Positions 1 to 64,000 of a DNA stretch of 64,000 bases are shown here, piece by piece (positions within the stretch are counted from its first letter, which is position 1; each line of letters begins with the position of its first letter). The stretch spans positions 1,667,275-1,731,274 of the forward strand of contig NC_049993.1 in NCBI RefSeq assembly GCF_000003815.2, given 5' to 3'. A program made the position numbers and the translations under genes. The notes under the pieces were generated by a model, which did no database searches, had not been told where the DNA came from, and was given only the letters and a program-made list of their open reading frames with translations. The DNA comes from Branchiostoma floridae (Eukaryota > Chordata > Leptocardii > Amphioxiformes > Branchiostomatidae).

Positions 1-7
1 TGGTGCC

Positions 8-1831
8 GTGGGTAGAGGGCGGACGGTAGACCTCTACGAAGTAATCAGGCAGACGAGAGCTGCCCGAGTTGGTATGTTTTCCCGAAGGAATCGTAAGGCG
101 GGATCGGTTCCATATGATCGGCCATGGGCAACCGTTGTTGAAGGAGAAGATTATTCTTACCGGCCCAGAAACTTTGTACCACCCGGGCCAGTCGGACTGG
201 TGCGAACAGAGATCGGCCGAAATGAGCTGTCCTTTTTTCTGGAGCTAGTAGACGAGGACTTGTTGCGTTATGTTGTAAGATGCACCAACAAGTATGCTAC
301 CGAGAGGAGGAGTTATTTCCGTAAAGAAAGGCGCTCTCCTTGGTATAGGACCACGACGACCGAGCTCAAAGCCTTTCTTGGCTGCATGATTTGTGCCGGC
401 TACACGCATCAACCGTCTTTGGAGTCGTATTGGTCCACTGAGGAGGACTTTGGTTGTGAACTGCTGAAGCAGACATTCCCCGTCTTACGCTTTAAGCAAA
501 TTCTGCGCTACTTGCACTATTCTTCAGAGGGGTTTCTTCCGCCTCGTAGCCAGAGACTGAAGTATTTCAAAGAACGTGAACGGCAAGACCAGGTTCGGAA
601 AGTTCGGACCGTGATGAGTAGGGTAATCCGGAACAGCTGCTTGGCCCGAAACGTTGGCGGACATCTCGCCGTGGACGAGGCTATGGTATCTTTCCGAGGT
701 CGACACCACCTCAGACGGTATAATCCAGCCAAACCTACCAGGTATGGCTATTGTATCCGAGTGTTGGCCGAACCAGATGGGTATATTCTAAGGGATGAGG
801 TGTGCGGCGCTCGCCGGGACCCCGAAGACATGCCAGCTGAAGAGAGAGCCTGGCACAGGATCGAGCAGGACGAAGTCTGCGACCTTGATAGCAAGCCGGC
901 CCGAATCGTTCACAGGCTTACGGTTCCCTTTCAAGGGTCGTTTCGCACAGTCTATTGCGATTCTTTCTATACCGGCCTGCAACTAGCAGACCATCTGTTT
1001 GCCCATGACACCTACCTTTGCGGTACGGTGAGGAAAAATGCGCTGGGCCTGCCTAACGTCAAGCATTCATACCCACAACCTGTCAGGGTAGGCAGGAATA
1101 GGAAGCTGGATTTCCGGGCTCCATATCCAGCGTCGGTACCAAAAGGGACGTCCACTAAGTTCCATGACGGACCTGTAACTGTCGTCAAGTGGAAGGACAG
1201 CAAGACACTGATACTACTCTCCACGGCAACAAGGGTTGATGCTCCCGATAAACCTGTCACTAGGCGGTGCAAGTCTGTTGGGGACCGTGTTCACCAAAAT
1301 CTGCGGTGTCCGGCGGCGGTGGCCAGGTACCAGTCCTACTACAAAGCCGTTGATCTTGCTGACCAGCTCCGCGGATCGTACGAATTTGGCCGTCCGTCCA
1401 AAAAATGGCACAGACAACTTTTTTGGTTTGTCTTAAATAAGGCTGTTGTGAACGCCTTCCTGAACTGGAAATTATATATTGCGAACGTAAAACCCGCACC
1501 TAGCGCAAACAAGACTGCTCAGCTGAGTTTCCGTCGGGAGTTGGTGAAACAGCTCGTGGCAAACTTTACCGCCAGACAAAGAGAAGCTACCGTTCCGGCC
1601 ATTGCGAGACCACCTGGGAGCGATGTCACGGAAGAGCATCGACAAGTGAGCCGAGGGAAGCCGTCCAAAGCCTGCCACTACTGCAGGACAGCGCGCCGCT
1701 TGATGTCGGGAGCTAAACGTCCAAGGCCACACGAGACCGTTTTTGCATGCAGTAGCTGTCACCTTTATATTTGTAGCACACTCGTCCGTCCGCAGTGCTG
1801 GAGAGAACATTTGGAGGCAGTGAATAAATGA
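8..1831 (+). CDS. piggyBac-type transposase, 5' end open at window edge
   Basis: This is a DDE transposase of the piggyBac superfamily, which cuts and pastes elements at TTAA targets. The frame is open to the left edge; codon 1 here is GTG, so the true start lies either outside the window or at the first in-frame ATG (position 74, residue 23). The catalytic acidic residues are visible in family context: D223 in HLAVDEAMVSFRGR, D318 in VYCDSFYTG, and D449/D452 in KAVDLADQ. A C-terminal cysteine-rich zinc domain follows, with C556/C559, C581/C584/C589, C597 and H601. About 600 residues is the usual length and no internal stop is seen, so the protein may be active. I could not find the 3' terminal inverted repeat or a flanking TTAA. 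A domesticated PGBD-like gene cannot be excluded. Confidence 0.93.
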   Translation: MGRGRTVDLYEVIRQTRAARVGMFSRRNRKAGSVPYDRPWATVVEGEDYSYRPRNFVPPGPVGLVRTEIGRNELSFFLELVDEDLLRYVVRCTNKYATERRSYFRKERRSPWYRTTTTELKAFLGCMICAGYTHQPSLESYWSTEEDFGCELLKQTFPVLRFKQILRYLHYSSEGFLPPRSQRLKYFKERERQDQVRKVRTVMSRVIRNSCLARNVGGHLAVDEAMVSFRGRHHLRRYNPAKPTRYGYCIRVLAEPDGYILRDEVCGARRDPEDMPAEERAWHRIEQDEVCDLDSKPARIVHRLTVPFQGSFRTVYCDSFYTGLQLADHLFAHDTYLCGTVRKNALGLPNVKHSYPQPVRVGRNRKLDFRAPYPASVPKGTSTKFHDGPVTVVKWKDSKTLILLSTATRVDAPDKPVTRRCKSVGDRVHQNLRCPAAVARYQSYYKAVDLADQLRGSYEFGRPSKKWHRQLFWFVLNKAVVNAFLNWKLYIANVKPAPSANKTAQLSFRRELVKQLVANFTARQREATVPAIARPPGSDVTEEHRQVSRGKPSKACHYCRTARRLMSGAKRPRPHETVFACSSCHLYICSTLVRPQCWREHLEAVNK

Positions 1832-2440
1832 CTTGGGTCTGGGCAAAGTTTTTTCAGCGATGTGAAGTAGACAAAATATAGGTTGCTTTAGGGGTAGAGT
1901 GTTATAAAGTTACCGGGGTAAGACGAGCTTCTGACCGGTAAAGAGTTAACAGACATGTTTGGTACAGTTTTGGTATTAGTTGATGTTTTTCCCCTTATTT
2001 TTGTTAAAGATGTGCAAATCATATATTGGGATAGATTGAGTTGTATCGATATTTACGTGATTTGGGTGGCAGTCAAGTAAAGTCTTAACGTTTCTTTTGC
2101 ATGCCGTCCGCTCGTAATTTTTCGCAAATCGCCGCTATATTCTCTGTAATTTGGATAGTTTGGATTTCGGTTTGTTCTTTTTGTTCATCATATTCGATGT
2201 TTGGGACTGTCAATTTCATCGGTGTTGAAATATAGTTATAACTGACGAGGCGGAAGTTGCAGATGTCCTTGAACAGATGTTCGTCGAATTATGTGTGGTG
2301 TAACGATAACAGCTGACATCGTGGACCAACCAACTGTTGAAATTACATTGAGCCAACCCTCTAGGTGCAAACATCTAGAAATTACAAGCTAACTCATATG
2401 CTATAAGTTTATATTTAAACTCACAATAGAAAGTACAGAG
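1832..2440. other. non-coding flank of the transposase
   Basis: No open frame of interest. This is probably the 3' UTR and distal part of the piggyBac element plus flanking DNA. I see no convincing AATAAA close to the stop and no CCCT-type terminal repeat next to TTAA. Confidence 0.4.
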
Positions 2441-2625
2441 CCAATGACAATTTGTCTTAACTTATTTCCAGATGTCCGAGGATTGTGATCACTGCAATTG
2501 CCGTTGCAAATAAAATTTGGCTGGAAGGGTTTTCTTTATGCAGTTGAATATTTGGAACCACTGCCAAGACGGATCAGACTGCTATATACAACTTATAGAA
2601 TAGAGAGGCCAAAGATATTCTGCAA
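2440..2625 (+). repeat. dispersed block, copy 1 of 3 (GGATTGTGATCACT block)
   Basis: A block containing GAGGATTGTGATCACTGCAA, then GCCGTTG, a TGGAAGGGTT segment, and CACTGCCAAG ... TATAGAATAGAGAGGCCAA. Partial copies recur at about 3588-3715 (first half) and 4186-4276 (second half), so the ends of one repeat element are scattered between the tandem arrays of this region. Confidence 0.65.
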
Positions 2626-2739
2626 ATGAATGAATGAATTCCAAATATAATTTTTGTTGTTTTGTACAGTACAATCTACAGAACACGAAGCCACCAAACG
2701 TGTCATTTCAACTGTAACTCTTAAAGCAAGGAAAGTATT

Positions 2740-3545
2740 TTGGGTGAAAAAAACATAAATCTCTAAGAAAATATCTCTAGGTAATAGGACTTCAGTTCTT
2801 AAAGTAAGAAATATTCATGGTGTAAGAATATCAATCATGGAAATAATAAAATATTTGAACTGTGCTCTCGATGTAAGAAAAACAATGGTGTGGGAACGTC
2901 AATGATAAAGTAAGAAATCATTTCTAGGCAATAAGATTTTTACTTTTGAGGTGAGTAGTCTTTGTGTAAGAATATTAATCTTACAAGTAAGAAAATATTT
3001 CTAGGCATTGTTAGGAAAAATATTCTTCGCATAAGAATATCAATCTTAGACGTAAGAAAATATTTCTAGGGATTAAGAATTTTTGCCCTTGATGTAAGAA
3101 AAGTGTAAGAATATTAATCTTAAGGTAAGAAAATATTTCTAGGCAATAAGATTTTTATTCTTGAGGTGAAAAAAAGTATTCTTGTGCAAGAACGTCAATC
3201 TTAAAAGGAACAAAACATTTCTAGACAGTAAGAATTTTTGCTCTGGATGTAAGAAAAGTATTCTTGGTGTAAGAATACTAATCTTAGAAGTAAGAAAGAG
3301 TTCCTTGGCAATACAGCAATTTTCTCTTGAAGTAAAATTATTTATGGTGTAAGAACATCTAATCTCTTAGAACTAAGAAAATACTTCTAGGCAATACGAT
3401 TTTTACTCTTTAGGTGAGAAACGTTTTCTTAGTGTAAGAAAAGTCAATCATAGAAGTAAGAAAACGTTTCTAGACAATAGCAATTTTCTCTTGAAGTAAG
3501 AAAATAGTTCATGGTGTAAGAACATCTTAAAATTTTCTGTGAGGA
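2740..3545 (+). repeat. degenerate ~80-bp tandem repeat, direct orientation
   Basis: A recurring unit carries TTTCTAGGCAATAAG, a TTTTGCTCTTGATGTAAG phase, and TATTCTTGGTGTAAGAAT. Successive TTCTAGG/TTCTAGA marks near 2921, 3000, 3063, 3137, 3219, 3301, 3386 and 3469 give a spacing of about 63-85 bp. Copies are heavily diverged. No coding potential. Confidence 0.75.
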
Positions 3546-3587
3546 AGCAAAACAAGATAAACAAGAAAAGGCATTTTTGGCAGTGCA

Positions 3588-3715
3588 ATAGAAAGTACAT
3601 ATTCACTAATTACATAGTCTTCACTTATTTCCGGATGTCAGAGGATTGTGATCACTCCAATTGCCGTTGGAAATAGAACTGGGGTGGAAGGGTTATGCAG
3701 TTCACTACCAAAATT
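3588..3715 (+). repeat. dispersed block, copy 2 (first half)
   Basis: Repeats the first half of the block at 2440-2625, including CTTATTTCCGGATGTCAGAG and GGATTGTGATCACT, then breaks off at a TATGCAGTT segment shared with copy 1. Confidence 0.6.
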
Positions 3716-3839
3716 TTTTTCTTGTTTATTTTGTTTTCCTTCACTGAAAATTTATATTCCAGGACGAAAGTTAATCTGTCCCAAGAATTTTTTAAAAACG
3801 TGCTTGTCCATGGAGCAAGCTAATTTTTGCTTTAATTTT

Positions 3840-4165
3840 TTAGAAATTTTTGAGATTAATATTCGTACACCAAGAATACTTTTCTTACATCAAGAGCAAA
3901 AATTCTTGTACTTCTTAAGAGTTATAAAAAAGCAAGCAATTTTATATTTTTTTCTTGCATCATAAGGAAAAATAAGAAGATTTTGCTTAAAGTTCTAGAA
4001 AATTCTTAGGTGTGAAAATCTTTCAGAAAAATTTTCTTCACCAAAGAAGAGTAAGAAAATTGTTCTTCGCATGAGAATTAAGATTTTTACTGCAGTTTGT
4101 TTTGCTTGAATCTAATTCTACATTTTCTTCTTGCAAGAATATTTTCTTCATATAAGATTTGTCCA
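3840..4165 (-). repeat. same ~80-bp repeat, inverted block
   Basis: Reverse-complement copies of the unit at 2740-3545: ACCAAGAATACTTTTCTTAC followed by ATCAAGAGCAAAAATTCTTG. The inverted block separates two direct blocks, so part of the array could fold back on itself. Confidence 0.65.
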
Positions 4166-4185
4166 TGGGGTAAGCAAAACAAGCA

Positions 4186-4276
4186 TCTTTGGCAGTGTTG
4201 AAATTGATATCTGGAAGCATTGCCAAGTCAGATGACATTTTATATACCGCATATAGAATAGAGAGGCCAAGAAAAG
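4186..4276 (+). repeat. dispersed block, copy 3 (second half)
   Basis: Matches the distal half of copy 1: GGCAGTGTTGAAATTGATAT, then GCATTGCCAAG and ATATAGAATAGAGAGGCCAA. Confidence 0.55.
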
Positions 4277-4830
4277 AAGAAAAAATATCCTTGGTGTAAG
4301 AATATCAATATTTCTAGACATTATTACCTATGCTCTTGATGTAAGAAAATTATACTTGGTGCAAGCACGTCAATCTTAAAAATATTTCTAGACAGAATGC
4401 TTGCTCTTGGTGTAAGAAAAGTATTTTTGTTGTAAAATATTAATCTTATGTAAGACTTTCTTGGCAATAAAACAATTTTCACTTGAAGTAAGAAAATCAT
4501 TCTTGGTGTAAGAGCATCAATATCGTAGAAATAATAACACATTTCTATGTATTATAATAACATTTATACTTTTGACGCGAGAAAAGTATTCTTGGTGTTA
4601 CGATGTCAATCTTAGAAGTAAGAGAATTTTTTTCGAGACAATAGGAATTTCTATGTGGAAGAAAAACAAGAAAAGTCATTTTTGGTATATAGAGGTAAGA
4701 AAACATTTTTAGGCAATATGAATTTTCACTCTTGAAGTAAGAAAAGTATTGTTGATGTAAGTACATAAATATTTGAGGTCAAAAAACATTTTAGGCAGTA
4801 AGAATGTTGGAGTGAGAAAAGATTCCTCAC
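4277..4830 (+). repeat. degenerate ~80-bp tandem repeat, second direct block
   Basis: Resumes the unit of 2740-3545 in direct orientation, with TCTTGATGTAAGAAAA, CTTGGTGTAAGA and TTTCTAGACA marks. It is more decayed than the first block. Confidence 0.65.
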
Positions 4831-5755
4831 TGGTAAAGTATGAAACTGCATTTAAGTATAAATGCTACAATAACAGGCTTGAATATTTTTTCAGTATCAA
4901 GAAACTTTGAGAAAGGGAAGTCTCATAATTCTTCATAACAGTGAGAACAGTGTTTTTATGTAAGAACATAAATCTTAGAAGTAAAAAATCTAATTCAGTC
5001 CTTAAGCAATGCCAAAGGGAGAGGGAATTTCGATTTGAGAACATGCATCTTAGAATTTTTTGTTGTGAGGATTTATAACTATCATCAAGTTATATAGAAG
5101 TATAGTAAAGATATTAAAATCCCCGAATCTTGATGCAATAATTACTTTCATGATAGAATATTCAAGTTCTTGTATTTTCAAATTCTTGCAGTTAGAATTT
5201 ATGGAATACTCGTAATATTTTTTAGTTCATCAGAGGAAATTAATCTTATAGGAAGATTAAAACATTTTTTCTTAATTTTTTTTAGAAAATTTTTGTTGCC
5301 TAGTATCATGATAGAAATACTTTCTTAAGAATAAAAGAGAAAGCTCAATCTATAAGGAATGACATGAAGAGATTGTGCACATTTTCTTAATTTCCTTCAC
5401 GTAAGAAAAGCTTTCCATAAGAAAAGAAGCAAATGAGAAAAACCATTTTCGGTGAGGCAGTCCAATGAGAAAGTAATCTTAAAAACGCAAGAACCCAGAT
5501 GCAAATATCTGTAGTAACTTAAAAGCCTTACAACAAGAATACCATTCTGGATGTAACATTAGTTTACAAAGTAGAAGTGTGTAAGCAGAATAATCTTACA
5601 GAAAAATTCTGTAACAAAACTTTACTTCAGAAAAAAATGTTAACTCGTGCTGGACACAATGTTCTTCAGATACAGAAAGCTTGTTTTAAGAATTTTTTCT
5701 GTGTTTAATCAAGAAAAAAAAAACAAGAAAGATAATGAAATGTTTTTGGTAGTGT
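4831..5755. other. AT-rich non-coding DNA
   Basis: AT-rich sequence with many AAGAA/TTCTT words, probably a further decayed extension of the preceding array. No gene seen. Confidence 0.4.
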
Positions 5756-5799
5756 ATTTAAAGTGATCTACGAAACAACTTTATGTCAAATTTTATACT

Positions 5800-6160
5800 T
5801 TTTTTTTCCAATATACATTTTTGACAACCAACAGAATGTTGCAGATTTGGAAGTTTTAGATAACCCTTCTTGTGAATATTGTAAAGAAGAACTAGAAACA
5901 CCTAGGTATGCTCTCTTGGACTCTCAAGTCTACGTACTTTTTGAACGAAATAAAATAACGGTTTGAACAACAGTCAAGTGAACTTTTACCTTCAGATGTC
6001 TTCAATGTAATACTTGGAGACACAAACAGCTCAATACGCAAGTATGTCATGATACCAGTTGCAGAATATCATATTTTTAACCAAAGGGCCTTTTCTTACA
6101 CCACTACATGTCATATGTCATTTACAACAAAAACGGGTAGGATCATCTTTACGTGTACCG
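5800..6160 (+). pseudogene. decayed non-LTR retrotransposon C-terminal relic
   Basis: A short frame reads DNPSCEYCKEELETPRYALL, which resembles the C-x2-C ... E-T-x-x-H/Y-x-L pattern downstream of the reverse transcriptase in many non-LTR elements. Similar residues continue in broken frames to about 6150. Stops and shifts show it is not functional. The LINE family cannot be assigned from this fragment. Confidence 0.45.
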
Positions 6161-6808
6161 ATACTTTTTTGCTCTGATTCTTATATACATGTATTTACAT
6201 GTATTTTTGACATATTGCTTGAGTTTATTCTCTATTACTATTGTTTATTTTACGAATAGTATGACATATCATGGCAACTTCCATTCGTATACACATTGCA
6301 TTGTGGATTGTATTGATTGTACATATCACTGTACTGTTGTTCCTGACGTTTTTGTTCCAGCTTATTCCTTATTTCAGGAAAAGGTTAATCAGAATGGCCT
6401 CAAGTGTTCCTAACATCCTGGTTTTATCAATAATCCTATAATTCCTTAATTGGTTTACACTTCCTTGTTTACAACTGGTAACCTTCAATTTGTGACTTAT
6501 ATCCATCAATTATTACCTTAGTTATGGTTAATTATTTAGTGTAAGGTGTTTTCATTCTATTGGTTTCTTTAATTTATATACATTGTAATAAGTTAGTAAA
6601 GGAAGGCCTTCTCATAAGCAGAAGCTTTTGATCTCCCCTGCACTTGTTATGTTCTTTATAATCCTTTTTCATTTATTTATTTTTGTTCTTTTAAGAGCGA
6701 AACAAATAAATAAATGAAAAAGAAATAAAATTATTGTTACATGTCATTCTACTGTTCTTTTATAGGTCCGTAACGTTATAAACTCTCAATTGCAAACAAA
6801 AAATGACA
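6160..6808. other. AT-rich intergenic DNA
   Basis: No gene recognised. A small imperfect inverted repeat of TTTATTTAT/ATAAATAAA type lies at about 6668-6715. Confidence 0.4.
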
Positions 6809-6895
6809 CGTGCCTCCGTGGCGTAGCGGTCTACGACAGCACCGAGTTGGGGAAGATAGAGGTGTAATGGCGTGAGATCGAAGCCGTACGAAATC
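6809..6895 (+). repeat. tRNA-like SINE head, left arm of inverted pair
   Basis: It starts GTGCCTCCGTGGCGTAGCGG, with an A-box-like TGGCGTAGCGG and a decayed B box near 6875-6885. It is similar to the reverse complement of 7008-7101. There is no cloverleaf good enough to call a tRNA gene, so a tRNA-derived repeat is the better reading. Confidence 0.55.
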
Positions 6896-7007
6896 TTTAA
6901 TTTTTTTCAACCAAATCTGATATGTGTTCTTTACGTGTCAACCTCACTTTAAAAGTGTTAAAAAAAAACTTATACTTAATGAAGACTTGTTCGCAAAAAA
7001 AAAAAAA

Positions 7008-7101
7008 TGTGTATTGTTGGATTCGATCCTACGCCCTCATACCTCCATTTTCCAACGCAGTATTTCAACGCTGTCATATTCCGCTACACCACGGGGGCAC
7101 G
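7008..7101 (-). repeat. tRNA-like SINE head, right arm of inverted pair
   Basis: The minus strand reads CGTGCCCCCGTGGTGTAGCG, with A box TGGTGTAGCGG and a good B box GGATCGAATCC. The two tRNA-like arms face each other about 110 bp apart, like the ends of a foldback element. Confidence 0.55.
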
Positions 7102-7924
7102 TTTATCTCATTTATTTGAAATTATTAGTTTACAAACTTGGCAATGCGATATTGTACAACGAATACAGAAATATTTTTACTCAAGCTGAAGCGTTCTTTA
7201 CACTGTAAAGATAAAAATCCCAGATGGCTTTTTGAAAACATTTTACCTTGTGGGTTGCTTCCTTCAAGTGATATCTCTGTCGTCAGCAACACTGGTTGAA
7301 TTTACCGATGCTGTGCATGCTGGGACCGTCAGCCACGTGAACCGCCATTTGTGTTGTTTCCATGTACTTTCCCTGACTTACCTGCTCTAAATTGTTTAGT
7401 TACGCTGATGGCTTGCTAATTGATACCTTATTTGGATGTACTGATGCTTAACACATCTACTTGTACCGTTTTATTCTTCTTAATAACGTGTACTAGTAGT
7501 TATATGATTCTTTGGCGATGTAATCTACTGATCCTTGGAAGCTCCCTACATGTAACTCGTTAGCTTTATTTGCCTGCATCATTATTACTAAGCTTTACAA
7601 ACTTGTGAGTTGTCTATCATTGTAGTAAGGTGTTAGGAACAAGAACAGGAACGTGTTAATAAAACAGGAATTAAAAAATTGAACAAAAAAAAATCATGAA
7701 AAAAACAACTTCAGAACAATAGATTAGGACAAGAACAATATAGGAATAATTGTGCCCGGCGAACTGCAGCCCAAAGCATGATTCTACGAAATTGATCCTG
7801 AAAAATAAAATTAAGAATATTTGTTAAATCATTTTCCCTTCTTTCTGCTAGAACTATGCAAAAGAGGAAAATAGCAGACTTGAATGCCTTACTCACCTGA
7901 CTAACCTACGTTTCATTTCATATT
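7102..7924. other. intergenic DNA without recognised features
   Basis: Only short, low-quality frames occur. No repeat, RNA or gene is recognised. Confidence 0.4.
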
Positions 7925-7975
7925 TGGGTAATCAGGACGTAACTCACATTATGACCTCAGCTGACCTCCCCACGG
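7925..7975 (+). promoter_or_regulatory. weak copy of the ZNF first-exon module (locus A)
   Basis: Contains TTTGGGTAATCAGGA and ATTATGACCTCAGCTGACCT, matching the start of the modules at 13793, 18754 and 22651. No clear splice donor is visible, and the module is more decayed than in B-D, which fits the pseudogene status of locus A. Confidence 0.4.
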
Positions 7976-8194
7976 GTACGCGACCAGAATACGACTAATA
8001 CGACTGATTATCGACCGACGTAGTAAATAGGTCGGAAATTGGTCGTATTGTAGTCGATAGGAACCATATGGATTTAGCCTGCGGTCGTGTTTGAGTCGCT
8101 GCATGAGTCGTAAAATAGTCGTTCAAAAATAAACGACTCGTTCCATGCTTGATTTCGACCCAAGTTCTACCGATCAACGACCTCCCTGTGCACT

Positions 8195-8575
8195 GTGTGA
8201 AGTCACGACGGCTTCGAGTCAGAACAAAGATGGCTGACACGGAAATGATGCAGAGGTCAAGGGTCATCAGTGGTCAGACCCACTGATTACCCAACTACCA
8301 TGCTGAAAAAGCCGCACAATTACACACCCAATTTTCCAGTGCATTTCGTTCAATTATCCGAAGGGTGCAACAAAAAGAAGATATTAAGCTGGAACGCATC
8401 ATCACGAGATTCGAGGATTTAGTGCAATTAACAGAAGTGTACGATTATAAGTTGTGTAATTAACTGGCTTCCACTGTAGTATGATAGCAAGAGGAAGTAC
8501 TAGTATCTATATAAAGTGATATATTTCTGCCTATCTCTACATATGACAGTTTTGTATCTATATAAAAATATAGAT
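8195..8575 (-). repeat. left arm of long inverted repeat flanking locus A
   Basis: The reverse complement of this segment matches 13020-13892 very closely, for example ACTGTCATATGTAGAGA and CTTGCTATCATACTACAG. The match is interrupted only by a 480-bp MITE in the right arm. The arm includes a minus-strand copy of the ZNF exon-1 module with AGGTCAAGGGTCA at 8254-8266. No minus-strand ZNF gene lies to its left, so it is an orphan module. Confidence 0.8.
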
Positions 8576-9469
8576 AACGTTACATCGAATCGTCGAATTT
8601 GAACTTTTACAATGGTTTTCAGCAGAATACCATAGTCCCTTTCGACAAGGTTCTTTACTTTCGTTCTTTGAGTATAATTTACATTTCATAACACTTATTT
8701 TATGTGTCCTTTAGCATGCTCAGACAACAGGAGTTCATCTGTGGCCTCTCGCAAGAGGTGACCATAGCAGTCCTCCCCAGACTGAGCATGGAGGAGCTGA
8801 TGTTTGAACTTAACAGAAGAATTCAAAACTTGGACAAAGAGAACAGCATTAAGGACAAGCTGGTCAGTATCCTTAGGGACGTGATGTTAGAGGAATACCG
8901 GCAGTTGGAAAGGAGTTAAAAAGTCAGTTTCCCAGACGAAACGACCATACTAGTACCTGTGCAAAATCAGACATCAACCATGCAAGAGAATGTTCTGACT
9001 ACGTACGCTGGAACAAATTAGTATCGGAGACTTCAAGTCCTGACAACTCACAGCAGAGTTCTGGACAGGACATTGTGATCAAGAAGGAACGCGATGCTAG
9101 CAGTGACTTGCCCGTGCCCCAGTTTGATACAGAGCAGGTGCAGCTGACTGTTCCACAACAAGATCAACCTCATAACATTCCCAGTCCACTGACAGGTTCA
9201 CCAACGATTCCTTCATGTCAAACACCCTTGACATAAATGAATACCATAACGGACTCTTGCATTAAAAAAGAAGACGTTGCTATGCCGACTGAGGATGAAG
9301 CAGTTAGAGCTTGTCATGATGACCTCAACATACACACTCCTATATCCAGTACTCAGGAGCCTGATACAATTAATCTGATGAATACTTCTACTAGATCTAG
9401 GGCTGACAATCCCGTGGAAAGCGATACACCCACAACTTCTTGTCAACTGCCTCCCAACCACGGTGATGT

Positions 9470-10898
9470 CCTGCCTACCTGCCTAAGTGCCTAGGCCAGT
9501 GACTGGCCCCTTGCTCCCTCCGTGATATTTCTCCAGACTGCACGATTCGCCGCACTTCTCTCCGCCAACTTAATACTTTGTCCGATGTCCTTTTCTATCT
9601 GGTCTCTCCATCGTTTCGGGGGTCTGCCCCGTGGCCTGGGCTTTTGGAAATCTTGATAGTATGCTTTGTGGACAAGTGTGTGTGGAGGTCTTCTCACAAC
9701 GTGACCAAACCACCTTAGTCTTCTGAGTCTGATGGAATCGATAATGGTGTTTTCTATACCCAGTCTCGCTCTTATTTCCACATTCGGAATTCGGTGGCGA
9801 AGTGAAACACTGAGGGTCGCCCGTAGGCATCTCATCTCGAAAGCCAACAGGAGAGACTCATCAGACTTTTTTAGAGTCCAAGTTTCACATGCATAAGTGG
9901 CAATTGGTAGTATGAGTGCTCGGAAGAGACGCATTTTAAGACATCTACTGAAACTTTTGCAGTTCCATACTGTTTTTCTTAGCCTACCAAATGCGGATGC
10001 GGCCAGAGAGATCCTTCTCTTTATATCATTTGTGGTGCCAGGTACAACACTTCCTAGGAAAACAAACTCAGGGACTTTTTCAACATTTTTACCCTCTATG
10101 AAGATGTTTTCTTGTTCTATACTAGAGATGACTTAACATTTTGCAGCATTCACTTTCAGGCCCCATTTCTTGCATGCTACTTCGAGCTCTTTTGTCGAGA
10201 GCTGAAGTTTACTGAATATGGCTGCTATAAGTGTGGTGTCATCTGCATACCTTTCCTCTGTGGATAAGTTATCATGGAGTTGAAAAGTTATGTCAAGACT
10301 TTTCAGCTCATCCATAACAAACTCCAGGAATATGTTGAACAGGACTGGGGACATGAGGCAACCCTGTCTGACTCCTACACCGACTTGGAACCAGTTTGTG
10401 ATCTGTCTATTGATTGTTATTGCACATTGAGTGTTTCTGTACAGTTCTTCAATAATATTTACAATTTTTGCCTCTACCCCAATCGCTCTCATCATTTTCC
10501 ATAGAGCTTTCCTCCATACTGTATCAAAGGCGGCCTTAAAGTCAATAAGATGGAAGTGAAGATTAACCTTTCTTTCCTTTAATAGCTTTCTCCAGGATTT
10601 GTCTTACAACAAATATGGCACCAACTGTGCCTCTACCACTTCTGAAACCAAACTGGGATTCCTTGAAGTGAGCTTCTGTTTTTTCCTTCATTCTGTCAAG
10701 AAGTATCCTAGAGAAAACCTTACCCGGAATTGACAAAAGTGAGATGGCCCTGTAATTCGCAGGGTCCATCTTACTTCCCTTCTTATGCACGGGTATGACC
10801 AGCATTTTAGACCATTCTTTTGGTGGAATTTCCTCATTCCAGACTTTGTGAAGATAAGGTATAACATGTCAAGCATAGCTTCTCCCCCACTCGCTAGA
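9470..10898 (-). mobile_element. 5'-truncated non-LTR retrotransposon (RTE-like) in locus A
   Basis: Minus-strand reverse transcriptase is split over frames: ANYRAISLLSIPGKVFSRIL and QFGFRSGRGT (10563-10805), GVRQGCLMSPVLFNIF and ERYADDTTLI (10133-10495), and a C-terminal domain with LRWFGHVVRRPP (9491-9934). A 10-bp target duplication ACGGTGATGT flanks it (9460-9469 and 10899-10908). Paralogs B-D are uninterrupted here. Stops and shifts between the frames show it is dead. The C-terminal style suggests an RTE-like clade; the clade call is tentative. Confidence 0.88.
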
Positions 10899-10924
10899 AC
10901 GGTGATGTAACATTACATATAAAG

Positions 10925-11740
10925 GTGGAATACCATGTGTCTGAGGATGATAAGAACGGACAAATTTCTCACCCGTCAAACCCGGATCAAACTGAACACT
11001 ATACCGATGACAGAGACACTGGTATGACTAACAACGGACAAGAGCAGAGTAGAAAAGACAGTAGTGAGAAAACACCTTTGGCTTCCTGTCAACCGACTCC
11101 AGACCAGAATTGTGAGAGCATGGCGTCCCTTCCTCCTAACAATGACTCACAAATCGGTTCCAAACGCAACATGTGCGCATCCGAAACATCATTCGTAAAC
11201 AGCTCCTCCAAGCATAGGCAAGGTCACAAAGGCGAAAAACCTTTCATGTGTGGCGAATGTGGTTACAGGGCATGCAAGAAGTCCAGGCTTGTTGAGCACA
11301 TGAGAAGACACACTGGCGAGAAGCCGTCCAAGTGTAATCACTGCAACTACAAGACGTCATTAAAAAGAACTCTAGTCGAGCATATGAAATCACACTCAGA
11401 CGCAGAACCTTACATATGTGAAATCTGTGACTACCAGGCCTACAAGAGGTCATACTTTGAGAGACACATGATGTGTCACGCTGGTGTGAAACCCTACAAA
11501 TGTGAGGAATGTGACTACAGAACAATTTACAAGGGCCATCTTACTATTCACATGAGGCATCACACCGACGAGAGACCCTACAGTTGTCAAGAGTGTGACT
11601 ACAAGACAGCTCGAAAGGCCAATCTTATCAGACACAGCAGGCTTCACACCGGTGAGAGACCCTACAGTTGTAAAGAGTGTGACTACAAGGCAAGAGAGAA
11701 GGGCAACCTCCTCAGGCATACGAGAAGGAAACATCAGTGA
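10925..11740 (+). CDS. open six-finger remnant of locus A
   Basis: A 271-codon open frame left after the LINE insertion. It holds the end of the acidic linker and six C2H2 fingers: [40 protein letters not shown] and CKECDYKA. The last ends in H-x4-H. Loci B, C and D keep five, so A preserves one extra finger. It starts at the ATG of MEYHVSEDD, an internal methionine in the paralogs, so translation from here is uncertain. It could be a pseudogene piece or a shortened DNA-binding protein. Confidence 0.5.
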
Positions 11741-11839
11741 CATCAGTTACCAACCAGAAATAACACGTCATAGTTAATTAACATTGTAGAAGCTCTCCTT
11801 TTTTTACTTATTCCAAGGTCTACTGTCTATACATACTTA

Positions 11840-12530
11840 GAAGTGAAATACCGACAGTTGGAAACAAAGTCAGAGGCCAGTTCTCTTGACAAAATGACCA
11901 TACCTGTGCAAAATTTAGGAGATCGTTGTGACTGCGAACACTGAAACATTGTTATCAGAGACTTCATGTCCGGACCCCTCACAGCAGAGTTCTGGATTGG
12001 ACATTGTTATTAAGAACGAAAACGATGCAATCAGTGAAATGCTCGTGTATACAAAGGAGCGCGAGTTTGATACAGAGAAGGTACATCTGACTCTTCCACA
12101 ACAAAATCAACTTCATAACATACCTAGTCCATCTCGACAAGTAAAAAGGACGACAACAAAAACGAAGCGTTCTTAGAAGTACCGTTTGGTTTGTCAATAC
12201 TGCGTTTACCGTACCAAAATATGAGTGATCTCAAGAGGCACGTGCAGGTGCACGTATTGTGAATACAGGGCGACCCGCCCTGACTTCTATAAGGTTCTCA
12301 CAGTGCTCCAATCGGGAAAGAGATCTTATTTGTGGTGTAGTGATTGCAGCATCAAGGCGGCACATAAAGCCAGTTAGTTTAAAGCAAACGAGGAAACATT
12401 CTATGGACAAATTGTTCGTACTAGTAATCATGGCTTTAAGTCAGTCCAGAACAAACGACTACAAAGCCAATAAACGCCACAATTGCACAAAATATGATGG
12501 GCATCAGTTTGGGCAGTAGCTGATGTGGAT
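11840..12530 (+). pseudogene. second, truncated array-1 ZNF relic (A')
   Basis: It begins inside the N-terminal domain (reading roughly YRQLE), continues with a linker (SQQSSGLDIVIKNENDA, then LTLPQQNQLHNIPSP) at 11928-12160, and runs into decayed fingers (YDCYKxH-like and CSNRERDLI-like) to about 12530. The region 12190-12530 matches 16960-17230 downstream of locus B. Several shifts make it non-functional. It is either a partial duplicate or the tail of A joined to an unequal-crossover product. Confidence 0.7.
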
Positions 12531-12827
12531 ACATGACAGCACCTAATCATTTAGATAAGCTGTACTTAGGTGGTAAACCATATCGCAATGTGCCGGACTG
12601 CCAGTACAATGATTAGACAGAAGTCATACATAATTTAGTTTGTCCATCCATCATCAGAATACGCACTGCATTCTGAAAGCCTTTTTAGTTGCAAGGTTTG
12701 TTTGTACATAAGTGAAGGACGAAACTGTCAGAAATTAAGAGATCGAAAGTTTGCATTGGTTTCCGGTGATGTTAATCATTATGCTACATATTGTTTTGTT
12801 CCTTTAATTTTCATACGTATTGATAGC

Positions 12828-12833
12828 AATAAA
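12828..12833 (+). terminator. polyadenylation signal, locus A/A'
   Basis: AATAAA in the context GATAGCAATAAAGTTGAACA, conserved at the same relative position downstream of locus B and partly of locus C. Confidence 0.6.
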
Positions 12834-13019
12834 GTTGAACATCGGCACAGTTGTATACTGCTTTGACAAGAAAAATACATCTATAGTTCCACGGCCTCAT
12901 ACTTTCTCCACATGATATTTATCTTTAGGACTTAAACATACCTTTTCAAAAACTATAAACTATGAACCAAAAGCGAACTACCACGATCCGTCCTGGGGAG
13001 TTACTTTTTCTCTGTCAAA

Positions 13020-13892
13020 ATATTTTTATATAGATATAAAACTGTCATATGTAGAGAGGCAGAAATATATCACTTTATATAGATACATGTACTAGTACTT
13101 TCTCTTGCTATCATACTACAGTGGAAGCAAGTTAATTGCACAACGGATAATCGCACACTTCTGTTAATTGCACGAAATCCTCAAATCCATTGATGATGCG
13201 TTCCAGCTTAATATCTTCGTTTTGTTGCACCCTTCGGATAATTGAACGAAATGCACTGGCAAATGGGGTGTACAATTAAGGTCTCATTGATGTATTACTC
13301 CGCGAGTGGGTACCCTAAAAGAGATCCGAGCCAAAAATGAACGGCTGCACGGACGCATGCTTTTAGCGGTGAAAAATTCCTTTTTAGCCAGCGGAACTGA
13401 TCTCAAAAGTTAGATTGGTGAAAGCTTATTTGTAACTGAAGAAATTAGCAGGTAAAGTTTTGCAGCCGCGCGCTAGGTCGGAGGTACACAGTCGTGGGTT
13501 CTGAGTGGTGCGGTTGTACAATAGCAGCGAAAAAGTGCCTTTTGTGGGGATTGACTAATCGTAGTTTGTAATTGCTATAAAAAAGTTCCTACGTATAGTT
13601 TACATTGGCAATTTTTTCCCACGATATAGGGTAAATGTACTCGACATAGAATGAAAAATCTGCAGAAATTTCACGTAGCTTCATTATGAACGCGCCCATT
13701 TAAACCACGAATTATAACATAGAAGTCTATGGGAGGAAGAAACTCATCAATGAGACCTTACGCGGCTTTTTTTGATTATCAACATGATATTAGTTGGGTA
13801 ATCAGTGGGTCTGACCACTGATGACCCTTGACCTCTGCATCATTTCCGTCCCAGCCATCTTTGTTCTGACTCGAACCGTCGTGACTTCAGGG
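13020..13892 (+). repeat. right arm of long inverted repeat flanking locus A
   Basis: Matches the reverse complement of 8195-8575. Its distal part doubles as the start of the locus B exon-1 module. The arm is expanded by the MITE at 13279-13758. Confidence 0.8.
13279..13758. mobile_element. 480-bp MITE with TA target duplication
   Basis: Perfect 14-bp terminal inverted repeats AGGTCTCATTGATG sit at 13279-13292 and 13745-13758, each flanked by TA. The inverted arm at 8195-8575 provides the empty site (TAATTG-TGCGGC), so the insertion is exact. TA duplication suggests mobilisation by a Tc1/mariner-type transposase. No coding sequence. Confidence 0.88.
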
Positions 13893-13941
13893 AAGAAATC
13901 CTTCTACCCCTCTTCCCTCATACGGTCTGACTATAAACAAG
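13793..13941 (+). promoter_or_regulatory. promoter-proximal non-coding exon 1 of ZNF B
   Basis: The module starts TTGGGTAATCAGTGGG, contains a DR1-like TGACCCTTGACCT (13822-13834), and ends in a donor-like ACAAG|GTAAGAA after 13941. A G-rich motif (GTGGGGAGGGG ... GGCATCC) follows at 14046-14067. The same arrangement precedes C, D and all array-2 genes. The predicted first intron is 13942-15322, up to the acceptor before the start codon. Confidence 0.65.
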
Positions 13942-14337
13942 GTAAGAAATTGAAGCTTATCAAGCTAAGCTAGACTTCAATACTCAGTACTTTTTTTTAG
14001 TAGATCGCATATTAAAATGAAGTCTGTTTATGAGCTGATGATAGCTGTGGGGAGGGGACTGGCATCCAAATACGGAACAACAGATCACGCAGTTTTGATT
14101 TTCGTGTTAATCTCAGTTTATGTAACGCCACCCATGTTGGTTTATGTTGTATTTAGTTAGAATAACACCCCTATGTTATTGTTTGTTCGGTCCTATAGTT
14201 AGTCGATCCGACCACCGACTCCTACTCTATCGCCATGTTGGAATAAAGGTCCTCGATATAGTTGCATCGTGTGCCCAAGAGTCATTCCCTTATAGCGATC
14301 CTTGTCCATACTGGCGTAACCTTTTTCTGAGAATAAC

Positions 14338-15065
14338 GCAAAACTACCGAGGTCACGGGTAAATTTCTCATCACTCGGTATCCAGTGATGAAGTCGCGTC
14401 GTCACTGGCTTACCAGTGGGGAATATCTATCGTCACTAGTTTTCCAGTGATGAGGAAACTTCAGCTGGTAAACCAGTGACGAAAATATTCAGTTTACTGA
14501 AGAAAAAGGAATCATCGTTTCAGTTGAGGGTATTTCAAAGTTAGCACTGAAAGTTATACTAACGTCGCCTCTGCAAGTCCTCACACTCCCGGACCGTAAA
14601 TCTAACAGTAACACGGCTATGGCGACATGTGAATTAGGGTACTGTTTTTGTTGCACATCAAACTCAGCACTGGAACGTTCTAGTGCTATTAGAACATGGT
14701 CACTGGAAGCCCAGTGCCGAAATAATTTCATCACTCGGTGTCCAGTGCCGAACAGTCACCCATCACTGGAAAACCCAGTGAGGAACCGGTGACCGCGATG
14801 GTTCCACACCCGGTGTCCAGTGACAAATGACGTTCATCACTGGGCCCCGAGTGAAGAGCGGAGTTCATCACTGGAAACAGAGTGACGAGTCAAGGTTCAT
14901 CACTGGAATTCCAGTGCCGAGGGAGCTTCATCACTGGAACAAAGCAATTAATCACTGGGAAACCACGAGCTTTCTTCGTCACTGGGCGTACAGTGATGAC
15001 GCCATTTTGAATATATTTTCGTCACTGGAAGCCCAGTGAGGAACCCGTGACCCGCGTAGGCTTGC
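14338..15065. mobile_element. palindrome-array TIR element, 9-bp TSD, in intron 1 of ZNF B
   Basis: The ends are GCAAAACTACCGAGGTCACG and the complement of CCCGCGTAGGCTTGC. The flanking 9-bp duplication GAGAATAAC is perfect (14329-14337, 15066-15074). The matching site at locus D is empty, reading CTGAGAATAACTTCCTC. The interior is a series of short palindromes of the form TCATCACTGG...CCAGTGATGA. No coding region. TIR plus 9-bp TSD resembles Mutator-like (MULE) non-autonomous elements; the superfamily is inferred. Confidence 0.85.
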
Positions 15066-15323
15066 GAGAATAACTTCCTCATTTTCGGATTTAAGATTTA
15101 TACTGTTAGATCAGTACTATTCCAGAGTTGATTTTGTTAACATACTATCATATCAGTCATTACATTTCGATAAAATCAATTAAGGCACATGTTATATACA
15201 ATCTGAACTTTTTAAACGATGTTCAGCATTGTCCATTCCGACGAGATGTTTGACTTTTAGTTTAGTTCTTTGAGACAAATATGCATTTCTTATCGCGTAT
15301 TTATATCTATGTGTTCCTCCAGC

Positions 15324-16844
15324 ATGCCCATACAACAGCAGGAGTTCATATGTGGCCTCTCGCAAGAGGTGACCATAGCAGTCCTCCCCAGACTGACCAT
15401 GGAGGAGCTGATGTTTGAACTGAACAGAAGGATTCAAAACCTGGACAAAGAGAACAGCATCAAGGACAGACTAGTCAGTATCCTTAGGGACGTGATGTTG
15501 GAGGAATACCATCAGTTGGAAAGGAGATCACATGTCAGTTTTCCAGGCGAAACCGCCATATTTGGGCAAAATCATGGGACAGCTACCATGCAAGAGAACA
15601 TTTTGATTACGTACGCTGAAACAATGTTATCAGAAACTTCAAGTCCCGTCACCTCACAGCAAAGTTCTGGACTGGACATTGTGATTAAGAAGGAACGCGA
15701 TACAAGCAGAGAAGTGCTCATGCATACAGAGCCAAAGGATTTCGACTTGGATACAGACCAAATACAAACGACTGTTTCGGAACAAGATCGACTTTGTAAC
15801 ACGCCCGGTCCAGGCTCACAAACGTTTCCCTCGTTCAAAACCTCCCTGACACAAATGAATGTCACAGCAGACTCTCTCATTAAAGAAGAAGACATTGATA
15901 TGTCAGATGAGGACGCAGCATGTAGAGCTCGCCATGACGAGCTTGACATCGACACTTCTACATTTAGTATGCAGGTCTTGGATACACTCAATTCAATGAA
16001 TACGTCTTACTCAGAGACTCCAGTGGAAAGCAAAACAACCCGTGAGGAAGAACCTTCGGCTTCTTGTTATCTGCCTCCCGACAACGGTGACTTACATTTA
16101 AAAATGGAATGCCATGTGTCCCAGGATGATCAGAACAGGCAGATTTCTCAACCTTCAAACCCGGATCACACTGAACACTATACTGATGTCAGAGACACTG
16201 GTATAACTAACAACGGACACGAGCAGAGTAGAAAAGACAGTAGTGAGGAAACACCTTTGGCTCCTTCAGACCAGGATTGCGAGAGCATGGCGTCCCTTCA
16301 TCCTGACAATGGCTCACAAATCGGTTCCAAACGCCACATGTGCGAATTGAAAACATCATTTGTAAACAGCACCTCCAAGCGCAGAAAACGTCAAAAACCT
16401 TTCATGTGCGACGAATGTGGTTATAGGGCACGTCATAAGTACCGGCTTGTTGCACACATGAGAACACACACTGGCGAGAAACCGTTTAAATGTAATCAAT
16501 GCAACTTCAAGACGTCACATAAAAAATGTCTAGTCCAGCATATGAAAAGACACACGGACGCAGAACCTTACAGCTGCGAGCTTTGTGACTACCAGGCCTA
16601 CCAAAAGTCTCACATGGAAAGGCATATGATGTGCCACTCTGGTGTGAAATCCTTTAAATGTGAGGAATGTAACTACAGAACCACGCATAAGGGCGATCTT
16701 ATTAAACACATTAGACGTCACACCGGTGAGAGACCATACAGTTGTCAAGTATGTGACTACAAGGCAAAGGAAAGGGGAAAACTCAATCGTCATATGAGAC
16801 TCAAACACCCTCATGACTGTCAAAAGTCAAAACCAGCAAAATGA
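15324..16844 (+). CDS. ZNF array 1, gene B: C2H2 zinc-finger protein
   Basis: 506 residues, probably a nuclear DNA-binding regulator. I start at the ATG at 15324 because an acceptor-like TTCCTCCAG ends one base earlier, as in the three paralogs; the frame upstream would be intronic. Residues 1-66 are the conserved N-terminal region (EFICGLSQEVTIAVLPRLTM, then a charged helical part ending LEEYHQLER). The acidic linker carries three psi-K-x-E motifs: IKKE (15684), IKEE (15889) and LKME (16098), like SUMO acceptor sites. Five C2H2 fingers run from residue 362 to the C-terminus. They are of the type with Tyr two residues after the second Cys, and the last has H-x4-H. A basic KRRKR stretch just before them could be an NLS. 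The DNA target is unknown. Confidence 0.92.
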   Translation: MPIQQQEFICGLSQEVTIAVLPRLTMEELMFELNRRIQNLDKENSIKDRLVSILRDVMLEEYHQLERRSHVSFPGETAIFGQNHGTATMQENILITYAETMLSETSSPVTSQQSSGLDIVIKKERDTSREVLMHTEPKDFDLDTDQIQTTVSEQDRLCNTPGPGSQTFPSFKTSLTQMNVTADSLIKEEDIDMSDEDAACRARHDELDIDTSTFSMQVLDTLNSMNTSYSETPVESKTTREEEPSASCYLPPDNGDLHLKMECHVSQDDQNRQISQPSNPDHTEHYTDVRDTGITNNGHEQSRKDSSEETPLAPSDQDCESMASLHPDNGSQIGSKRHMCELKTSFVNSTSKRRKRQKPFMCDECGYRARHKYRLVAHMRTHTGEKPFKCNQCNFKTSHKKCLVQHMKRHTDAEPYSCELCDYQAYQKSHMERHMMCHSGVKSFKCEECNYRTTHKGDLIKHIRRHTGERPYSCQVCDYKAKERGKLNRHMRLKHPHDCQKSKPAK

Positions 16845-16959
16845 CATAGGACTAGTTCCATTTGCAACGGAAATGACTTAATTGCTTCTGGAAAATCTCA
16901 GCATTTATTATTTTGCAAAGGAGATGGCAGCAAAAACAAATTCACTCCTACTGTATTAA

Positions 16960-17230
16960 CTGTACAGAAATACGAGTGATCTGAAGAGGCTCGTCATTAC
17001 CAACCCAACCGAGAGAAAACCTACTGGTGCACTTGCTGTGATTACCCTGACTGTTATAAGGCTCACATAATGTGCCAGAGACAGAGACCTTTTTCATACA
17101 GCGATTTTAGCATCAAGGCTCGTTTGGTTAAGAAATGAGGTGACATACTGGGGAGAAACCGTTCATATATAGTGATATTGGGTTTAAATCAATCCAGAAC
17201 AAACAACTAACAAAGCCAATAGAACGCTAC
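16960..17230 (+). pseudogene. fossil zinc fingers downstream of gene B
   Basis: Past the stop, broken frames still read finger-like words: YESDLKRLV, YWCTCCDYPDCYKAHI and FSIKARLVKK. The stretch is homologous to 12190-12530. The ancestor therefore probably had more fingers than the present five. Confidence 0.6.
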
Positions 17231-17578
17231 ACTTACACAAGATGTAATGGGCAACATTTTGGGCACTAACCGATGTAAATACATGAGAGCACAAAATCCT
17301 TTAGATAAGCTGTGCTAGGTTGGTAATCCATTTCCTAATGTGTCAGACTGCCAGTGTAATGATTAGACGGAAGTCATGCAGGATTTCTTCTGTCAATCCA
17401 TTGTTGGAATACACACTCCATTCTGAAAGCGTTTTTAGTTGCAATGTTTGTTTGTAGTATAGAAGTTAAGTACAAAACTGTCGTAAATGAAGAGATCGAA
17501 ATTTTGCATTGGTTTCCGGCGATGCTAGTCATCATGCTTTATAGTTTTGTTCCTTTAATTTTCATACTTATTGATAGC

Positions 17579-17584
17579 AATAAA
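17579..17584 (+). terminator. polyadenylation signal, ZNF B
   Basis: AATAAA in GATAGCAATAAAGTTGAACA, identical in context to 12828-12833. Confidence 0.65.
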
Positions 17585-17721
17585 GTTGAACATCGGTACA
17601 GTTGTATATTCATTTGTCAAGAAAAATACAACTAGAGTTCCACAACCTCATACTTTCTCTACATGGTGTTTATCTTTAGGACTTTAACATACCTTTACAA
17701 AAACTATGTACCAAAAGCAAT

Positions 17722-18234
17722 TTTTTTGTGGTTCTCCTGTCGATTGGACAGATGAGGAGGCAGACAGGCTTTTTGCCTGTTTGCCTGACCTGCACATTAC
17801 TTTTTATGGTGAAGGAGGGGTGTGCAATTCCTTCTCCACCCTCTCGTCTACTGGAGCACTAAGTTTCACAGGGGCAACCGTATGCAACGTGTGAGTCGGC
17901 TCCAGCAGATGCAGCTTTGTTGTTCGGAGTATCCGTCTCCTAGGAGGACTTCCAACCAAGGATGTAAGGGGTTCCTCCTACCCCCGACTCGTGTGCCATG
18001 GCGGGTGCCACTCATGCCCGAACATGCCCCTAAAGCCTGTCTCGGTTACAAAGCCCCACCAAGGCCACACAACGCCACTAGCCGCAGCTAGATACTAATT
18101 TACACCTGAGTGAAGTGAGGAAAGTGGTGTAAAGTGCCTTTCCCAATGGCACAAGATCGGTGACACGGAAGCTGGATTCGAACCCGCAACCTCTCGGTCT
18201 CGAGCCGCAAATGCTGCCACTGCGCCGCGCGGTC
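17722..18234 (-). mobile_element. tRNA-derived SINE-like insertion, 513 bp
   Basis: The minus strand begins GGGACCGCGCGGCGCAGTGG, followed by a perfect B box (GGGTTCGAATCC), and ends in a short A tail (T run at 17722-17728). It is flanked by a perfect 10-bp duplication CCAAAAGCAA (17712-17721, 18235-18244). The paralogous site near 12966 is empty. The tRNA-like head recalls SINEs described from amphioxus, but no identity is claimed. At 513 bp it is long for a SINE; the distal ~300 bp is of unknown origin. Confidence 0.87.
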
Positions 18235-18753
18235 CCAAAAGCAAACTACGACGATCCTTAATGGGGAGTTATTTTTTCTCTGTCCAAATATGTTTTTAAT
18301 AAAACTGATATAGAGAGAGGGAGAAGTATATCATCGTTAAGTTTATATACATAATTTCAAACAAAGTTGAACACGACATATGAAAACCGGGAGGTCTGCT
18401 GCAGTAGGACAAAATGTCATTAGTACTGACATAATCCATGACCGAAATTTTTCTTCATTTTGGTGACTTCTAACCACATACTAAATATTATCAATATCCA
18501 CCCACGGATCGAGTTATGCTGTCAAGAAATACAACCACTCTCCCATAAACAAATGGCAAGTGTAACGCAACTGCGAAGGCATTAAGCTTCGAATCAGATC
18601 ATTTCTTTTGATTCAGTTAAAAAAGAAAGAACGATCGGTATGATAGGTTTTTTTAAACATGGGCATTCTGCATTATGAGTACGTAGATATAAATTTAGTA
18701 GGTGAAAATGTAGAACCTCAATACTGTGTCAGCTCTATATACTGATACTATTT

Positions 18754-18907
18754 GGATAACCGGGTTGGTGCGTCTGACCCTGATTCTAACCTTTGACCCA
18801 GCTTGATGTTTTTGTTTCTGTCAGCCATTTTTGTTCGAAATTTTGCGGGCATCTAAGGAAGAGTCAATTTACCCCACATTCCGTCTGATGTTTCGGCTAG
18901 AAAGCAG
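18754..18907 (+). promoter_or_regulatory. non-coding exon 1 module of ZNF C
   Basis: It begins TTGGATAACCGGG and carries TAACCTTTGACCC (18787-18799), a CAGCCATTTTTGTTCGAA segment shared with B and D, and a donor AAAGCAG|GTAGGG after 18907. The G-rich motif is at 20201-20226, displaced by the transposon inserted 18 bp after the donor. Predicted intron 18908-20533. Confidence 0.6.
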
Positions 18908-18925
18908 GTAGGGGATAAACGCAGT

Positions 18926-20130
18926 GCAAGTCTACGAAAACCTCGCCTTCCGCACTGGTGTTCCAGTGCTGATTCAATTGCCTGAACGGCCTCAGCACTG
19001 GTTTTCCTGAAATTATTTCAGCACTCGTTTTCCAGTGCTGATCGGCCTTGTTCGAGTACTGAAACTCCCTCAGCACTGGTTTTACAGTGCTGAATTCGTT
19101 TTCCAGTGCTGAACTTCTGTCAGCACTCGTTTTCCAGTGCTGAAATGCCGCCAGCACTCGGTTACCAGTGCTGAAATCCGGGGATATCGGGGCCGGCCAG
19201 GTCAAATGTCATTCAGCACTGGGTAACCAGTGCTGAAACTGCCGTCCGCACTGGAACCGAGTGCTGATATACAAAAACCTCGCCTTCCGCACTGGATTTA
19301 CCAGTGCTCGTGAAATCTTCAGCACTGGAAAACCAGTGCTGACGTCTTTTAAGGACTGGAACGATGTGCGAACCAGTGCTGACGTCCTTCCAGCACTGGC
19401 ATCTCCCAGTGCTGAGAGGGGTACAAGACGTAAATTCGAAGGAAAAATAAGTTATTTCGTGCAAAGAAAATTGTAGTTGTGCTATCCATTCTTTATGTAA
19501 TTGAATATATGTATACTGTATAAGGGATATATATCATTTATAAAATGAATGAATGAATGAAGACCTTTATTGCACTTTTTTTTATAAAGTGCTGATAGCG
19601 GTACTAGTAAAAGGACGCAAATTTGATTAAAGTTACTTCGTGCAAAGAAAACTTCGTGTAAAGTTGTGTATTTTATTCGTTGTACATGTGTAACTGAAAA
19701 GTAGATATATGTATATGTGTAGGAGGTGTTTAAGGGATAGCTATCATTATAACAATAAGCAACTTTTCAGTATAATCCAGCAATGTCTTAAGTTTTAGTA
19801 GTAGAGCAAAGGACGTATCGTAATTCCGAATTACTGTATACTTAGTATCTCGGAGTCTCCCGATCTCTCAGCACTCGGTTTCCAGTGCTGAATGTTCTTC
19901 ACTGCACTAGGTTTCCAGTGCTGAATGTTCGTCAGCACTGGAAATCCAGTGCTGAATGTTCGTCAGCACTCGGTTTCCAGTGCTGAAGCCGGCGTTTCGA
20001 GTGCTGAGGGCGCGTCAGCACTGGTTTTCCAGTGCTGACGAACATTCAGCACTGGAAATCCAGTGCTGACGCCATCTTCAGCACTGGGTCCCAGTGCTGA
20101 GAAAGGAGGGCGAGGTTTTCGTAGTTTTGC
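18926..20130. mobile_element. palindrome-array TIR element, 9-bp TSD, in intron 1 of ZNF C
   Basis: 1205 bp. The left end is GCAAGTCTACGAAAACCTCG; the right end is the complement of GCAAAACTACGAAAACCTCG. It has a perfect 9-bp duplication AAACGCAGT (18917-18925, 20131-20139). The interior holds two arrays (about 18955-19420 and 19860-20100) of units like TCAGCACTGG...CCAGTGCTGA, around an AT-rich centre that includes GAATGAATGAATGAAGACC, perhaps a LINE tail. A DR1-like AGGTCAAATGTCA lies at 19199-19211. No transposase. Same family as 14338-15065 and 49163-50727. Confidence 0.88.
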
Positions 20131-20534
20131 AAACGCAGTTGCTTACGCAGATTTGAAAGAAATATGTGGTAGTTTTGGTTTGCCAATTTCTAGGACGTAA
20201 ATGTGAGGAGGGTGGGGGGAGGGGGGTGTTGTGGGTAACCACTGCAATTATGTTCCATACTCACTCCATGCAATCTTTTATGTAACGTTCCGAATGGTAG
20301 ATTTTCATTTAGTTGTACAACGTAACATTATGATCAGATCACACTCAGTAATACAACGATTATAACCATAAGTGTTAAATTTGGGAATCATGAACACTGA
20401 TGGCGAATTCCAACATGGGAATAGAAGTTTTCTGCATTCATTTACATTCTGTAATAGATTTAGTCTAATAGAGGTTTTCCCGTTGTGCATGTGCATCCTA
20501 ATGTATGCTTACGTTTATGGACATGTCTTTCAGC

Positions 20535-22043
20535 ATGTCCAGACAACAGGAGTTCATCTGTGGCCTCTCCCACGAGGTGACCATAGCAGTCCTCCCCAGA
20601 CTGACCATGGATGAGCTAATGATTGAACTCAACAGAAGAGTTCAAAACATGGACAAAGAGAACAGCATCAAGGACAGGCTGATCAATTTCCTTAGGGACG
20701 TGATGTTGGAGGAATATCGTCAACTGGAAAGAGTATCAGAAGTAAGTTCTCCAGAGGAAACGAGCATACCCTTGCGAGACCAGGAGACAGCTACCATGCA
20801 AGAGAATGTTCTGAGTGCGTACACTGAAACAATGTTATCAGAGACGTCAAGTCCTGACACCTCACAACAGAGTTCTGGACTGGACATTGTGATAAAGAAG
20901 GAACGCAGTGACTTGTTCGTGCCCCAGTTTGATACAGCGCCAAGTGGCGCAGAGCAGGTGCAGCTGACTGTTCCACAACAAGATCAACTTTGTAACATTC
21001 CCAGTCCACTGACAGGTTCACCAACGATTCCTTCATGCGAAATACCCTTGACACAAATGAATACCATAACTGACTCTTGCATTAAAGAAGAAGATGTTGC
21101 TATGCCAACTGAGGATGAAGCAGTTAGAGCTTGTCATGGTGACCTCAACATTCACACTCCTATATCCAGGTCTCAGGAGCCCGATACACTTAATCTGATG
21201 AATACTTCTACTTGTTCTAGGACAGATAGCCACGTGGAAAGCGATACATGCCTGGCTTCTTGTCAACTGCCTCCAAACCACGGTTACGTACATACATGTA
21301 TAAAGATGGAATACCATGTGTCTGAGGATGATCAGAACGCACAAATTTCTCAACCGTCAAACCCGGTTCAAACTGAACACTATACCGATGACAGAGACAC
21401 TGGTATAATCAACAGCGGACACGAGAAACGACAGACTAGAAAAGACAGTAGTGAGGAAACACCTTTGGCTCCTTGTCAACCGACTTCAAACCAGGATTGT
21501 GAGAGCATGGCGACTCTTCGTCCTGACAATGACTCACAAATCGGTTCCAAACGCCACATGTGCGAATTGAAAACATCATTTGTAAACAGCTCCTTCAAGC
21601 GCAGAAAACGTAATAAAGGAGAAAAACCTTTTACGTGTGGGGAATGTGGTTACAGGGCACGTCATCAGCGTCGTCTTGTCGAACACATGAGAACACACAC
21701 CGGCGAGAAACCTTTTAAATGTAATCAATGCAACTACAAGACGTCATTCAAAACGAATCTTGGCCAGCATATGAAAAGACACACGGACGCAGAACCTTAC
21801 AGCTGCGAGCTTTGCGACTACCAGACCTATCGAAAGTCTCACATTGAAAGGCATATGATGGGCCACTCTGGTGTAAAATCCTACAAATGTGAAGAATGTG
21901 AGTATCGAACAGCTGACAAGGCCAATTTTTACAGACACAGCAGGCTTCACACCGGTGAGAAACCCTACAGTTGTCAAGAGTGTGACTACAAGGCAAGACA
22001 GAAGTTCAACCTCCTCAGGCATGTGAAAAGGAAACACCTGTGA
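20535..22043 (+). CDS. ZNF array 1, gene C: C2H2 zinc-finger protein
   Basis: 502 residues. The start at 20535 follows an acceptor-like GTCTTTCAG. The N-terminal region is SRQQEFICGLSHEVTIAVLP, ending LEEYRQLER. Linker motifs VIKKERS, CIKEEDV and IKMEYH match psi-K-x-E. A KRRKR stretch precedes five C2H2 fingers from residue 368 to the end. Finger 4 (CEECEYRTADKANFYRHSRL) looks like a fusion of the first half of finger 4 and the second half of finger 5 of locus A, as if one 84-bp finger unit had been deleted. Likely a nuclear regulator with unknown target. Confidence 0.92.
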   Translation: MSRQQEFICGLSHEVTIAVLPRLTMDELMIELNRRVQNMDKENSIKDRLINFLRDVMLEEYRQLERVSEVSSPEETSIPLRDQETATMQENVLSAYTETMLSETSSPDTSQQSSGLDIVIKKERSDLFVPQFDTAPSGAEQVQLTVPQQDQLCNIPSPLTGSPTIPSCEIPLTQMNTITDSCIKEEDVAMPTEDEAVRACHGDLNIHTPISRSQEPDTLNLMNTSTCSRTDSHVESDTCLASCQLPPNHGYVHTCIKMEYHVSEDDQNAQISQPSNPVQTEHYTDDRDTGIINSGHEKRQTRKDSSEETPLAPCQPTSNQDCESMATLRPDNDSQIGSKRHMCELKTSFVNSSFKRRKRNKGEKPFTCGECGYRARHQRRLVEHMRTHTGEKPFKCNQCNYKTSFKTNLGQHMKRHTDAEPYSCELCDYQTYRKSHIERHMMGHSGVKSYKCEECEYRTADKANFYRHSRLHTGEKPYSCQECDYKARQKFNLLRHVKRKHL

Positions 22044-22531
22044 AACTACTAGTACTGTCAGTTAAAGCCAGAGATAATATCACATATGTTTATTTACGTT
22101 TAATATTTCCTTTTTTTTTGCTGCATAAAAAACAGATATAAAACGTGATAAACATTTCTTGTAGCAACCATTTATTTGTTCGTTTATCTTATGTATTTAT
22201 TCAATTATGTTTTGCTTATTTCTGTTTTTCTTGGCCAGGATAGACTAGCACAGTGACTTGTACTGGTCTAAGGTGGTGTCTTGAAAAATGATAATTGGAC
22301 AATTTCAAAGTGTTCGTAGTGGTGCTTTTGGGGCTAGAGAGTAGTTTTAGAACTTGTATTTTAAGTCCAACTCCAAATATTTAGTACAAAATTTCTGTTT
22401 GTTTTGTTTACAGAAAGGTAAAGGAAGCAAAATAGAACAATGCTTAAGACTGCATACTAGTATATTCTAGTATTCATTTCCAATAATGCTTCATAGCATG
22501 TGTCTGTGTGTCCCCATACTTTCCAACAGAA

Positions 22532-22537
22532 AATAAA
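22532..22537 (+). terminator. polyadenylation signal, ZNF C
   Basis: AATAAA followed by GTTGAACAT, the same downstream context as at A and B. It lies about 490 bp after the stop. Confidence 0.55.
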
Positions 22538-22650
22538 GTTGAACATGTATGCCCACTACTGTGTAAATATCTTGTGAAAAATCAAGCTATAAAGTGTTTT
22601 TCCAGACCCGTAGAGTTGGTCTATGTACATGTAAGTCTATCATTTGGGTA

Positions 22651-22797
22651 ATCAGTGGGCACAACCATAATGACCTTTGACCTCAGCACATTTTCTGTGT
22701 CAGCCATATTTCCTTTGTTCGAACTCCAAGCCAAGAAGAGGTCTTGGCTTCAAAGGAAGAAATCATTTCACCCTCATCCGGCAAGGATTTAAACCAG
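22651..22797 (+). promoter_or_regulatory. non-coding exon 1 module of ZNF D
   Basis: It starts CATTTGGGTAATCAGTGGGC, has a perfect DR1-type TGACCTTTGACCT (22671-22683; AGGTCAAAGGTCA on the other strand), and ends with donor AAACCAG|GTGGGA after 22797. The G-rich ATGTGGGGAGGGGGGCATCC follows at 22912-22932. The predicted first intron is 22798-23470, the shortest of the array and free of transposons. Confidence 0.65.
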
Positions 22798-23471
22798 GTG
22801 GGATTCTAAACCTCATCATGCTAAACAAGACTTCAAGAATCGACTTAAAATTCAGATTTTTCGTAAATAGATCGCTTATTAATAAATGAAGTCTGTTTGT
22901 GGGTGTTGATCGATGTGGGGAGGGGGGCATCCAAACGAAACAGAATTCGCAGTTTTGTTCCTCGCGTAAAGCTTGTTTCACCTTTTAGGTTACTTAGTAT
23001 TGAATTAGGCAGAGACCTCGATGCTAATAAACAATCTAGTTCTGTGTAGGATAAGTACTGTGTAAATGTACGCTGTGCTCAATTTCGAATCTATTAGTGG
23101 AAGAAGAGGTCGTATTACACCATATTCAATATTCATGTTGGGATATACTAAGTTACATAGACTGGAGGGGTACTAACAGCTGTCATACTCTTGTAACATT
23201 TCACTTCATGTAAACCTTCTCTGAGAATAACTTCCTCATTTGCAGACGTATTTTTGCTGTTAGATGAGTACTATTCCAGGTTGATATACTGTTCACATAC
23301 CATCAGATTTCTTCTTCTTCAATTGAGGTCATATGGTTTAACTGGTGGATTTGAACGCTAACATTTTAGCAGAAGAATTTCCATTCCGCCAAGGTGTTCA
23401 GCTTTAGTTCTCTGAGAAAAATGTACATTTCATAAAAACTCGCTTTTCTTATATCAATGTTGTCCTTCAGC

Positions 23472-25271
23472 ATGTCCAGACAACAGTTCATCTGTGGCCT
23501 CTCGCACGAGGTGACCATAGCAGTCCTCCCCAGACTGAACATGGAGGAGCTGATGTTTGAACTCAACAGAAGGATTCAAAACCTGGACAAAGAGAACAGC
23601 ATCAAGGACAGGCTGGTCAGTATCCTTAGGGGCGTGATGTTAGAGGAATACCGCCAGTTGGAGAAGAAGTCAGAAGTCAGTTCTCCAGACGAAACGACCA
23701 TACCTGTGCAAAATCAGGATAACGTTCTGACTATGTACGCTGAAACAATGTTGTCAGAGACTTCAAGTTCTGACGCCTCACAGCAAAGGTTAGGACTGGG
23801 CATTGTGATAAAGAAGGAACGCCATTCAAGCATTGAAATGCTGATGAACGCAGAGCAAAAGTATCTCGGCTTGGATTCAGACCAAGTACAGCTGATTGTT
23901 TTGGAACGAGATGAACTTAGTAACACGCCCATGCTAGGCTCATCAACAATTTCTTCATGCGAAGCCTCCCTGCCACAAATGTATAGCACAGATGGGTGTC
24001 CCATTAAAGAAGAAGATGTTGCTATGGCGACTACGGATGAAGCAGCTAGAGCTTGTCATGATGAGCTTAACAAGAAAGAAAGGAATACAAGCAGTGATGT
24101 GCTCATGTATACAAGAGAGCCCGAGTTTGATACAGACCAGGTACAGCTGACTGTTCCACAACAAGATCAACTTTGTACCATGCCAAGTCAATGTTCACCA
24201 ACACTTCCTCCATGCGATGCCACTCCGATACACATGAATAACACAACAGACTTTCGCATTAAAGAGGAAGACTTTGATATGCTTCCTGGGGATGAAGCAC
24301 GTAGAACTCACCATGACGAGCTTAACATTGACACTTCTACATTCAGTATACAGGTGCAGGATACAAGAAATTCAATGAATACCCCTTACTCAGAGACGCC
24401 TGCAGAAAGCAATACACCCGGAGAGGAAGCACCTTCGGCTTCTTGTCATCTGCCTTCCGACCACGGTGATGCACATTTAAATATAGAATGCCATGTGTCC
24501 CATGATGGTCAAATCGGGCAAACGTCTCAACCTTCAAACCCGATTCAAACCGAACACTACACTGGTGACAGGGACTTTGGTTTCATCAACAACGGACATA
24601 AGCAAAGTGGAAAATACACTAGTAGTGAGCAAACGCCTCAGCCTTCCTCTCAACCTACTGCAGGGAAGGATTGTGAGAACATGGCGTCCCTTCTACCTGC
24701 CAATGGCTCACAAATCGAGTCCAAACGGCACGAATGTGACGCATATGGATTTAAAACGTCACTGGCACACAGTTTCTCCCAGCATAGGCAAAGCCACAAA
24801 GGAGAAAAACCTTTCATGTGCGACGAATGTGGTTACAGGGCACGCCGTAAGTACCAGCTTGTCGGACACATGAGAAGACACACTGGCGAGAAACCGTTCA
24901 AGTGTAATCGATGCAGCTACAAGGCGTCATTAAAAAGTTTGCTTGTCGAGCATATGATAAGGCACACGAAAGCCGAATTACCTTACAGCTGTGAAATTTG
25001 TGATTACAAGACCTATCGAAAGTCGAATCTTACGAGACATTTGAAGTGCCACGCTGGTGTGAAACCTCACAAATGTGAAGAATGTGGCTACAGCACAGTT
25101 GAAAAGGGCAATCTTATTAAACACAGGAGGTGTCACACCGGTGAGAGACCCTACAGTTGTCACAAATGTGACTACAAGGCAAAGGATAAGGGAAAACTGA
25201 GCCGGCATATCAGATGCAAACACCCTTCAGACTGTCATAAGTCAAAACCAGCTGAAATAACGTCATTTTAG
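23472..25271 (+). CDS. ZNF array 1, gene D: C2H2 zinc-finger protein
   Basis: 599 residues, the longest of the array. The start at 23472 lies one base after an acceptor-like TTGTCCTTCAG. The N-terminal region (QQFICGLSHEVTIAVLPRL) lacks the Glu after the two Gln seen in A and C. The linker contains an internal duplication of ~100 residues: VIKKERHSSIEMLM ... IKEEDVAMATTDEA ... HDELN and KKERNTSSDVLMYT ... IKEEDFDMLPGDEA ... HDELN. This adds psi-K-x-E motifs. A degenerate finger (HECDAYGFKTSL) precedes five standard C2H2 fingers from residue 450. It is intact. The function is inferred from the domain type only. Confidence 0.92.
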   Translation: MSRQQFICGLSHEVTIAVLPRLNMEELMFELNRRIQNLDKENSIKDRLVSILRGVMLEEYRQLEKKSEVSSPDETTIPVQNQDNVLTMYAETMLSETSSSDASQQRLGLGIVIKKERHSSIEMLMNAEQKYLGLDSDQVQLIVLERDELSNTPMLGSSTISSCEASLPQMYSTDGCPIKEEDVAMATTDEAARACHDELNKKERNTSSDVLMYTREPEFDTDQVQLTVPQQDQLCTMPSQCSPTLPPCDATPIHMNNTTDFRIKEEDFDMLPGDEARRTHHDELNIDTSTFSIQVQDTRNSMNTPYSETPAESNTPGEEAPSASCHLPSDHGDAHLNIECHVSHDGQIGQTSQPSNPIQTEHYTGDRDFGFINNGHKQSGKYTSSEQTPQPSSQPTAGKDCENMASLLPANGSQIESKRHECDAYGFKTSLAHSFSQHRQSHKGEKPFMCDECGYRARRKYQLVGHMRRHTGEKPFKCNRCSYKASLKSLLVEHMIRHTKAELPYSCEICDYKTYRKSNLTRHLKCHAGVKPHKCEECGYSTVEKGNLIKHRRCHTGERPYSCHKCDYKAKDKGKLSRHIRCKHPSDCHKSKPAEITSF

Positions 25272-25296
25272 TGGTTGCTAGTGTAAAAGAAAAAAT

Positions 25297-25410
25297 AGTG
25301 CACTGAGTTTGTCAATAGCATGGCTATTGGCACACTGAGTGTGCTAATAGCCTGTTTAGGCTATTGACACAGTGAGTGTGTCAATAGCCTGTTTAGGCTA
25401 TTGACACACT
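25297..25410. repeat. array of hairpin units (GGCTATTGACACA)
   Basis: Alternating GTGTCAATAGCC and GGCTATTGACAC units separated by TGTTTA or AGTGAGTG, each pair self-complementary. The same units form the ends of the element at 54495-55537. This may be a solo end or an internal fragment of that family. It follows 25 bp after the stop of gene D, so it would lie in its 3' UTR. Confidence 0.7.
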
Positions 25411-25700
25411 TTAGTTTATATTCCATGTAAATTTCAAATAGCAGAACAAGTTTGCTTTGGGACTTATGATGGTTCAAAGAGGGCACAATATGACATTTTG
25501 TCAACATCATGACAATTGACTCCTAGATGTGTAAAGTTAGCAACAAAATAAGAAATTTAACTTAACAAGCCTGAGTTTGATAGACAAGAATATTTGTTAG
25601 TATTCCATGTAAATTTCAATATTACAGAGCAAGTTTGGTTTGGAACGTATGGTAGTTCAAGTAGAGCACTATATGAGATATTATCAAAAACATGATTCAA
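25405..25700 (+). repeat. tandem pair of ~110-bp direct repeats
   Basis: The sequence from TATTCCATGTAAATTTCAA through AGAACAAGTTTG...TATGATGGTTCAA (25410-25520) recurs at about 25598-25695 with moderate divergence. Confidence 0.6.
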
Positions 25701-26461
25701 GCATTAAATTTCTTACCAAGGTCACTCCGTGTCTCCGATCTGTGTGTGAGTGCAGATAATTGTCTCCCTTGGAATTAACTCTTGGTGTCCGGATAAAAAC
25801 TATACTTAAGTCAGTACTTACCAAGGTACGCTGATGCTCCAAACTATTACACGGTGTACATGTTTTCACAGCGACACAGATCCTCACGGCTTCAGAGTCG
25901 GTACTGACAGAGTAGTCAATTATAAATGACCGAATAGGGGATCCGGGAAGGGGACTGAAACCGGTTCGGCTGGTTTTAGGCAGCAGAACACAGCATTTAT
26001 GCTCGAACTCGGGTACATAAAGTAGTACGGATAAAACTGTTGAAACTGTTGAGAGTTATATAGCCTTATTTGAGAGGCAGCCAGATATAAGCTACTATAC
26101 GCTGCGTGGTCACGGAAGGTGTTGCCTCTGAGACTGTATAGTTTGGATTGTGAAAGTCTTATATCAAGTTCGTGTATATATAAGTGCGCCCCATTATGCA
26201 ACTGACCTTCTAGTGTGAGCCGGCTGCAGTTATTTGACCTCCGCAGAGCAGCGTTTCAAAGTGAGCGTCAGAAGGCGATACGCCGACAGGATTTTGATTT
26301 TGATTTTGACCCTGAAAGAGGAGAACCTAGCGAGAACTCAAGTTTTTTTAATCATCCACGGCGCGTGGCACTGCAACTTGGCTCACCGTGTCACACCGCG
26401 CCTCAGAGGTTAATCTAGGTCTCGGAGACTGTTTACATTCGAGGCGTAAGAATGAGTAAAT
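25701..26461. other. intergenic DNA, no gene recognised
   Basis: Holds only a doubtful 67-codon frame at 26215 with a GATTTTGATTTTGATTTTGA microrepeat. No domain is recognised. Confidence 0.4.
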
Positions 26462-26499
26462 GTCTGCCTGACCTGGCATGATAGCCAGGTCAGGTAGAC
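26462..26499. repeat. hairpin, 16-bp stem
   Basis: Arms GTCTGCCTGACCTGGC and GCCAGGTCAGGTAGAC with a 6-base loop and one mismatch. Further CCAGG copies follow. Confidence 0.6.
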
Positions 26500-26559
26500 A
26501 GGCCAGGTAGAAAGGCCAGGGCCCAGCCCAGGTCTTTCATCGAACCCGTAAGAAAGGTG

Positions 26560-26870
26560 TATGGCAATTTCAGTTGAATGTTTCAACCAGATTGTCTGGC
26601 AGACAAGAGGTTGTTCCTTGTCAGAAACTGATAAACCTGTGTATTTACTGTCCGTTCAATGATCTTAGAGACTGCCGGTAGATCACTGACCGGTCTATAA
26701 TTATCCGCCTCCGTCCTGCACCCCAATCTGGGAAATTGACAATGACAAATTCGGAATGGAGGTTAACGATGGAGCAATGACAGGAGCAGCTGCTCTAAGT
26801 AGTCGACAATTTAGCCCATCCAACCCACTGGCTTCGTTGACTTTCATGGTTAGGTTCAATCAAGACAAAT
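26560..26870 (-). pseudogene. CR1/Jockey-like reverse transcriptase relic
   Basis: The minus strand reads EASGLDGLNCRLLRAAAPVI, then (after a stop and shift) NYRPVSDLPAVSKIIERT and QVYQFLTRNNLLS. These are the expected RT motif order of CR1/L2-like LINEs. The fragment is short and broken. Confidence 0.75.
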
Positions 26871-27344
26871 GATTCAAAGATAGGTTGGAAACTAAAACAT
26901 AACCCTACTATGTAGTAATAATTGCAATGGGTGAAAGAGAGACGTGCATCTCTGTATCACATCAGCTGCATGGCCAAAAATGAGTAATTGTTGTGTTCTT
27001 TCGCTATATTCTTAGACTCTATTCTACCACCGCTGTTTACCAAGCTGGGTATTTTAGAGGAATTCAGTGTTTGTCTTTTTGTACATTGATGATTATACTG
27101 AACCTGTCCAGGGGAATTCAGAACATCACGTGGGGTAAACAAGGACGATGTTTCGTCCCTCACCTCTTAGCGACAAATCGCATTCCATGCCGTATTGCAT
27201 ACCTTCAAACCTTGGGTGGTGTACGTATATATAAAATTGAAACCAACTGTGAAACACCAGCACTGGCTAACATCTAAGGTTCCAAATTCAGATTTAAAGT
27301 CGATAAGGGCACCTTTTTCAATAGTGTAGGTTGAACGTTCTACA
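26871..27344. other. upstream flank of ZNF E, duplicated at G
   Basis: From about 27110 it matches 42838 onward (GGGAATTCAGAACATCACGT; CTTCAAACCTTGGGTGGT; AACCAACTGTGAAACACCAG). This is the left part of the E/G segmental duplication. No gene seen. Confidence 0.6.
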
Positions 27345-27476
27345 CAATAAAGGGTAAGCAGGTTTCACATGACCTTTCCCCTCACAGTTCCTGTCACCTT
27401 TCATCCCTTGCTGCTCCAGACAGACGGCAAGCTTGCAGAACGATTGTGCAGAGGTAATAATCAACACTGGAAGCGG
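27345..27476 (+). promoter_or_regulatory. non-coding exon 1 module of ZNF E
   Basis: It carries GGGTAAGCAGG, TGACCTTTCCCCT (27370-27382), CACCTTTCATCCCTTGCTGC, and a donor AAGCGG|GTAAGAACG after 27476. The G-rich motif is at 27601-27623. Predicted first intron 27477-28222. Confidence 0.6.
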
Positions 27477-28229
27477 GTAAGAACGATATTTACGTACAAC
27501 ATAACTGCAGTATCATGAACCATAGGGGGTAGAGGTCATTTCTATGGTATGTGGGCTACATTAAGCAGGATGCAAGACTTTTCGGGGTGACGAAGATGGG
27601 GCTGGGGAGGGGGGGGGGCATCCTTTACTTTCACGGAAACAAAAGAAGCACTATCACCATGGTAACTGGAGGTGTAGCAGACATCCTGTGGTGTTCGGTT
27701 ACATGTATAAAGTGCCAGGACAAAGCTCGAGGGGCTGGATCATGAATGTGTTTATGTAAGACTAAACAGATCTTGTTTCAAACGGCTAGTCTATTGGAAA
27801 GGCCACCTATAAATCTACTCAAGATGTCACTGAGGTCATTTAGGTCATTGGGAGAGTCTACTATAATATGGGTAACACTCTTATGAGGGGTAATTAGATA
27901 TGAGATGTAGCCAATCACAAAAATCTTAGAACTAAAATGCACGATAAAAAATAATCCCTTCTTAGGAATAAATTGCTTATTAATCATCTTTATCACCCCC
28001 TGTCCCTTCATAGTAAACATGTGTAGTAATGACATGAAACATATTTATTGGACAAATATATATTTTGTAATTGGAAAATCACAACAAACAGAACCAGCAG
28101 AAAAAGATAGAAAATAGCCTGTTAGGCTAGTCCATGTTGAGATAAACATCATTTGCTTGAATTAAACTATCTAGTCTAGATTGTTCTATTTCTTCTTTTC
28201 TAATATATTTTTATTCAGTTAGGTATGCC

Positions 28230-29159
28230 ATGGCAGAGGCAGGCAAAAGGTCGCCTACTGCTGTTCCCCAGAACATCTGTGATGGGTCTCCTACTTGCGT
28301 TTTGTGTGGCAGGGAGGCAAACATAACCAAAGACGAAACCGCGGCGAACAACACCAGTTTGGTCAGTCAACCGGAAGCAAATAGTGATGAGAAACCCTAC
28401 ATGTGTGGGGAGTGTGGGTACAGGACAGCCAGAGAGTCTCAGTTATCCCGACACATGAAGACACACACAGGGGGAAAACCACTCAAGTGTGACCAGTGTG
28501 ACTATTCTGCTGCACAAAAATGCACTTTGGACCGGCATCTAGCCAATCACACGGGTGATAAGCCCTACATGTGTGGGGAGTGTGGGTACAGGACAACACA
28601 GAAGTCCGATTTATCCACACATATGAGGACTCACACTGGTGAAAGACCATACAAGTGTGACAAGTGTGATTATTCTGCTGCAGTGAAATCCACTTTGGAC
28701 AGGCATCTGGCCAAGCATACTGGTGACAAACCCTACATGTGTGGGGAGTGTGGGTACAGGGCAACTCAGAAGTCTCATTTATCTGTACATATGAGAACTC
28801 ATACCGGTAGAAAACCCTACAAGTGTGACCAGTGTGACTATTCTGCTGCACACAAATTGAGTTTAGATCAACATCTAGCCAGACACACTGGTGATAAGCC
28901 CTTCATGTGTGGTGAGTGTGGATACCGGGCAGCTCAGAAATCTGATTTATCGAGACATATGAGAACTCACACGGGTGACAAACCCTACAAGTGTGATCAG
29001 TGTGATTATTCCACTGCAAGAAAATCCTCATTGGACAGACATCTAGCAAAACACACTGGTGATAAGCCCTACATATGTGGGGAGTGTGGGTATAGGACAA
29101 CTAAAAAATCTGCATTATCCCTACACATGATTAGAACCCACACAGGAGAAAAACCGTAA
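28230..29159 (+). CDS. ZNF array 2, gene E: nine-finger C2H2 protein
   Basis: 309 residues. The ATG at 28230 follows an acceptor-like TTCAGTTAG. The ~58-residue leader begins MAEAGKRSPTAVPQN and has no known domain. Nine fingers follow from C59, spaced 28 residues apart. They alternate between CGECGYRTTQK..LS.HMRTH and CDQCDYSAAQK..LD.HLAKH types, so the evolutionary unit appears to be a finger pair. The frame ends at GEKP with TAA where paralogs have TAC (Tyr), and fossil fingers continue downstream. This is a nonsense truncation of a longer ancestor. Probably a nuclear DNA-binding protein. Confidence 0.9.
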   Translation: MAEAGKRSPTAVPQNICDGSPTCVLCGREANITKDETAANNTSLVSQPEANSDEKPYMCGECGYRTARESQLSRHMKTHTGGKPLKCDQCDYSAAQKCTLDRHLANHTGDKPYMCGECGYRTTQKSDLSTHMRTHTGERPYKCDKCDYSAAVKSTLDRHLAKHTGDKPYMCGECGYRATQKSHLSVHMRTHTGRKPYKCDQCDYSAAHKLSLDQHLARHTGDKPFMCGECGYRAAQKSDLSRHMRTHTGDKPYKCDQCDYSTARKSSLDRHLAKHTGDKPYICGECGYRTTKKSALSLHMIRTHTGEKP

Positions 29160-29480
29160 AAGTTTGACAAGTGTGACTTTCTGCTTCACAAAAATCAACC
29201 TTGTAGCAACATCTAGCCATGCGTACCGATGGGAAACCCTACTAGAGAGGTGGGTACAGGACGACTCGGAAGTCTGACTTGCCGAACATTCAGAGAATTC
29301 ATAGAGGAGAGAAAAAAAACTTTAAATGTGACCAGTGCAACTATCCTACAGCACATGAAAAATCTTCTTTGGACAAGCATTGTAAAGCACGCCTAAGAGA
29401 AACACAACATTTTTTCGTCATGTGATGTCATAACATCTAAAAAAAATCTTTTATCCGACCAGACATTGTACCAATGTTGT
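29160..29480 (+). pseudogene. fossil fingers after the stop of gene E
   Basis: Broken frames still show CDFLLHKNQP-, GTGRLGSLTCRT- and VTSATILQHMKNLL-like words derived from the two finger types. The same decayed tail exists after gene G (45467-45760), so the truncation probably predates the E/G duplication. Confidence 0.65.
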
Positions 29481-30546
29481 ATGTCATCTAGCTGTATTAA
29501 CACTCAAGGTAAAATCTGTATGTGTAGTCTGTGGAAGAATAACTTTACAACGAAATCCTTATACTAAATACTAGTAGAAATATACCGTATGTTTTTGCAA
29601 CATGCATGCATAAGAAGACAATACCATGCTGCTTGACTAAGTTGGGGCATTGACCTTGTTTTGTGAAGTGAGATTCTGTGACATAAAATGATGTTTCAGT
29701 TACTCATGGCTGATATGTAAGATCATATTAACTAATTAGTGAATATAAAGAAACTTTGATAAAAGTACACATTCATGCGACGTGTGCATCTGTGACATAG
29801 AATGTAGTTTTAGTGACTGTCATGTCTGATATGTACATAATTGATTCAATTCTAATTCCATTTCATTGTCTCTTGTGTAGTAGATGCACAGTATTGTGCT
29901 GGCCGTACAATTCCACAGGTCAATTTTATGTTCATAATAGGTCACATTAATGTTGTTGGTAATAAGGGCCACAGGACATATCTTTACTGCCTGACTAGGT
30001 TCCAAATAATAATGCAACATGAAATAAGAGACTATGATTATTATTTAAACACTATATAACGAACTTACACTATATGTTAGTATCACCGGTATTGAATATA
30101 TAATAGTAAATTGACGCTTATCCTGAATCTGTGTTCAACATTGTGAAAAAAATACAATGATGCTTGTGTAACATGAAACGTGTTCTCTTTGAGTGAAAGA
30201 TGATCAGGCGAAATACCATCTGCATTTGCAGGTAAGTGCAGGTAAAATTGGACCTGTGCTGGTATTTCTGGTGTCTACCTGCACAATCCCGCACTGGTCC
30301 ATGTACTGGGATTTCTACAACAGTCATAAATGTCCTGTGATGTAAGTGCATGTGGATAAGCTGCATAGACTTTTACTACCAATCAAGTATAAAAGAAAAG
30401 TAGCAGTAGTTCCTTAAACAATTCCATCATGATCCATACTTCCTAAATTCAGAGTGGTGCAGGTAAAGTTTTTCTGGTGTAGGCAATTAATTTGCGAACA
30501 CTAATTCAACAGAAACACAGAAAAAGTATCCCGAGCCCAGATGATG
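29481..30546. other. 3' flank of ZNF E
   Basis: Non-coding. Homologous to 45760-46620 downstream of G (for example GTTGGGGCATTGACCTTGTT). The distal part is also shared with the 3' flanks of H and I. No clear AATAAA. Confidence 0.5.
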
Positions 30547-30559
30547 TATAGATAGCATT

Positions 30560-31952
30560 TTTTTTATTGAAGAACATGCAAAATTACACACACAGTGGTG
30601 CCGCACTCAAGCTAAAGGCTTATGTTCACGGCACCACTAACGAAATACAATAAATAAAACACAACTAAAACACAAAAGTACGGGAATCGCCATTATAACA
30701 GACAAAATAAACGTAATAATAATACAAGTTAATAATACAAACATGGTGCCGATATTGCACAATACAGTATTGGAGTTATGACAAAAGAAAGTTATTATAC
30801 AAAACGTTTGGTTTCTAATAAATACATCTGGGCAATATACAGTACATTAGAATTGTCAGTGGAAGAGAGGAGGGGTGAACCCCTAATCAATGAATTTATA
30901 ACAGCTGTTTCAGACAAGGCATCAATATTGAGAGTTGAAATATTCAAATCTTTTATCCTGTCAAATAAAAGCAAACGTTGATTAACATAGTTGGGGCAGT
31001 GCAATAGGAAGTGAGAAATACTTTCACATCGACACCCGCAGGTACAGGAAGGGTTATCAACTAAGTTACGAACAGATAAACTATAATTTAGACTGTGGGT
31101 GCCGACACGAAGGCGCGTAAGAAGGACACAGGAGTACCTAGGACCGGAACTATAATATGTTGGAACAACAGGACGTACAGACTTGATTAAATGATTCTTG
31201 AATAAATGGAGGCTCAATGAGCAAATACTTAAATTAAGACAGTTCCACTGCTGAATTGAGTATGGTACAAAAGATTTTAGAAAACGATTGGTATTACAAA
31301 CTGGCATTTGATTTGTTACGAAGGTTGTATGACGTTGCCTCCGAAACAGCCGGTGGTAACAAGTCAGTCAAATACCGTCGGGTTAGCCCATTGGCAATCT
31401 TATAAAATAAAAGAAGAGAATGGACATAACGTCGCTCGGATAGTTTTTCCCAGCCAAGTTCCTGAAGGACGGAAGAATATGATGACCCCCTCACGGCGCC
31501 AGATACCGTGAGGGAGCATTCATATTGCAGCCGCTCGATAAGTTTAGAGTCAGAATCAGAGCAGCTGTGCCAAACAACATCGGCATATTCTAGATACGGT
31601 CTTATAAAAGTCTTCTAAATAGTTTTCAAAATTTGGCGTGGGAGCTTAAATTTTAAGTTTTTAATAATGGATACTTTTTTTGAAAACCTTCGCAACCGTT
31701 TGGGTAATATGAGTACTGAATATGACATGTTGGACGTTGGAACAACACCAATATGCTTATGATGTTTCACCGTTTGAATAACTGAATTAACAAGAAAGAG
31801 AGGAGGGTGCATTGGTGGAACTTTTTTCTTTGAAATACAGATTTCTTCTGTTTTTGAAGGGTTAAGTTCCATCAACCACATGTTTGACCAGGAAAGAATA
31901 CGTTTCAGATCTGAGTTAAGTCTTATGGACGTAAGTATGGGATTTTCAACAA
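30560..31952 (-). mobile_element. 5'-truncated non-LTR retrotransposon
   Basis: The minus-strand coding relic covers the end of RT and the C-terminal region: MWLMELNPSKTEEICISKKK (31881 down), KLPRQILKTI, LQELGWEKLSERRYVHSLLL, LVDNPSCTCGCRCESISHFL and LHCPNYVNQRLLL (31307-30795). The 3' end is at 30560 with an A-rich tail. A 13-bp duplication TATAGATAGCATT flanks it (30547-30559, 31953-31965). Stops separate the frames. It belongs to the CR1/Jockey-like group in style; the exact clade is uncertain. Confidence 0.87.
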
Positions 31953-32279
31953 TATAGATAGCATTGGCTATAAGAAGCTCGGTTAATTCAAGATATTTTC
32001 ATTCATGGCAAGTGAGAGCTGGTGTTATCAAAAGTAGAAGTTACAGTATATTTTGTTTCATTTGGAAACATTTGATTGATTGTGTCGACCATAAAAAATC
32101 AGATCTTTTATTGTTAATTTTATTTTTACGATGTACATATAATCAGACGATAAACTAAAATTCCCTTATAACTATAATGATAATCCGTATACATTTGTTT
32201 GAGAAGGAAAGAAAGAAAACTGACCAAATATGAGACGGGAGTGGCCTCCTGTCATGTAGGCAGCGCTTTTAGCACATTA

Positions 32280-32407
32280 AATGGGTAACGAGGTAAACAA
32301 AATGACCTTTAACCCTCAGATTGTTCACCTTTCATCCCTTGGAGATTCAGACAAAGGCTTGCAGGATTGGAAGATTGCGAGGAGGTGAAAATCAAAACTG
32401 GAAGCAG
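32280..32407 (+). promoter_or_regulatory. non-coding exon 1 module of ZNF F
   Basis: ATGGGTAACGAGG, TGACCTTTAACCC (32303-32315), TTCACCTTTCATCCCTTGG, and donor GAAGCAG|GTAAGAACG after 32407. The G-rich motif ATGTGGGGAGGGGGG is at 32529-32547. Predicted first intron 32408-35997, the longest of the array because of nested insertions. Confidence 0.62.
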
Positions 32408-32567
32408 GTAAGAACGCGTAATTTACAAGAAATAACGCTCTTATCATGAAGCAGAGATTGCATAGGTCATTTTATGGTGTATGGGCCGCATCAGGATAAT
32501 ATGTGTCACTTTTCTTGGTTACGAAATAGATGTGGGGAGGGGGGCCAAGTCACACGCCAAGTATAGG

Positions 32568-32948
32568 GGTGACGTAACCATTAGCACATGCGCCTAGAGC
32601 CCCCGGAAAGACCCTATTAATATTCTTGTTGAATTAGTTGTGAAAAATGACCTTTCTCCATCGAGGGGATTTCCGCACCCCCCTGAAATAGTGGTATCGT
32701 CGTCAGATAGCTGTTTTGAGCCAAACGGGCCAATCCAAGGGCTCTAATTAGGGGGTGTATCAAACGTTTAGCCGTATAGAAATTCTTGCAAATGAATTCC
32801 ATGAGACTGGACTTAGGAGGCTATCATTTGAGGGTAAGTTTATATGGCTTTAACTTTTTATTCTTGAGATAATAGCATATTTGTTTCCTCAACTCTCCCA
32901 TTGGAACGCATGTATTACTGGGGGAAATTCTAATGGCATCGTCTCCCC
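32568..32948. repeat. direct repeat, left copy (GGGGTGACG...CGTCTCCCC)
   Basis: Runs from GGGGTGACGTAACCATTAGC to GCATCGTCTCCCC; the ends are imperfect inverted repeats. Flanks read TATA on both sides. It is nearly identical to 34795-35262 except for an ~80-bp deletion. The paralogous intron of H lacks the whole 32.57-35.26 kb block. Confidence 0.75.
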
Positions 32949-32973
32949 TATAGGAATTCAGGTATTCAGTAGC

Positions 32974-34108
32974 AAACCATCAGTCCTGGAATGCCACTGT
33001 CAGTGGCTGGGCAGGCACTGACAGAGGCATTTCAGACACAAATCAGCAGAAGACCTCCACTGACAGGCCTGCAATACGTCTGGCAAGTACAAATCGGGCT
33101 CTGCACAGATCTGGGACTGTCTTGACAGGCCTGAAAGAGCTCTGAACTGATTAGGACTGTCTTGACAGGCCTGAAAATACGACTGTCGATGATAGTCCCA
33201 CCACTGTCAGCCATGGCCAATCACAGTCTTGGATTAATTAGGCATCTAGCGAATCAGATATCAGCTCCTTAATTGCTTGCAGGGCAGGAAATTTTGAATT
33301 TTACAGTTAGGTTTTTGAGGAAATTAAGAGAATGGACAGCAGGGATATTTACACTGTATCCAGGCCTCCATCTCCCAGACTTTGCAGGTTGGAAAGGAGA
33401 TTAATTGACATAACTATTGTTTGGAAGTACTGTGGATGTGGGGGAAAGTGTACATCATGTTTCTGAGGTAAGATATTTAGTGACAAACGGCCACATTTTG
33501 AATTTTGACAATTGTTGGGAGGGGGGCATGGCAGACTGTGCTATAGACTGGGTGTACAGTCAGTTGTTGTCTTGTTCTTTAAGAGACTTGTTTGGTTGTG
33601 GTTTCAGAAATTCAGATTATATAAGCATTTTAAAATTGTCAAATCAATGACAGAGGAGGTATTGACGATGCCCCATTCTTGTCTATAATGTTTCTGCTTC
33701 TGTTACTTTTTGAAGCATTTTGCAGTTGCATAAATTTCTGTACTCTATGTAGATAGAGCCTAGTTAGCCAAAATCTTTCTATTGTTCAGTTTTTGTATAA
33801 TTTTTACCTCCAAAATCTAGTACATGAGCAGAAGTGTTTTGTTATGTAAGAGCATATCTACGACTGTCAGCCTCTGGGAATCCACGACTGTCAGTCATGA
33901 TTCAACGACTGTTTTACGACTGTCCTACGACTGTCAGCCACTGGGAATCTATGACTGTCAGTCATGATTTAACGACTGTTTCTACGACTGAAAATTTGCA
34001 TATTTTGTGAATAATTAAAGGCTGATACAGTCACTGACAGCCCCTGATCAGAGGCAAAACAGTGCTGTCTGACAGTCACTGACGGTGCCAATCCAGGACT
34101 GATAGTTT
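32974..34108. mobile_element. palindrome-array TIR element (GACTGTCAG type) in intron 1 of F
   Basis: Termini AAACCATCAGTCCTGGAATG and the complement AAACTATCAGTCCTGGATTG form imperfect inverted repeats of about 30 bp. Both ends of the interior are filled with repeats around CGACTGTCAG / CTGACAGTC, with CACTGACAG and GACAGGCCTG variants. No transposase. A target duplication is not clear (TATTCAGTA vs TATTTAGGC at best). It has the same architecture as the CACTGG elements but a different motif. Confidence 0.7.
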
Positions 34109-34794
34109 ATTTAGGCCATTCCTCTTCATTTTAAGGGCTTTTTTTGCCATGGATCTGTTACCTAAGCAATGGATAGGGTTCAGGTGACTGTCATTTACTT
34201 GTGATTTACCCCATTTTTTGTTATTTTTGGCCCTCTACCTTGTTTTTTAGCCCTCCCTCCAATCAGTGCCAGACTGCAGAACAGAGACAGTGTCCAGAGG
34301 ACTTGATTTTGGTATTCTGGGGGTAAATTGTTGGGGGGGGGGGGTGATTTCCCTCGGGAGGGGTCTGAGACCAGGTGAATGTTGTGTTTTAGCCTTTTCA
34401 CACTCTTTTTCATTCTTTTTGCCTTGTCTATGATTGTCCCTATCCATACGAGTAACCAATATAGACCTTTCAGGGCCCTTGGATAGACTTTTGGTCTGCC
34501 TTGGCAGTGTCTGGAAAGGTGATGTAGGAGTCTAAGTGCAGGAAATAATGTCTCCATTAACTTAGGTGACCATCTTTTGGGTTTATGCACTTCTTTCTAT
34601 CAAATTTCACCTGTAGCCAGCATCCCTACCCCAGGTGTACAGTGCCTGGCCTGGCACCAGTAGTTCATCAACTCCCAGGGGACTGTTTCTTGTCAGAGTT
34701 CTTTGATATTGATGATTTTTACTTCCCCCGCCTACCCCGCATTGGGTGATATGATTGACATCTGTCAATTGTGAACTTGATTTTACTAGAAGGG
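34109..34794. other. intronic DNA between insertions
   Basis: Contains a G run at about 34332-34345 and no recognisable gene. A 131-codon minus-strand frame at 34195-34590 has no recognisable domain. Confidence 0.4.
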
Positions 34795-35262
34795 GTGACG
34801 TAACCATTAGCACATGCGCCTAGAGCCCCCGGTGAGAGATCTCAAATAAAACAAGGCTTTAAACCATTGAAAAGCCTTTCTTGGTTGGATTTTATGTGAA
34901 ATCTTGGCATTTGGGGAAAGACCTATACTTGTTGAATTAGTTGTGAAAAATGACCTTTCTCCATCAAGGGGGTTTCCGCACCCCCCTGAAATAGTGGTAT
35001 CGTCGTCAGATAGCTGTTTTGAGCCAAACGGGCCAATCCAAGGGCTCTAATTAGGGGGGCGTATCAAAAGTTTAGCCATATAGAAATTCTTGCTAATGAA
35101 TTTCATGAGACTGGACTTACTGTAGTAGGCTATCATTTGACGGTAAGTTTATATGGCTTGGACTTTTTATTCTTGAGATAATTGCATATTTGTTTCCTCA
35201 ACTCTCCCATTGGAACGCATGTATTACTGGGGGAAATTCTAATGGCATCGTCTCCCCAATAC
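34795..35262. repeat. direct repeat, right copy
   Basis: Longer copy of 32568-32948 with the same ends (GGGGTGACGTAACC ... CGTCTCCCC). It retains an ~80-bp internal segment lost from the left copy. Confidence 0.75.
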
Positions 35263-35360
35263 GATACAAAATATAGGGCTGTTCAACTATTGTAAGTTAG
35301 CACCATAGTATTATAAATGTGATCGAAACAATGTTAAAAGAGAAAGGGGAAACGAATATT

Positions 35361-35756
35361 GAGGTAGCCTGGATACCATACCCCAACCTCAAAAATATCT
35401 TTGTGTTGGGGTCTGGCAGGATGCCTGTAGAAAGGTTCTCGAAGGCCCTTGATCAAAGGGAGGAGAACCTAAGATTTATGACCACTCACACCACAGGTAG
35501 CCAGCTACAACACACCACAGTTGGTCATGCAGCAGGCTATCATATATCACAGTAGGGAATCAGGTACTTAGTGGCCACTGTTATTGATTCAAAAAGTACA
35601 GTTGGGGGTATTTAACCTCCTGCTGAACCTGCTGCTGTTCTATTGGTGGAGTTTTACTTACTATAAGGGGCAAAATTGAGAAGCCGGCCTACACCATCCG
35701 GCCAGACCCCTGCACGATAGATTCTTGAGATCGGGCTGTGGTTTGGTAACCAGGTC
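35361..35756. mobile_element. ~396-bp MITE-like insertion in intron 1 of F
   Basis: Flanked by AATATT on both sides (35355-35360, 35757-35762). Intron 1 of H reads straight through (ACGAATATTCAGGTG). The ends show inverted words CCTGGATACCATACC and the complement CCTGGTTACCAAACC. Confidence 0.6.
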
Positions 35757-36004
35757 AATATTCAGGTGTGGTACATGTCAGGACAAGATTTGTGCAAGGA
35801 TTGTGGAATTCAGGAAAGGACTTGCAAAATTGTAAAGGGGGAGGTGGTGGTAAGACTGAGCGTTTAGATTTTAATGTAAGAATGGAAATTTGTTTTGGCA
35901 GTTGTTTGATAAAGTTTTCAATGCTTTATTCTAAGATTTAACATAAAGCGTTCGACTTATTTGTCAACTTTCCTCGATTTAAATCTGTGTCCATTAGGTT
36001 AGGT

Positions 36005-37087
36005 ATGGCTCAGGCAGGATATGGGTCTCCTACTGATGTTCCCCTGAAGCTCGGTGATGGGTCTCCTGTTGGAGTTTCATGTGACAGAAATGCAGGCAGT
36101 GGTAGAGACGAACAGACAGCATGCAAAAATAGTTTGGAATGTCAACAAGGAGCACAAACTGATAAAAAACCTTATCTATGTGAGGATTGTGGTTACAGGA
36201 CATCACGGAAGGACCACTTATTGCAACATATGAGAATCCATACCGGTGAAAAAACCTATAAGTGTGACCAGTGTAATTATTCTGCCACACGGAAATCAAC
36301 CTTAAATGATCATCTACTCAAACATACCGGTGAGAAACCCTACTTGTGTGGGGAATGTGGGTACAGGACAGCTGAAAGACGTAACTTTTACAGACATATG
36401 AAAATTCATACCGGTGAAAAACCCTACAAGTGTGACCAGTGTGATTATTCTGCAGGACTGAAACAGCTTTTGGACAGACATCTAGCAAAACACACCGGTG
36501 ACAAACCCTTCATGTGTGGGGAGTGCGGGTACAGAACAACTCAAAAGTCTGCCTTATCCATACATATGAGGACCCATACCGGTATAAAACCATACAAATG
36601 TGACCAGTGTAATTACTCTGCAGCGCGGAAAAGTCATTTGAATATCCATCTTGCAAAGCACTCCAATAACAAACCATTCATGTGTGGGGAATGTGGATTC
36701 AGGACAAATGATAGGAGTTCCCTATCCAGGCATATGAAAATACATACTGGTGAAAAAACCTTCAAGTGTGACCAGTGTGATTATTCAGCTGCAAGGAAAC
36801 ACCATTTGGACAGACATCTTGCAAAGCACACCGGTGACAAACCCTACATTTGTGGAGATTGTGGGTACAGGGCAACTCAATGGTGTCACTTATCCGAACA
36901 CATGAGAACACATACCGGCGAAAAACCCTACAAGTATGACCAGTGTGATTATTCTTCGGCACAGAAATTCATTTTGGACAGACATCTTGCAGAAAACGCC
37001 GTTAAAAAAACTACAAGTGACCAGTGCGACTATTCTGCTTCACAGAAAATCCTCATTGGACGGACATCTAGCACAAAAGACCGGTGA
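36005..37087 (+). CDS. ZNF array 2, gene F: C2H2 protein with decayed C-terminus
   Basis: 360 residues. The ATG at 36005 lies eight bases after an acceptor-like GTCCATTAG. The leader MAQAGYGSPTDVPLKLGDGS resembles that of H. Nine good fingers run from C59, alternating the two types. Finger 10 has lost its first Cys (KYDQC) and last His (AEN), and finger 11 is cut by an extra A near 37044-37047 that shifts the frame to a stop. Finger-coding sequence continues in another frame to about 37190. The protein probably still binds DNA with fingers 1-9. Confidence 0.85.
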   Translation: MAQAGYGSPTDVPLKLGDGSPVGVSCDRNAGSGRDEQTACKNSLECQQGAQTDKKPYLCEDCGYRTSRKDHLLQHMRIHTGEKTYKCDQCNYSATRKSTLNDHLLKHTGEKPYLCGECGYRTAERRNFYRHMKIHTGEKPYKCDQCDYSAGLKQLLDRHLAKHTGDKPFMCGECGYRTTQKSALSIHMRTHTGIKPYKCDQCNYSAARKSHLNIHLAKHSNNKPFMCGECGFRTNDRSSLSRHMKIHTGEKTFKCDQCDYSAARKHHLDRHLAKHTGDKPYICGDCGYRATQWCHLSEHMRTHTGEKPYKYDQCDYSSAQKFILDRHLAENAVKKTTSDQCDYSASQKILIGRTSSTKDR

Positions 37088-37430
37088 CAAACCCTTTATG
37101 TGTGAAAAGTGTGGGTACAGAACAACTCAAAAGTCTGAATTATCGATATCCAGACATATGAGAACCAATACCGGTGAAAATACCCTACGAATGTGACCAA
37201 TGTAATTATTCTGCTGTACCGAAATCTACATTTGACAGCCATTTAGCAAAACACAGCGATGAGAAATCTTCATGCGTGCATGACAACTCATACGTACGAC
37301 ATATCCAATCATATGAGAAGCCATACCGATAAACATTCTACACATGTGACCAGTATGATAATTCTGCTGTTTAGAAATCCACATTAGACCGCTATTTAGT
37401 AAAGATTCACTCTAGAATGTAGAAAGAAAC
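37088..37430 (+). pseudogene. fossil fingers after gene F
   Basis: Out-of-frame remnants include FMCEKCGYRTTQKSELS, ECDQCNYSAV-like words and a final CDQYDNSAV-like relic, matching the C-terminal ends of H and I. Confidence 0.65.
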
Positions 37431-37526
37431 ATTTTACAGGAAACGTGAGTACAAGACTTTAGAGATATCTCACTAACATTGCATTTTCTTTTTGTGAACC
37501 AAACAAGAGAGAAAACATTATAAGAT

Positions 37527-37629
37527 AGTTAGTTAGTTAGTCCCATAGCCTTTTAATCAGACGTAGGCTGATTAATCAGCCGTAGGGGCAGCACAACAAT
37601 AAAGTGGTTTAATAGAGTAACATTAATAC
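37527..37629. repeat. ~100-bp insertion with 16-bp palindrome
   Basis: Absent from the aligned 3' flanks of H and I. Contains GTTAGTTAGTTAGTCCC and the perfect palindrome GGCTGATTAATCAGCC (37566-37581). It may be the tail of a retroelement. Confidence 0.5.
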
Positions 37630-38330
37630 AGTAGTGTGAGTAATCGCCACCTTATGTGTTGTCTGTCTTTAGCTAATTATGCTGATATTAAATTCTAAAA
37701 ATGCTTTTTTCTAGTGCATGTACAAAGTTACAATAGAAGTTTCATGTTTTTACTATCTTGCTACAGGTATTACACGTTTCCTAAACTGATGTCCGAAAGT
37801 AAGCTTCGTCACAGTTTTGATTGCGCATTATTGTGCTTTTAGGTCCAAGTTTACTTGTATATAATTATTTAATAAGATGTATTTTTAACCAACGCTTTAA
37901 TATATTTGAACAGTGTAATGTCTTATGCCTACAGTTAAGGTATCTCAACAAATTTGATAATACTATTCGGTACCTGTATCTGTACCGTATATAAGTGAAT
38001 ATTTATCAGATGGGAAGGAGAAAGGCATGTACAAAAGAAATCTCGCGTACTTCAGGATAGTGGCAAAGAAACCTACAAGTGATATGGAGTACCATGACTT
38101 TTAATATTAAGGAAGATTCAAAAATAGATAAAGACAATTCCTTTTAACTTAAGGTAGGCTACCAGAGCAGCTGACGTCCTAGACAATTTTGATATTTAAT
38201 CAGAATATTAGGAGCACAATCGAATGTAATCACATGTAAAATGAAAAGAAAGACTGCTATGCTTACTTAAACACGTATTTACTAAACTATACAGTATGCA
38301 CTATATATAAGTATTTATGTCATACCTGTG
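37630..38330. other. 3' flank of ZNF F
   Basis: Non-coding and homologous to the 3' flanks of H and I (GTGTGAGTAA...; CTAAACTGATGTCCGAAAGT). Confidence 0.5.
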
Positions 38331-38640
38331 ACGTGAAAACGTTCGATACGGGAGTTCCGGACCGTGTGATAACTTTCCGTATCACACAGGCTCGAAGTTG
38401 TATCACACAGGCTTCGAATTCCTTCAAGTAAATCGAACCATTTCGAGCTGCAATTTGAATACCTAATTCGGGATCGGAGTTGGAACATAGCTGTTTCTGT
38501 TTTTGTTCGAGGGCACCAAATTTGTTCAACTTCTTTCGCATTTTGCATCAAAGCATGGGTTTTGATGCAAAGTGCCTTCGGCCGTGTTGTATTCTACAAG
38601 GACGTTATTGTGATATAACGTCCTTGATTCTATATATAGA
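38331..38640. repeat. unclassified insertion with 12-bp hairpin
   Basis: A stretch not matching the paralogous flanks. It contains a repeated TATCACACAGGCT and, at 38597-38626, the perfect hairpin CAAGGACGTTAT / ATAACGTCCTTG. Confidence 0.4.
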
Positions 38641-38928
38641 ATAGATATTGATGATTTTGTTAACGTACGGAAATAACGGAAGCCAGGGAAACAGGAATGT
38701 AGTTTTTATTACTGATAGCTAACGAATTTTCGTTTTTTTTTAATGCTAGACATAGACATAGATAAAATTGGCTATATGGAGCTCAGTTAAGTTAACTTAA
38801 TATATATCTAAGTCATTAAAGTACAGGTTACATGATATTATCATATAGCCAGGCGCCGCGGACCAATCGGAAGGCCCCGTTCCACGTTGGTCATGACGCC
38901 GTAATACTTAGATTCCCGCAAGCCCGGC

Positions 38929-39063
38929 GTGTATCGCCCTTCTGATTGGTCAGAATGAATCGACACCGGCACCGGTGTCGATTTGCATCGACATCGCCAC
39001 CAGTGTTGATGCAAATCGACACCGGTGTCGATTCATTCTAACCAATCAGAAGGAGCGATACAC
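38929..39063. repeat. 135-bp foldback element
   Basis: Almost fully self-complementary: GTGTATCGCCCTTCTGATTG at one end and CAATCAGAAGGAGCGATACA at the other. It has an internal palindromic ACACCGGTGT core repeated in each arm. Probably a MITE. Confidence 0.75.
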
Positions 39064-39397
39064 AAAGGATATGAAGGCATTGGCCAATCAAATGGAGCGA
39101 AACATATTCCAGAGCAGAGGGAATAAGTACAGACTGCAAGAAGAGGGGAAGGGCTCCTTCTGTTAACATTGATAATGTTTTGTTCTAAAGAGCCAAAGAC
39201 TACAATGTTTCAAATATTTTCTGTGGGAATTTTGGTTTCAAAATGCAATCTGTAATCTCCTTTTAAATGTATGTTCCAAAGAACAAATTCGACAAAGGAA
39301 TTCCCACGTATGGTACCAAGGGATCTATGCGTCATACAGGAGTTTGTAAGTTTGGGTAGGCTATATGATAATAACGTTAATAACCCACCTGTTCCTC
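39064..39397. other. intergenic DNA
   Basis: Nothing recognised. Confidence 0.4.
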
Positions 39398-39530
39398 GGT
39401 GTATATGGTGTCATAATGCCTGGTCCTTTGCTATAACCACCTCATAAAACCACCTCGTTCGCTTTGCTCACTCGGTAGTTTTATTCGGTGGTTATAGCAA
39501 AGGACCAGGCATTATGGCACCATATACACC
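39398..39530. repeat. 133-bp foldback with 44-bp arms
   Basis: Arms 39398-39441 and 39487-39530 are complementary with a single mismatch (core GCCTGGTCCTTTGCTATAAC), around a 45-base loop. Near-perfect arms suggest a young insertion. Confidence 0.8.
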
Positions 39531-40334
39531 TCGGGGCGGGTCGTTAACCCTTAATTATTTCGTGTGTATGTAATTGTTCGTTTATGCATGGTTTAGGCTA
39601 TGAAATTTTAGAGAACGTTGTACGAATCTTCATGAATATTATCTTCATTATACGTAGAGGATCAGGAAAACTGGTGGATGCCAGCCAGATATACCGTCTG
39701 ACCGTTTCCAAGCCCAGTTACTCGAGTAACTACTTTGGGGCTTATCTTGTTACCTGAATGTCTAAGCTTCATCGACGTAAGGCAAATATTAGTAGATTTA
39801 CATGTTATCGTAGTAAAGTCATCGCTTAATAACCTTGATTTTATTACTCGACATGATTTATTTACAAGGAATTATTTTAAGTCAGTGTTCCAATACAAGC
39901 AGCCAATTGTTGAAAATGTATGAATTTGATTTTGTAACCAGTAGCAAAGTAGCAAAAATTTATCAATACCGGTTTTTGAAAAATGATGCCGTATTCAAAT
40001 AATGTTATCTTTATAAATTGGAGCGTAATTCAGTGTCTAAATGTAAATACTATAACGTTTGACGGAATAAAACAGTCACGTAAAAACAAATCTGCACGTG
40101 CCCTATTTGATATTTGACAATAAGCCATCTCACAGTTTCCAAGTGCGTTTATGCTGTGATAATGTGATCAGTAATCGACCCATGTGCGGTCTTATGTCTT
40201 CCAGCTTTTTAACCTTTAAGACTTTGTCGAACGCAAAGAAAGAACAGATGAAAGAAGAATGAATTAATCAATTGATTTATTTATTATATTTCAGCTATAC
40301 CATAGGTATGGTGAAATATATTGTATTCGTAATG
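39531..40334. other. intergenic DNA
   Basis: AT-rich. Only short frames and no recognised feature. Confidence 0.4.
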
Positions 40335-40529
<195 letters not shown>

Positions 40530-40539
40530 CCTGTCAAAT

Positions 40540-41200
40540 CTTCAGAACACGGTATCTCCCTTGTTCCTCAAACGAATGACTTGAAATTTGGCACAAGGGT
40601 AGAGTGGGCCAATACCCTCGGAATTTTTCATTTTTTCCATATCTGTCTCTTAAATGATTTTATTAAGGTTTTTTGGTCATCTTAAGACCAAAACTGTATA
40701 TTTGGGCCCCCTGTACCCTTGTATTATAACCGAATGAGCTGAAATTTGGTACAGATGTGCCTTGATAAGTCCCCCATATAGATTCAATATCAGTTTTGGT
40801 GTACAGTATAACGAAATACTTATTTTTGCGATTTTTTGGTCATTTTTTTACCAAAAAAGGACACTTTTGGCTCCTGTACCTTGGTTTTAGAACCGGATGA
40901 CCTGAAATTTAGTATAGGAGTGCCCTAGACATATGCGCACATGGATTCAATAACACTTGAGGCATACGGTACAATAAAATGCTCAATTTTGCGATTATTT
41001 GGCCATTTTATGACCAAAAAGTACACTTTTGGCTCTTGTGCTCTGGTTTTAAAACTTTTGGTAAAATGGTGCACTAGATATTTATTCAAATGACACATGT
41101 ATAATTTTTGTCATAGACTACGTCAAAATGATATATTTGGGGATTTTTTGTCATTTTCCAATAGCCAGAGGGGTCAATGACCTTAATGTCGTTGACCCCC
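40540..41200 (+). repeat. degenerate ~160-175-bp tandem repeat
   Basis: Four diverged units, marked by GACCTGAAATTTGGTACAG (40575, 40733, 40906), GGATTCAATA, GCGATTTTTTGGTCATTTT and ACCAAAAAGTACACTTTTGG. A single related unit occurs at 58440-58590. Confidence 0.75.
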
Positions 41201-41309
41201 AGCTGCAGATTGCACCTACTGGCATATATGTCTATTCAATCTAATTAGATAGGTAACCAATCACTTAGCCTGAATCTATATCCTAAAGAGGGGGCGTGGC
41301 AGCCAATCA

Positions 41310-41960
41310 GCGAGCCCGGTGTTATCTGGAAGAGTCCATTCTTACACGGAGGGGTTCATTTTTTACAGAATGTGTGCTGGAAGAGTCTATTCTCGCACGG
41401 AGGGGGGATTTTTCAAAATTCATATTTTGGACTTTGGTGACTTCTAGTTTGTCAAAGTCTTTCAGTAGGGTTATTTTTGGACTGGTCTAATTTGCAATTT
41501 TACATGGGTGTTCTGGAAGAGTCCATTCTTGCATAGAGGGGGCTTTTTTTTAAATCCATTTTTTGGACTTCAGTGATTATGTCAAAGTCCTATTTTAGCG
41601 GATGTATTTTTGGACTGCTCTACTTTACATGGAAGAGTCCATTTTTTGCACACGGAAGGGGGATTTTTTCAAATTCAGTTTTGAACGGGTGATGATTCAA
41701 AATTCAATTTTAGTGGAAGTGTTTTTAGACTGGTCTATTATACCTTTTTATGCACTGGGACCTTTTTTGCTAAATTCAATTTTGGATTTGGTTTCTTATT
41801 CAAAAGGCCAAGGTTTCAGTGGGAGTATTTCTGGACTGGTCTATTGTGCAAATTCACATAGGGTGCACTGGAGTCCATTCTTGAACGGGGGAATTTTGTA
41901 AGACTCATTTTTGGGTTAAACCGTCATTAGTAAAAGTGATTTTTCAAATGGGTGATTTTG
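41310..41960 (+). repeat. degenerate ~125-bp tandem repeat
   Basis: Units start CTGGAAGAGTCCATTCTTGC, followed by ACGGAGGGGGGATTTTT, TTGGACTTTGGTGA and TTTTTGGACTGGTCTA. Unit starts lie near 41327, 41370, 41512 and 41631, with later partial copies. Confidence 0.75.
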
Positions 41961-42044
41961 AAATAGCCTATTGTTGCATGGGGAGGGAGATGGCTGAAAT
42001 ATGCTGTATTTGCTCTCAAGCAAATGTCGGCCTTTCTAGTTTAT

Positions 42045-42800
42045 TTATTGATCTTTAGGGTAGTCCCTTCAGTTAACGTAGTAACTGATTTCCAAGGGAG
42101 CCCTATAACAATAATAATAACTCAACGTACAAAAGATAACTACTAACATAGGATTGAGCATAACAAAGCAACAATCAAATTCGGGTTTGTAAATCATATA
42201 AGCAACTTAGGAACACTCAAAAGAAAAACAAAAACAACTCAAGATCACAAACTCATAGGGTCATTGGACGGTCATTGCGGTCAGAGGTCAGTGCCATTTG
42301 TCCTGATCAATCGGACTGAACATAAGAAAGAATAATCCAATTCGGATCAGTAAATCATATACGCAACTTACTAATAGCAACTCATACACAATAACAACTC
42401 AACATCACAAAAATCATAAGGTAATTGAACAGTCATTGGGATCAGAGGTCAGCGTTATGATATCAGAGACTGTTTAAAGGCTTTAAGAGTAGTTGCTTGT
42501 TTTGTCTCAGGTTTAAGTGTATTATATATTTCAGCTGCCCTGCATGCAAATGTGCGTTGACCTGCTCTTGAAGTGTAGTTAGGTTTATGTAGGAGTTGTG
42601 CTTGTCTGGTGTTATGACTGTGGATTTGGTTATTGAAACGAAATGTGTTGAGTAGGTAGTTGGGTGCTAGGCCATGAAGGCATTTGTACACCATAATGCA
42701 GATCTGCCGAGTTCTTCGCTCCTGCAGCAGACTCCAACCCAGTGTCTGATGCAGCTCCCCAACATTCGACCTCGGCTCACGTCGGAGGATGATTCGAATT
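42045..42800 (-). pseudogene. non-LTR retrotransposon 3' fragment
   Basis: The minus strand reads LGWSLLQERRT, then MVYKCLHGLAPNYLLNTF, AGQRTFACRAAEIYNTLKPE and TTLKAFKQSLIS, the typical C-terminal end of a CR1/Jockey-like ORF2. A non-coding 3' end extends to about 42045. No 5' part is present. Confidence 0.8.
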
Positions 42801-43071
42801 AATTAATGAATTAGAAGAAGAAATGTGGCGTGTCAAGGGAATTCAGAACATCACGTGGGTGAACAAAGACGATGTTTAGTTACTCACCTCTTGGCGACAA
42901 ACGTCATCCATGCTGTATTACCAACTTCAAACCTTGGGTGGTGGTGTATGTATATGTATAGGTGAAACCAACTGTGAAACACCAGCAGTGGCTAACATCT
43001 AAGGGGCCAAATTCAGATTTAAATAAAACGGGCACCTTTTTCAATAGTGTAGGCGGAACGTTCTACACAAT

Positions 43072-43188
43072 AAAGGGTAAGGAGGTTTCTCATTACCTTT
43101 CGCCTCACAGTTTCTGTCACCCCTTGGTGCTCCACACAGACGCAAAGCTTGTAGATTGTGCGGAGGTAATAATCATAACTGGAAGCAA
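43072..43188 (+). promoter_or_regulatory. non-coding exon 1 module of ZNF G
   Basis: Matches module E closely: AAAGGGTAAGGAGG, TTACCTTTCGCCT (43093-43105), GTCACCCCTTGGTGCTCC, and donor AAGCAA|GTAAGAACG after 43188. The G-rich motif is at 43320-43338. Predicted intron 43189-44868. Confidence 0.6.
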
Positions 43189-43576
43189 GTAAGAACGAGA
43201 TTTACGCACAACATGACTACGTTATCATGAACCAAAGGGGGTATACATGTAGGTCATTTCAGTGTTATGTGAGCTACAATTTGGGCGAAATGAAAGATTT
43301 TTCGGAGTAGCGAAAATAGGGGTGGGGAGGGGGTCATCTTTACCTTCAAGTTAACAAAAGAAAACATTGTTTTTGCTTCGTGTATTCTAATTCTACCGCT
43401 TCTTCTTCGCCAAAAGATAGGGTAAGTAAATTGGCAAGACCACTAGCTGTCACTATGGTAGCTGGAGGTGTAGCAGACATCCCGTTTTGTTAGGTTGCAT
43501 GTAGCAAGTATCAGGACGGAGATCGAGGGGCTGGATTATGAATGTGTTTCTGTAAGACTTAACAGATCTTCTTTAA

Positions 43577-44515
43577 CCCTCAAGCACCGGACCTTTTTTT
43601 GCGACTAAAATGACCGAGTGGGGTCCAAACGGACCCCAAAATATTTTGTTCATAAAATCTCAGTACCATTTCTTATCGGCGATCATTGTATATACATTGC
43701 TTTGTCAATGTAAGAGGAAGATTTTGAGATGTTAAGGTGTTGCTAATTCCAACCCATCATCATAATTTATGCAAAAGTTCAGAAGGACCACGTTTTGCAC
43801 TAAACCTATTCCGACCATGTGCATAACTCATGAACGGCTAGAGCTAAAGCTACGAAACTTGGTAATTTATCACAAAATATTGTTTGCAAAAGTTTTTGGT
43901 CAATAAAGTACGTTTATCATTTTTGTGGGTTGCCATGGCAACCATATTCTAACAGGCATATTTTTTGCCAAATTTGACAATTTCAATTTAAACAAGGTTT
44001 TCTTGGTAAACTACACCTGTTTTCTGACAACAATTAAATTCTATGAAATTCAATGTAATTTTCATGACTTAAAATTTTTAAATTTTGCTAATTCCATGAC
44101 GTCATTGGTCAAATCCAAGATGGCCGCCCTGATTAGGCAAATGACGTCATAATGTCGTCACATTACATGTTGATGACACAGAAATTTTTTGTGATGATTT
44201 AGGTGTACATTCCTATTATTGTCTGAATGTTTGGTAGTCTTACTGTAAGTGGTTAAGGAGTTAGCCTCCAAAGTTTGTTTTAAAAAACTGCACATTTTTG
44301 CTGGGGTCCGTTTGGACCCCAGAGGGACTGAACACAAGCTTTCTTTATAATTTCCACATCATTGTACCAATCGTTGCGAAAACATAGGAGAAGATATAAG
44401 ACATATTGACTGACAAAGTCACGGAAGGATTTTTTATTCAGATCAAAAAAGGTTCAAATGGCACTTCAAAATGTACGCCTGGGGTCCAAATGGACCTCAC
44501 TCGGGTGTTTGAGGG
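43577..44515. mobile_element. piggyBac-like MITE, 939 bp, in intron 1 of G
   Basis: The left end TTAA|CCCTCAAGCACCGGACC and right end ACTCGGGTGTTTGAGGG|TGAA form imperfect inverted repeats starting CCCT at a TTAA-type target, as in piggyBac elements. Palindromes GGGGTCCnnnnGGACCCC occur near both ends and at 44302-44320. The paralogous intron of E is empty here (CTTGTTTCAAACGG). No transposase. The right-hand TTAA has decayed to TGAA. Confidence 0.78.
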
Positions 44516-44875
44516 TGAAAACGGCAAGTCTATTGGAAAGGCGACCTATAAATCTACTCAAGATGCCACTAAAGGCACTTAGGTTATTGGGAGGCTCTAC
44601 TGTAAAGTGAATGGCACTTTTATGACGGGTGATTTACTATGAGCTAGCTGGAGCCAATCACAAAAGCTTATGGAAGCTGTAAGGATATGATAAACTATCC
44701 CTTGTAATGAATACATTACTTATATCATCTTTACCAAATCCTGTCTCTTTGTGGTGAACTTGACTAGTATATTTAAAACAACGAACAGTAAAAGGAAACA
44801 ACACCTAACCATAAATAGCTTGTTAGGCTTGATTATTTAATCCTTTCTGATATTTTCTGTTCCATTAGGTACACA

Positions 44876-45466
44876 ATGGCAGAGGCAGGTAATGGGTCTC
44901 CTACTGCTGATTACCAGCGTTTCAGCGAGAAGTATCCTACTGGTGTTTTATACAATGATGCAAGCAAAGCCAAAAACCAGCCAACAACGAGCAAAACCAG
45001 TTTGGTCAATCATCCGGAAGCAAACACTGATGGGAAACCCTACATGTGTGGGGAGTGTGGTTACAGAGCGGTTCAAAAATCTACCTTATACTTACATATG
45101 AGAACACATACTGATGACAAACCCTACAAGTGTGACCAGTGTGACTATTCTGCTTCAAGAAAATCCAGTTTGGACCAACATCTAGCCAAACACACTGGTG
45201 ATAAGCCCTACATGTGTGGGGAGTGTGGGTATAGGACATCTCAGAAATCTTATTTATCCAGACACATGAGGACTCACACGGGCGACAAACCCTACAAGTG
45301 TGACCAGTGTGACTATTCTGCTGCACAAAAATCCAACTTGGACAGACATCTAGCAAAGCACACTGGTGATAAGCCATACATGTGTGAGGGATGTGGGTAC
45401 AGTACAAGTAAAAAATCTGCCTTATCCCTACACATGATGAGAACCCACCCAGGAGAGAACCTCTGA
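44876..45466 (+). CDS. ZNF array 2, gene G: five-finger C2H2 protein
   Basis: 196 residues. The ATG at 44876 follows acceptor GTTCCATTAG. Leader MAEAGNGSPTADYQRFSEKY, then five alternating fingers from C58: [32 protein letters not shown] and CEGCGYST. The last has an H-x4-H ending, as in E. The frame ends PGENL. It equals gene E with two internal finger pairs removed, and shares E's decayed tail. Intact but short. Confidence 0.87.
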   Translation: MAEAGNGSPTADYQRFSEKYPTGVLYNDASKAKNQPTTSKTSLVNHPEANTDGKPYMCGECGYRAVQKSTLYLHMRTHTDDKPYKCDQCDYSASRKSSLDQHLAKHTGDKPYMCGECGYRTSQKSYLSRHMRTHTGDKPYKCDQCDYSAAQKSNLDRHLAKHTGDKPYMCEGCGYSTSKKSALSLHMMRTHPGENL

Positions 45467-45760
45467 AAGTTTGACCTGACTTTGTGACTTTCTGCTTCTT
45501 AAAGGAACGTCTAGCCATGCGTAAGTTTGAGAAACCCTACTCGAGGGTCAAGAACAGGACAGCTCGGAAGTCTACGTTGCCGAAAATATGAAAATTCATA
45601 AATGGGGAAACTCTACAAATATGGCCAGCGGGACTATATTCTGCAGCACACAAAACATCTTCTTGGATAAACATTGTAAAGCACTCCCTTTCAAAAACAC
45701 CACATTTCTTTATTATGTGATTTCATAACATCTAAAAAAAGCTCCTTTATCCGAACAGAC
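45467..45760 (+). pseudogene. fossil fingers after gene G
   Basis: Homologous to the decayed tail of E (29160-29480), with words such as GTTCTGCAGCACACAAAA-like finger DNA in shifted frames. Confidence 0.6.
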
Positions 45761-46690
45761 AGCACACCAGTGATGTATGTCATCTAGCTGTAATGAACAA
45801 TTATGGTTAAATCTAAATGCGTAGTCGGTGGAAGAATAACTCTACAACGAAATCATTTACTCGTAGAGATATACCGTTTTTTTGTAACATGCATGTTAGA
45901 AGAACACAATACAATGCTATTTGACTAAGTTGGGGCATTGATCTTGTTTTGTGAAGTGAGCTTCTGTGACATAAAATGTTGTTTTAGTTATTAATGGCTG
46001 ATATGTAAGAACATATCAACTAATTAGTGAAAATAAAGTTTGATAAAAGGACACATTCTTGTGAAGTGTGCCTATGTGACATGGAATGTATTTTCAGTGA
46101 TGTCTGATATGTAAGCACATGATTTATTAGTGAACATAAGTAAGTTTGATTCCATTCTAATTCCATTCCATTGTCTCTTGTGTGGTAGGTGGCACAGTGT
46201 GGTGCTGGTCGTACAATTTCACAGGTCAGATTCATTTTCATAATACAAAACTGTAGTTCACAATTATGTTGTTGGTAATAACTAATGGGCCAAAGTACAT
46301 ATCTCTACCGCCTAATTAGGTACCAATTAAGTCACGTTACATAGATCAGAACGCACGTGAGGTGACTGGAATTCTTAAGCAGCTAACTTTGTGCCATAAT
46401 CCTTGAACTTTTGAGCTTCAATCAGAATGACAGGTGCACAATGTAGCTTGAAATGAGAGACTGTGATGATTATTTAAACACTGTTTCACTAACCTATAAA
46501 TCATACACCATATATTAGTATCGCCAGCATTGAATATGTAATAGTATATTGATGATTATGCTGAACCTGTGTTAAACATTTTAAAAATATTTAGTGATCA
46601 ATGTGTTAAATAAAACGTAGTTTGTATGAATAGTAGATAATGTAGTTGTGTGACTTGCATGTTTGTAATAACAACTTTCGACGACCTCAT
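45761..46690. other. 3' flank of ZNF G
   Basis: Non-coding and homologous to the flank of E. An AATAAA at 46032-46037 is a possible poly(A) signal. Confidence 0.5.
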
Positions 46691-47774
46691 ACCTCCATGA
46701 AATATTGAGACCTTTTGTAAATGTCATGCAAATGACTAACCATTTACATAATTTATGTATGGCGATGTTCGTTATTGACTAACGTACACATGTCACAAGT
46801 ATAAAATTCCCATCATGAGTCATTATGCGGATTTGCTATTTTTGTATATATTATGCAAATCAGTTCCTCATTTGCATATTTGGTATCTGCTTATGTTTCA
46901 CCTATCATAATTACATGTTACATTTACTGAAGTTCAGCTATTAAAAACAATGGAATTGTACAATTTCTTCATTAATCATGCAAATTAAGTCCTCATATGC
47001 ATAAAATGTATATCATTATGAACATCTTTGCTTAAGCTACCTGCATGCCAAAAATGATGTCAATCCATCATTCCTTTCTATAGTTATCCTCTTTGGAGTG
47101 TCTTGACAAAAACGCCCCTGCAGTTCCAAAATTAAGTGTTAGGAGGCTGAAACTTGCCCCACTTTGTCATGACGTTAAAAGCTATCTACCACCCACATGT
47201 CAAAACCATATTATGTCCGGTACAAGAGATGCATTAAAAAACTGCTATGATAGAATAAACTCATTTATTATGCAAATGTAATCTAATTTTGCATGATTAG
47301 TTTATGCAAATGTATCTAATTTTGCATGATTAGTATTTTATCTTGTATAACATTGTCTAAGGTACCTACATACCAAAAATCATGAAAATCCATTGTTCCC
47401 TTCTTGAGTTATCCACTTCAGAAGTTTTTTAACAAAAATGCCCCTGCTATCGCCAAACTTGACGCTAGGGTGCCCAAAATTATGTCACTTATTCCTGAGC
47501 ACAAGAGCTATCTAACACCTAAAAATTGGGACCATATCTTGTTCGGAACATGAGATAACAAAACCAGAAGTTGCGCTGCAGTACCAAGGATAGCCGCTAG
47601 GGGGCCCAAAATCTAATCACTTTCAGCTTTCATCACACCTCACCAACACACCAAGTATGAACCTAATCCATCCAGCCATTCTTGAGTTATCTTGTTGACA
47701 GACAGACAGACAGACACACACACACACACACAAACGCTGGTGAAAATATAACCTCCATGACATTTCATGGAGGT
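46691..47774. mobile_element. TIR-like element (ACCTCCATGAAAT ends)
   Basis: The left end ACCTCCATGAAATATTGAG and right end ATTTCATGGAGGT are inverted. The interior has a ~175-bp segment present twice (47038-47215, 47362-47540, sharing CCAAAAAT...CCTTCTTGAGTTATCC and GCCCCTGC), and an (ACAG)n(AC)n microsatellite at about 47697-47732. No transposase. TSD not resolved. Confidence 0.6.
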
Positions 47775-47795
47775 AAATATAGATAACATTGACTA

Positions 47796-48672
47796 ACATC
47801 CATTGGCATAATACCGGCAGGTTTACTGAAATTTCTCAAGCAATACTAATTTGGCAAATGATCAACGCATCATTTTCTCCAGTTACATGTTGCTGTTACA
47901 GCTTACCTTTGCCACTTCTTCTGTGTATATTTTTTTGTCTCTCTTGTCCTGCTAAAAACATAATATCGTAATTGGAACACACCGCGGAATCGCACGGAGA
48001 ACGGGCGCGTGGTTGGAAGGGGGTGCAATAATACCGGCAGAACGAAACACGGCACAATTTACTGCCGCTATGTACCTTTAGTTTATACATCCTTCCTTTC
48101 CTGTTAGTAATTGCACAAAACAAAAACCTGCGTGAGCATACAAAAAGTCAAGAGAAAATTGGCGTATACTGACAAGAATTTTCATTTACTTTTGGTCCGT
48201 CACAACCGCTATGACGTAAAACTTTACTGCTGGCGTAGCATTAAAAATGGCGGGAAAATGGCGGCGTACGTTCAATTTGACCAATTCAGCCGTAGATCCG
48301 GGCGATAATGCAACGGTTCTTCACCCTTTTACACGAGTTGTTGGTCAGCAAAAGAAATTCAAGATTGCTGTTGAATCATGCTCGTCTTGTGCCGTGAGCA
48401 CGTGTGATTATTATCCACAAATCTTGCGATGAACTTGACAGTGTGTTCGTCCAACGACGAGCTCGCCTGCCCCGATGAACTGCAAACTTTTAGCCTCGTT
48501 GTCTTCGAATGCACTGTTTTCGAAGCCTTTTTGAAAATGTGTGAAATACGTGGGTGTCTGAAGTGTGCATACCTCGGAAATTACTGTTGCTACGCTAGTG
48601 GATCACCGAAAATTTATCGTTTATGTCATTTGCCGGTATAAGTATTACTGCCGGTATTATGCCAATGGATGT
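47796..48672. mobile_element. 877-bp MITE, 25-bp TIRs, TA duplication
   Basis: Perfect terminal inverted repeats ACATCCATTGGCATAATACC... of 25 bp lie at both ends, flanked by TA (47794-47795, 48673-48674). Paralogous flanks of F and I lack it. Several short frames inside have no recognisable domain. Probably moved by a Tc1/mariner-type enzyme. Confidence 0.87.
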
Positions 48673-48967
48673 TATATGTAGATCGGTTAATTCAAGATAT
48701 GTCCATTCATAGAAAGTGAGAGATGGTGTTATTAAAAGTACAAGTTACAGTATATTTTGTTTTGTTTGAAACGTTTGATTTATTGTGTCGGCCCTAAAAT
48801 GTCAACTCTTTTATAATTATTTTTTCTTTACGATGTATGTATCAGTCGATAGACTAAGAATTCCTTATGGCTACAATGATAATCCTTGTACATTTTTTTT
48901 TTAGAAGGAAAGAGAGAAAACCGAAGGGAAGTGTCTTCTGTCATGTCCGCAGCGGATTTAGCACATG

Positions 48968-49094
48968 AAATGGGTAATGAGGAACACAAAATGACCTTTA
49001 ACCCTCAGATGTTAACCTTTCACCCCTTGCTGCTTCAGACGAACGCTTGCAGGATCGGAAGATTGTGTGGAGGTAACAATCAACACTGGAACAG
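48968..49094 (+). promoter_or_regulatory. non-coding exon 1 module of ZNF H
   Basis: GAAATGGGTAATGAGGAACA, TGACCTTTAACCC (48992-49004), TTTCACCCCTTGCTGCTTCA, and donor GAACAG|GTAAGAACG after 49094. The G-rich motif is displaced to 50792-50809 by a transposon. Predicted intron 49095-51180. Confidence 0.65.
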
Positions 49095-49162
49095 GTAAGA
49101 ACGCGTAATTTACAAAAAATAACGCTCTTATCGTGAAGCAAAGACTGTATAGGTCATTTTTG

Positions 49163-50727
49163 CAAAACTACGAAAGCTTCACCCTCCTTTTTCAGCACTG
49201 GAAACCAGTGCTGAAGATGGCTTCAGCACTGGAAACCGAGTGCTGAATGTTCGTCAGCACTGGAAAACCAGTGCTGACGCGCTCTCAGCACTGGAGACGC
49301 CGGCTTCAGCACTGGAAACCGAGTGCTGAATGTTCGTCAGCACTGGAAACCGAGTGCTGACGCTCTCAGCACTGGAAACGCCGGCTTCAGCACTTCAATG
49401 CGTTTATATTGAGTGGGTCAGTTTACCTGACACCATTAGTATTCACCAGAATCGACATGGCTACTGCGATATCTATCACAAATTGACACAATAAATTTGT
49501 TTGCAATCCCGTTTTAATGATATCCATTCCTTATACATTTCAATTATACAAAACAACACAAATTCAGGCTTTTTTTGCATCTGTATCTATCTTACGTTAT
49601 ATCAAAACCGCCGTTCGGCGTAACACACCAGCTAAAACTGCATAAACTTGAAAAATCATCTTCGTTGCTGTGGAGACCACCAACCACTTCCTGTACCACT
49701 GCCCTCGCTATGAAAAGGAAAGACAACACATGCTGCTAGAATTCGAAGTGGAGAATATATATGAGACATACAACACAGCAGAGGACAGCAGAGACACGGA
49801 CATCACTACGCTTGCTGGAATGAGAGAAGACCGTTCAGAAGGAATCAACAAACAGATGTACATGGCCTTCTCCCAGTACATTGAGAGTACACACCGTTTC
49901 GACATGCTCTCCTAGAAACTCCTCCAGCAACTCTCAAGCACAAGGAACCAAGAGTTAAATACCAAGAGAGACTATTGACTCAAATGCAAGCCATGTGTTA
50001 CTCAGCACCAAGAGGCCACGTCTAGCGAAATAATAGACGTTAAACGAGGACAACAACAACAACAATTAGTACCGTATATAGTACCGCTTTCAGTACTTTG
50101 TATCTATACTCTATACATACACCAAGTTACACATTAAATTGAATAGCACAACCAAAAGTTTAACTTTATATTTAATCAGTATACGTCAAGTACCGCTCTC
50201 AGCACTAGGACACTCCAGTGCTCGAAAGACTTCGGCACTGGTTTGAAGAACGTTCCAGTGCTGAAAAGACGTCAGCACTCGTTTTCCTGTGCTGAAGATT
50301 TCTCAGCACTGGTGTTCCAGTGCTGAAGTGCCCCTGAGCACTGGAAAATCGAGTGCGGAAGGCGAAGCTTTTGTATATCAGCACTCGGTCCCAGTGCTGA
50401 CGGCGGTTTCAGCACTGGGTAACCAGTGCTGAGTGACCTTTGACCTGACCCGTCGCCGCCAGGGCCGCGAGTTCAGCACTGGAGCCGAGTGCTGACGAAC
50501 ATTCAGCACTGGAAAACGTCTTTTCAACACTGGAAAACGAGTGCTGACGTCTTTTCAGCTCTGGAAAACGAGTGCTGAGGGAGCTTCAGCACTGGAGAAA
50601 GGCCGATCAGCACTGGAAAACGAGTGCTGAACATTCTTCAGCACTGGGCGCCGAGTGCTGAGGCCGATTCGACCATTGTTTTCAGCACTCGGTTCCAGTG
50701 CGGAAGGTGAAGCTTTCGTAGACTTGC
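49163..50727. mobile_element. palindrome-array TIR element, 9-bp TSD, in intron 1 of ZNF H
   Basis: 1565 bp. Ends GCAAAACTACGAAAGCTTCA and the complement GCAAGTCTACGAAAGCTTCA. Perfect 9-bp duplication GTCATTTTT (49154-49162, 50728-50736). The paralogous introns of F and I show the uninterrupted site. Arrays at about 49192-49395 and 50190-50700 contain CAGCACTGG...CCAGTGCTG palindromes. TGACCTTTGACCT lies at 50434-50446. The centre carries a captured LINE relic. Same family as 18926-20130. Confidence 0.88.
49660..50062 (+). pseudogene. LINE C-terminal relic nested in the palindrome-array element
   Basis: Reads VETTNHFLYHCPRYEKERQH, the usual C-terminal H-x-L-x-x-C-P-x-Y motif after a non-LTR RT, open to 49915. 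A ~130-bp 3' region ends in (CAA)n at about 50049-50062. Confidence 0.7.
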
Positions 50728-51187
50728 GTCATTTTTATGGTGTATGGGCCGCATTAAGATAATATGTGTCACTTTTCGAGGTTACGAAATAGATGTGGGG
50801 AGGGGGGCGAAGTCACACGCCAAGTCCTACGATACAAAAGATAGGGCAGTTCAACTATAGTAAGTTAGCACCATATTATTATAAATGTAACAAAACGGCA
50901 ATCGAAACAATGTAAGGGGAAACGAATATTCAGGTGATACAAGGAGTGTGAGGACAAGGTTTGTGGAATTCAGGAATGGACTCAATGCAAAATCTGAAGG
51001 AAAAGTTTTAAAGAGGGAGGGGGCGGTAAGGGACGTCTGGGCAGATTTTAATATTAAGATGGAAATTAAGTTTTGCATTAGACAGTTGTTTGATGAAATG
51101 TTCAGTAATGGAGATAAAGATTTAACAGAAAAAGTTCGGCTTATTTGTCAATTTCATCCATTTAAATTTGTGTCCAATAGGTTGGCC

Positions 51188-52567
51188 ATGGCTGAGGCAG
51201 GATATGGGTCTCCTACTGATGTTCCCCTCAAGCTTGGTGATGGGTATCCTGTTGAAGTTTTAAGTGACAGAGATGCAGGCAATGGTGGAGACAAGCAGAC
51301 AGCAAGTGAAAACAGTTTAGAATGTCAACAAGGAGCACATACTGATGAAAAACCTTATCTGTGTGTGGATTGTGGCTACAGGACATCCCGGAAGTCCAAC
51401 TTATTCCAACATATGAGAATCCATACCGGTGAAAAACCCTACAAGTGTGACCAGTGTGATTATTCTGCTTCACGGAAACGCAATTTGGACATACATGTTG
51501 CAAAACATACCGGTGACAAACCCTTCATGTGTGGGGAGTGTGGGTACAGGACAACTCAAAAGTATGACTTATCCATACATATGAGAACACATACTGGTGA
51601 AAAACCCTACAAGTGTGACCAGTGTGATTATTCTGCTGCACAGAAATCCTTATTGGACCACCATCTAGCAAAACACAGTGGTGACAAACCCTTCATGTGT
51701 GGGGAATGTGGGTACAGGACAACTCTCATGTCTACCTTATCCACCCATATGAGAACCCATACAGGGGAAAAACCCTACAAGTGTGACCAGTGCGATTATT
51801 CTGCAGCACAGAAACACCATTTGGACATCCATCTTGCAAAACATACTGGCGACAAACCATTCATGTGTGGGGAGTGTGGGTACAGGACAACTCAAAAGTA
51901 TGACTTATCCAGACATATGAGAATCCATACTGGAGAAAAACCCTACAAGTGTGACCAGTGCGATTATTCTGCAGCTCGGAAACACCATTTTGACATCCAT
52001 CTTGCAAAGCACACCGGTGACAAACCCTTCATGTGTGGGGAGTGTGAGTACAGAACAACTCAAGAGTGTGACTTATCGAAACATATGAGAACACATACAG
52101 GAGAAAAACCCTATAAGTGTGACCAGTGTGATTATTCTGCTGCACAGAAATCCACATTGGACAGCCACCTTGCAACACACTCCGGTAAAAAACCCTACAT
52201 GTGTGGGGAGTGTGGATACAGGACAACTGAAAAACGTTACCTATCCAGACATATAAGAATCCATACTGGTGAAAAACCCTACAAGTGTGACCGGTGTGAT
52301 TATTCTGCTGCACAGAAAAGCACATTGGACCGCCATCTATTGAAACACAGCAGTGAGAAGCCCTACCTGTGTGAAGAATGTGGTTACAGAACAGCTGATA
52401 GACGTTGCCTATACAGACATAAGAGAATTCATATTGGTGAGAAACCCTACGTTTGTGTGGAGTGTGGGTACAGGGCGACTCAAAAGTCTGCCTTATCCAA
52501 ACATATGAGAACCCATACCAGTAAAGCACCCTACAACTGTGTTCGGCATGATAATACTGTAGTATAG
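51188..52567 (+). CDS. ZNF array 2, gene H: 14-finger C2H2 protein
   Basis: 459 residues, the fullest array-2 gene. The ATG at 51188 follows acceptor GTGTCCAATAG at 51180; the open frame extending back to 50948 is intron. Leader MAEAGYGSPTDVPLKLGDGY, then 14 fingers from C59 at 28-residue spacing. Types CGECGYRTT and CDQCDYSAA alternate strictly for twelve fingers. Then two odd-type fingers (CEECGYRTA, CVECGYRAT) come in a row, implying loss of one even finger. A fifteenth ends as a relic (YNCVRHDNTVV). Specificity residues vary while the scaffold is nearly constant. Probably a nuclear sequence-specific DNA binder; target unknown. Confidence 0.93.
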   Translation: MAEAGYGSPTDVPLKLGDGYPVEVLSDRDAGNGGDKQTASENSLECQQGAHTDEKPYLCVDCGYRTSRKSNLFQHMRIHTGEKPYKCDQCDYSASRKRNLDIHVAKHTGDKPFMCGECGYRTTQKYDLSIHMRTHTGEKPYKCDQCDYSAAQKSLLDHHLAKHSGDKPFMCGECGYRTTLMSTLSTHMRTHTGEKPYKCDQCDYSAAQKHHLDIHLAKHTGDKPFMCGECGYRTTQKYDLSRHMRIHTGEKPYKCDQCDYSAARKHHFDIHLAKHTGDKPFMCGECEYRTTQECDLSKHMRTHTGEKPYKCDQCDYSAAQKSTLDSHLATHSGKKPYMCGECGYRTTEKRYLSRHIRIHTGEKPYKCDRCDYSAAQKSTLDRHLLKHSSEKPYLCEECGYRTADRRCLYRHKRIHIGEKPYVCVECGYRATQKSALSKHMRTHTSKAPYNCVRHDNTVV

Positions 52568-53540
52568 AGATCCACATTAGACTGATGTCTAGCAAAATTT
52601 CACAGTTGAATATACAAAGAAATATTATACGGGAAACGTGAGCATAGGGACGTAAGGGATATCTCGCTTGACCCTACATTGTCTTTTTGTGAACCAAAAG
52701 AAAGGAGAAAACTGTGTAATAGTAAGTAGTGTGAGTAACCATCAGCTTATCAAGTGTTACACTTTTAGTTAAGGAGACACTGATGCCAGAATCAAAAGGT
52801 GTGTTTGTATAATGCATGTACAAATTTACAATAGAATTTTGTTGTATTCGTTATCTGAGAACATTTATTACAGGTGTCCTAAACTTATGTCTGAAAGTAA
52901 GCTTCTTCACAGCTTAAGTGCATTATTGTGGTTTTAGGTCCATGTTTACTTGAATTCTTTAATTAGTTGTATTTGTAATCAGTGTTTTAATATTTGCTTG
53001 AACTGCGTGATTTCTTATTCAAACAGTAGAAAGATGAGACCATACGTCATATATATCTCTGCCCTTGCCTTTAAATATAAATAAGCATATATCAAACTGT
53101 ACCAACAAAGACATACACAGTAGAGATCTCAAGTTTCCATTGGCATCGCTAAAACAATCTACAACAGTGACATGGAAAACCATGGCTTATGAGAAACAGT
53201 ATAATGATTGAGGACGTTTTTAAAACTAGATAAGGTTAATCACATCAAACTTCAGGTAAGCTAGTCGAGCAGCTAACTTTGTACCGACATCCTAGAAAAT
53301 TTAAGCTTCAGTCAGAAATAACATGCGTACAATCAGTGTAACATATAATGATTGAAACACTGTGAAGCCTAATTAAATAGTTATTTAGTAGCCTCTACAT
53401 GTATTGGTATATATGAGAGTATATTGATGATTATGTTGAATCCATATTGGACACATTGGAAACATATAATGATGCTTTTCTAACATGAACAATTTCTGTG
53501 AATTTGACTGAAATGTTTATTATAACAGACATAGATAGCA
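52568..53540. other. 3' flank of ZNF H
   Basis: Non-coding, homologous to the flanks of F and I. No definite poly(A) signal. Confidence 0.5.
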
Positions 53541-53842
53541 TTGTAAATGTAGATTAGTAAATTCAATGTATGCTTTTTTTCAGGCAAAAGAGGTTATTAA
53601 AACCACAGAAACCGCAATAGATTGTCTTTTTTTATGTGTGAAACATTTGATTTATTGGCGGTCTTGGCCATAAAGGGTCAGATATTCTATTATCAATTTT
53701 ATTTTGGCGATGTACATATGATCAGACGATACACTATAAATCCCCAATAACAAGAATGGCAATCCTTCTACATTTGTTTAAAAAGGAAAGAAAGAAAACC
53801 GAACAACATAAGAAGAGGAGTGGCGGCGGTTTCAACACAGTA

Positions 53843-53961
53843 AATGGATAATGAGGAGCTCAACTTGACCTTTAACCCTCAGATCGTTAACCTTGCTGCT
53901 TCAGACGAACGCTTGCAGGATCGAAAGATTGTCTGGAGGCAACAATCAGCACTGGAAGCAG
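53843..53961 (+). promoter_or_regulatory. non-coding exon 1 module of ZNF I
   Basis: AAATGGATAATGAGGAGCTC, TGACCTTTAACCC (53876-53888), CTTGCTGCTTCAGACGAACG, and donor GGAAGCAG|GTAAGAACG after 53961. The G-rich motif ATGTGGGAGGGGGG is at 54091-54106. Predicted intron 53962-55606. Confidence 0.62.
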
Positions 53962-54494
53962 GTAAGAACGTGTAATTTACAAAAAAAGAAATCTTATAAT
54001 GAACCATTATATTACGAATGTATACGGCATTTCTGTGTGATATATGGGCCGCATTAGTACGATATGCCGGTATTTTAGGTTACGAAATATATGTGGGAGG
54101 GGGGCGAAATCACACACCAGGTCCTTCGAGACAAAACAAAGGGCAGTTCTACTTAAGTAGGTTAGCACCATCGTTTAATATAACAAAAAGAATCGAAGGG
54201 GAAGGGGAACGAATATTCAGGTGATACACGTGAGTACGTAGCCTGATTTAAATCACGCTTCATATGTCCGTCCTACATTGCGGGGTGAGGAGTCTACAAG
54301 CTCCGGATAGCGGAGTTTGCGTTACACAGACTAGTGAGGACGAGGTTTGTGGAATTCAGGAATGAACTCATGGCAAAGTTGTAAAGGGGTGGGGGCTGTA
54401 GGAATAACTGGGCAGATTTTAATGTTAGGATGGAAATTGAGTTTTGCATTTGACAGTTGTTTGATGAAATGTTCACTGCTTGATTTTAAGATTT

Positions 54495-55537
54495 GAGCGA
54501 GGCTATTGACACACCCAGTGTGTCATTAGCCTAAACAGGCTATTACCACACTCAGTGTGTCGATAGCCTAAACAGGCTATTGGCACACTCAGTGCGAACT
54601 TTTTCACGCGTTTACGGTAAAGTCCGCAAGTAGCCAGTCACAAGTATGCAAATGAGCTAACAATATGTAGTGCCGTGCAAACACTGCATGTGATCATGTT
54701 GGCTCGATTTTGGAACACGTTTTCAGCTGTGTTTACCGACGAATTCCTGCCGTTTGGGAGAATTTGCGGCTTCAAAACTTATATCACATGTAAAGCGAAG
54801 TTATAGTTGTTGTTTTACTTCCATCATTTTTAATGTGAAAGAACTTTGTAGCGTCATAGCGAGATCGACCGATATGTTTATATATTATACGAGTACCGCG
54901 TAACCGCTAGGCTGTTTGGATGACATAGCGGTGGGGAAATCCGGTTAGAAAAAATATGGTTAGAAAAACCCACAAGTGATTATTTCAAGGGTCCCTGGTC
55001 CAGTTTAGAAAAAAAAAAATAAGTGTACAAAATAAGAACGTAGCGGGTGGATTCTGCCGATCTGCGGCTGAAAAAAAAAAAAAGGACCTAAACATGCACT
55101 CTTGAAAATGCAGATCAAAAAGATTCAAAGGTGGGTTTTGCTGGTTCTGGTCGCAAGACGAAAATATTCTTATATCAAATGGATTTTTTTAAAAGGTAAA
55201 AGGACAATTGAAAAAAAAATTCCAGCTCGGACTCGAGTCGGAACTGGCAACAAAGGTTCGTAGGTCAACGCTCTCCCCACTACGCTACGGCCAACATAGA
55301 CGATAACAGTCGGCATTTACAGGTATTCAAATGTAGGGCATAACATGAATACGTCTGTTCATTCGAAGATTCAAAGATTCCAATGTCTAATCCCTCGAAC
55401 AATGTCTAATCAACTGTTGCTTGTGTAAAATAATGTTGGGAAAGTCATGTTACAAGTTCTGATTGGCTGGTTGGCATCTCGGTGGGTCAATAGCCTGTTT
55501 GGCTATGAGCACACTCAGTGTGTCAATAGCCATAGTG
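54495..55537. mobile_element. hAT-like TIR element in intron 1 of I
   Basis: Ends carry GGCTATTGACACAC...AGTGTGTC in inverted orientation, followed by internal AATAGCC TAAACAGGCTATT hairpins. TTAAGATTT flanks both sides (54486-54494, 55538-55546). F and H show the uninterrupted site (AAGATTTAACA). An 8-9-bp TSD suggests hAT or a related superfamily. The interior (1043 bp) is non-coding, with a tRNA-like segment at 55222-55295. Confidence 0.75.
55222..55295 (-). repeat. tRNA-like segment inside the 54495 element
   Basis: The minus strand reads GGCCGTAGCGTAGTGGGGAG with A box TAGCGTAGTGG and a B-box-like GACTCGAGTCC. Too degenerate for a tRNA gene; probably a SINE head. Confidence 0.5.
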
Positions 55538-55614
55538 TTAAGATTTAACAGAAAACGTTAAGCTTATTTGTCATACTTATCCCCCGTTCAAATTTGTGTC
55601 CATTAGGTTTAGGC

Positions 55615-56567
55615 ATGGCTGTGGCAGGATTTGGGTCTTCCATTGATGTTCCCTTCAAGCTCGGTGATCGTGATGGGTCTCCTGAAGGAGTTTCATGTGC
55701 CAAAGATGCAGGCAATGGCGGAGAAGAGAAGACAGCAAGCAAAAACACATTGAAACAAGAAGCACATACTGATGAAAAACCTTATCTGTGTGAGGATTGT
55801 GGTTACAGGACATCCCAGAATGCCCACTTATTCCGACATTTAAGAACTCATACCGGTGAAAAACCCTACAAGTGTGACCAGTGTGATTATTCTGCAGCAC
55901 GGAAATCCTCATTTGACAGACATCTAGCAAAACACACCGGTGACAAACCCTTTATGTGTGGGGGATGCGGTTACAGGACAGCTTTAAAGAGTGACATGTC
56001 CATACATATGAGAAGCCATACAGGTGAAAAACCCTACAAGTGTCACCATTGTGATTATTCTGCTGCAACGAAATCCTCATTGGACTTACATATAGCAAAA
56101 CACACTGGTGACAAACCATTTATTGTGGGAAATGCGGGCAAAGGACAATTCAAAAGGCTGACCTATCCAAACATATGAGAACCCATACCGGTGAAAAACC
56201 CTACAAGTGTGACCAGTGTGATTATTCTGCTGCACGGAAACAATATTTGGATATCCATTCAGCAATTCACACCGGCGACAAACCCTACATGTGTGGGGAA
56301 TGTGGGTATAGAACAGCTCAAAAGGGTAACTTATCAAAACATTTGAGAAAACATTCTGGTGAAAAACCCTACAATTGTGACCAGTGTGATTTTTCTGCTG
56401 CATGGAAAACCTCATTTGACAGACATCTAGCAAAACACAGCGATGAGAAACCTTCACGTGTGGGGATTGTGGGTACAGGACAACTCAAAAGTCTGACTTA
56501 TCCAAGCAGAAGCCATAACGATGAAACACCCCACAAATGTGACCAGTATGATAATTCAGCTGCATAG
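55615..56567 (+). pseudogene. ZNF array 2, locus I: frameshifted C2H2 gene
   Basis: The ATG at 55615 follows acceptor GTGTCCATTAG. Leader MAVAGFGSSIDVPFKLGDRD and fingers 1-4 are open to finger 5, where a base is lost in the TTTATGTGTGGG stretch (near 56122) and the frame ends at 56178. Fingers then continue in a second frame (MRTHTGEKPYKCDQCDYS..., about three good fingers). There the same kind of loss recurs near 56453 at the homologous spot of a later finger. A truncated four-finger protein could still be made, but the locus is best called a pseudogene. Confidence 0.8.
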
Positions 56568-57524
56568 AAATCCACATTAGACAGCTAAAAATTCAGATTA
56601 GAATTAAGAAGGAATTATTTTACTGGAAATGTGAGTACAGGACATGAGGGATATCTAAACATTACATTTTCTTTTTAGGATCCAAGACAAGAGATAAAAC
56701 TTTATAAGATTAAGTAGTGTGAGTAATATTCACCCTATTATGTGTTATCTGTCTTTTAGCTGAATATGCTGATATGAAATTCTGAATATGTTTGTTTTAA
56801 GTGCATGTGCAAAGTTACAATAGAAGTTTCTCATTTTTGCTATCTCGTTACACGTATTACAAGTGTCCTAAACTGATGTCTGAAAGTAAGCTTCCTAACA
56901 GTTTTGAGTGTGCATTTATTGTGGTTTTAGGTCAAAGCTTACTTGTATATAATTTGATAATATATTTCTAATCAGTTCTTTAATATTTGCTTGAGCTGTG
57001 CGATGTATTAACATAGTAGAAATCTCGACATATGTGCAACACTGTACGGCATCTGTATGTGTAACTTTGCTTGTCAATTTGTCCCCATCAAAGACATGTA
57101 CAGCAGAGATCTCAAGTCCTATTGGCCAGTGGCAAAGAAATCTACATCAGTGATATGGCGAACCGTATGGCTTGTTAAAAAAATGGCGCTATGAATGTCA
57201 AGAATATAGGAGGTTTCACAACTAGTTAAAGATATCAATTTTTAGGTTCATTAGCCGAGTATTAGACTTTGTGCCGACATCCTAGAAAACTTTTGAGTTT
57301 CAATCAGATTAACAGGTGCGCAATCAGTGTATCATATAAAGCTTACTTTGAACACTTCTTTACTAATCTACAATATCATATGTTAGTACAAGTAATAGTA
57401 TATTTATGATTATGCTTAATTTGTGTTTCATTTTGGTCATTACAAACAGAAAAATATATGATAATCTTTTATGACATAAAATATAATATCCATGTCTAAT
57501 AGATAACATAGTTTCGAGCTTTAG
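56568..57524. other. 3' flank of locus I
   Basis: Non-coding and matched to the flanks of F and H. Confidence 0.5.
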
Positions 57525-57680
57525 GTAGTGATAGACATATATAATACGGGCTATATGGAGCTCATTTAATTCAATATATGTTTATTCCCGGCAAGCAAAA
57601 GGAACTAATGATCAAAGTTATATATTTTTTTTACGTGCAGACGTTTTTATTTATTGTGTTGGTCATTGAAGGTCAGAGCG
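57525..57680 (+). repeat. orphan start of a further ZNF 5' region
   Basis: GATAACATAG..., GGCTATATGGAGCTCATTTAA and a TTTATTTATTGTGTTGGTC segment match the DNA just upstream of exon 1 in F, H and I. It stops before the exon itself, so the array appears broken here. Confidence 0.55.
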
Positions 57681-57879
57681 TTTTACCTGTTGTTATTAAA
57701 TATGGGCCAAACACTTATAAAACAAGACTTACCCCTACTCATGCAGAGCAAGTCAGATAAAACTGACCTAGACTCCCACTGAGGGATAACTCTGTTTACC
57801 TTGTTGATGCTGCCGTAAGAGAGTAAGAGTGCATTACACGGGTGATACTAGTATATGTAACACGTGTCAGAATTACAAT

Positions 57880-58140
57880 AGAAACCATCCTATTGTTGAA
57901 AATGTCATGCATGCGTGACAAATTTTGGAACAGCAGTTTTCTTCATTCCAACAGATAAATACATAACATGATGGCGACACACTCAAGCTCAACACGCTTG
58001 TTTTCGTGCCGTCATCAAATACAAACTGAGAGTACAAAAGAACATTGTAACAATCAAAGACAAGCAAAGGATATAACAAAGGTAATGTTGAGTAATGCCA
58101 CCTAACGAAATCATAGAATATTAGAAAATACATTAAATTA
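57880..58140 (-). repeat. probable LINE 3' end
   Basis: GACACACTCAAGCTCAACAC...GTTTTCGTGCCGTCATCAAATACAA resembles the 3' end of the LINE at 30560 (GCCGCACTCAAGCTAAAGGC...CACGGCACCACT...AAATACAA). No coding part remains. Confidence 0.5.
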
Positions 58141-58439
58141 CGTGGATATTCGGACAGGTACTCCGGGCCAAGCTGGTAGGAAAAAAGTTCAGTTATATAT
58201 ATATATAAGTCAGGCATGCCTAAAAAAACTCAATCGACATGAAACATTTAAGTTACCAACAATAATTCGTAACGGCAAACACATGATTTATTCTCTGCCC
58301 AGCCCTCGGTTTCAAAATATCTCCAAAATACGCACCAGCCAGTTTTTTTAAAAAGCTTTCTTGTTACATCCAAGACAGAGACATTCAACTTGATAGTTTT
58401 TTTTTCAATACACAAGGATTAAAATCATCTCATTAACGT

Positions 58440-58590
58440 TTATTTTCGTACAGAGCCCCTGTGTTCTGATGTTACAAGATAATAACCTGAAATTTGGTAG
58501 AAATTGCATTAAATATGTAAATATGTTTATAGGCCTTTATGGACTATTTCAAATTGAGTAACGATTTTTGGCCATCTTTAGACTAGGTGT
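58440..58590 (+). repeat. single dispersed unit of the 40540-41200 tandem repeat
   Basis: CCTGTGTTCTGATGTTACAAG..., CCTGAAATTTGGTAGAAAT and CGATTTTTGGCCATCTTTAGAC match one unit of the distant tandem array. Confidence 0.55.
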
Positions 58591-58627
58591 GTATCTTTTC
58601 TTCTAGCTCTACGTCACTTGTCTGGTT

Positions 58628-58650
58628 CCATATAAGGAGGATATGGCTTA
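58628..58650 (+). promoter_or_regulatory. putative core promoter of secreted peptide gene 1
   Basis: CCATATAAGGAGGATATGG, which fits both a TATA box and the CArG consensus CC(A/T)6GG. It is conserved upstream of gene 2 as GCATATAAGGAGGATATGA (62513). The neighbouring CGACTTTGGTTG and ATCGCCTGCTG are also conserved. Confidence 0.45.
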
Positions 58651-58881
58651 GAAATTCCGACTTTGGTTGCTAAAAGTAATCATCGCCTGCTGCAGACGAC
58701 TAAGACTAATATGCTTTTGTTTCGTTTCTTCGTATTTGTGATGATCGAAGCCTTTTTTTGGACCATGATGTCAAGATTTCACAAGGATTATATTGATGAA
58801 AAACATAACTAAGTTGGCACTAAGTAAAAGCATGGCTACTGCCCACTTGGCTACTGCTGATGTACTTTCTCTATCGTAGTA

Positions 58882-59068
58882 ATACACCCCTCAAATTAGG
58901 CGAAAATCGATCGGACGACGAGTCTGCGAGCTTTAAATTACGAGGAGGCATGACCCTGACGGAACATGACCCTGCCATTTCTTCGTCGGCAGCAGGGTCA
59001 TGCCTCCTCGTAATTTAAAGCCCGCATACTCGTCGTCCGATCGATTTTCGCCTAATGTGAGGGGGTAT
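58882..59068. mobile_element. 187-bp foldback MITE, TA duplication
   Basis: The arms are nearly complementary over ~85 bp each (ATACACCCCTCAAATTAGGC ... GCCTAATGTGAGGGGGTAT) with cores GATCGGACGACGAG and ACGAGGAGGCATGACCCTG. TA flanks both ends. The duplicated locus at about 62811 is empty (CCGTAGTTATGATG), so the insertion postdates the duplication. Confidence 0.87.
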
Positions 59069-59138
59069 TATGACGTATTGATATCGCGTCAGCACTCCAG
59101 GACTAAACCCTTCCATAAAATGTACTCGTAGGTGAAAC

Positions 59139-59339
59139 ATGAAAGGAACCATGAAACTCCTGCTCCTGTTGATCGTGTTGGTGGCCATGGTGCCTGATGA
59201 TGTTGTTGGCTATGCCTTGTGTCCTTGCCCACCAAGATGCATGTGTGAAGTTGATGAGGACTTTAACCGAGCTGCACGAGAGCGCAAACCACGAGACCTG
59301 GCATCAGGTACTACCACTGTGGTATATGACAGACTATGA
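59139..59339 (+). CDS. small secreted cysteine-motif peptide, copy 1
   Basis: 66 residues. Residues 1-24 form a typical signal peptide: MKGTMK, a Leu/Val-rich core, then a likely cleavage after VVG. The ~42-residue mature part has four cysteines in C-P-C-P-P-R-C-M-C (C28, C30, C34, C36), then an acidic EVDED and a basic RAARERKPR segment, ending YDRL. I do not recognise the family. An acceptor-like CTCGTAG lies just before the ATG context, so a non-coding first exon is possible. AATAAA is ~300 bp downstream. The conserved copy at 62884 argues that it is a real gene. Confidence 0.75.
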   Translation: MKGTMKLLLLLIVLVAMVPDDVVGYALCPCPPRCMCEVDEDFNRAARERKPRDLASGTTTVVYDRL

Positions 59340-59635
59340 ATATTGCTGACTGAAAAAAAATCATTTACCTATGTTTCGTGCATATACATGGGGTACACAG
59401 TGGGTACACATAAGTTTAGCCCCACCTGAATTGTATGGAGGTTTTTTCTTATTATCTAAATTGTTTAATTAGTAGAATTGTAAGGAGGTTTTTTCTTATT
59501 ATCTAAATGGTTTAATTGGTAGAATCTTATCATCCTATATTATTAAAAAAGTAGAGTTACAAGATGTATTCTTTATCTTTTTTGTTGCAGTTTATAGTTG
59601 ACGATACAAAAGTAACTGTATTTTTTTGTCGTGTC

Positions 59636-59641
59636 AATAAA
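59636..59641 (+). terminator. polyadenylation signal, peptide gene 1
   Basis: AATAAA in GTGTCAATAAACCTTGCATG. The second copy has TATAAA in the matching spot (63342-63347). Confidence 0.6.
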
Positions 59642-59689
59642 CCTTGCATGTTATCTGTATAAAAATCTAAAAAAAAACAGGATGTTGAC

Positions 59690-60300
59690 CGGCTGAATCT
59701 TCGGGAAAAGTTCGCGCTATGAAAACACCTATGTCCAGTTTTCTCCTCATATGATTATTCGTATGACGTAACAGCGAAATCTGTCCTTACGTGAACTAAA
59801 CCGTTCTGGACTGAGCAAGTTCTGACAATACAGCAAAGCTGAGACTCTATTAGTTCCTTATAATCCCAAACTTCCTAAGATTGAGCCAAAATGCTCGTGG
59901 AAAAAATATAGGATTGTCCAGGGTTTAAGGTGGCACCACAACTGTATTCCCATTGTGTGTCCTCTATTGCGCAACTCAACTCTGGCGTCTGCACTAGATA
60001 TCAATTTGTTCATAGCCATGTTACAGTGGTCTGCCACTCTGGCACTCAGCCAAATTGCACAATTTCTGTGGATCCTGAGGTATGAGTTTGACTTCGACCA
60101 CTTGGCAGGAATGATGTGTTTATTCAGTCTATCGGTTCTTTGGAGGTGTATTGATTTAGCCTCATGCGTTAAAAAATCTAGCTGCATGAAAAGTTCACAA
60201 CACACTTATCACGAAGAGCAGGGTTTACATAAGCAACAACATGGATGTTTACGCCACCTTTGCCATCAGTCGTCAATTTTCTTTGAATAGGTTCTAACAT
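59690..60300. repeat. downstream part of 3.7-kb duplication, copy 1
   Basis: Matches 63383-64000. The stretch 59940-60095 is strikingly conserved (CTCTGGCGTCTGCACTAGAT; TTGTTCATAGCCATGTTACA) and is open on both strands. The minus-strand reading includes ARVADHCNMAMNKLISSADA. Whether it is coding is undecided. Confidence 0.65.
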
Positions 60301-62480
60301 CATTGGGAGCGTGCTAAATAATGTGTATATAAGCCATTTTTTTCGTGTTTTTGCAGATGTTGCTTCGATCAAGACAGTGAATGAGGCACATGAAAACGGA
60401 ACCCTTCACCGTCCTCTTATCTGACATTGACGTGGATACAGCGCACGCAGCAGTAGGTACTGCCGAGAATTTATCCAATAGTAATTATCTCTGTCAAACA
60501 GCAGGAAATCGCCATGTTGAAGAATCTTGGTGCTCTAAATTCATAAACATTTTCGCAGCAATACGTCCGTCGTTTTCTTTAATATTGTGGAAATTTAAAG
60601 GTTTACTGAGGTTCACAAGTCACTGAGTCCGTCGTGTGATTTGTAGGTGAAAAGTCCGCTATAGTTAGACTGCCGTCTTTAAAGTCCGACGACCCTGTTG
60701 CAATTCAAAGCCGTAGTGTCGCCAACAGTATGACAGGGTTTGATATTTTAGACATTTTGCCTATCTGCTGCAGTATTTCATATCAATTGTTTGTTTGCAA
60801 TCAACTTTGGAATTTGGATTTTCGTCGACATCAATTTCATCACTGTTTCTTTCTTAGATTACTGCGTTAGCTGTGAGTACAGTTACCGGATGGTGAGACA
60901 TCGCCACTGATACTTACTTGAGAGATCGTCTGCTTGCGATGCAGCCACAATCTATGATTTACACCTTGAACGCTCGTGTAGTTGTAGCTCAAATCTTATT
61001 CTGAGTGACCCCTCCCAAAATTTAACTCAAATTTAACTGAGCACTATGTTACAGCACGAATCAGTGCCCAGGTGCTCTCAACATTGGACGAGATTTAGAC
61101 CAAAAATTCAAAAGGAAAGTTCAAGAAAGTGTATCTATATGAGCCATAAAATCTTTCTTGCATGTAGCTATGTTGATTTTAGTGCTTGAAACAAAATGTC
61201 CCAGTCAATTTCACGAGATACAGCAGCAACTAGCGCTAAACTGGTCCGGAGTCAGCGGTACCACTAGTAGTTAAACATGAAAACTGTGACTGTGACAATG
61301 ATACACAGTTTTGCTAGACCAACTTTATGTTTAATTTCCAAGTCACACCTAATATAGGCAACACTCTGTGCACTGTGGCTTGATTTCGAAATGCATGAAA
61401 GGAGTTTAATGGGGTCGGTATAAAGCTGAATAAAAAGCTATGCGTGGTAGGCATGCATGTAGATGAACTCAATGTGTCTTTTCTGTCAATAAATGCCATA
61501 GCAGTTAATGCAGGGTAGCACTGTAATACAAAAAAGACTTGTTCACTTATAATTATTTGACCAACCTATCTGTGGGAGACGCGCTTTCTCAGTTACATAT
61601 GTGACAAGTTTGAAGGGCCCATCATGGAACGCAGTGGAACCCCAGTTATTTACTATACAAATCATCTATTTATTTCACGATAAGCATTTTATTATGTGCG
61701 CTAGGATATCTACATACGCATATACATATAAATACACTTACACTCACATACACACATACACAAACATACACAGATATATATACACACAAATACACACACT
61801 AACGCAAACACACATACACATACACACACTAACACAGATACACACACACAAATACACACACACATGAGCGCGCGCGCGCGTGTAACACATTGAATGGACA
61901 GAACCCCGCCATCTGCTTGGATTTATTTATTTATTTATTTATTGAGATTACTGGATAATGTTATTTGTAATATATCATATATCACCAAGTTAAGCCGGAC
62001 TGGTCTACGTCGACGTTGATCCCACGTGACTATTTCGACCTATCAGACCCTCTATCTCTCTTTTGCATGCAAAGTCATGGCAAAGTTTCAAAGTTCGCAT
62101 TGGTGAACACTTTTGTCGTACAACGCTGAGGTAGCAGGCTTAGACAGCTTCGACGCTTTGTAACACAAACAAAATCGTCACTTAACCCTTTCACAGAAAC
62201 ATTGGTCGGCTGAACCGATTTCCCAGGTAGGTTTTACGATTTAGATAGTTAGATATTTTGTGCATAAAAACGTTGGGTTGTGTTTTATGTAAATATAATA
62301 AAAGGTTGGATCACAAAGACTGTGAAGCACGCAGATAGAGCACAGTCTGAACTTCCATGAATTTGCTCGCAGCCCGTCCCCTACAAAGGACGGCGCGGCG
62401 TTACAAGTAGCCCCGAATGCATATATTCTAGCTCTGTTCTAATTTGAATCCATATATAGTTCTATTTCACTCCAGATCCA
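60301..62480. other. spacer of the peptide-gene duplication
   Basis: No gene recognised. An 81-codon frame at 60381-60626 has no domain. Microsatellites lie at 61720-61945. Confidence 0.4.
61720..61945. repeat. CA-rich microsatellite, (CG)n and (TTTA)n
   Basis: Imperfect (CA)n/(TACA)n at 61720-61865, a GCGCGCGCGCGCG tract at about 61868-61880, and (ATTT)n at about 61920-61942. Confidence 0.9.
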
Positions 62481-62512
62481 TATATTTAGCTCTCTGGTTT
62501 CCTTGTCAGGTT

Positions 62513-62535
62513 GCATATAAGGAGGATATGAGATA
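62513..62535 (+). promoter_or_regulatory. putative core promoter of secreted peptide gene 2
   Basis: GCATATAAGGAGGATATGAG at the position equivalent to 58628, about 370 bp before the start codon. Confidence 0.45.
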
Positions 62536-62883
62536 AACTTTCCGACTTTGGTTGGTAAATTTCATAATCGCCTGCTGTAGACGACACTAAGACTAGTACG
62601 CAACCACATGTAGGCCTAATTCCAACCATACTTTGGCGATCGCCGATGGTTGAAAAAGCCATAGTCGCTTCTGTACGACGACGGTCTTTTTGTTGTGCAG
62701 ATATGCAAATGTGCTCTTTGAATTAAGCTTTTTTTTAGTTTCGTGAAACAAAAAAAAATGACTGAGTAAAAGTATGTATTTTGCTTGAGTATTTTATTTA
62801 TTTCTACCGTAGTTATGATGTATCAGCATCGTGTCAGCACTCCTGGACCTAACACATTCCATGAATGTACTTGTAGGTGAAAG

Positions 62884-63084
62884 ATGAAAGGAACCATGAA
62901 CGTCCTGCTCCTGTTGATCGTGTTGGTGATGATGGTGCCTGATGATGTTGTCGGCTACCCTAAATGTCAATGTCCCCCAGAATGCGTGTGTGAAGTTGAT
63001 GAGGACTTTAACCGAGCTGCACGAGAGCGCAAACCACGAGACCTGGCAGCAGGTACTACCACTATGGCATATGACAGATTATGA
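62884..63084 (+). CDS. small secreted cysteine-motif peptide, copy 2
   Basis: 66 residues, with the same layout as the copy at 59139: signal peptide 1-24, C-Q-C-P-P-E-C-V-C with cysteines at 28, 30, 34 and 36, then EVDEDFNRAARERKPRDLA and the YDRL end. It differs at 11 residues. Five of these lie at positions 26-35 around the cysteines, with charge changes L27K and R33E, while residues 36-55 are identical. The tandem copy sits 3.75 kb from copy 1. Function unknown; a secreted signalling or defence peptide is conceivable, but nothing shows which. Confidence 0.75.
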   Translation: MKGTMNVLLLLIVLVMMVPDDVVGYPKCQCPPECVCEVDEDFNRAARERKPRDLAAGTTTMAYDRL

Positions 63085-63382
63085 ATATTGCTAACTGAAA
63101 AAAATATATTTTATAGATGTTTCGCGCGGTTAAAGGGATTATACATAGAGTACGCAGTGGGTATACTTAAGTTAAGCCCCACCTGATTGCATGGAGGTTT
63201 TTCTTATTGTCCTACATGGTTTAATTAGTAGAATCGTATTATCCTATATTGTTTAATTAGTAGACTTACAAGATGTATTCTGTATTCTTCCTTTTTTTTA
63301 TTGTTAACCATACAAAAGTAACTGTACTTTTTTGGCGTGTCTATAAAGCTTGCATGTTATCTGACATGTATGAACAAAAAAC

Positions 63383-64000
63383 AAGATGTTGACTGACTGA
63401 ATCTTCTAGAAAAAATCGCTCTATAACAAACAACCTTTGACCCGATTTCTCCTGATATGACCATCCGTATGACGTAACAACGAAATCTGTCCTTACGCCA
63501 ACTATTACATAAAACCGTTCGTTCTGTACTGAGCAAGTTCTGACCGAAACAGCAAAGCTTAGACTCTATTAGTACCTTTAAGTTATAAACACAAATGTCT
63601 CAAGATTGGGCCAAAATGTTCGTGGAATAAAATATAGGATTGTCCAGAATTTTAGGTGGCACTACAACTGTATTCCCATTGTGTGTCCTCTATTGGAAAA
63701 CTCAACTCTGGCGTCTGCACTAGATATCAATTTGTTCATAGCCATGTTACAGTGGTCTGCCACTCTGGCACTCAACCAAATTGCGCAATTTCTGTGGCTC
63801 CTGAGGTATGAGCCTGACTTTGGCCACTAAATTAATGTTGACATGCACATTTTATGTATTAAGTCTATCGGTTCTTTGGAGGCTAGTGTATTGGTCTTGC
63901 CTCATACGTTGAAAAATCTAGCTGCATGTAAAGAACACAACACACTTATTGCGAAGAGCGGGGTTTACATCAGCAACAACAGGGATGTTTACGCCACCTT
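63383..64000. repeat. downstream part of 3.7-kb duplication, copy 2 (runs off window)
   Basis: Collinear with 59690-60290, including the highly conserved stretch at 63655-63830 and a later GTTTACATCAGCAACAACA segment. It continues past the right edge. Confidence 0.65.

Follow-up and report, generated by a model that had tools for sequence, protein, structure and literature searches.

Elements A, B and C, three insertions in the window (the whole stretch of 64,000 nucleotides that was analysed), belong to a real, genome-wide, non-coding mobile family, with ends and a body of rows of short palindromes. A and C are members of one family in opposite orientations, and B is a diverged relative with weak palindromes. 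They are probably non-autonomous foldback-type Mutator elements in which the palindromes act as multiple transposase sites, a reading that is held with fair confidence. A second family with palindrome arrays (family D) has long relatives with a MULE-type domain, which suggests how elements of this kind may move.

Elements A, B and C in the window

The earlier note on this DNA placed the three insertions between perfect 9-bp duplications, and these are exact at all three copies (GAGAATAAC, AAACGCAGT and GTCATTTTT; Table 1); its coordinates stand for A and B, and the start of C is corrected from 49163 to 49162. The motif GCAARNCTACG, given there as common to the termini, is exact at five of the six ends and has one mismatch at the left terminus of B. 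The outer 11 bases tell the two ends of each element apart: positions 5-6 are GT in one end type and AA in the other, and for each type A and C are identical; the two terminus types of B stand in the order found in C. Bases 12-22 show no differences between the two ends within A and within C, three differences between A and C at either end, and seven to nine in comparison with B, and the X subfamily (see below) has the same within-element pattern as A and C. Because these bases are shared within an element and differ between elements, the two ends evolve together in each element type. The first array of A, like that of C, includes an internal copy of a terminus-like motif that resembles the X terminus (TATACAAAA...). 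No further A/B/C copy was found in the window by BLAST (E 1e-3).

Table 1. Coordinates of the palindrome-array elements and associated features in the window.
Feature	Position	Strand	Description
Element A	18926..20130	+	1,205 bp; terminus 1, left palindrome array (~18947-19417), internal domain (~19418-19865), right array (~19866-20102), terminus 2
Target duplication of A	18917..18925 (left), 20131..20139 (right)		9 bp, AAACGCAGT
Element B	14338..15065	-	728 bp; degenerate TC(A/G)TCACTGG palindromes
Target duplication of B	14329..14337 (left), 15066..15074 (right)		9 bp, GAGAATAAC
Paralogous empty site of B	23182..23309	+	identical across TCTGAGAATAACTTCCTCATTT
Element C	49162..50727	-	1,566 bp; arrays ~49190-49394 and ~50197-50706
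Target duplication of C	49153..49161 (left), 50728..50736 (right)		9 bp, GTCATTTTT
Paralogous empty site of C	32384..32562	+	one target copy, 1-bp gap
Probable nested fragment in C	49652..50070	+	sequence by eye; ends in (ACA)n-like tail
Element D	54495..55537	+	1,043 bp; complete; 31-bp palindromes GGCTATTGACACACTNAGTGTGTCAATAGCC, ~37-bp spacing at ends
Target duplication of D	54486-54494, 55538-55546		TTAAGATTT
Paralogous empty site of D, in C locus	51115..51123	+	TAAAGATTT
D terminal array fragment	25306..25410	-	

Empty sites were sought by joining the flanks of each element and aligning them. For B and C the flanks recur elsewhere in the window as paralogues because zinc-finger gene units have been duplicated; both elements have an empty site, three further and more diverged ones match C near 27.5, 43.2 and 54.0 kb, and none was found for A in three places tried. 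The empty sites show that B and C are insertions and not satellite blocks. A, B and C have the terminal inverted repeats and fixed-length target duplications of class II TIR elements, and the paralogous sites of B and C supply the empty target. Within A, positions 19538-19590 hold a small probable (TTCA)n-type retroelement tail between TTATAAA direct repeats.

The architecture is foldback-like, running from a terminus through a palindrome array, an internal domain and a second array to the other terminus, and long inverted termini made of internal repeats flank the middle domain; the arms are both direct and inverted repeats because the unit itself is palindromic. In A, B and C the TIRs are about 26 bp and the units about 24 bp long, in steps of about 31 bp, with centre spacings of 31-32.5 bp in 20 of 38 neighbouring pairs less than 200 bp apart. 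Helical phasing of the palindrome centres was considered and rejected, the p value of 0.029 being too weak and selected (12 hand-chosen spacings) and the whole-set value being dominated by the 31-bp class.

Perfect palindromes with 8-bp arms start at 47 positions in A (39 per kb) and 46 in C (29 per kb), with several starts possible per long palindrome, versus 1.27 per kb in the remaining window; the mean in 30 dinucleotide shuffles each was 0.17 for A and 0.3 for C, and the largest values were 1 and 3. B has only two such starts, versus a shuffle maximum of three, and 12 looser CACT..AGTG units, just one of which has TCAT in both arms. The "dozens" of ~24-bp palindromes attributed by the earlier note to the bodies are present in A plus C but not in B, which is too decayed to strengthen the argument. 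The sequence CAGCACTGG occurs 48 times in the window, versus 0.32 expected, and 46 of these occurrences are inside A, B and C. A stricter, non-overlapping scan found 14 palindromes in A, B and C together (3.5 kb) and 21 in the remaining 60.5 kb, versus 5, 1 and 6 when the whole window was shuffled three times, so the remaining window is somewhat palindrome-rich too.

All three elements are located 164-372 bp upstream of zinc-finger frames (15261, 20502 and 50891), a zone that covers 5.6% of the window (nine frames, called by Pfam for three and by eye for the others; threshold set after seeing the data, for three window copies only). Adjoining the zinc-finger genes, positions 10133-10603 of the minus strand contain an RVT_1 frame, a probable non-LTR retroelement.

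Genome-wide copies and coding content

The genome-wide search for termini and palindromes that the earlier note had proposed was made over 513,431,437 bases in 431 contigs. The palindrome TCAGCACTGGN4CCAGTGCTGA, with up to two mismatches, occurs at 2,380 places, versus two for the reversed-pattern control, and the first terminus, with up to three mismatches, at 82 places (33 of them exact A-type; control 0). The second terminus pattern occurs at 126 places (control 0), and 24 of the 100 matches listed are cross-matches to the first terminus. With one of the other 76 listed second ends at up to 20 kb, 52 of the 82 first ends form pairs; seven of the paired copies are shorter than 700 bp, 42 are 700-1,700 bp and three are longer, with a median of 1,235 bp. 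Copies are present on every contig from C1 to C19. Viral contigs contain neither the strict palindrome nor the terminus, and matches to a looser palindrome pattern in two viral and eight prokaryote contigs were taken as chance.

Two outcomes named by the earlier note as counting against a transposon, copies without TIR and TSD boundaries and a plain satellite, find little in the genome to sustain them. Both ends are present in 15 of 20 further A-type copies sampled, with exact 9-bp TSDs in 11 (none longer), one mismatch in two and no duplication in two (L063 and L067); the second end is missing in the other five, two of which have runs of N at the far end. Among 14 loci on contig C1, both ends are present in six, with exact 9-bp duplications in L019, L021, L027 and L028, a shared AACAAATTAT displaced by four bases in L018 and no duplication in L026, and no matching end pair was found in the remaining eight within the stretch examined. 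The TSD is 9 bp in each exact case from A, B, C and X. Long tandem arrays lacking element boundaries, as in a satellite, do not describe a family in which most first ends are paired at a short median length and B and C have empty sites.

The copies fall into subfamilies A, C and X, with pairwise identities within a subfamily of 0.89-0.99, or 0.74-0.99 by multiple alignment; C is 94% identical to L018 and, in part, 98% identical to L022. For subfamily X, whose termini read GCAA(GT/AT)ATACAAAAGTAACGG, 93 first ends were found when up to two mismatches were allowed (control 0). At C16:8224754-8226574 (L077), an A-type and a C-type first end have opposite orientations and are separated by 1.7 kb; since the A-type copy is complete (1,510 bp) and has a TSD of its own, the C-type end is not part of it.

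The absence of coding capacity noticed earlier holds: Pfam has no match to the longest frame of C or to the three longest in A, and the frames of B are at most 106 aa long. By eye, the C frame (49652-49912) resembles part of a non-LTR retroelement, and the stretch around it in Table 1 is tentatively assigned, from its sequence, as a probable nested 5'-truncated non-LTR retroelement fragment. An autonomous copy, which the earlier note suggested might be sought, did not appear: no transposase was found in the two longest of the three paired copies above 1.7 kb (11.8, 4.2 and 1.9 kb). The 4,241-bp copy L078 (TSD CCAAAAATC) holds a 600-aa frame that is RT-like (domain by eye) and is therefore taken as a nested retroelement, and the 11.8-kb copy L079/L080, with 9-bp duplication TATTCTCTC, has no frame above 133 aa. 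Many copies with common ends and no transposase coding make the family non-autonomous and MITE-like.

MULE-domain matches above the Pfam cut-off number 27 in this genome, and such matches are present in 3 of 14 control genomes. The nearest listed A- or C-type end is about 19 kb from any of the 27 (100 of the 126 second-terminus places covered), and the nearest listed X end is 31 kb away (first ends only). Stretches reaching at most about 1.5 kb to either side of the 27 MULE loci contain no A- or D-type array, and isolated palindromes of other kinds are present at 12 of these loci. A 2019 survey, in the available part of its text, gives limited evidence of MULEs in chordates and leaves MULEs unconfirmed in Branchiostoma floridae (PMC6446971). 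The 27 matches reopen the question of lancelet MULEs, and some of them may be host genes of the ZSWIM kind.

Family D and the proposed Mutator assignment

A tandem-repeat scan found a 37-bp repeat at 54.5 and 25.3 kb of the window, the unit of which is a 31-bp palindrome. At 54.5 kb it belongs to D; the fragment at 25.3 kb, with its inner flank, is 92% identical over 174 columns to end a of a long D on contig C2. Allowing up to three mismatches, the D palindrome is found at 390 genomic places (control 0); one D terminus has 177 (control 1), and a second complete copy, of 996 bp with TSD ATAGTATTT, is on contig C2. Compared by eye, D and A/B/C have no common sequence except the short core CACT..AGTG.

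One end of the long D on contig C2 begins at 20558208, and a MULE domain is 2.1 kb inside this palindromic end, in a frame that is open for 1,384 aa; the 761 aa examined against Pfam match ZSWIM1-3 RNaseH-like (4.6e-36, 124 bits) better than MULE (1.1e-20, 74 bits). On contig C13, a MULE match of equal score is found at an equal distance from a D end. The two loci are 99.85% identical over 675 bp that start within one base of the terminus, 99.24% identical at the MULE locus, and unrelated outside. The opposite D end on contig C2 is 17.2 kb away, and its terminal 100 bp are 95% identical to the D of the window; on contig C13 the far end was not found in the stretch examined, which contains a gap. 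No single locus combines both ends of a long D with one TSD: the 9 bases outside the two ends on contig C2 differ (ATCTTTTTT versus TTATATAAT), and those outside the C13 end are TTATATAAT. This apparent exchange of 9-bp flanks (L081, L083 and L086; C2:20558208-20575364, C13:5003373) suggests a real 9-bp duplication with flanks exchanged between the C2 and C13 copies by recombination or misassembly.

MULE matches L031 (contig C3) and L037 (contig C2), with D ends 5.3 and 8.5 kb away, were dropped from association with D: the end near L037 belongs to the complete 996-bp copy, and those near L031 have coordinates 1.2 kb from each other. This leaves L029 and L030 as the D-associated loci. What these two loci present looks like a MULE-type domain inside an apparent mobile unit bounded by palindromic arrays. 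ZSWIM proteins are encoded by host genes and are related to MULE transposases. The frame of the long D could be a captured host gene of this type, which is conceivable because it matches ZSWIM1-3 better than MULE.

The 9-bp TSDs of A/B/C/X and of D fit the Mutator/MULE range (8-11 bp, mostly 9), as the earlier note had reasoned for A, B and C; a 9-bp TSD alone is no proof of Mutator, and the fit is consistent but indirect. The Mutator membership inferred for A/B/C draws on the tie between D, as a second palindrome-array family, and a MULE-type domain. A rather unlikely alternative is that these are cut-and-paste transposons, as described, with a non-MULE transposase that leaves 9-bp duplications and a resemblance to D that arose by convergence. 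Such a mover would accord with the absence of a MULE match near any listed A, C or X end, with A/C/X termini (GCAANN..) that have no evident sequence in common with D termini, and with the occurrence of foldback structure in different superfamilies, as presented in the available parts of two accounts (PMC4079207, PMC3169594), but it has to contend with a TSD of 9 bp in each exact case and with the fact that the only palindrome-array family found with a transposase-like frame has a MULE-type domain.

Movement by a Mutator transposase is the preferred reading. A 9-bp staggered cut at insertion is recorded by the duplications themselves, and A/B/C would most likely be moved in trans by a MULE transposase. 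The palindromes would most likely be multiple dimeric binding sites for this enzyme, read together with the terminus, and the DNA-binding domain of the cognate transposase would bind the TCAGCACTGG palindromes (putative sites). Selection among source copies may keep the arms, as loops, spacers and internal domain drift. Units are gained and lost in the arrays, and hairpin loops become inverted in place; this is the pattern observed, and its mechanism is putative.

Arm conservation, alternative roles and known systems

When A is aligned with the reverse complement of C, the arms are 95% identical and the loops, spacers and internal domain 75-76%; defining the arm and spacer classes on C instead gives nearly equal identities. 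In gap-poor blocks of this alignment, 200 of 208 arm sites and 216 of 272 other sites are identical. Uniform divergence without indels, simulated for 180 pairs, never gave an arm identity above 0.838, versus 0.95 observed. Among 14 A-type copies, with decayed units scored as spacer, changes from the majority amount to 58 of 3490 in the arms (1.7%), 10 of 686 in the termini/TIR (1.5%), 85 of 1748 in the loops and 211 of 3894 in the spacers (both about 5%), and 849 of 6662 in the internal domain, the last probably inflated by poor alignment. The arms therefore vary about as little as the termini; if units are exchanged inside an array, the contrast between arms and spacers can come out too large.

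Many spacers and loops are specific to their unit and can be aligned between subfamilies. In 4 of 14 homologous palindromes of A and C, the loops fit better when inverted, a number reached in 1 of 2,000 simulations of point mutation at 25%. The clearest case is the A unit at 19211, whose loop GGGTAACC exactly inverts GGTTACCC; the GGTTACCC form is present in 9 of the 13 A-type copies that have this unit, A being among the other four. L019 and L027 differ by another exact inversion (GGATTTCC/GGAAATCC). Processing of hairpins or cruciforms would be expected to invert a loop between its palindrome arms. Pairs of non-homologous loops also often fit better inverted (69, versus 97 direct and 16 ties), so the weaker inversion cases may be due to replacement of units.

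Comparably unlikely to a non-MULE mover is an origin of the palindromes with no role in transposition, as a minisatellite expanded within the element, the conservation of the arms being homogenisation of units. Tandem units of 31 and 83 bp, gains and losses of units between copies, the window array at 2.7-4.7 kb with many short palindromes, and the satellite in the inverted termini of Tribolium Rehavkus-1_TC (PMC10218199, from the part of that account available) all suit this origin. Homogenisation should spread spacers and loops too, however, yet many of these remain unit-specific and the arms are fixed; moreover the arms vary as little as the TIRs, and the design recurs in an unrelated family.

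Still less probable, to the point of being doubtful, is a main role in which the palindromes form hairpins, in RNA or DNA, or are bound by host factors, such as repressing zinc-finger proteins, and do not serve as transposase sites. Folding is very strong (z -15.9 for the A right arm and -13.2 for B), and three of three window copies lie in the 5.6% zone, defined post hoc, upstream of zinc-finger frames, but changes in the arms of the copies compared are mostly one-sided, with few compensatory, as for a fixed site and not for pairing, and Rfam gave no family at gathering score in the whole window. A plain satellite or an assembly artefact, to which repeat-rich sequence and assembly gaps in some copies might point, has a negligible probability and is refuted by the empty sites, by TSDs that are exact although the insertion sites are unrelated, by the constancy of the termini and by the spread of copies over contigs C1 to C19.

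Multiple transposase sites in Mutator elements, the preferred reading, can be extended to a joint proposal that is tentative and, in its entirety, less likely than not: that a MULE lineage has ends made of phased palindromes, each a dimeric site, with recognition of the array instead of a single TIR, that at least two sequence-unrelated families (A/B/C/X and D) are built alike, and that extrusion of hairpins inverts the loops. If true, a chordate would harbour a group of MULEs with an end-recognition system of its own, although MULEs were thought scarce in chordates.

Repeat arrays at transposon ends are known, and their purpose is mostly untested in general. The published descriptions, as far as available, already include foldback MULEs whose short subterminal repeats form arrays (Muta1, Tm1 and, by inference, Tetris); the present families are set apart from these by a repeat unit that is itself a palindrome. 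The view of the earlier note that such a body is unusual and maybe undescribed may stand for the palindromic unit and not for the foldback MULE with subterminal repeats. Among the matches listed in open-licence literature on foldback, palindrome, MITE, MuDR and MULE elements of amphioxus there are no such elements; those listed for CAGCACTGG and CCAGTGCTG include no related transposon work by title, and those listed for palindrome arrays in transposons include no such element by title.

Muta1 of Aedes aegypti is an active MULE, classed as foldback, with 8-9-bp TSDs and subterminal repeats; the present families resemble it and related MULEs of that species in TSDs of this length, in a short terminal motif followed by short subterminal repeats that are arrayed at small intervals, and in a foldback-like form with many non-autonomous derivatives of varied interiors (PMC5225508, available part). 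Muta1 has 12-bp tandem units, nine per TIR, and only its 10-bp terminal motif is called an imperfect palindrome in that part of the account (PMC5225508), unlike the 24-bp palindromic unit here (31-bp in D) in steps of 31 or 37 bp. The Tm1 Mutator/Foldback elements of root-knot nematodes, as far as their description is available, are similar in TSDs of mostly 9 bp, composite TIRs, variable numbers of internal repeats, asymmetric terminal motifs at the two ends and MITE-like members; one Tm1 class has a Phantom-like MULE transposase. The Tm1 elements differ in units of 13-15-bp tandem repeats, with no palindromic unit reported there (PMC3169594).

Tetris of Drosophila virilis, in the text available, is likewise a non-autonomous foldback element with internal tandem repeats and 8-10-bp TSDs, and it too was placed in Mutator on the size of its TSDs, with no transposase to go by; unlike the present families, it has a longer unit (TIR-220), no mention of a palindrome in its main text, and feeds satellite arrays (PMC4079207). 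Galileo of Drosophila has long, internally repetitive TIRs, like the elements here, and its subterminal repeats were shown to be extra transposase-binding sites, but it belongs to the P superfamily, has a THAP binding domain and is described with no mention of a palindrome in the main text, as available (PMC3688188). Mcmar of Meloidogyne chitwoodi, mentioned in the available part of the Tm1 account (PMC3169594), differs in being a Tc1/mariner element. Rehavkus has a 9-bp TSD and a minisatellite beside or within inverted termini, as is the case here, and differs in being listed from arthropods and annelids; its transposase has a PHD finger, and no palindromic unit is noted in the available parts of the sources (PMC6446971, PMC10218199).

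With a palindromic unit, arms as invariant as the termini, and two unrelated families, one of which adjoins a MULE-type domain, a role of subterminal arrays as multiple transposase sites becomes directly testable.

Around seven other palindrome clusters of the window (3, 25, 26, 33, 34, 39 and 54 kb), a search for TIRs and TSDs gave nothing convincing; this search is insensitive, because D (54 kb) was recovered only through its empty site. Positions 2700-4700 form an AT-rich array in which each ~83-bp unit has several short palindromes of the CTTRGNNGTAAG type; no convincing TIR or TSD goes with it. Positions 38915-39060 are a nested foldback, in which a long inverted repeat surrounds short palindromes (ATCGACACCGG...CCGGTGTCGAT). 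Positions 32990-34100 contain clustered inverted repeats of the CTGTCAGTG type and a 67-bp tandem repeat, and are possibly another degenerate palindrome-array element.
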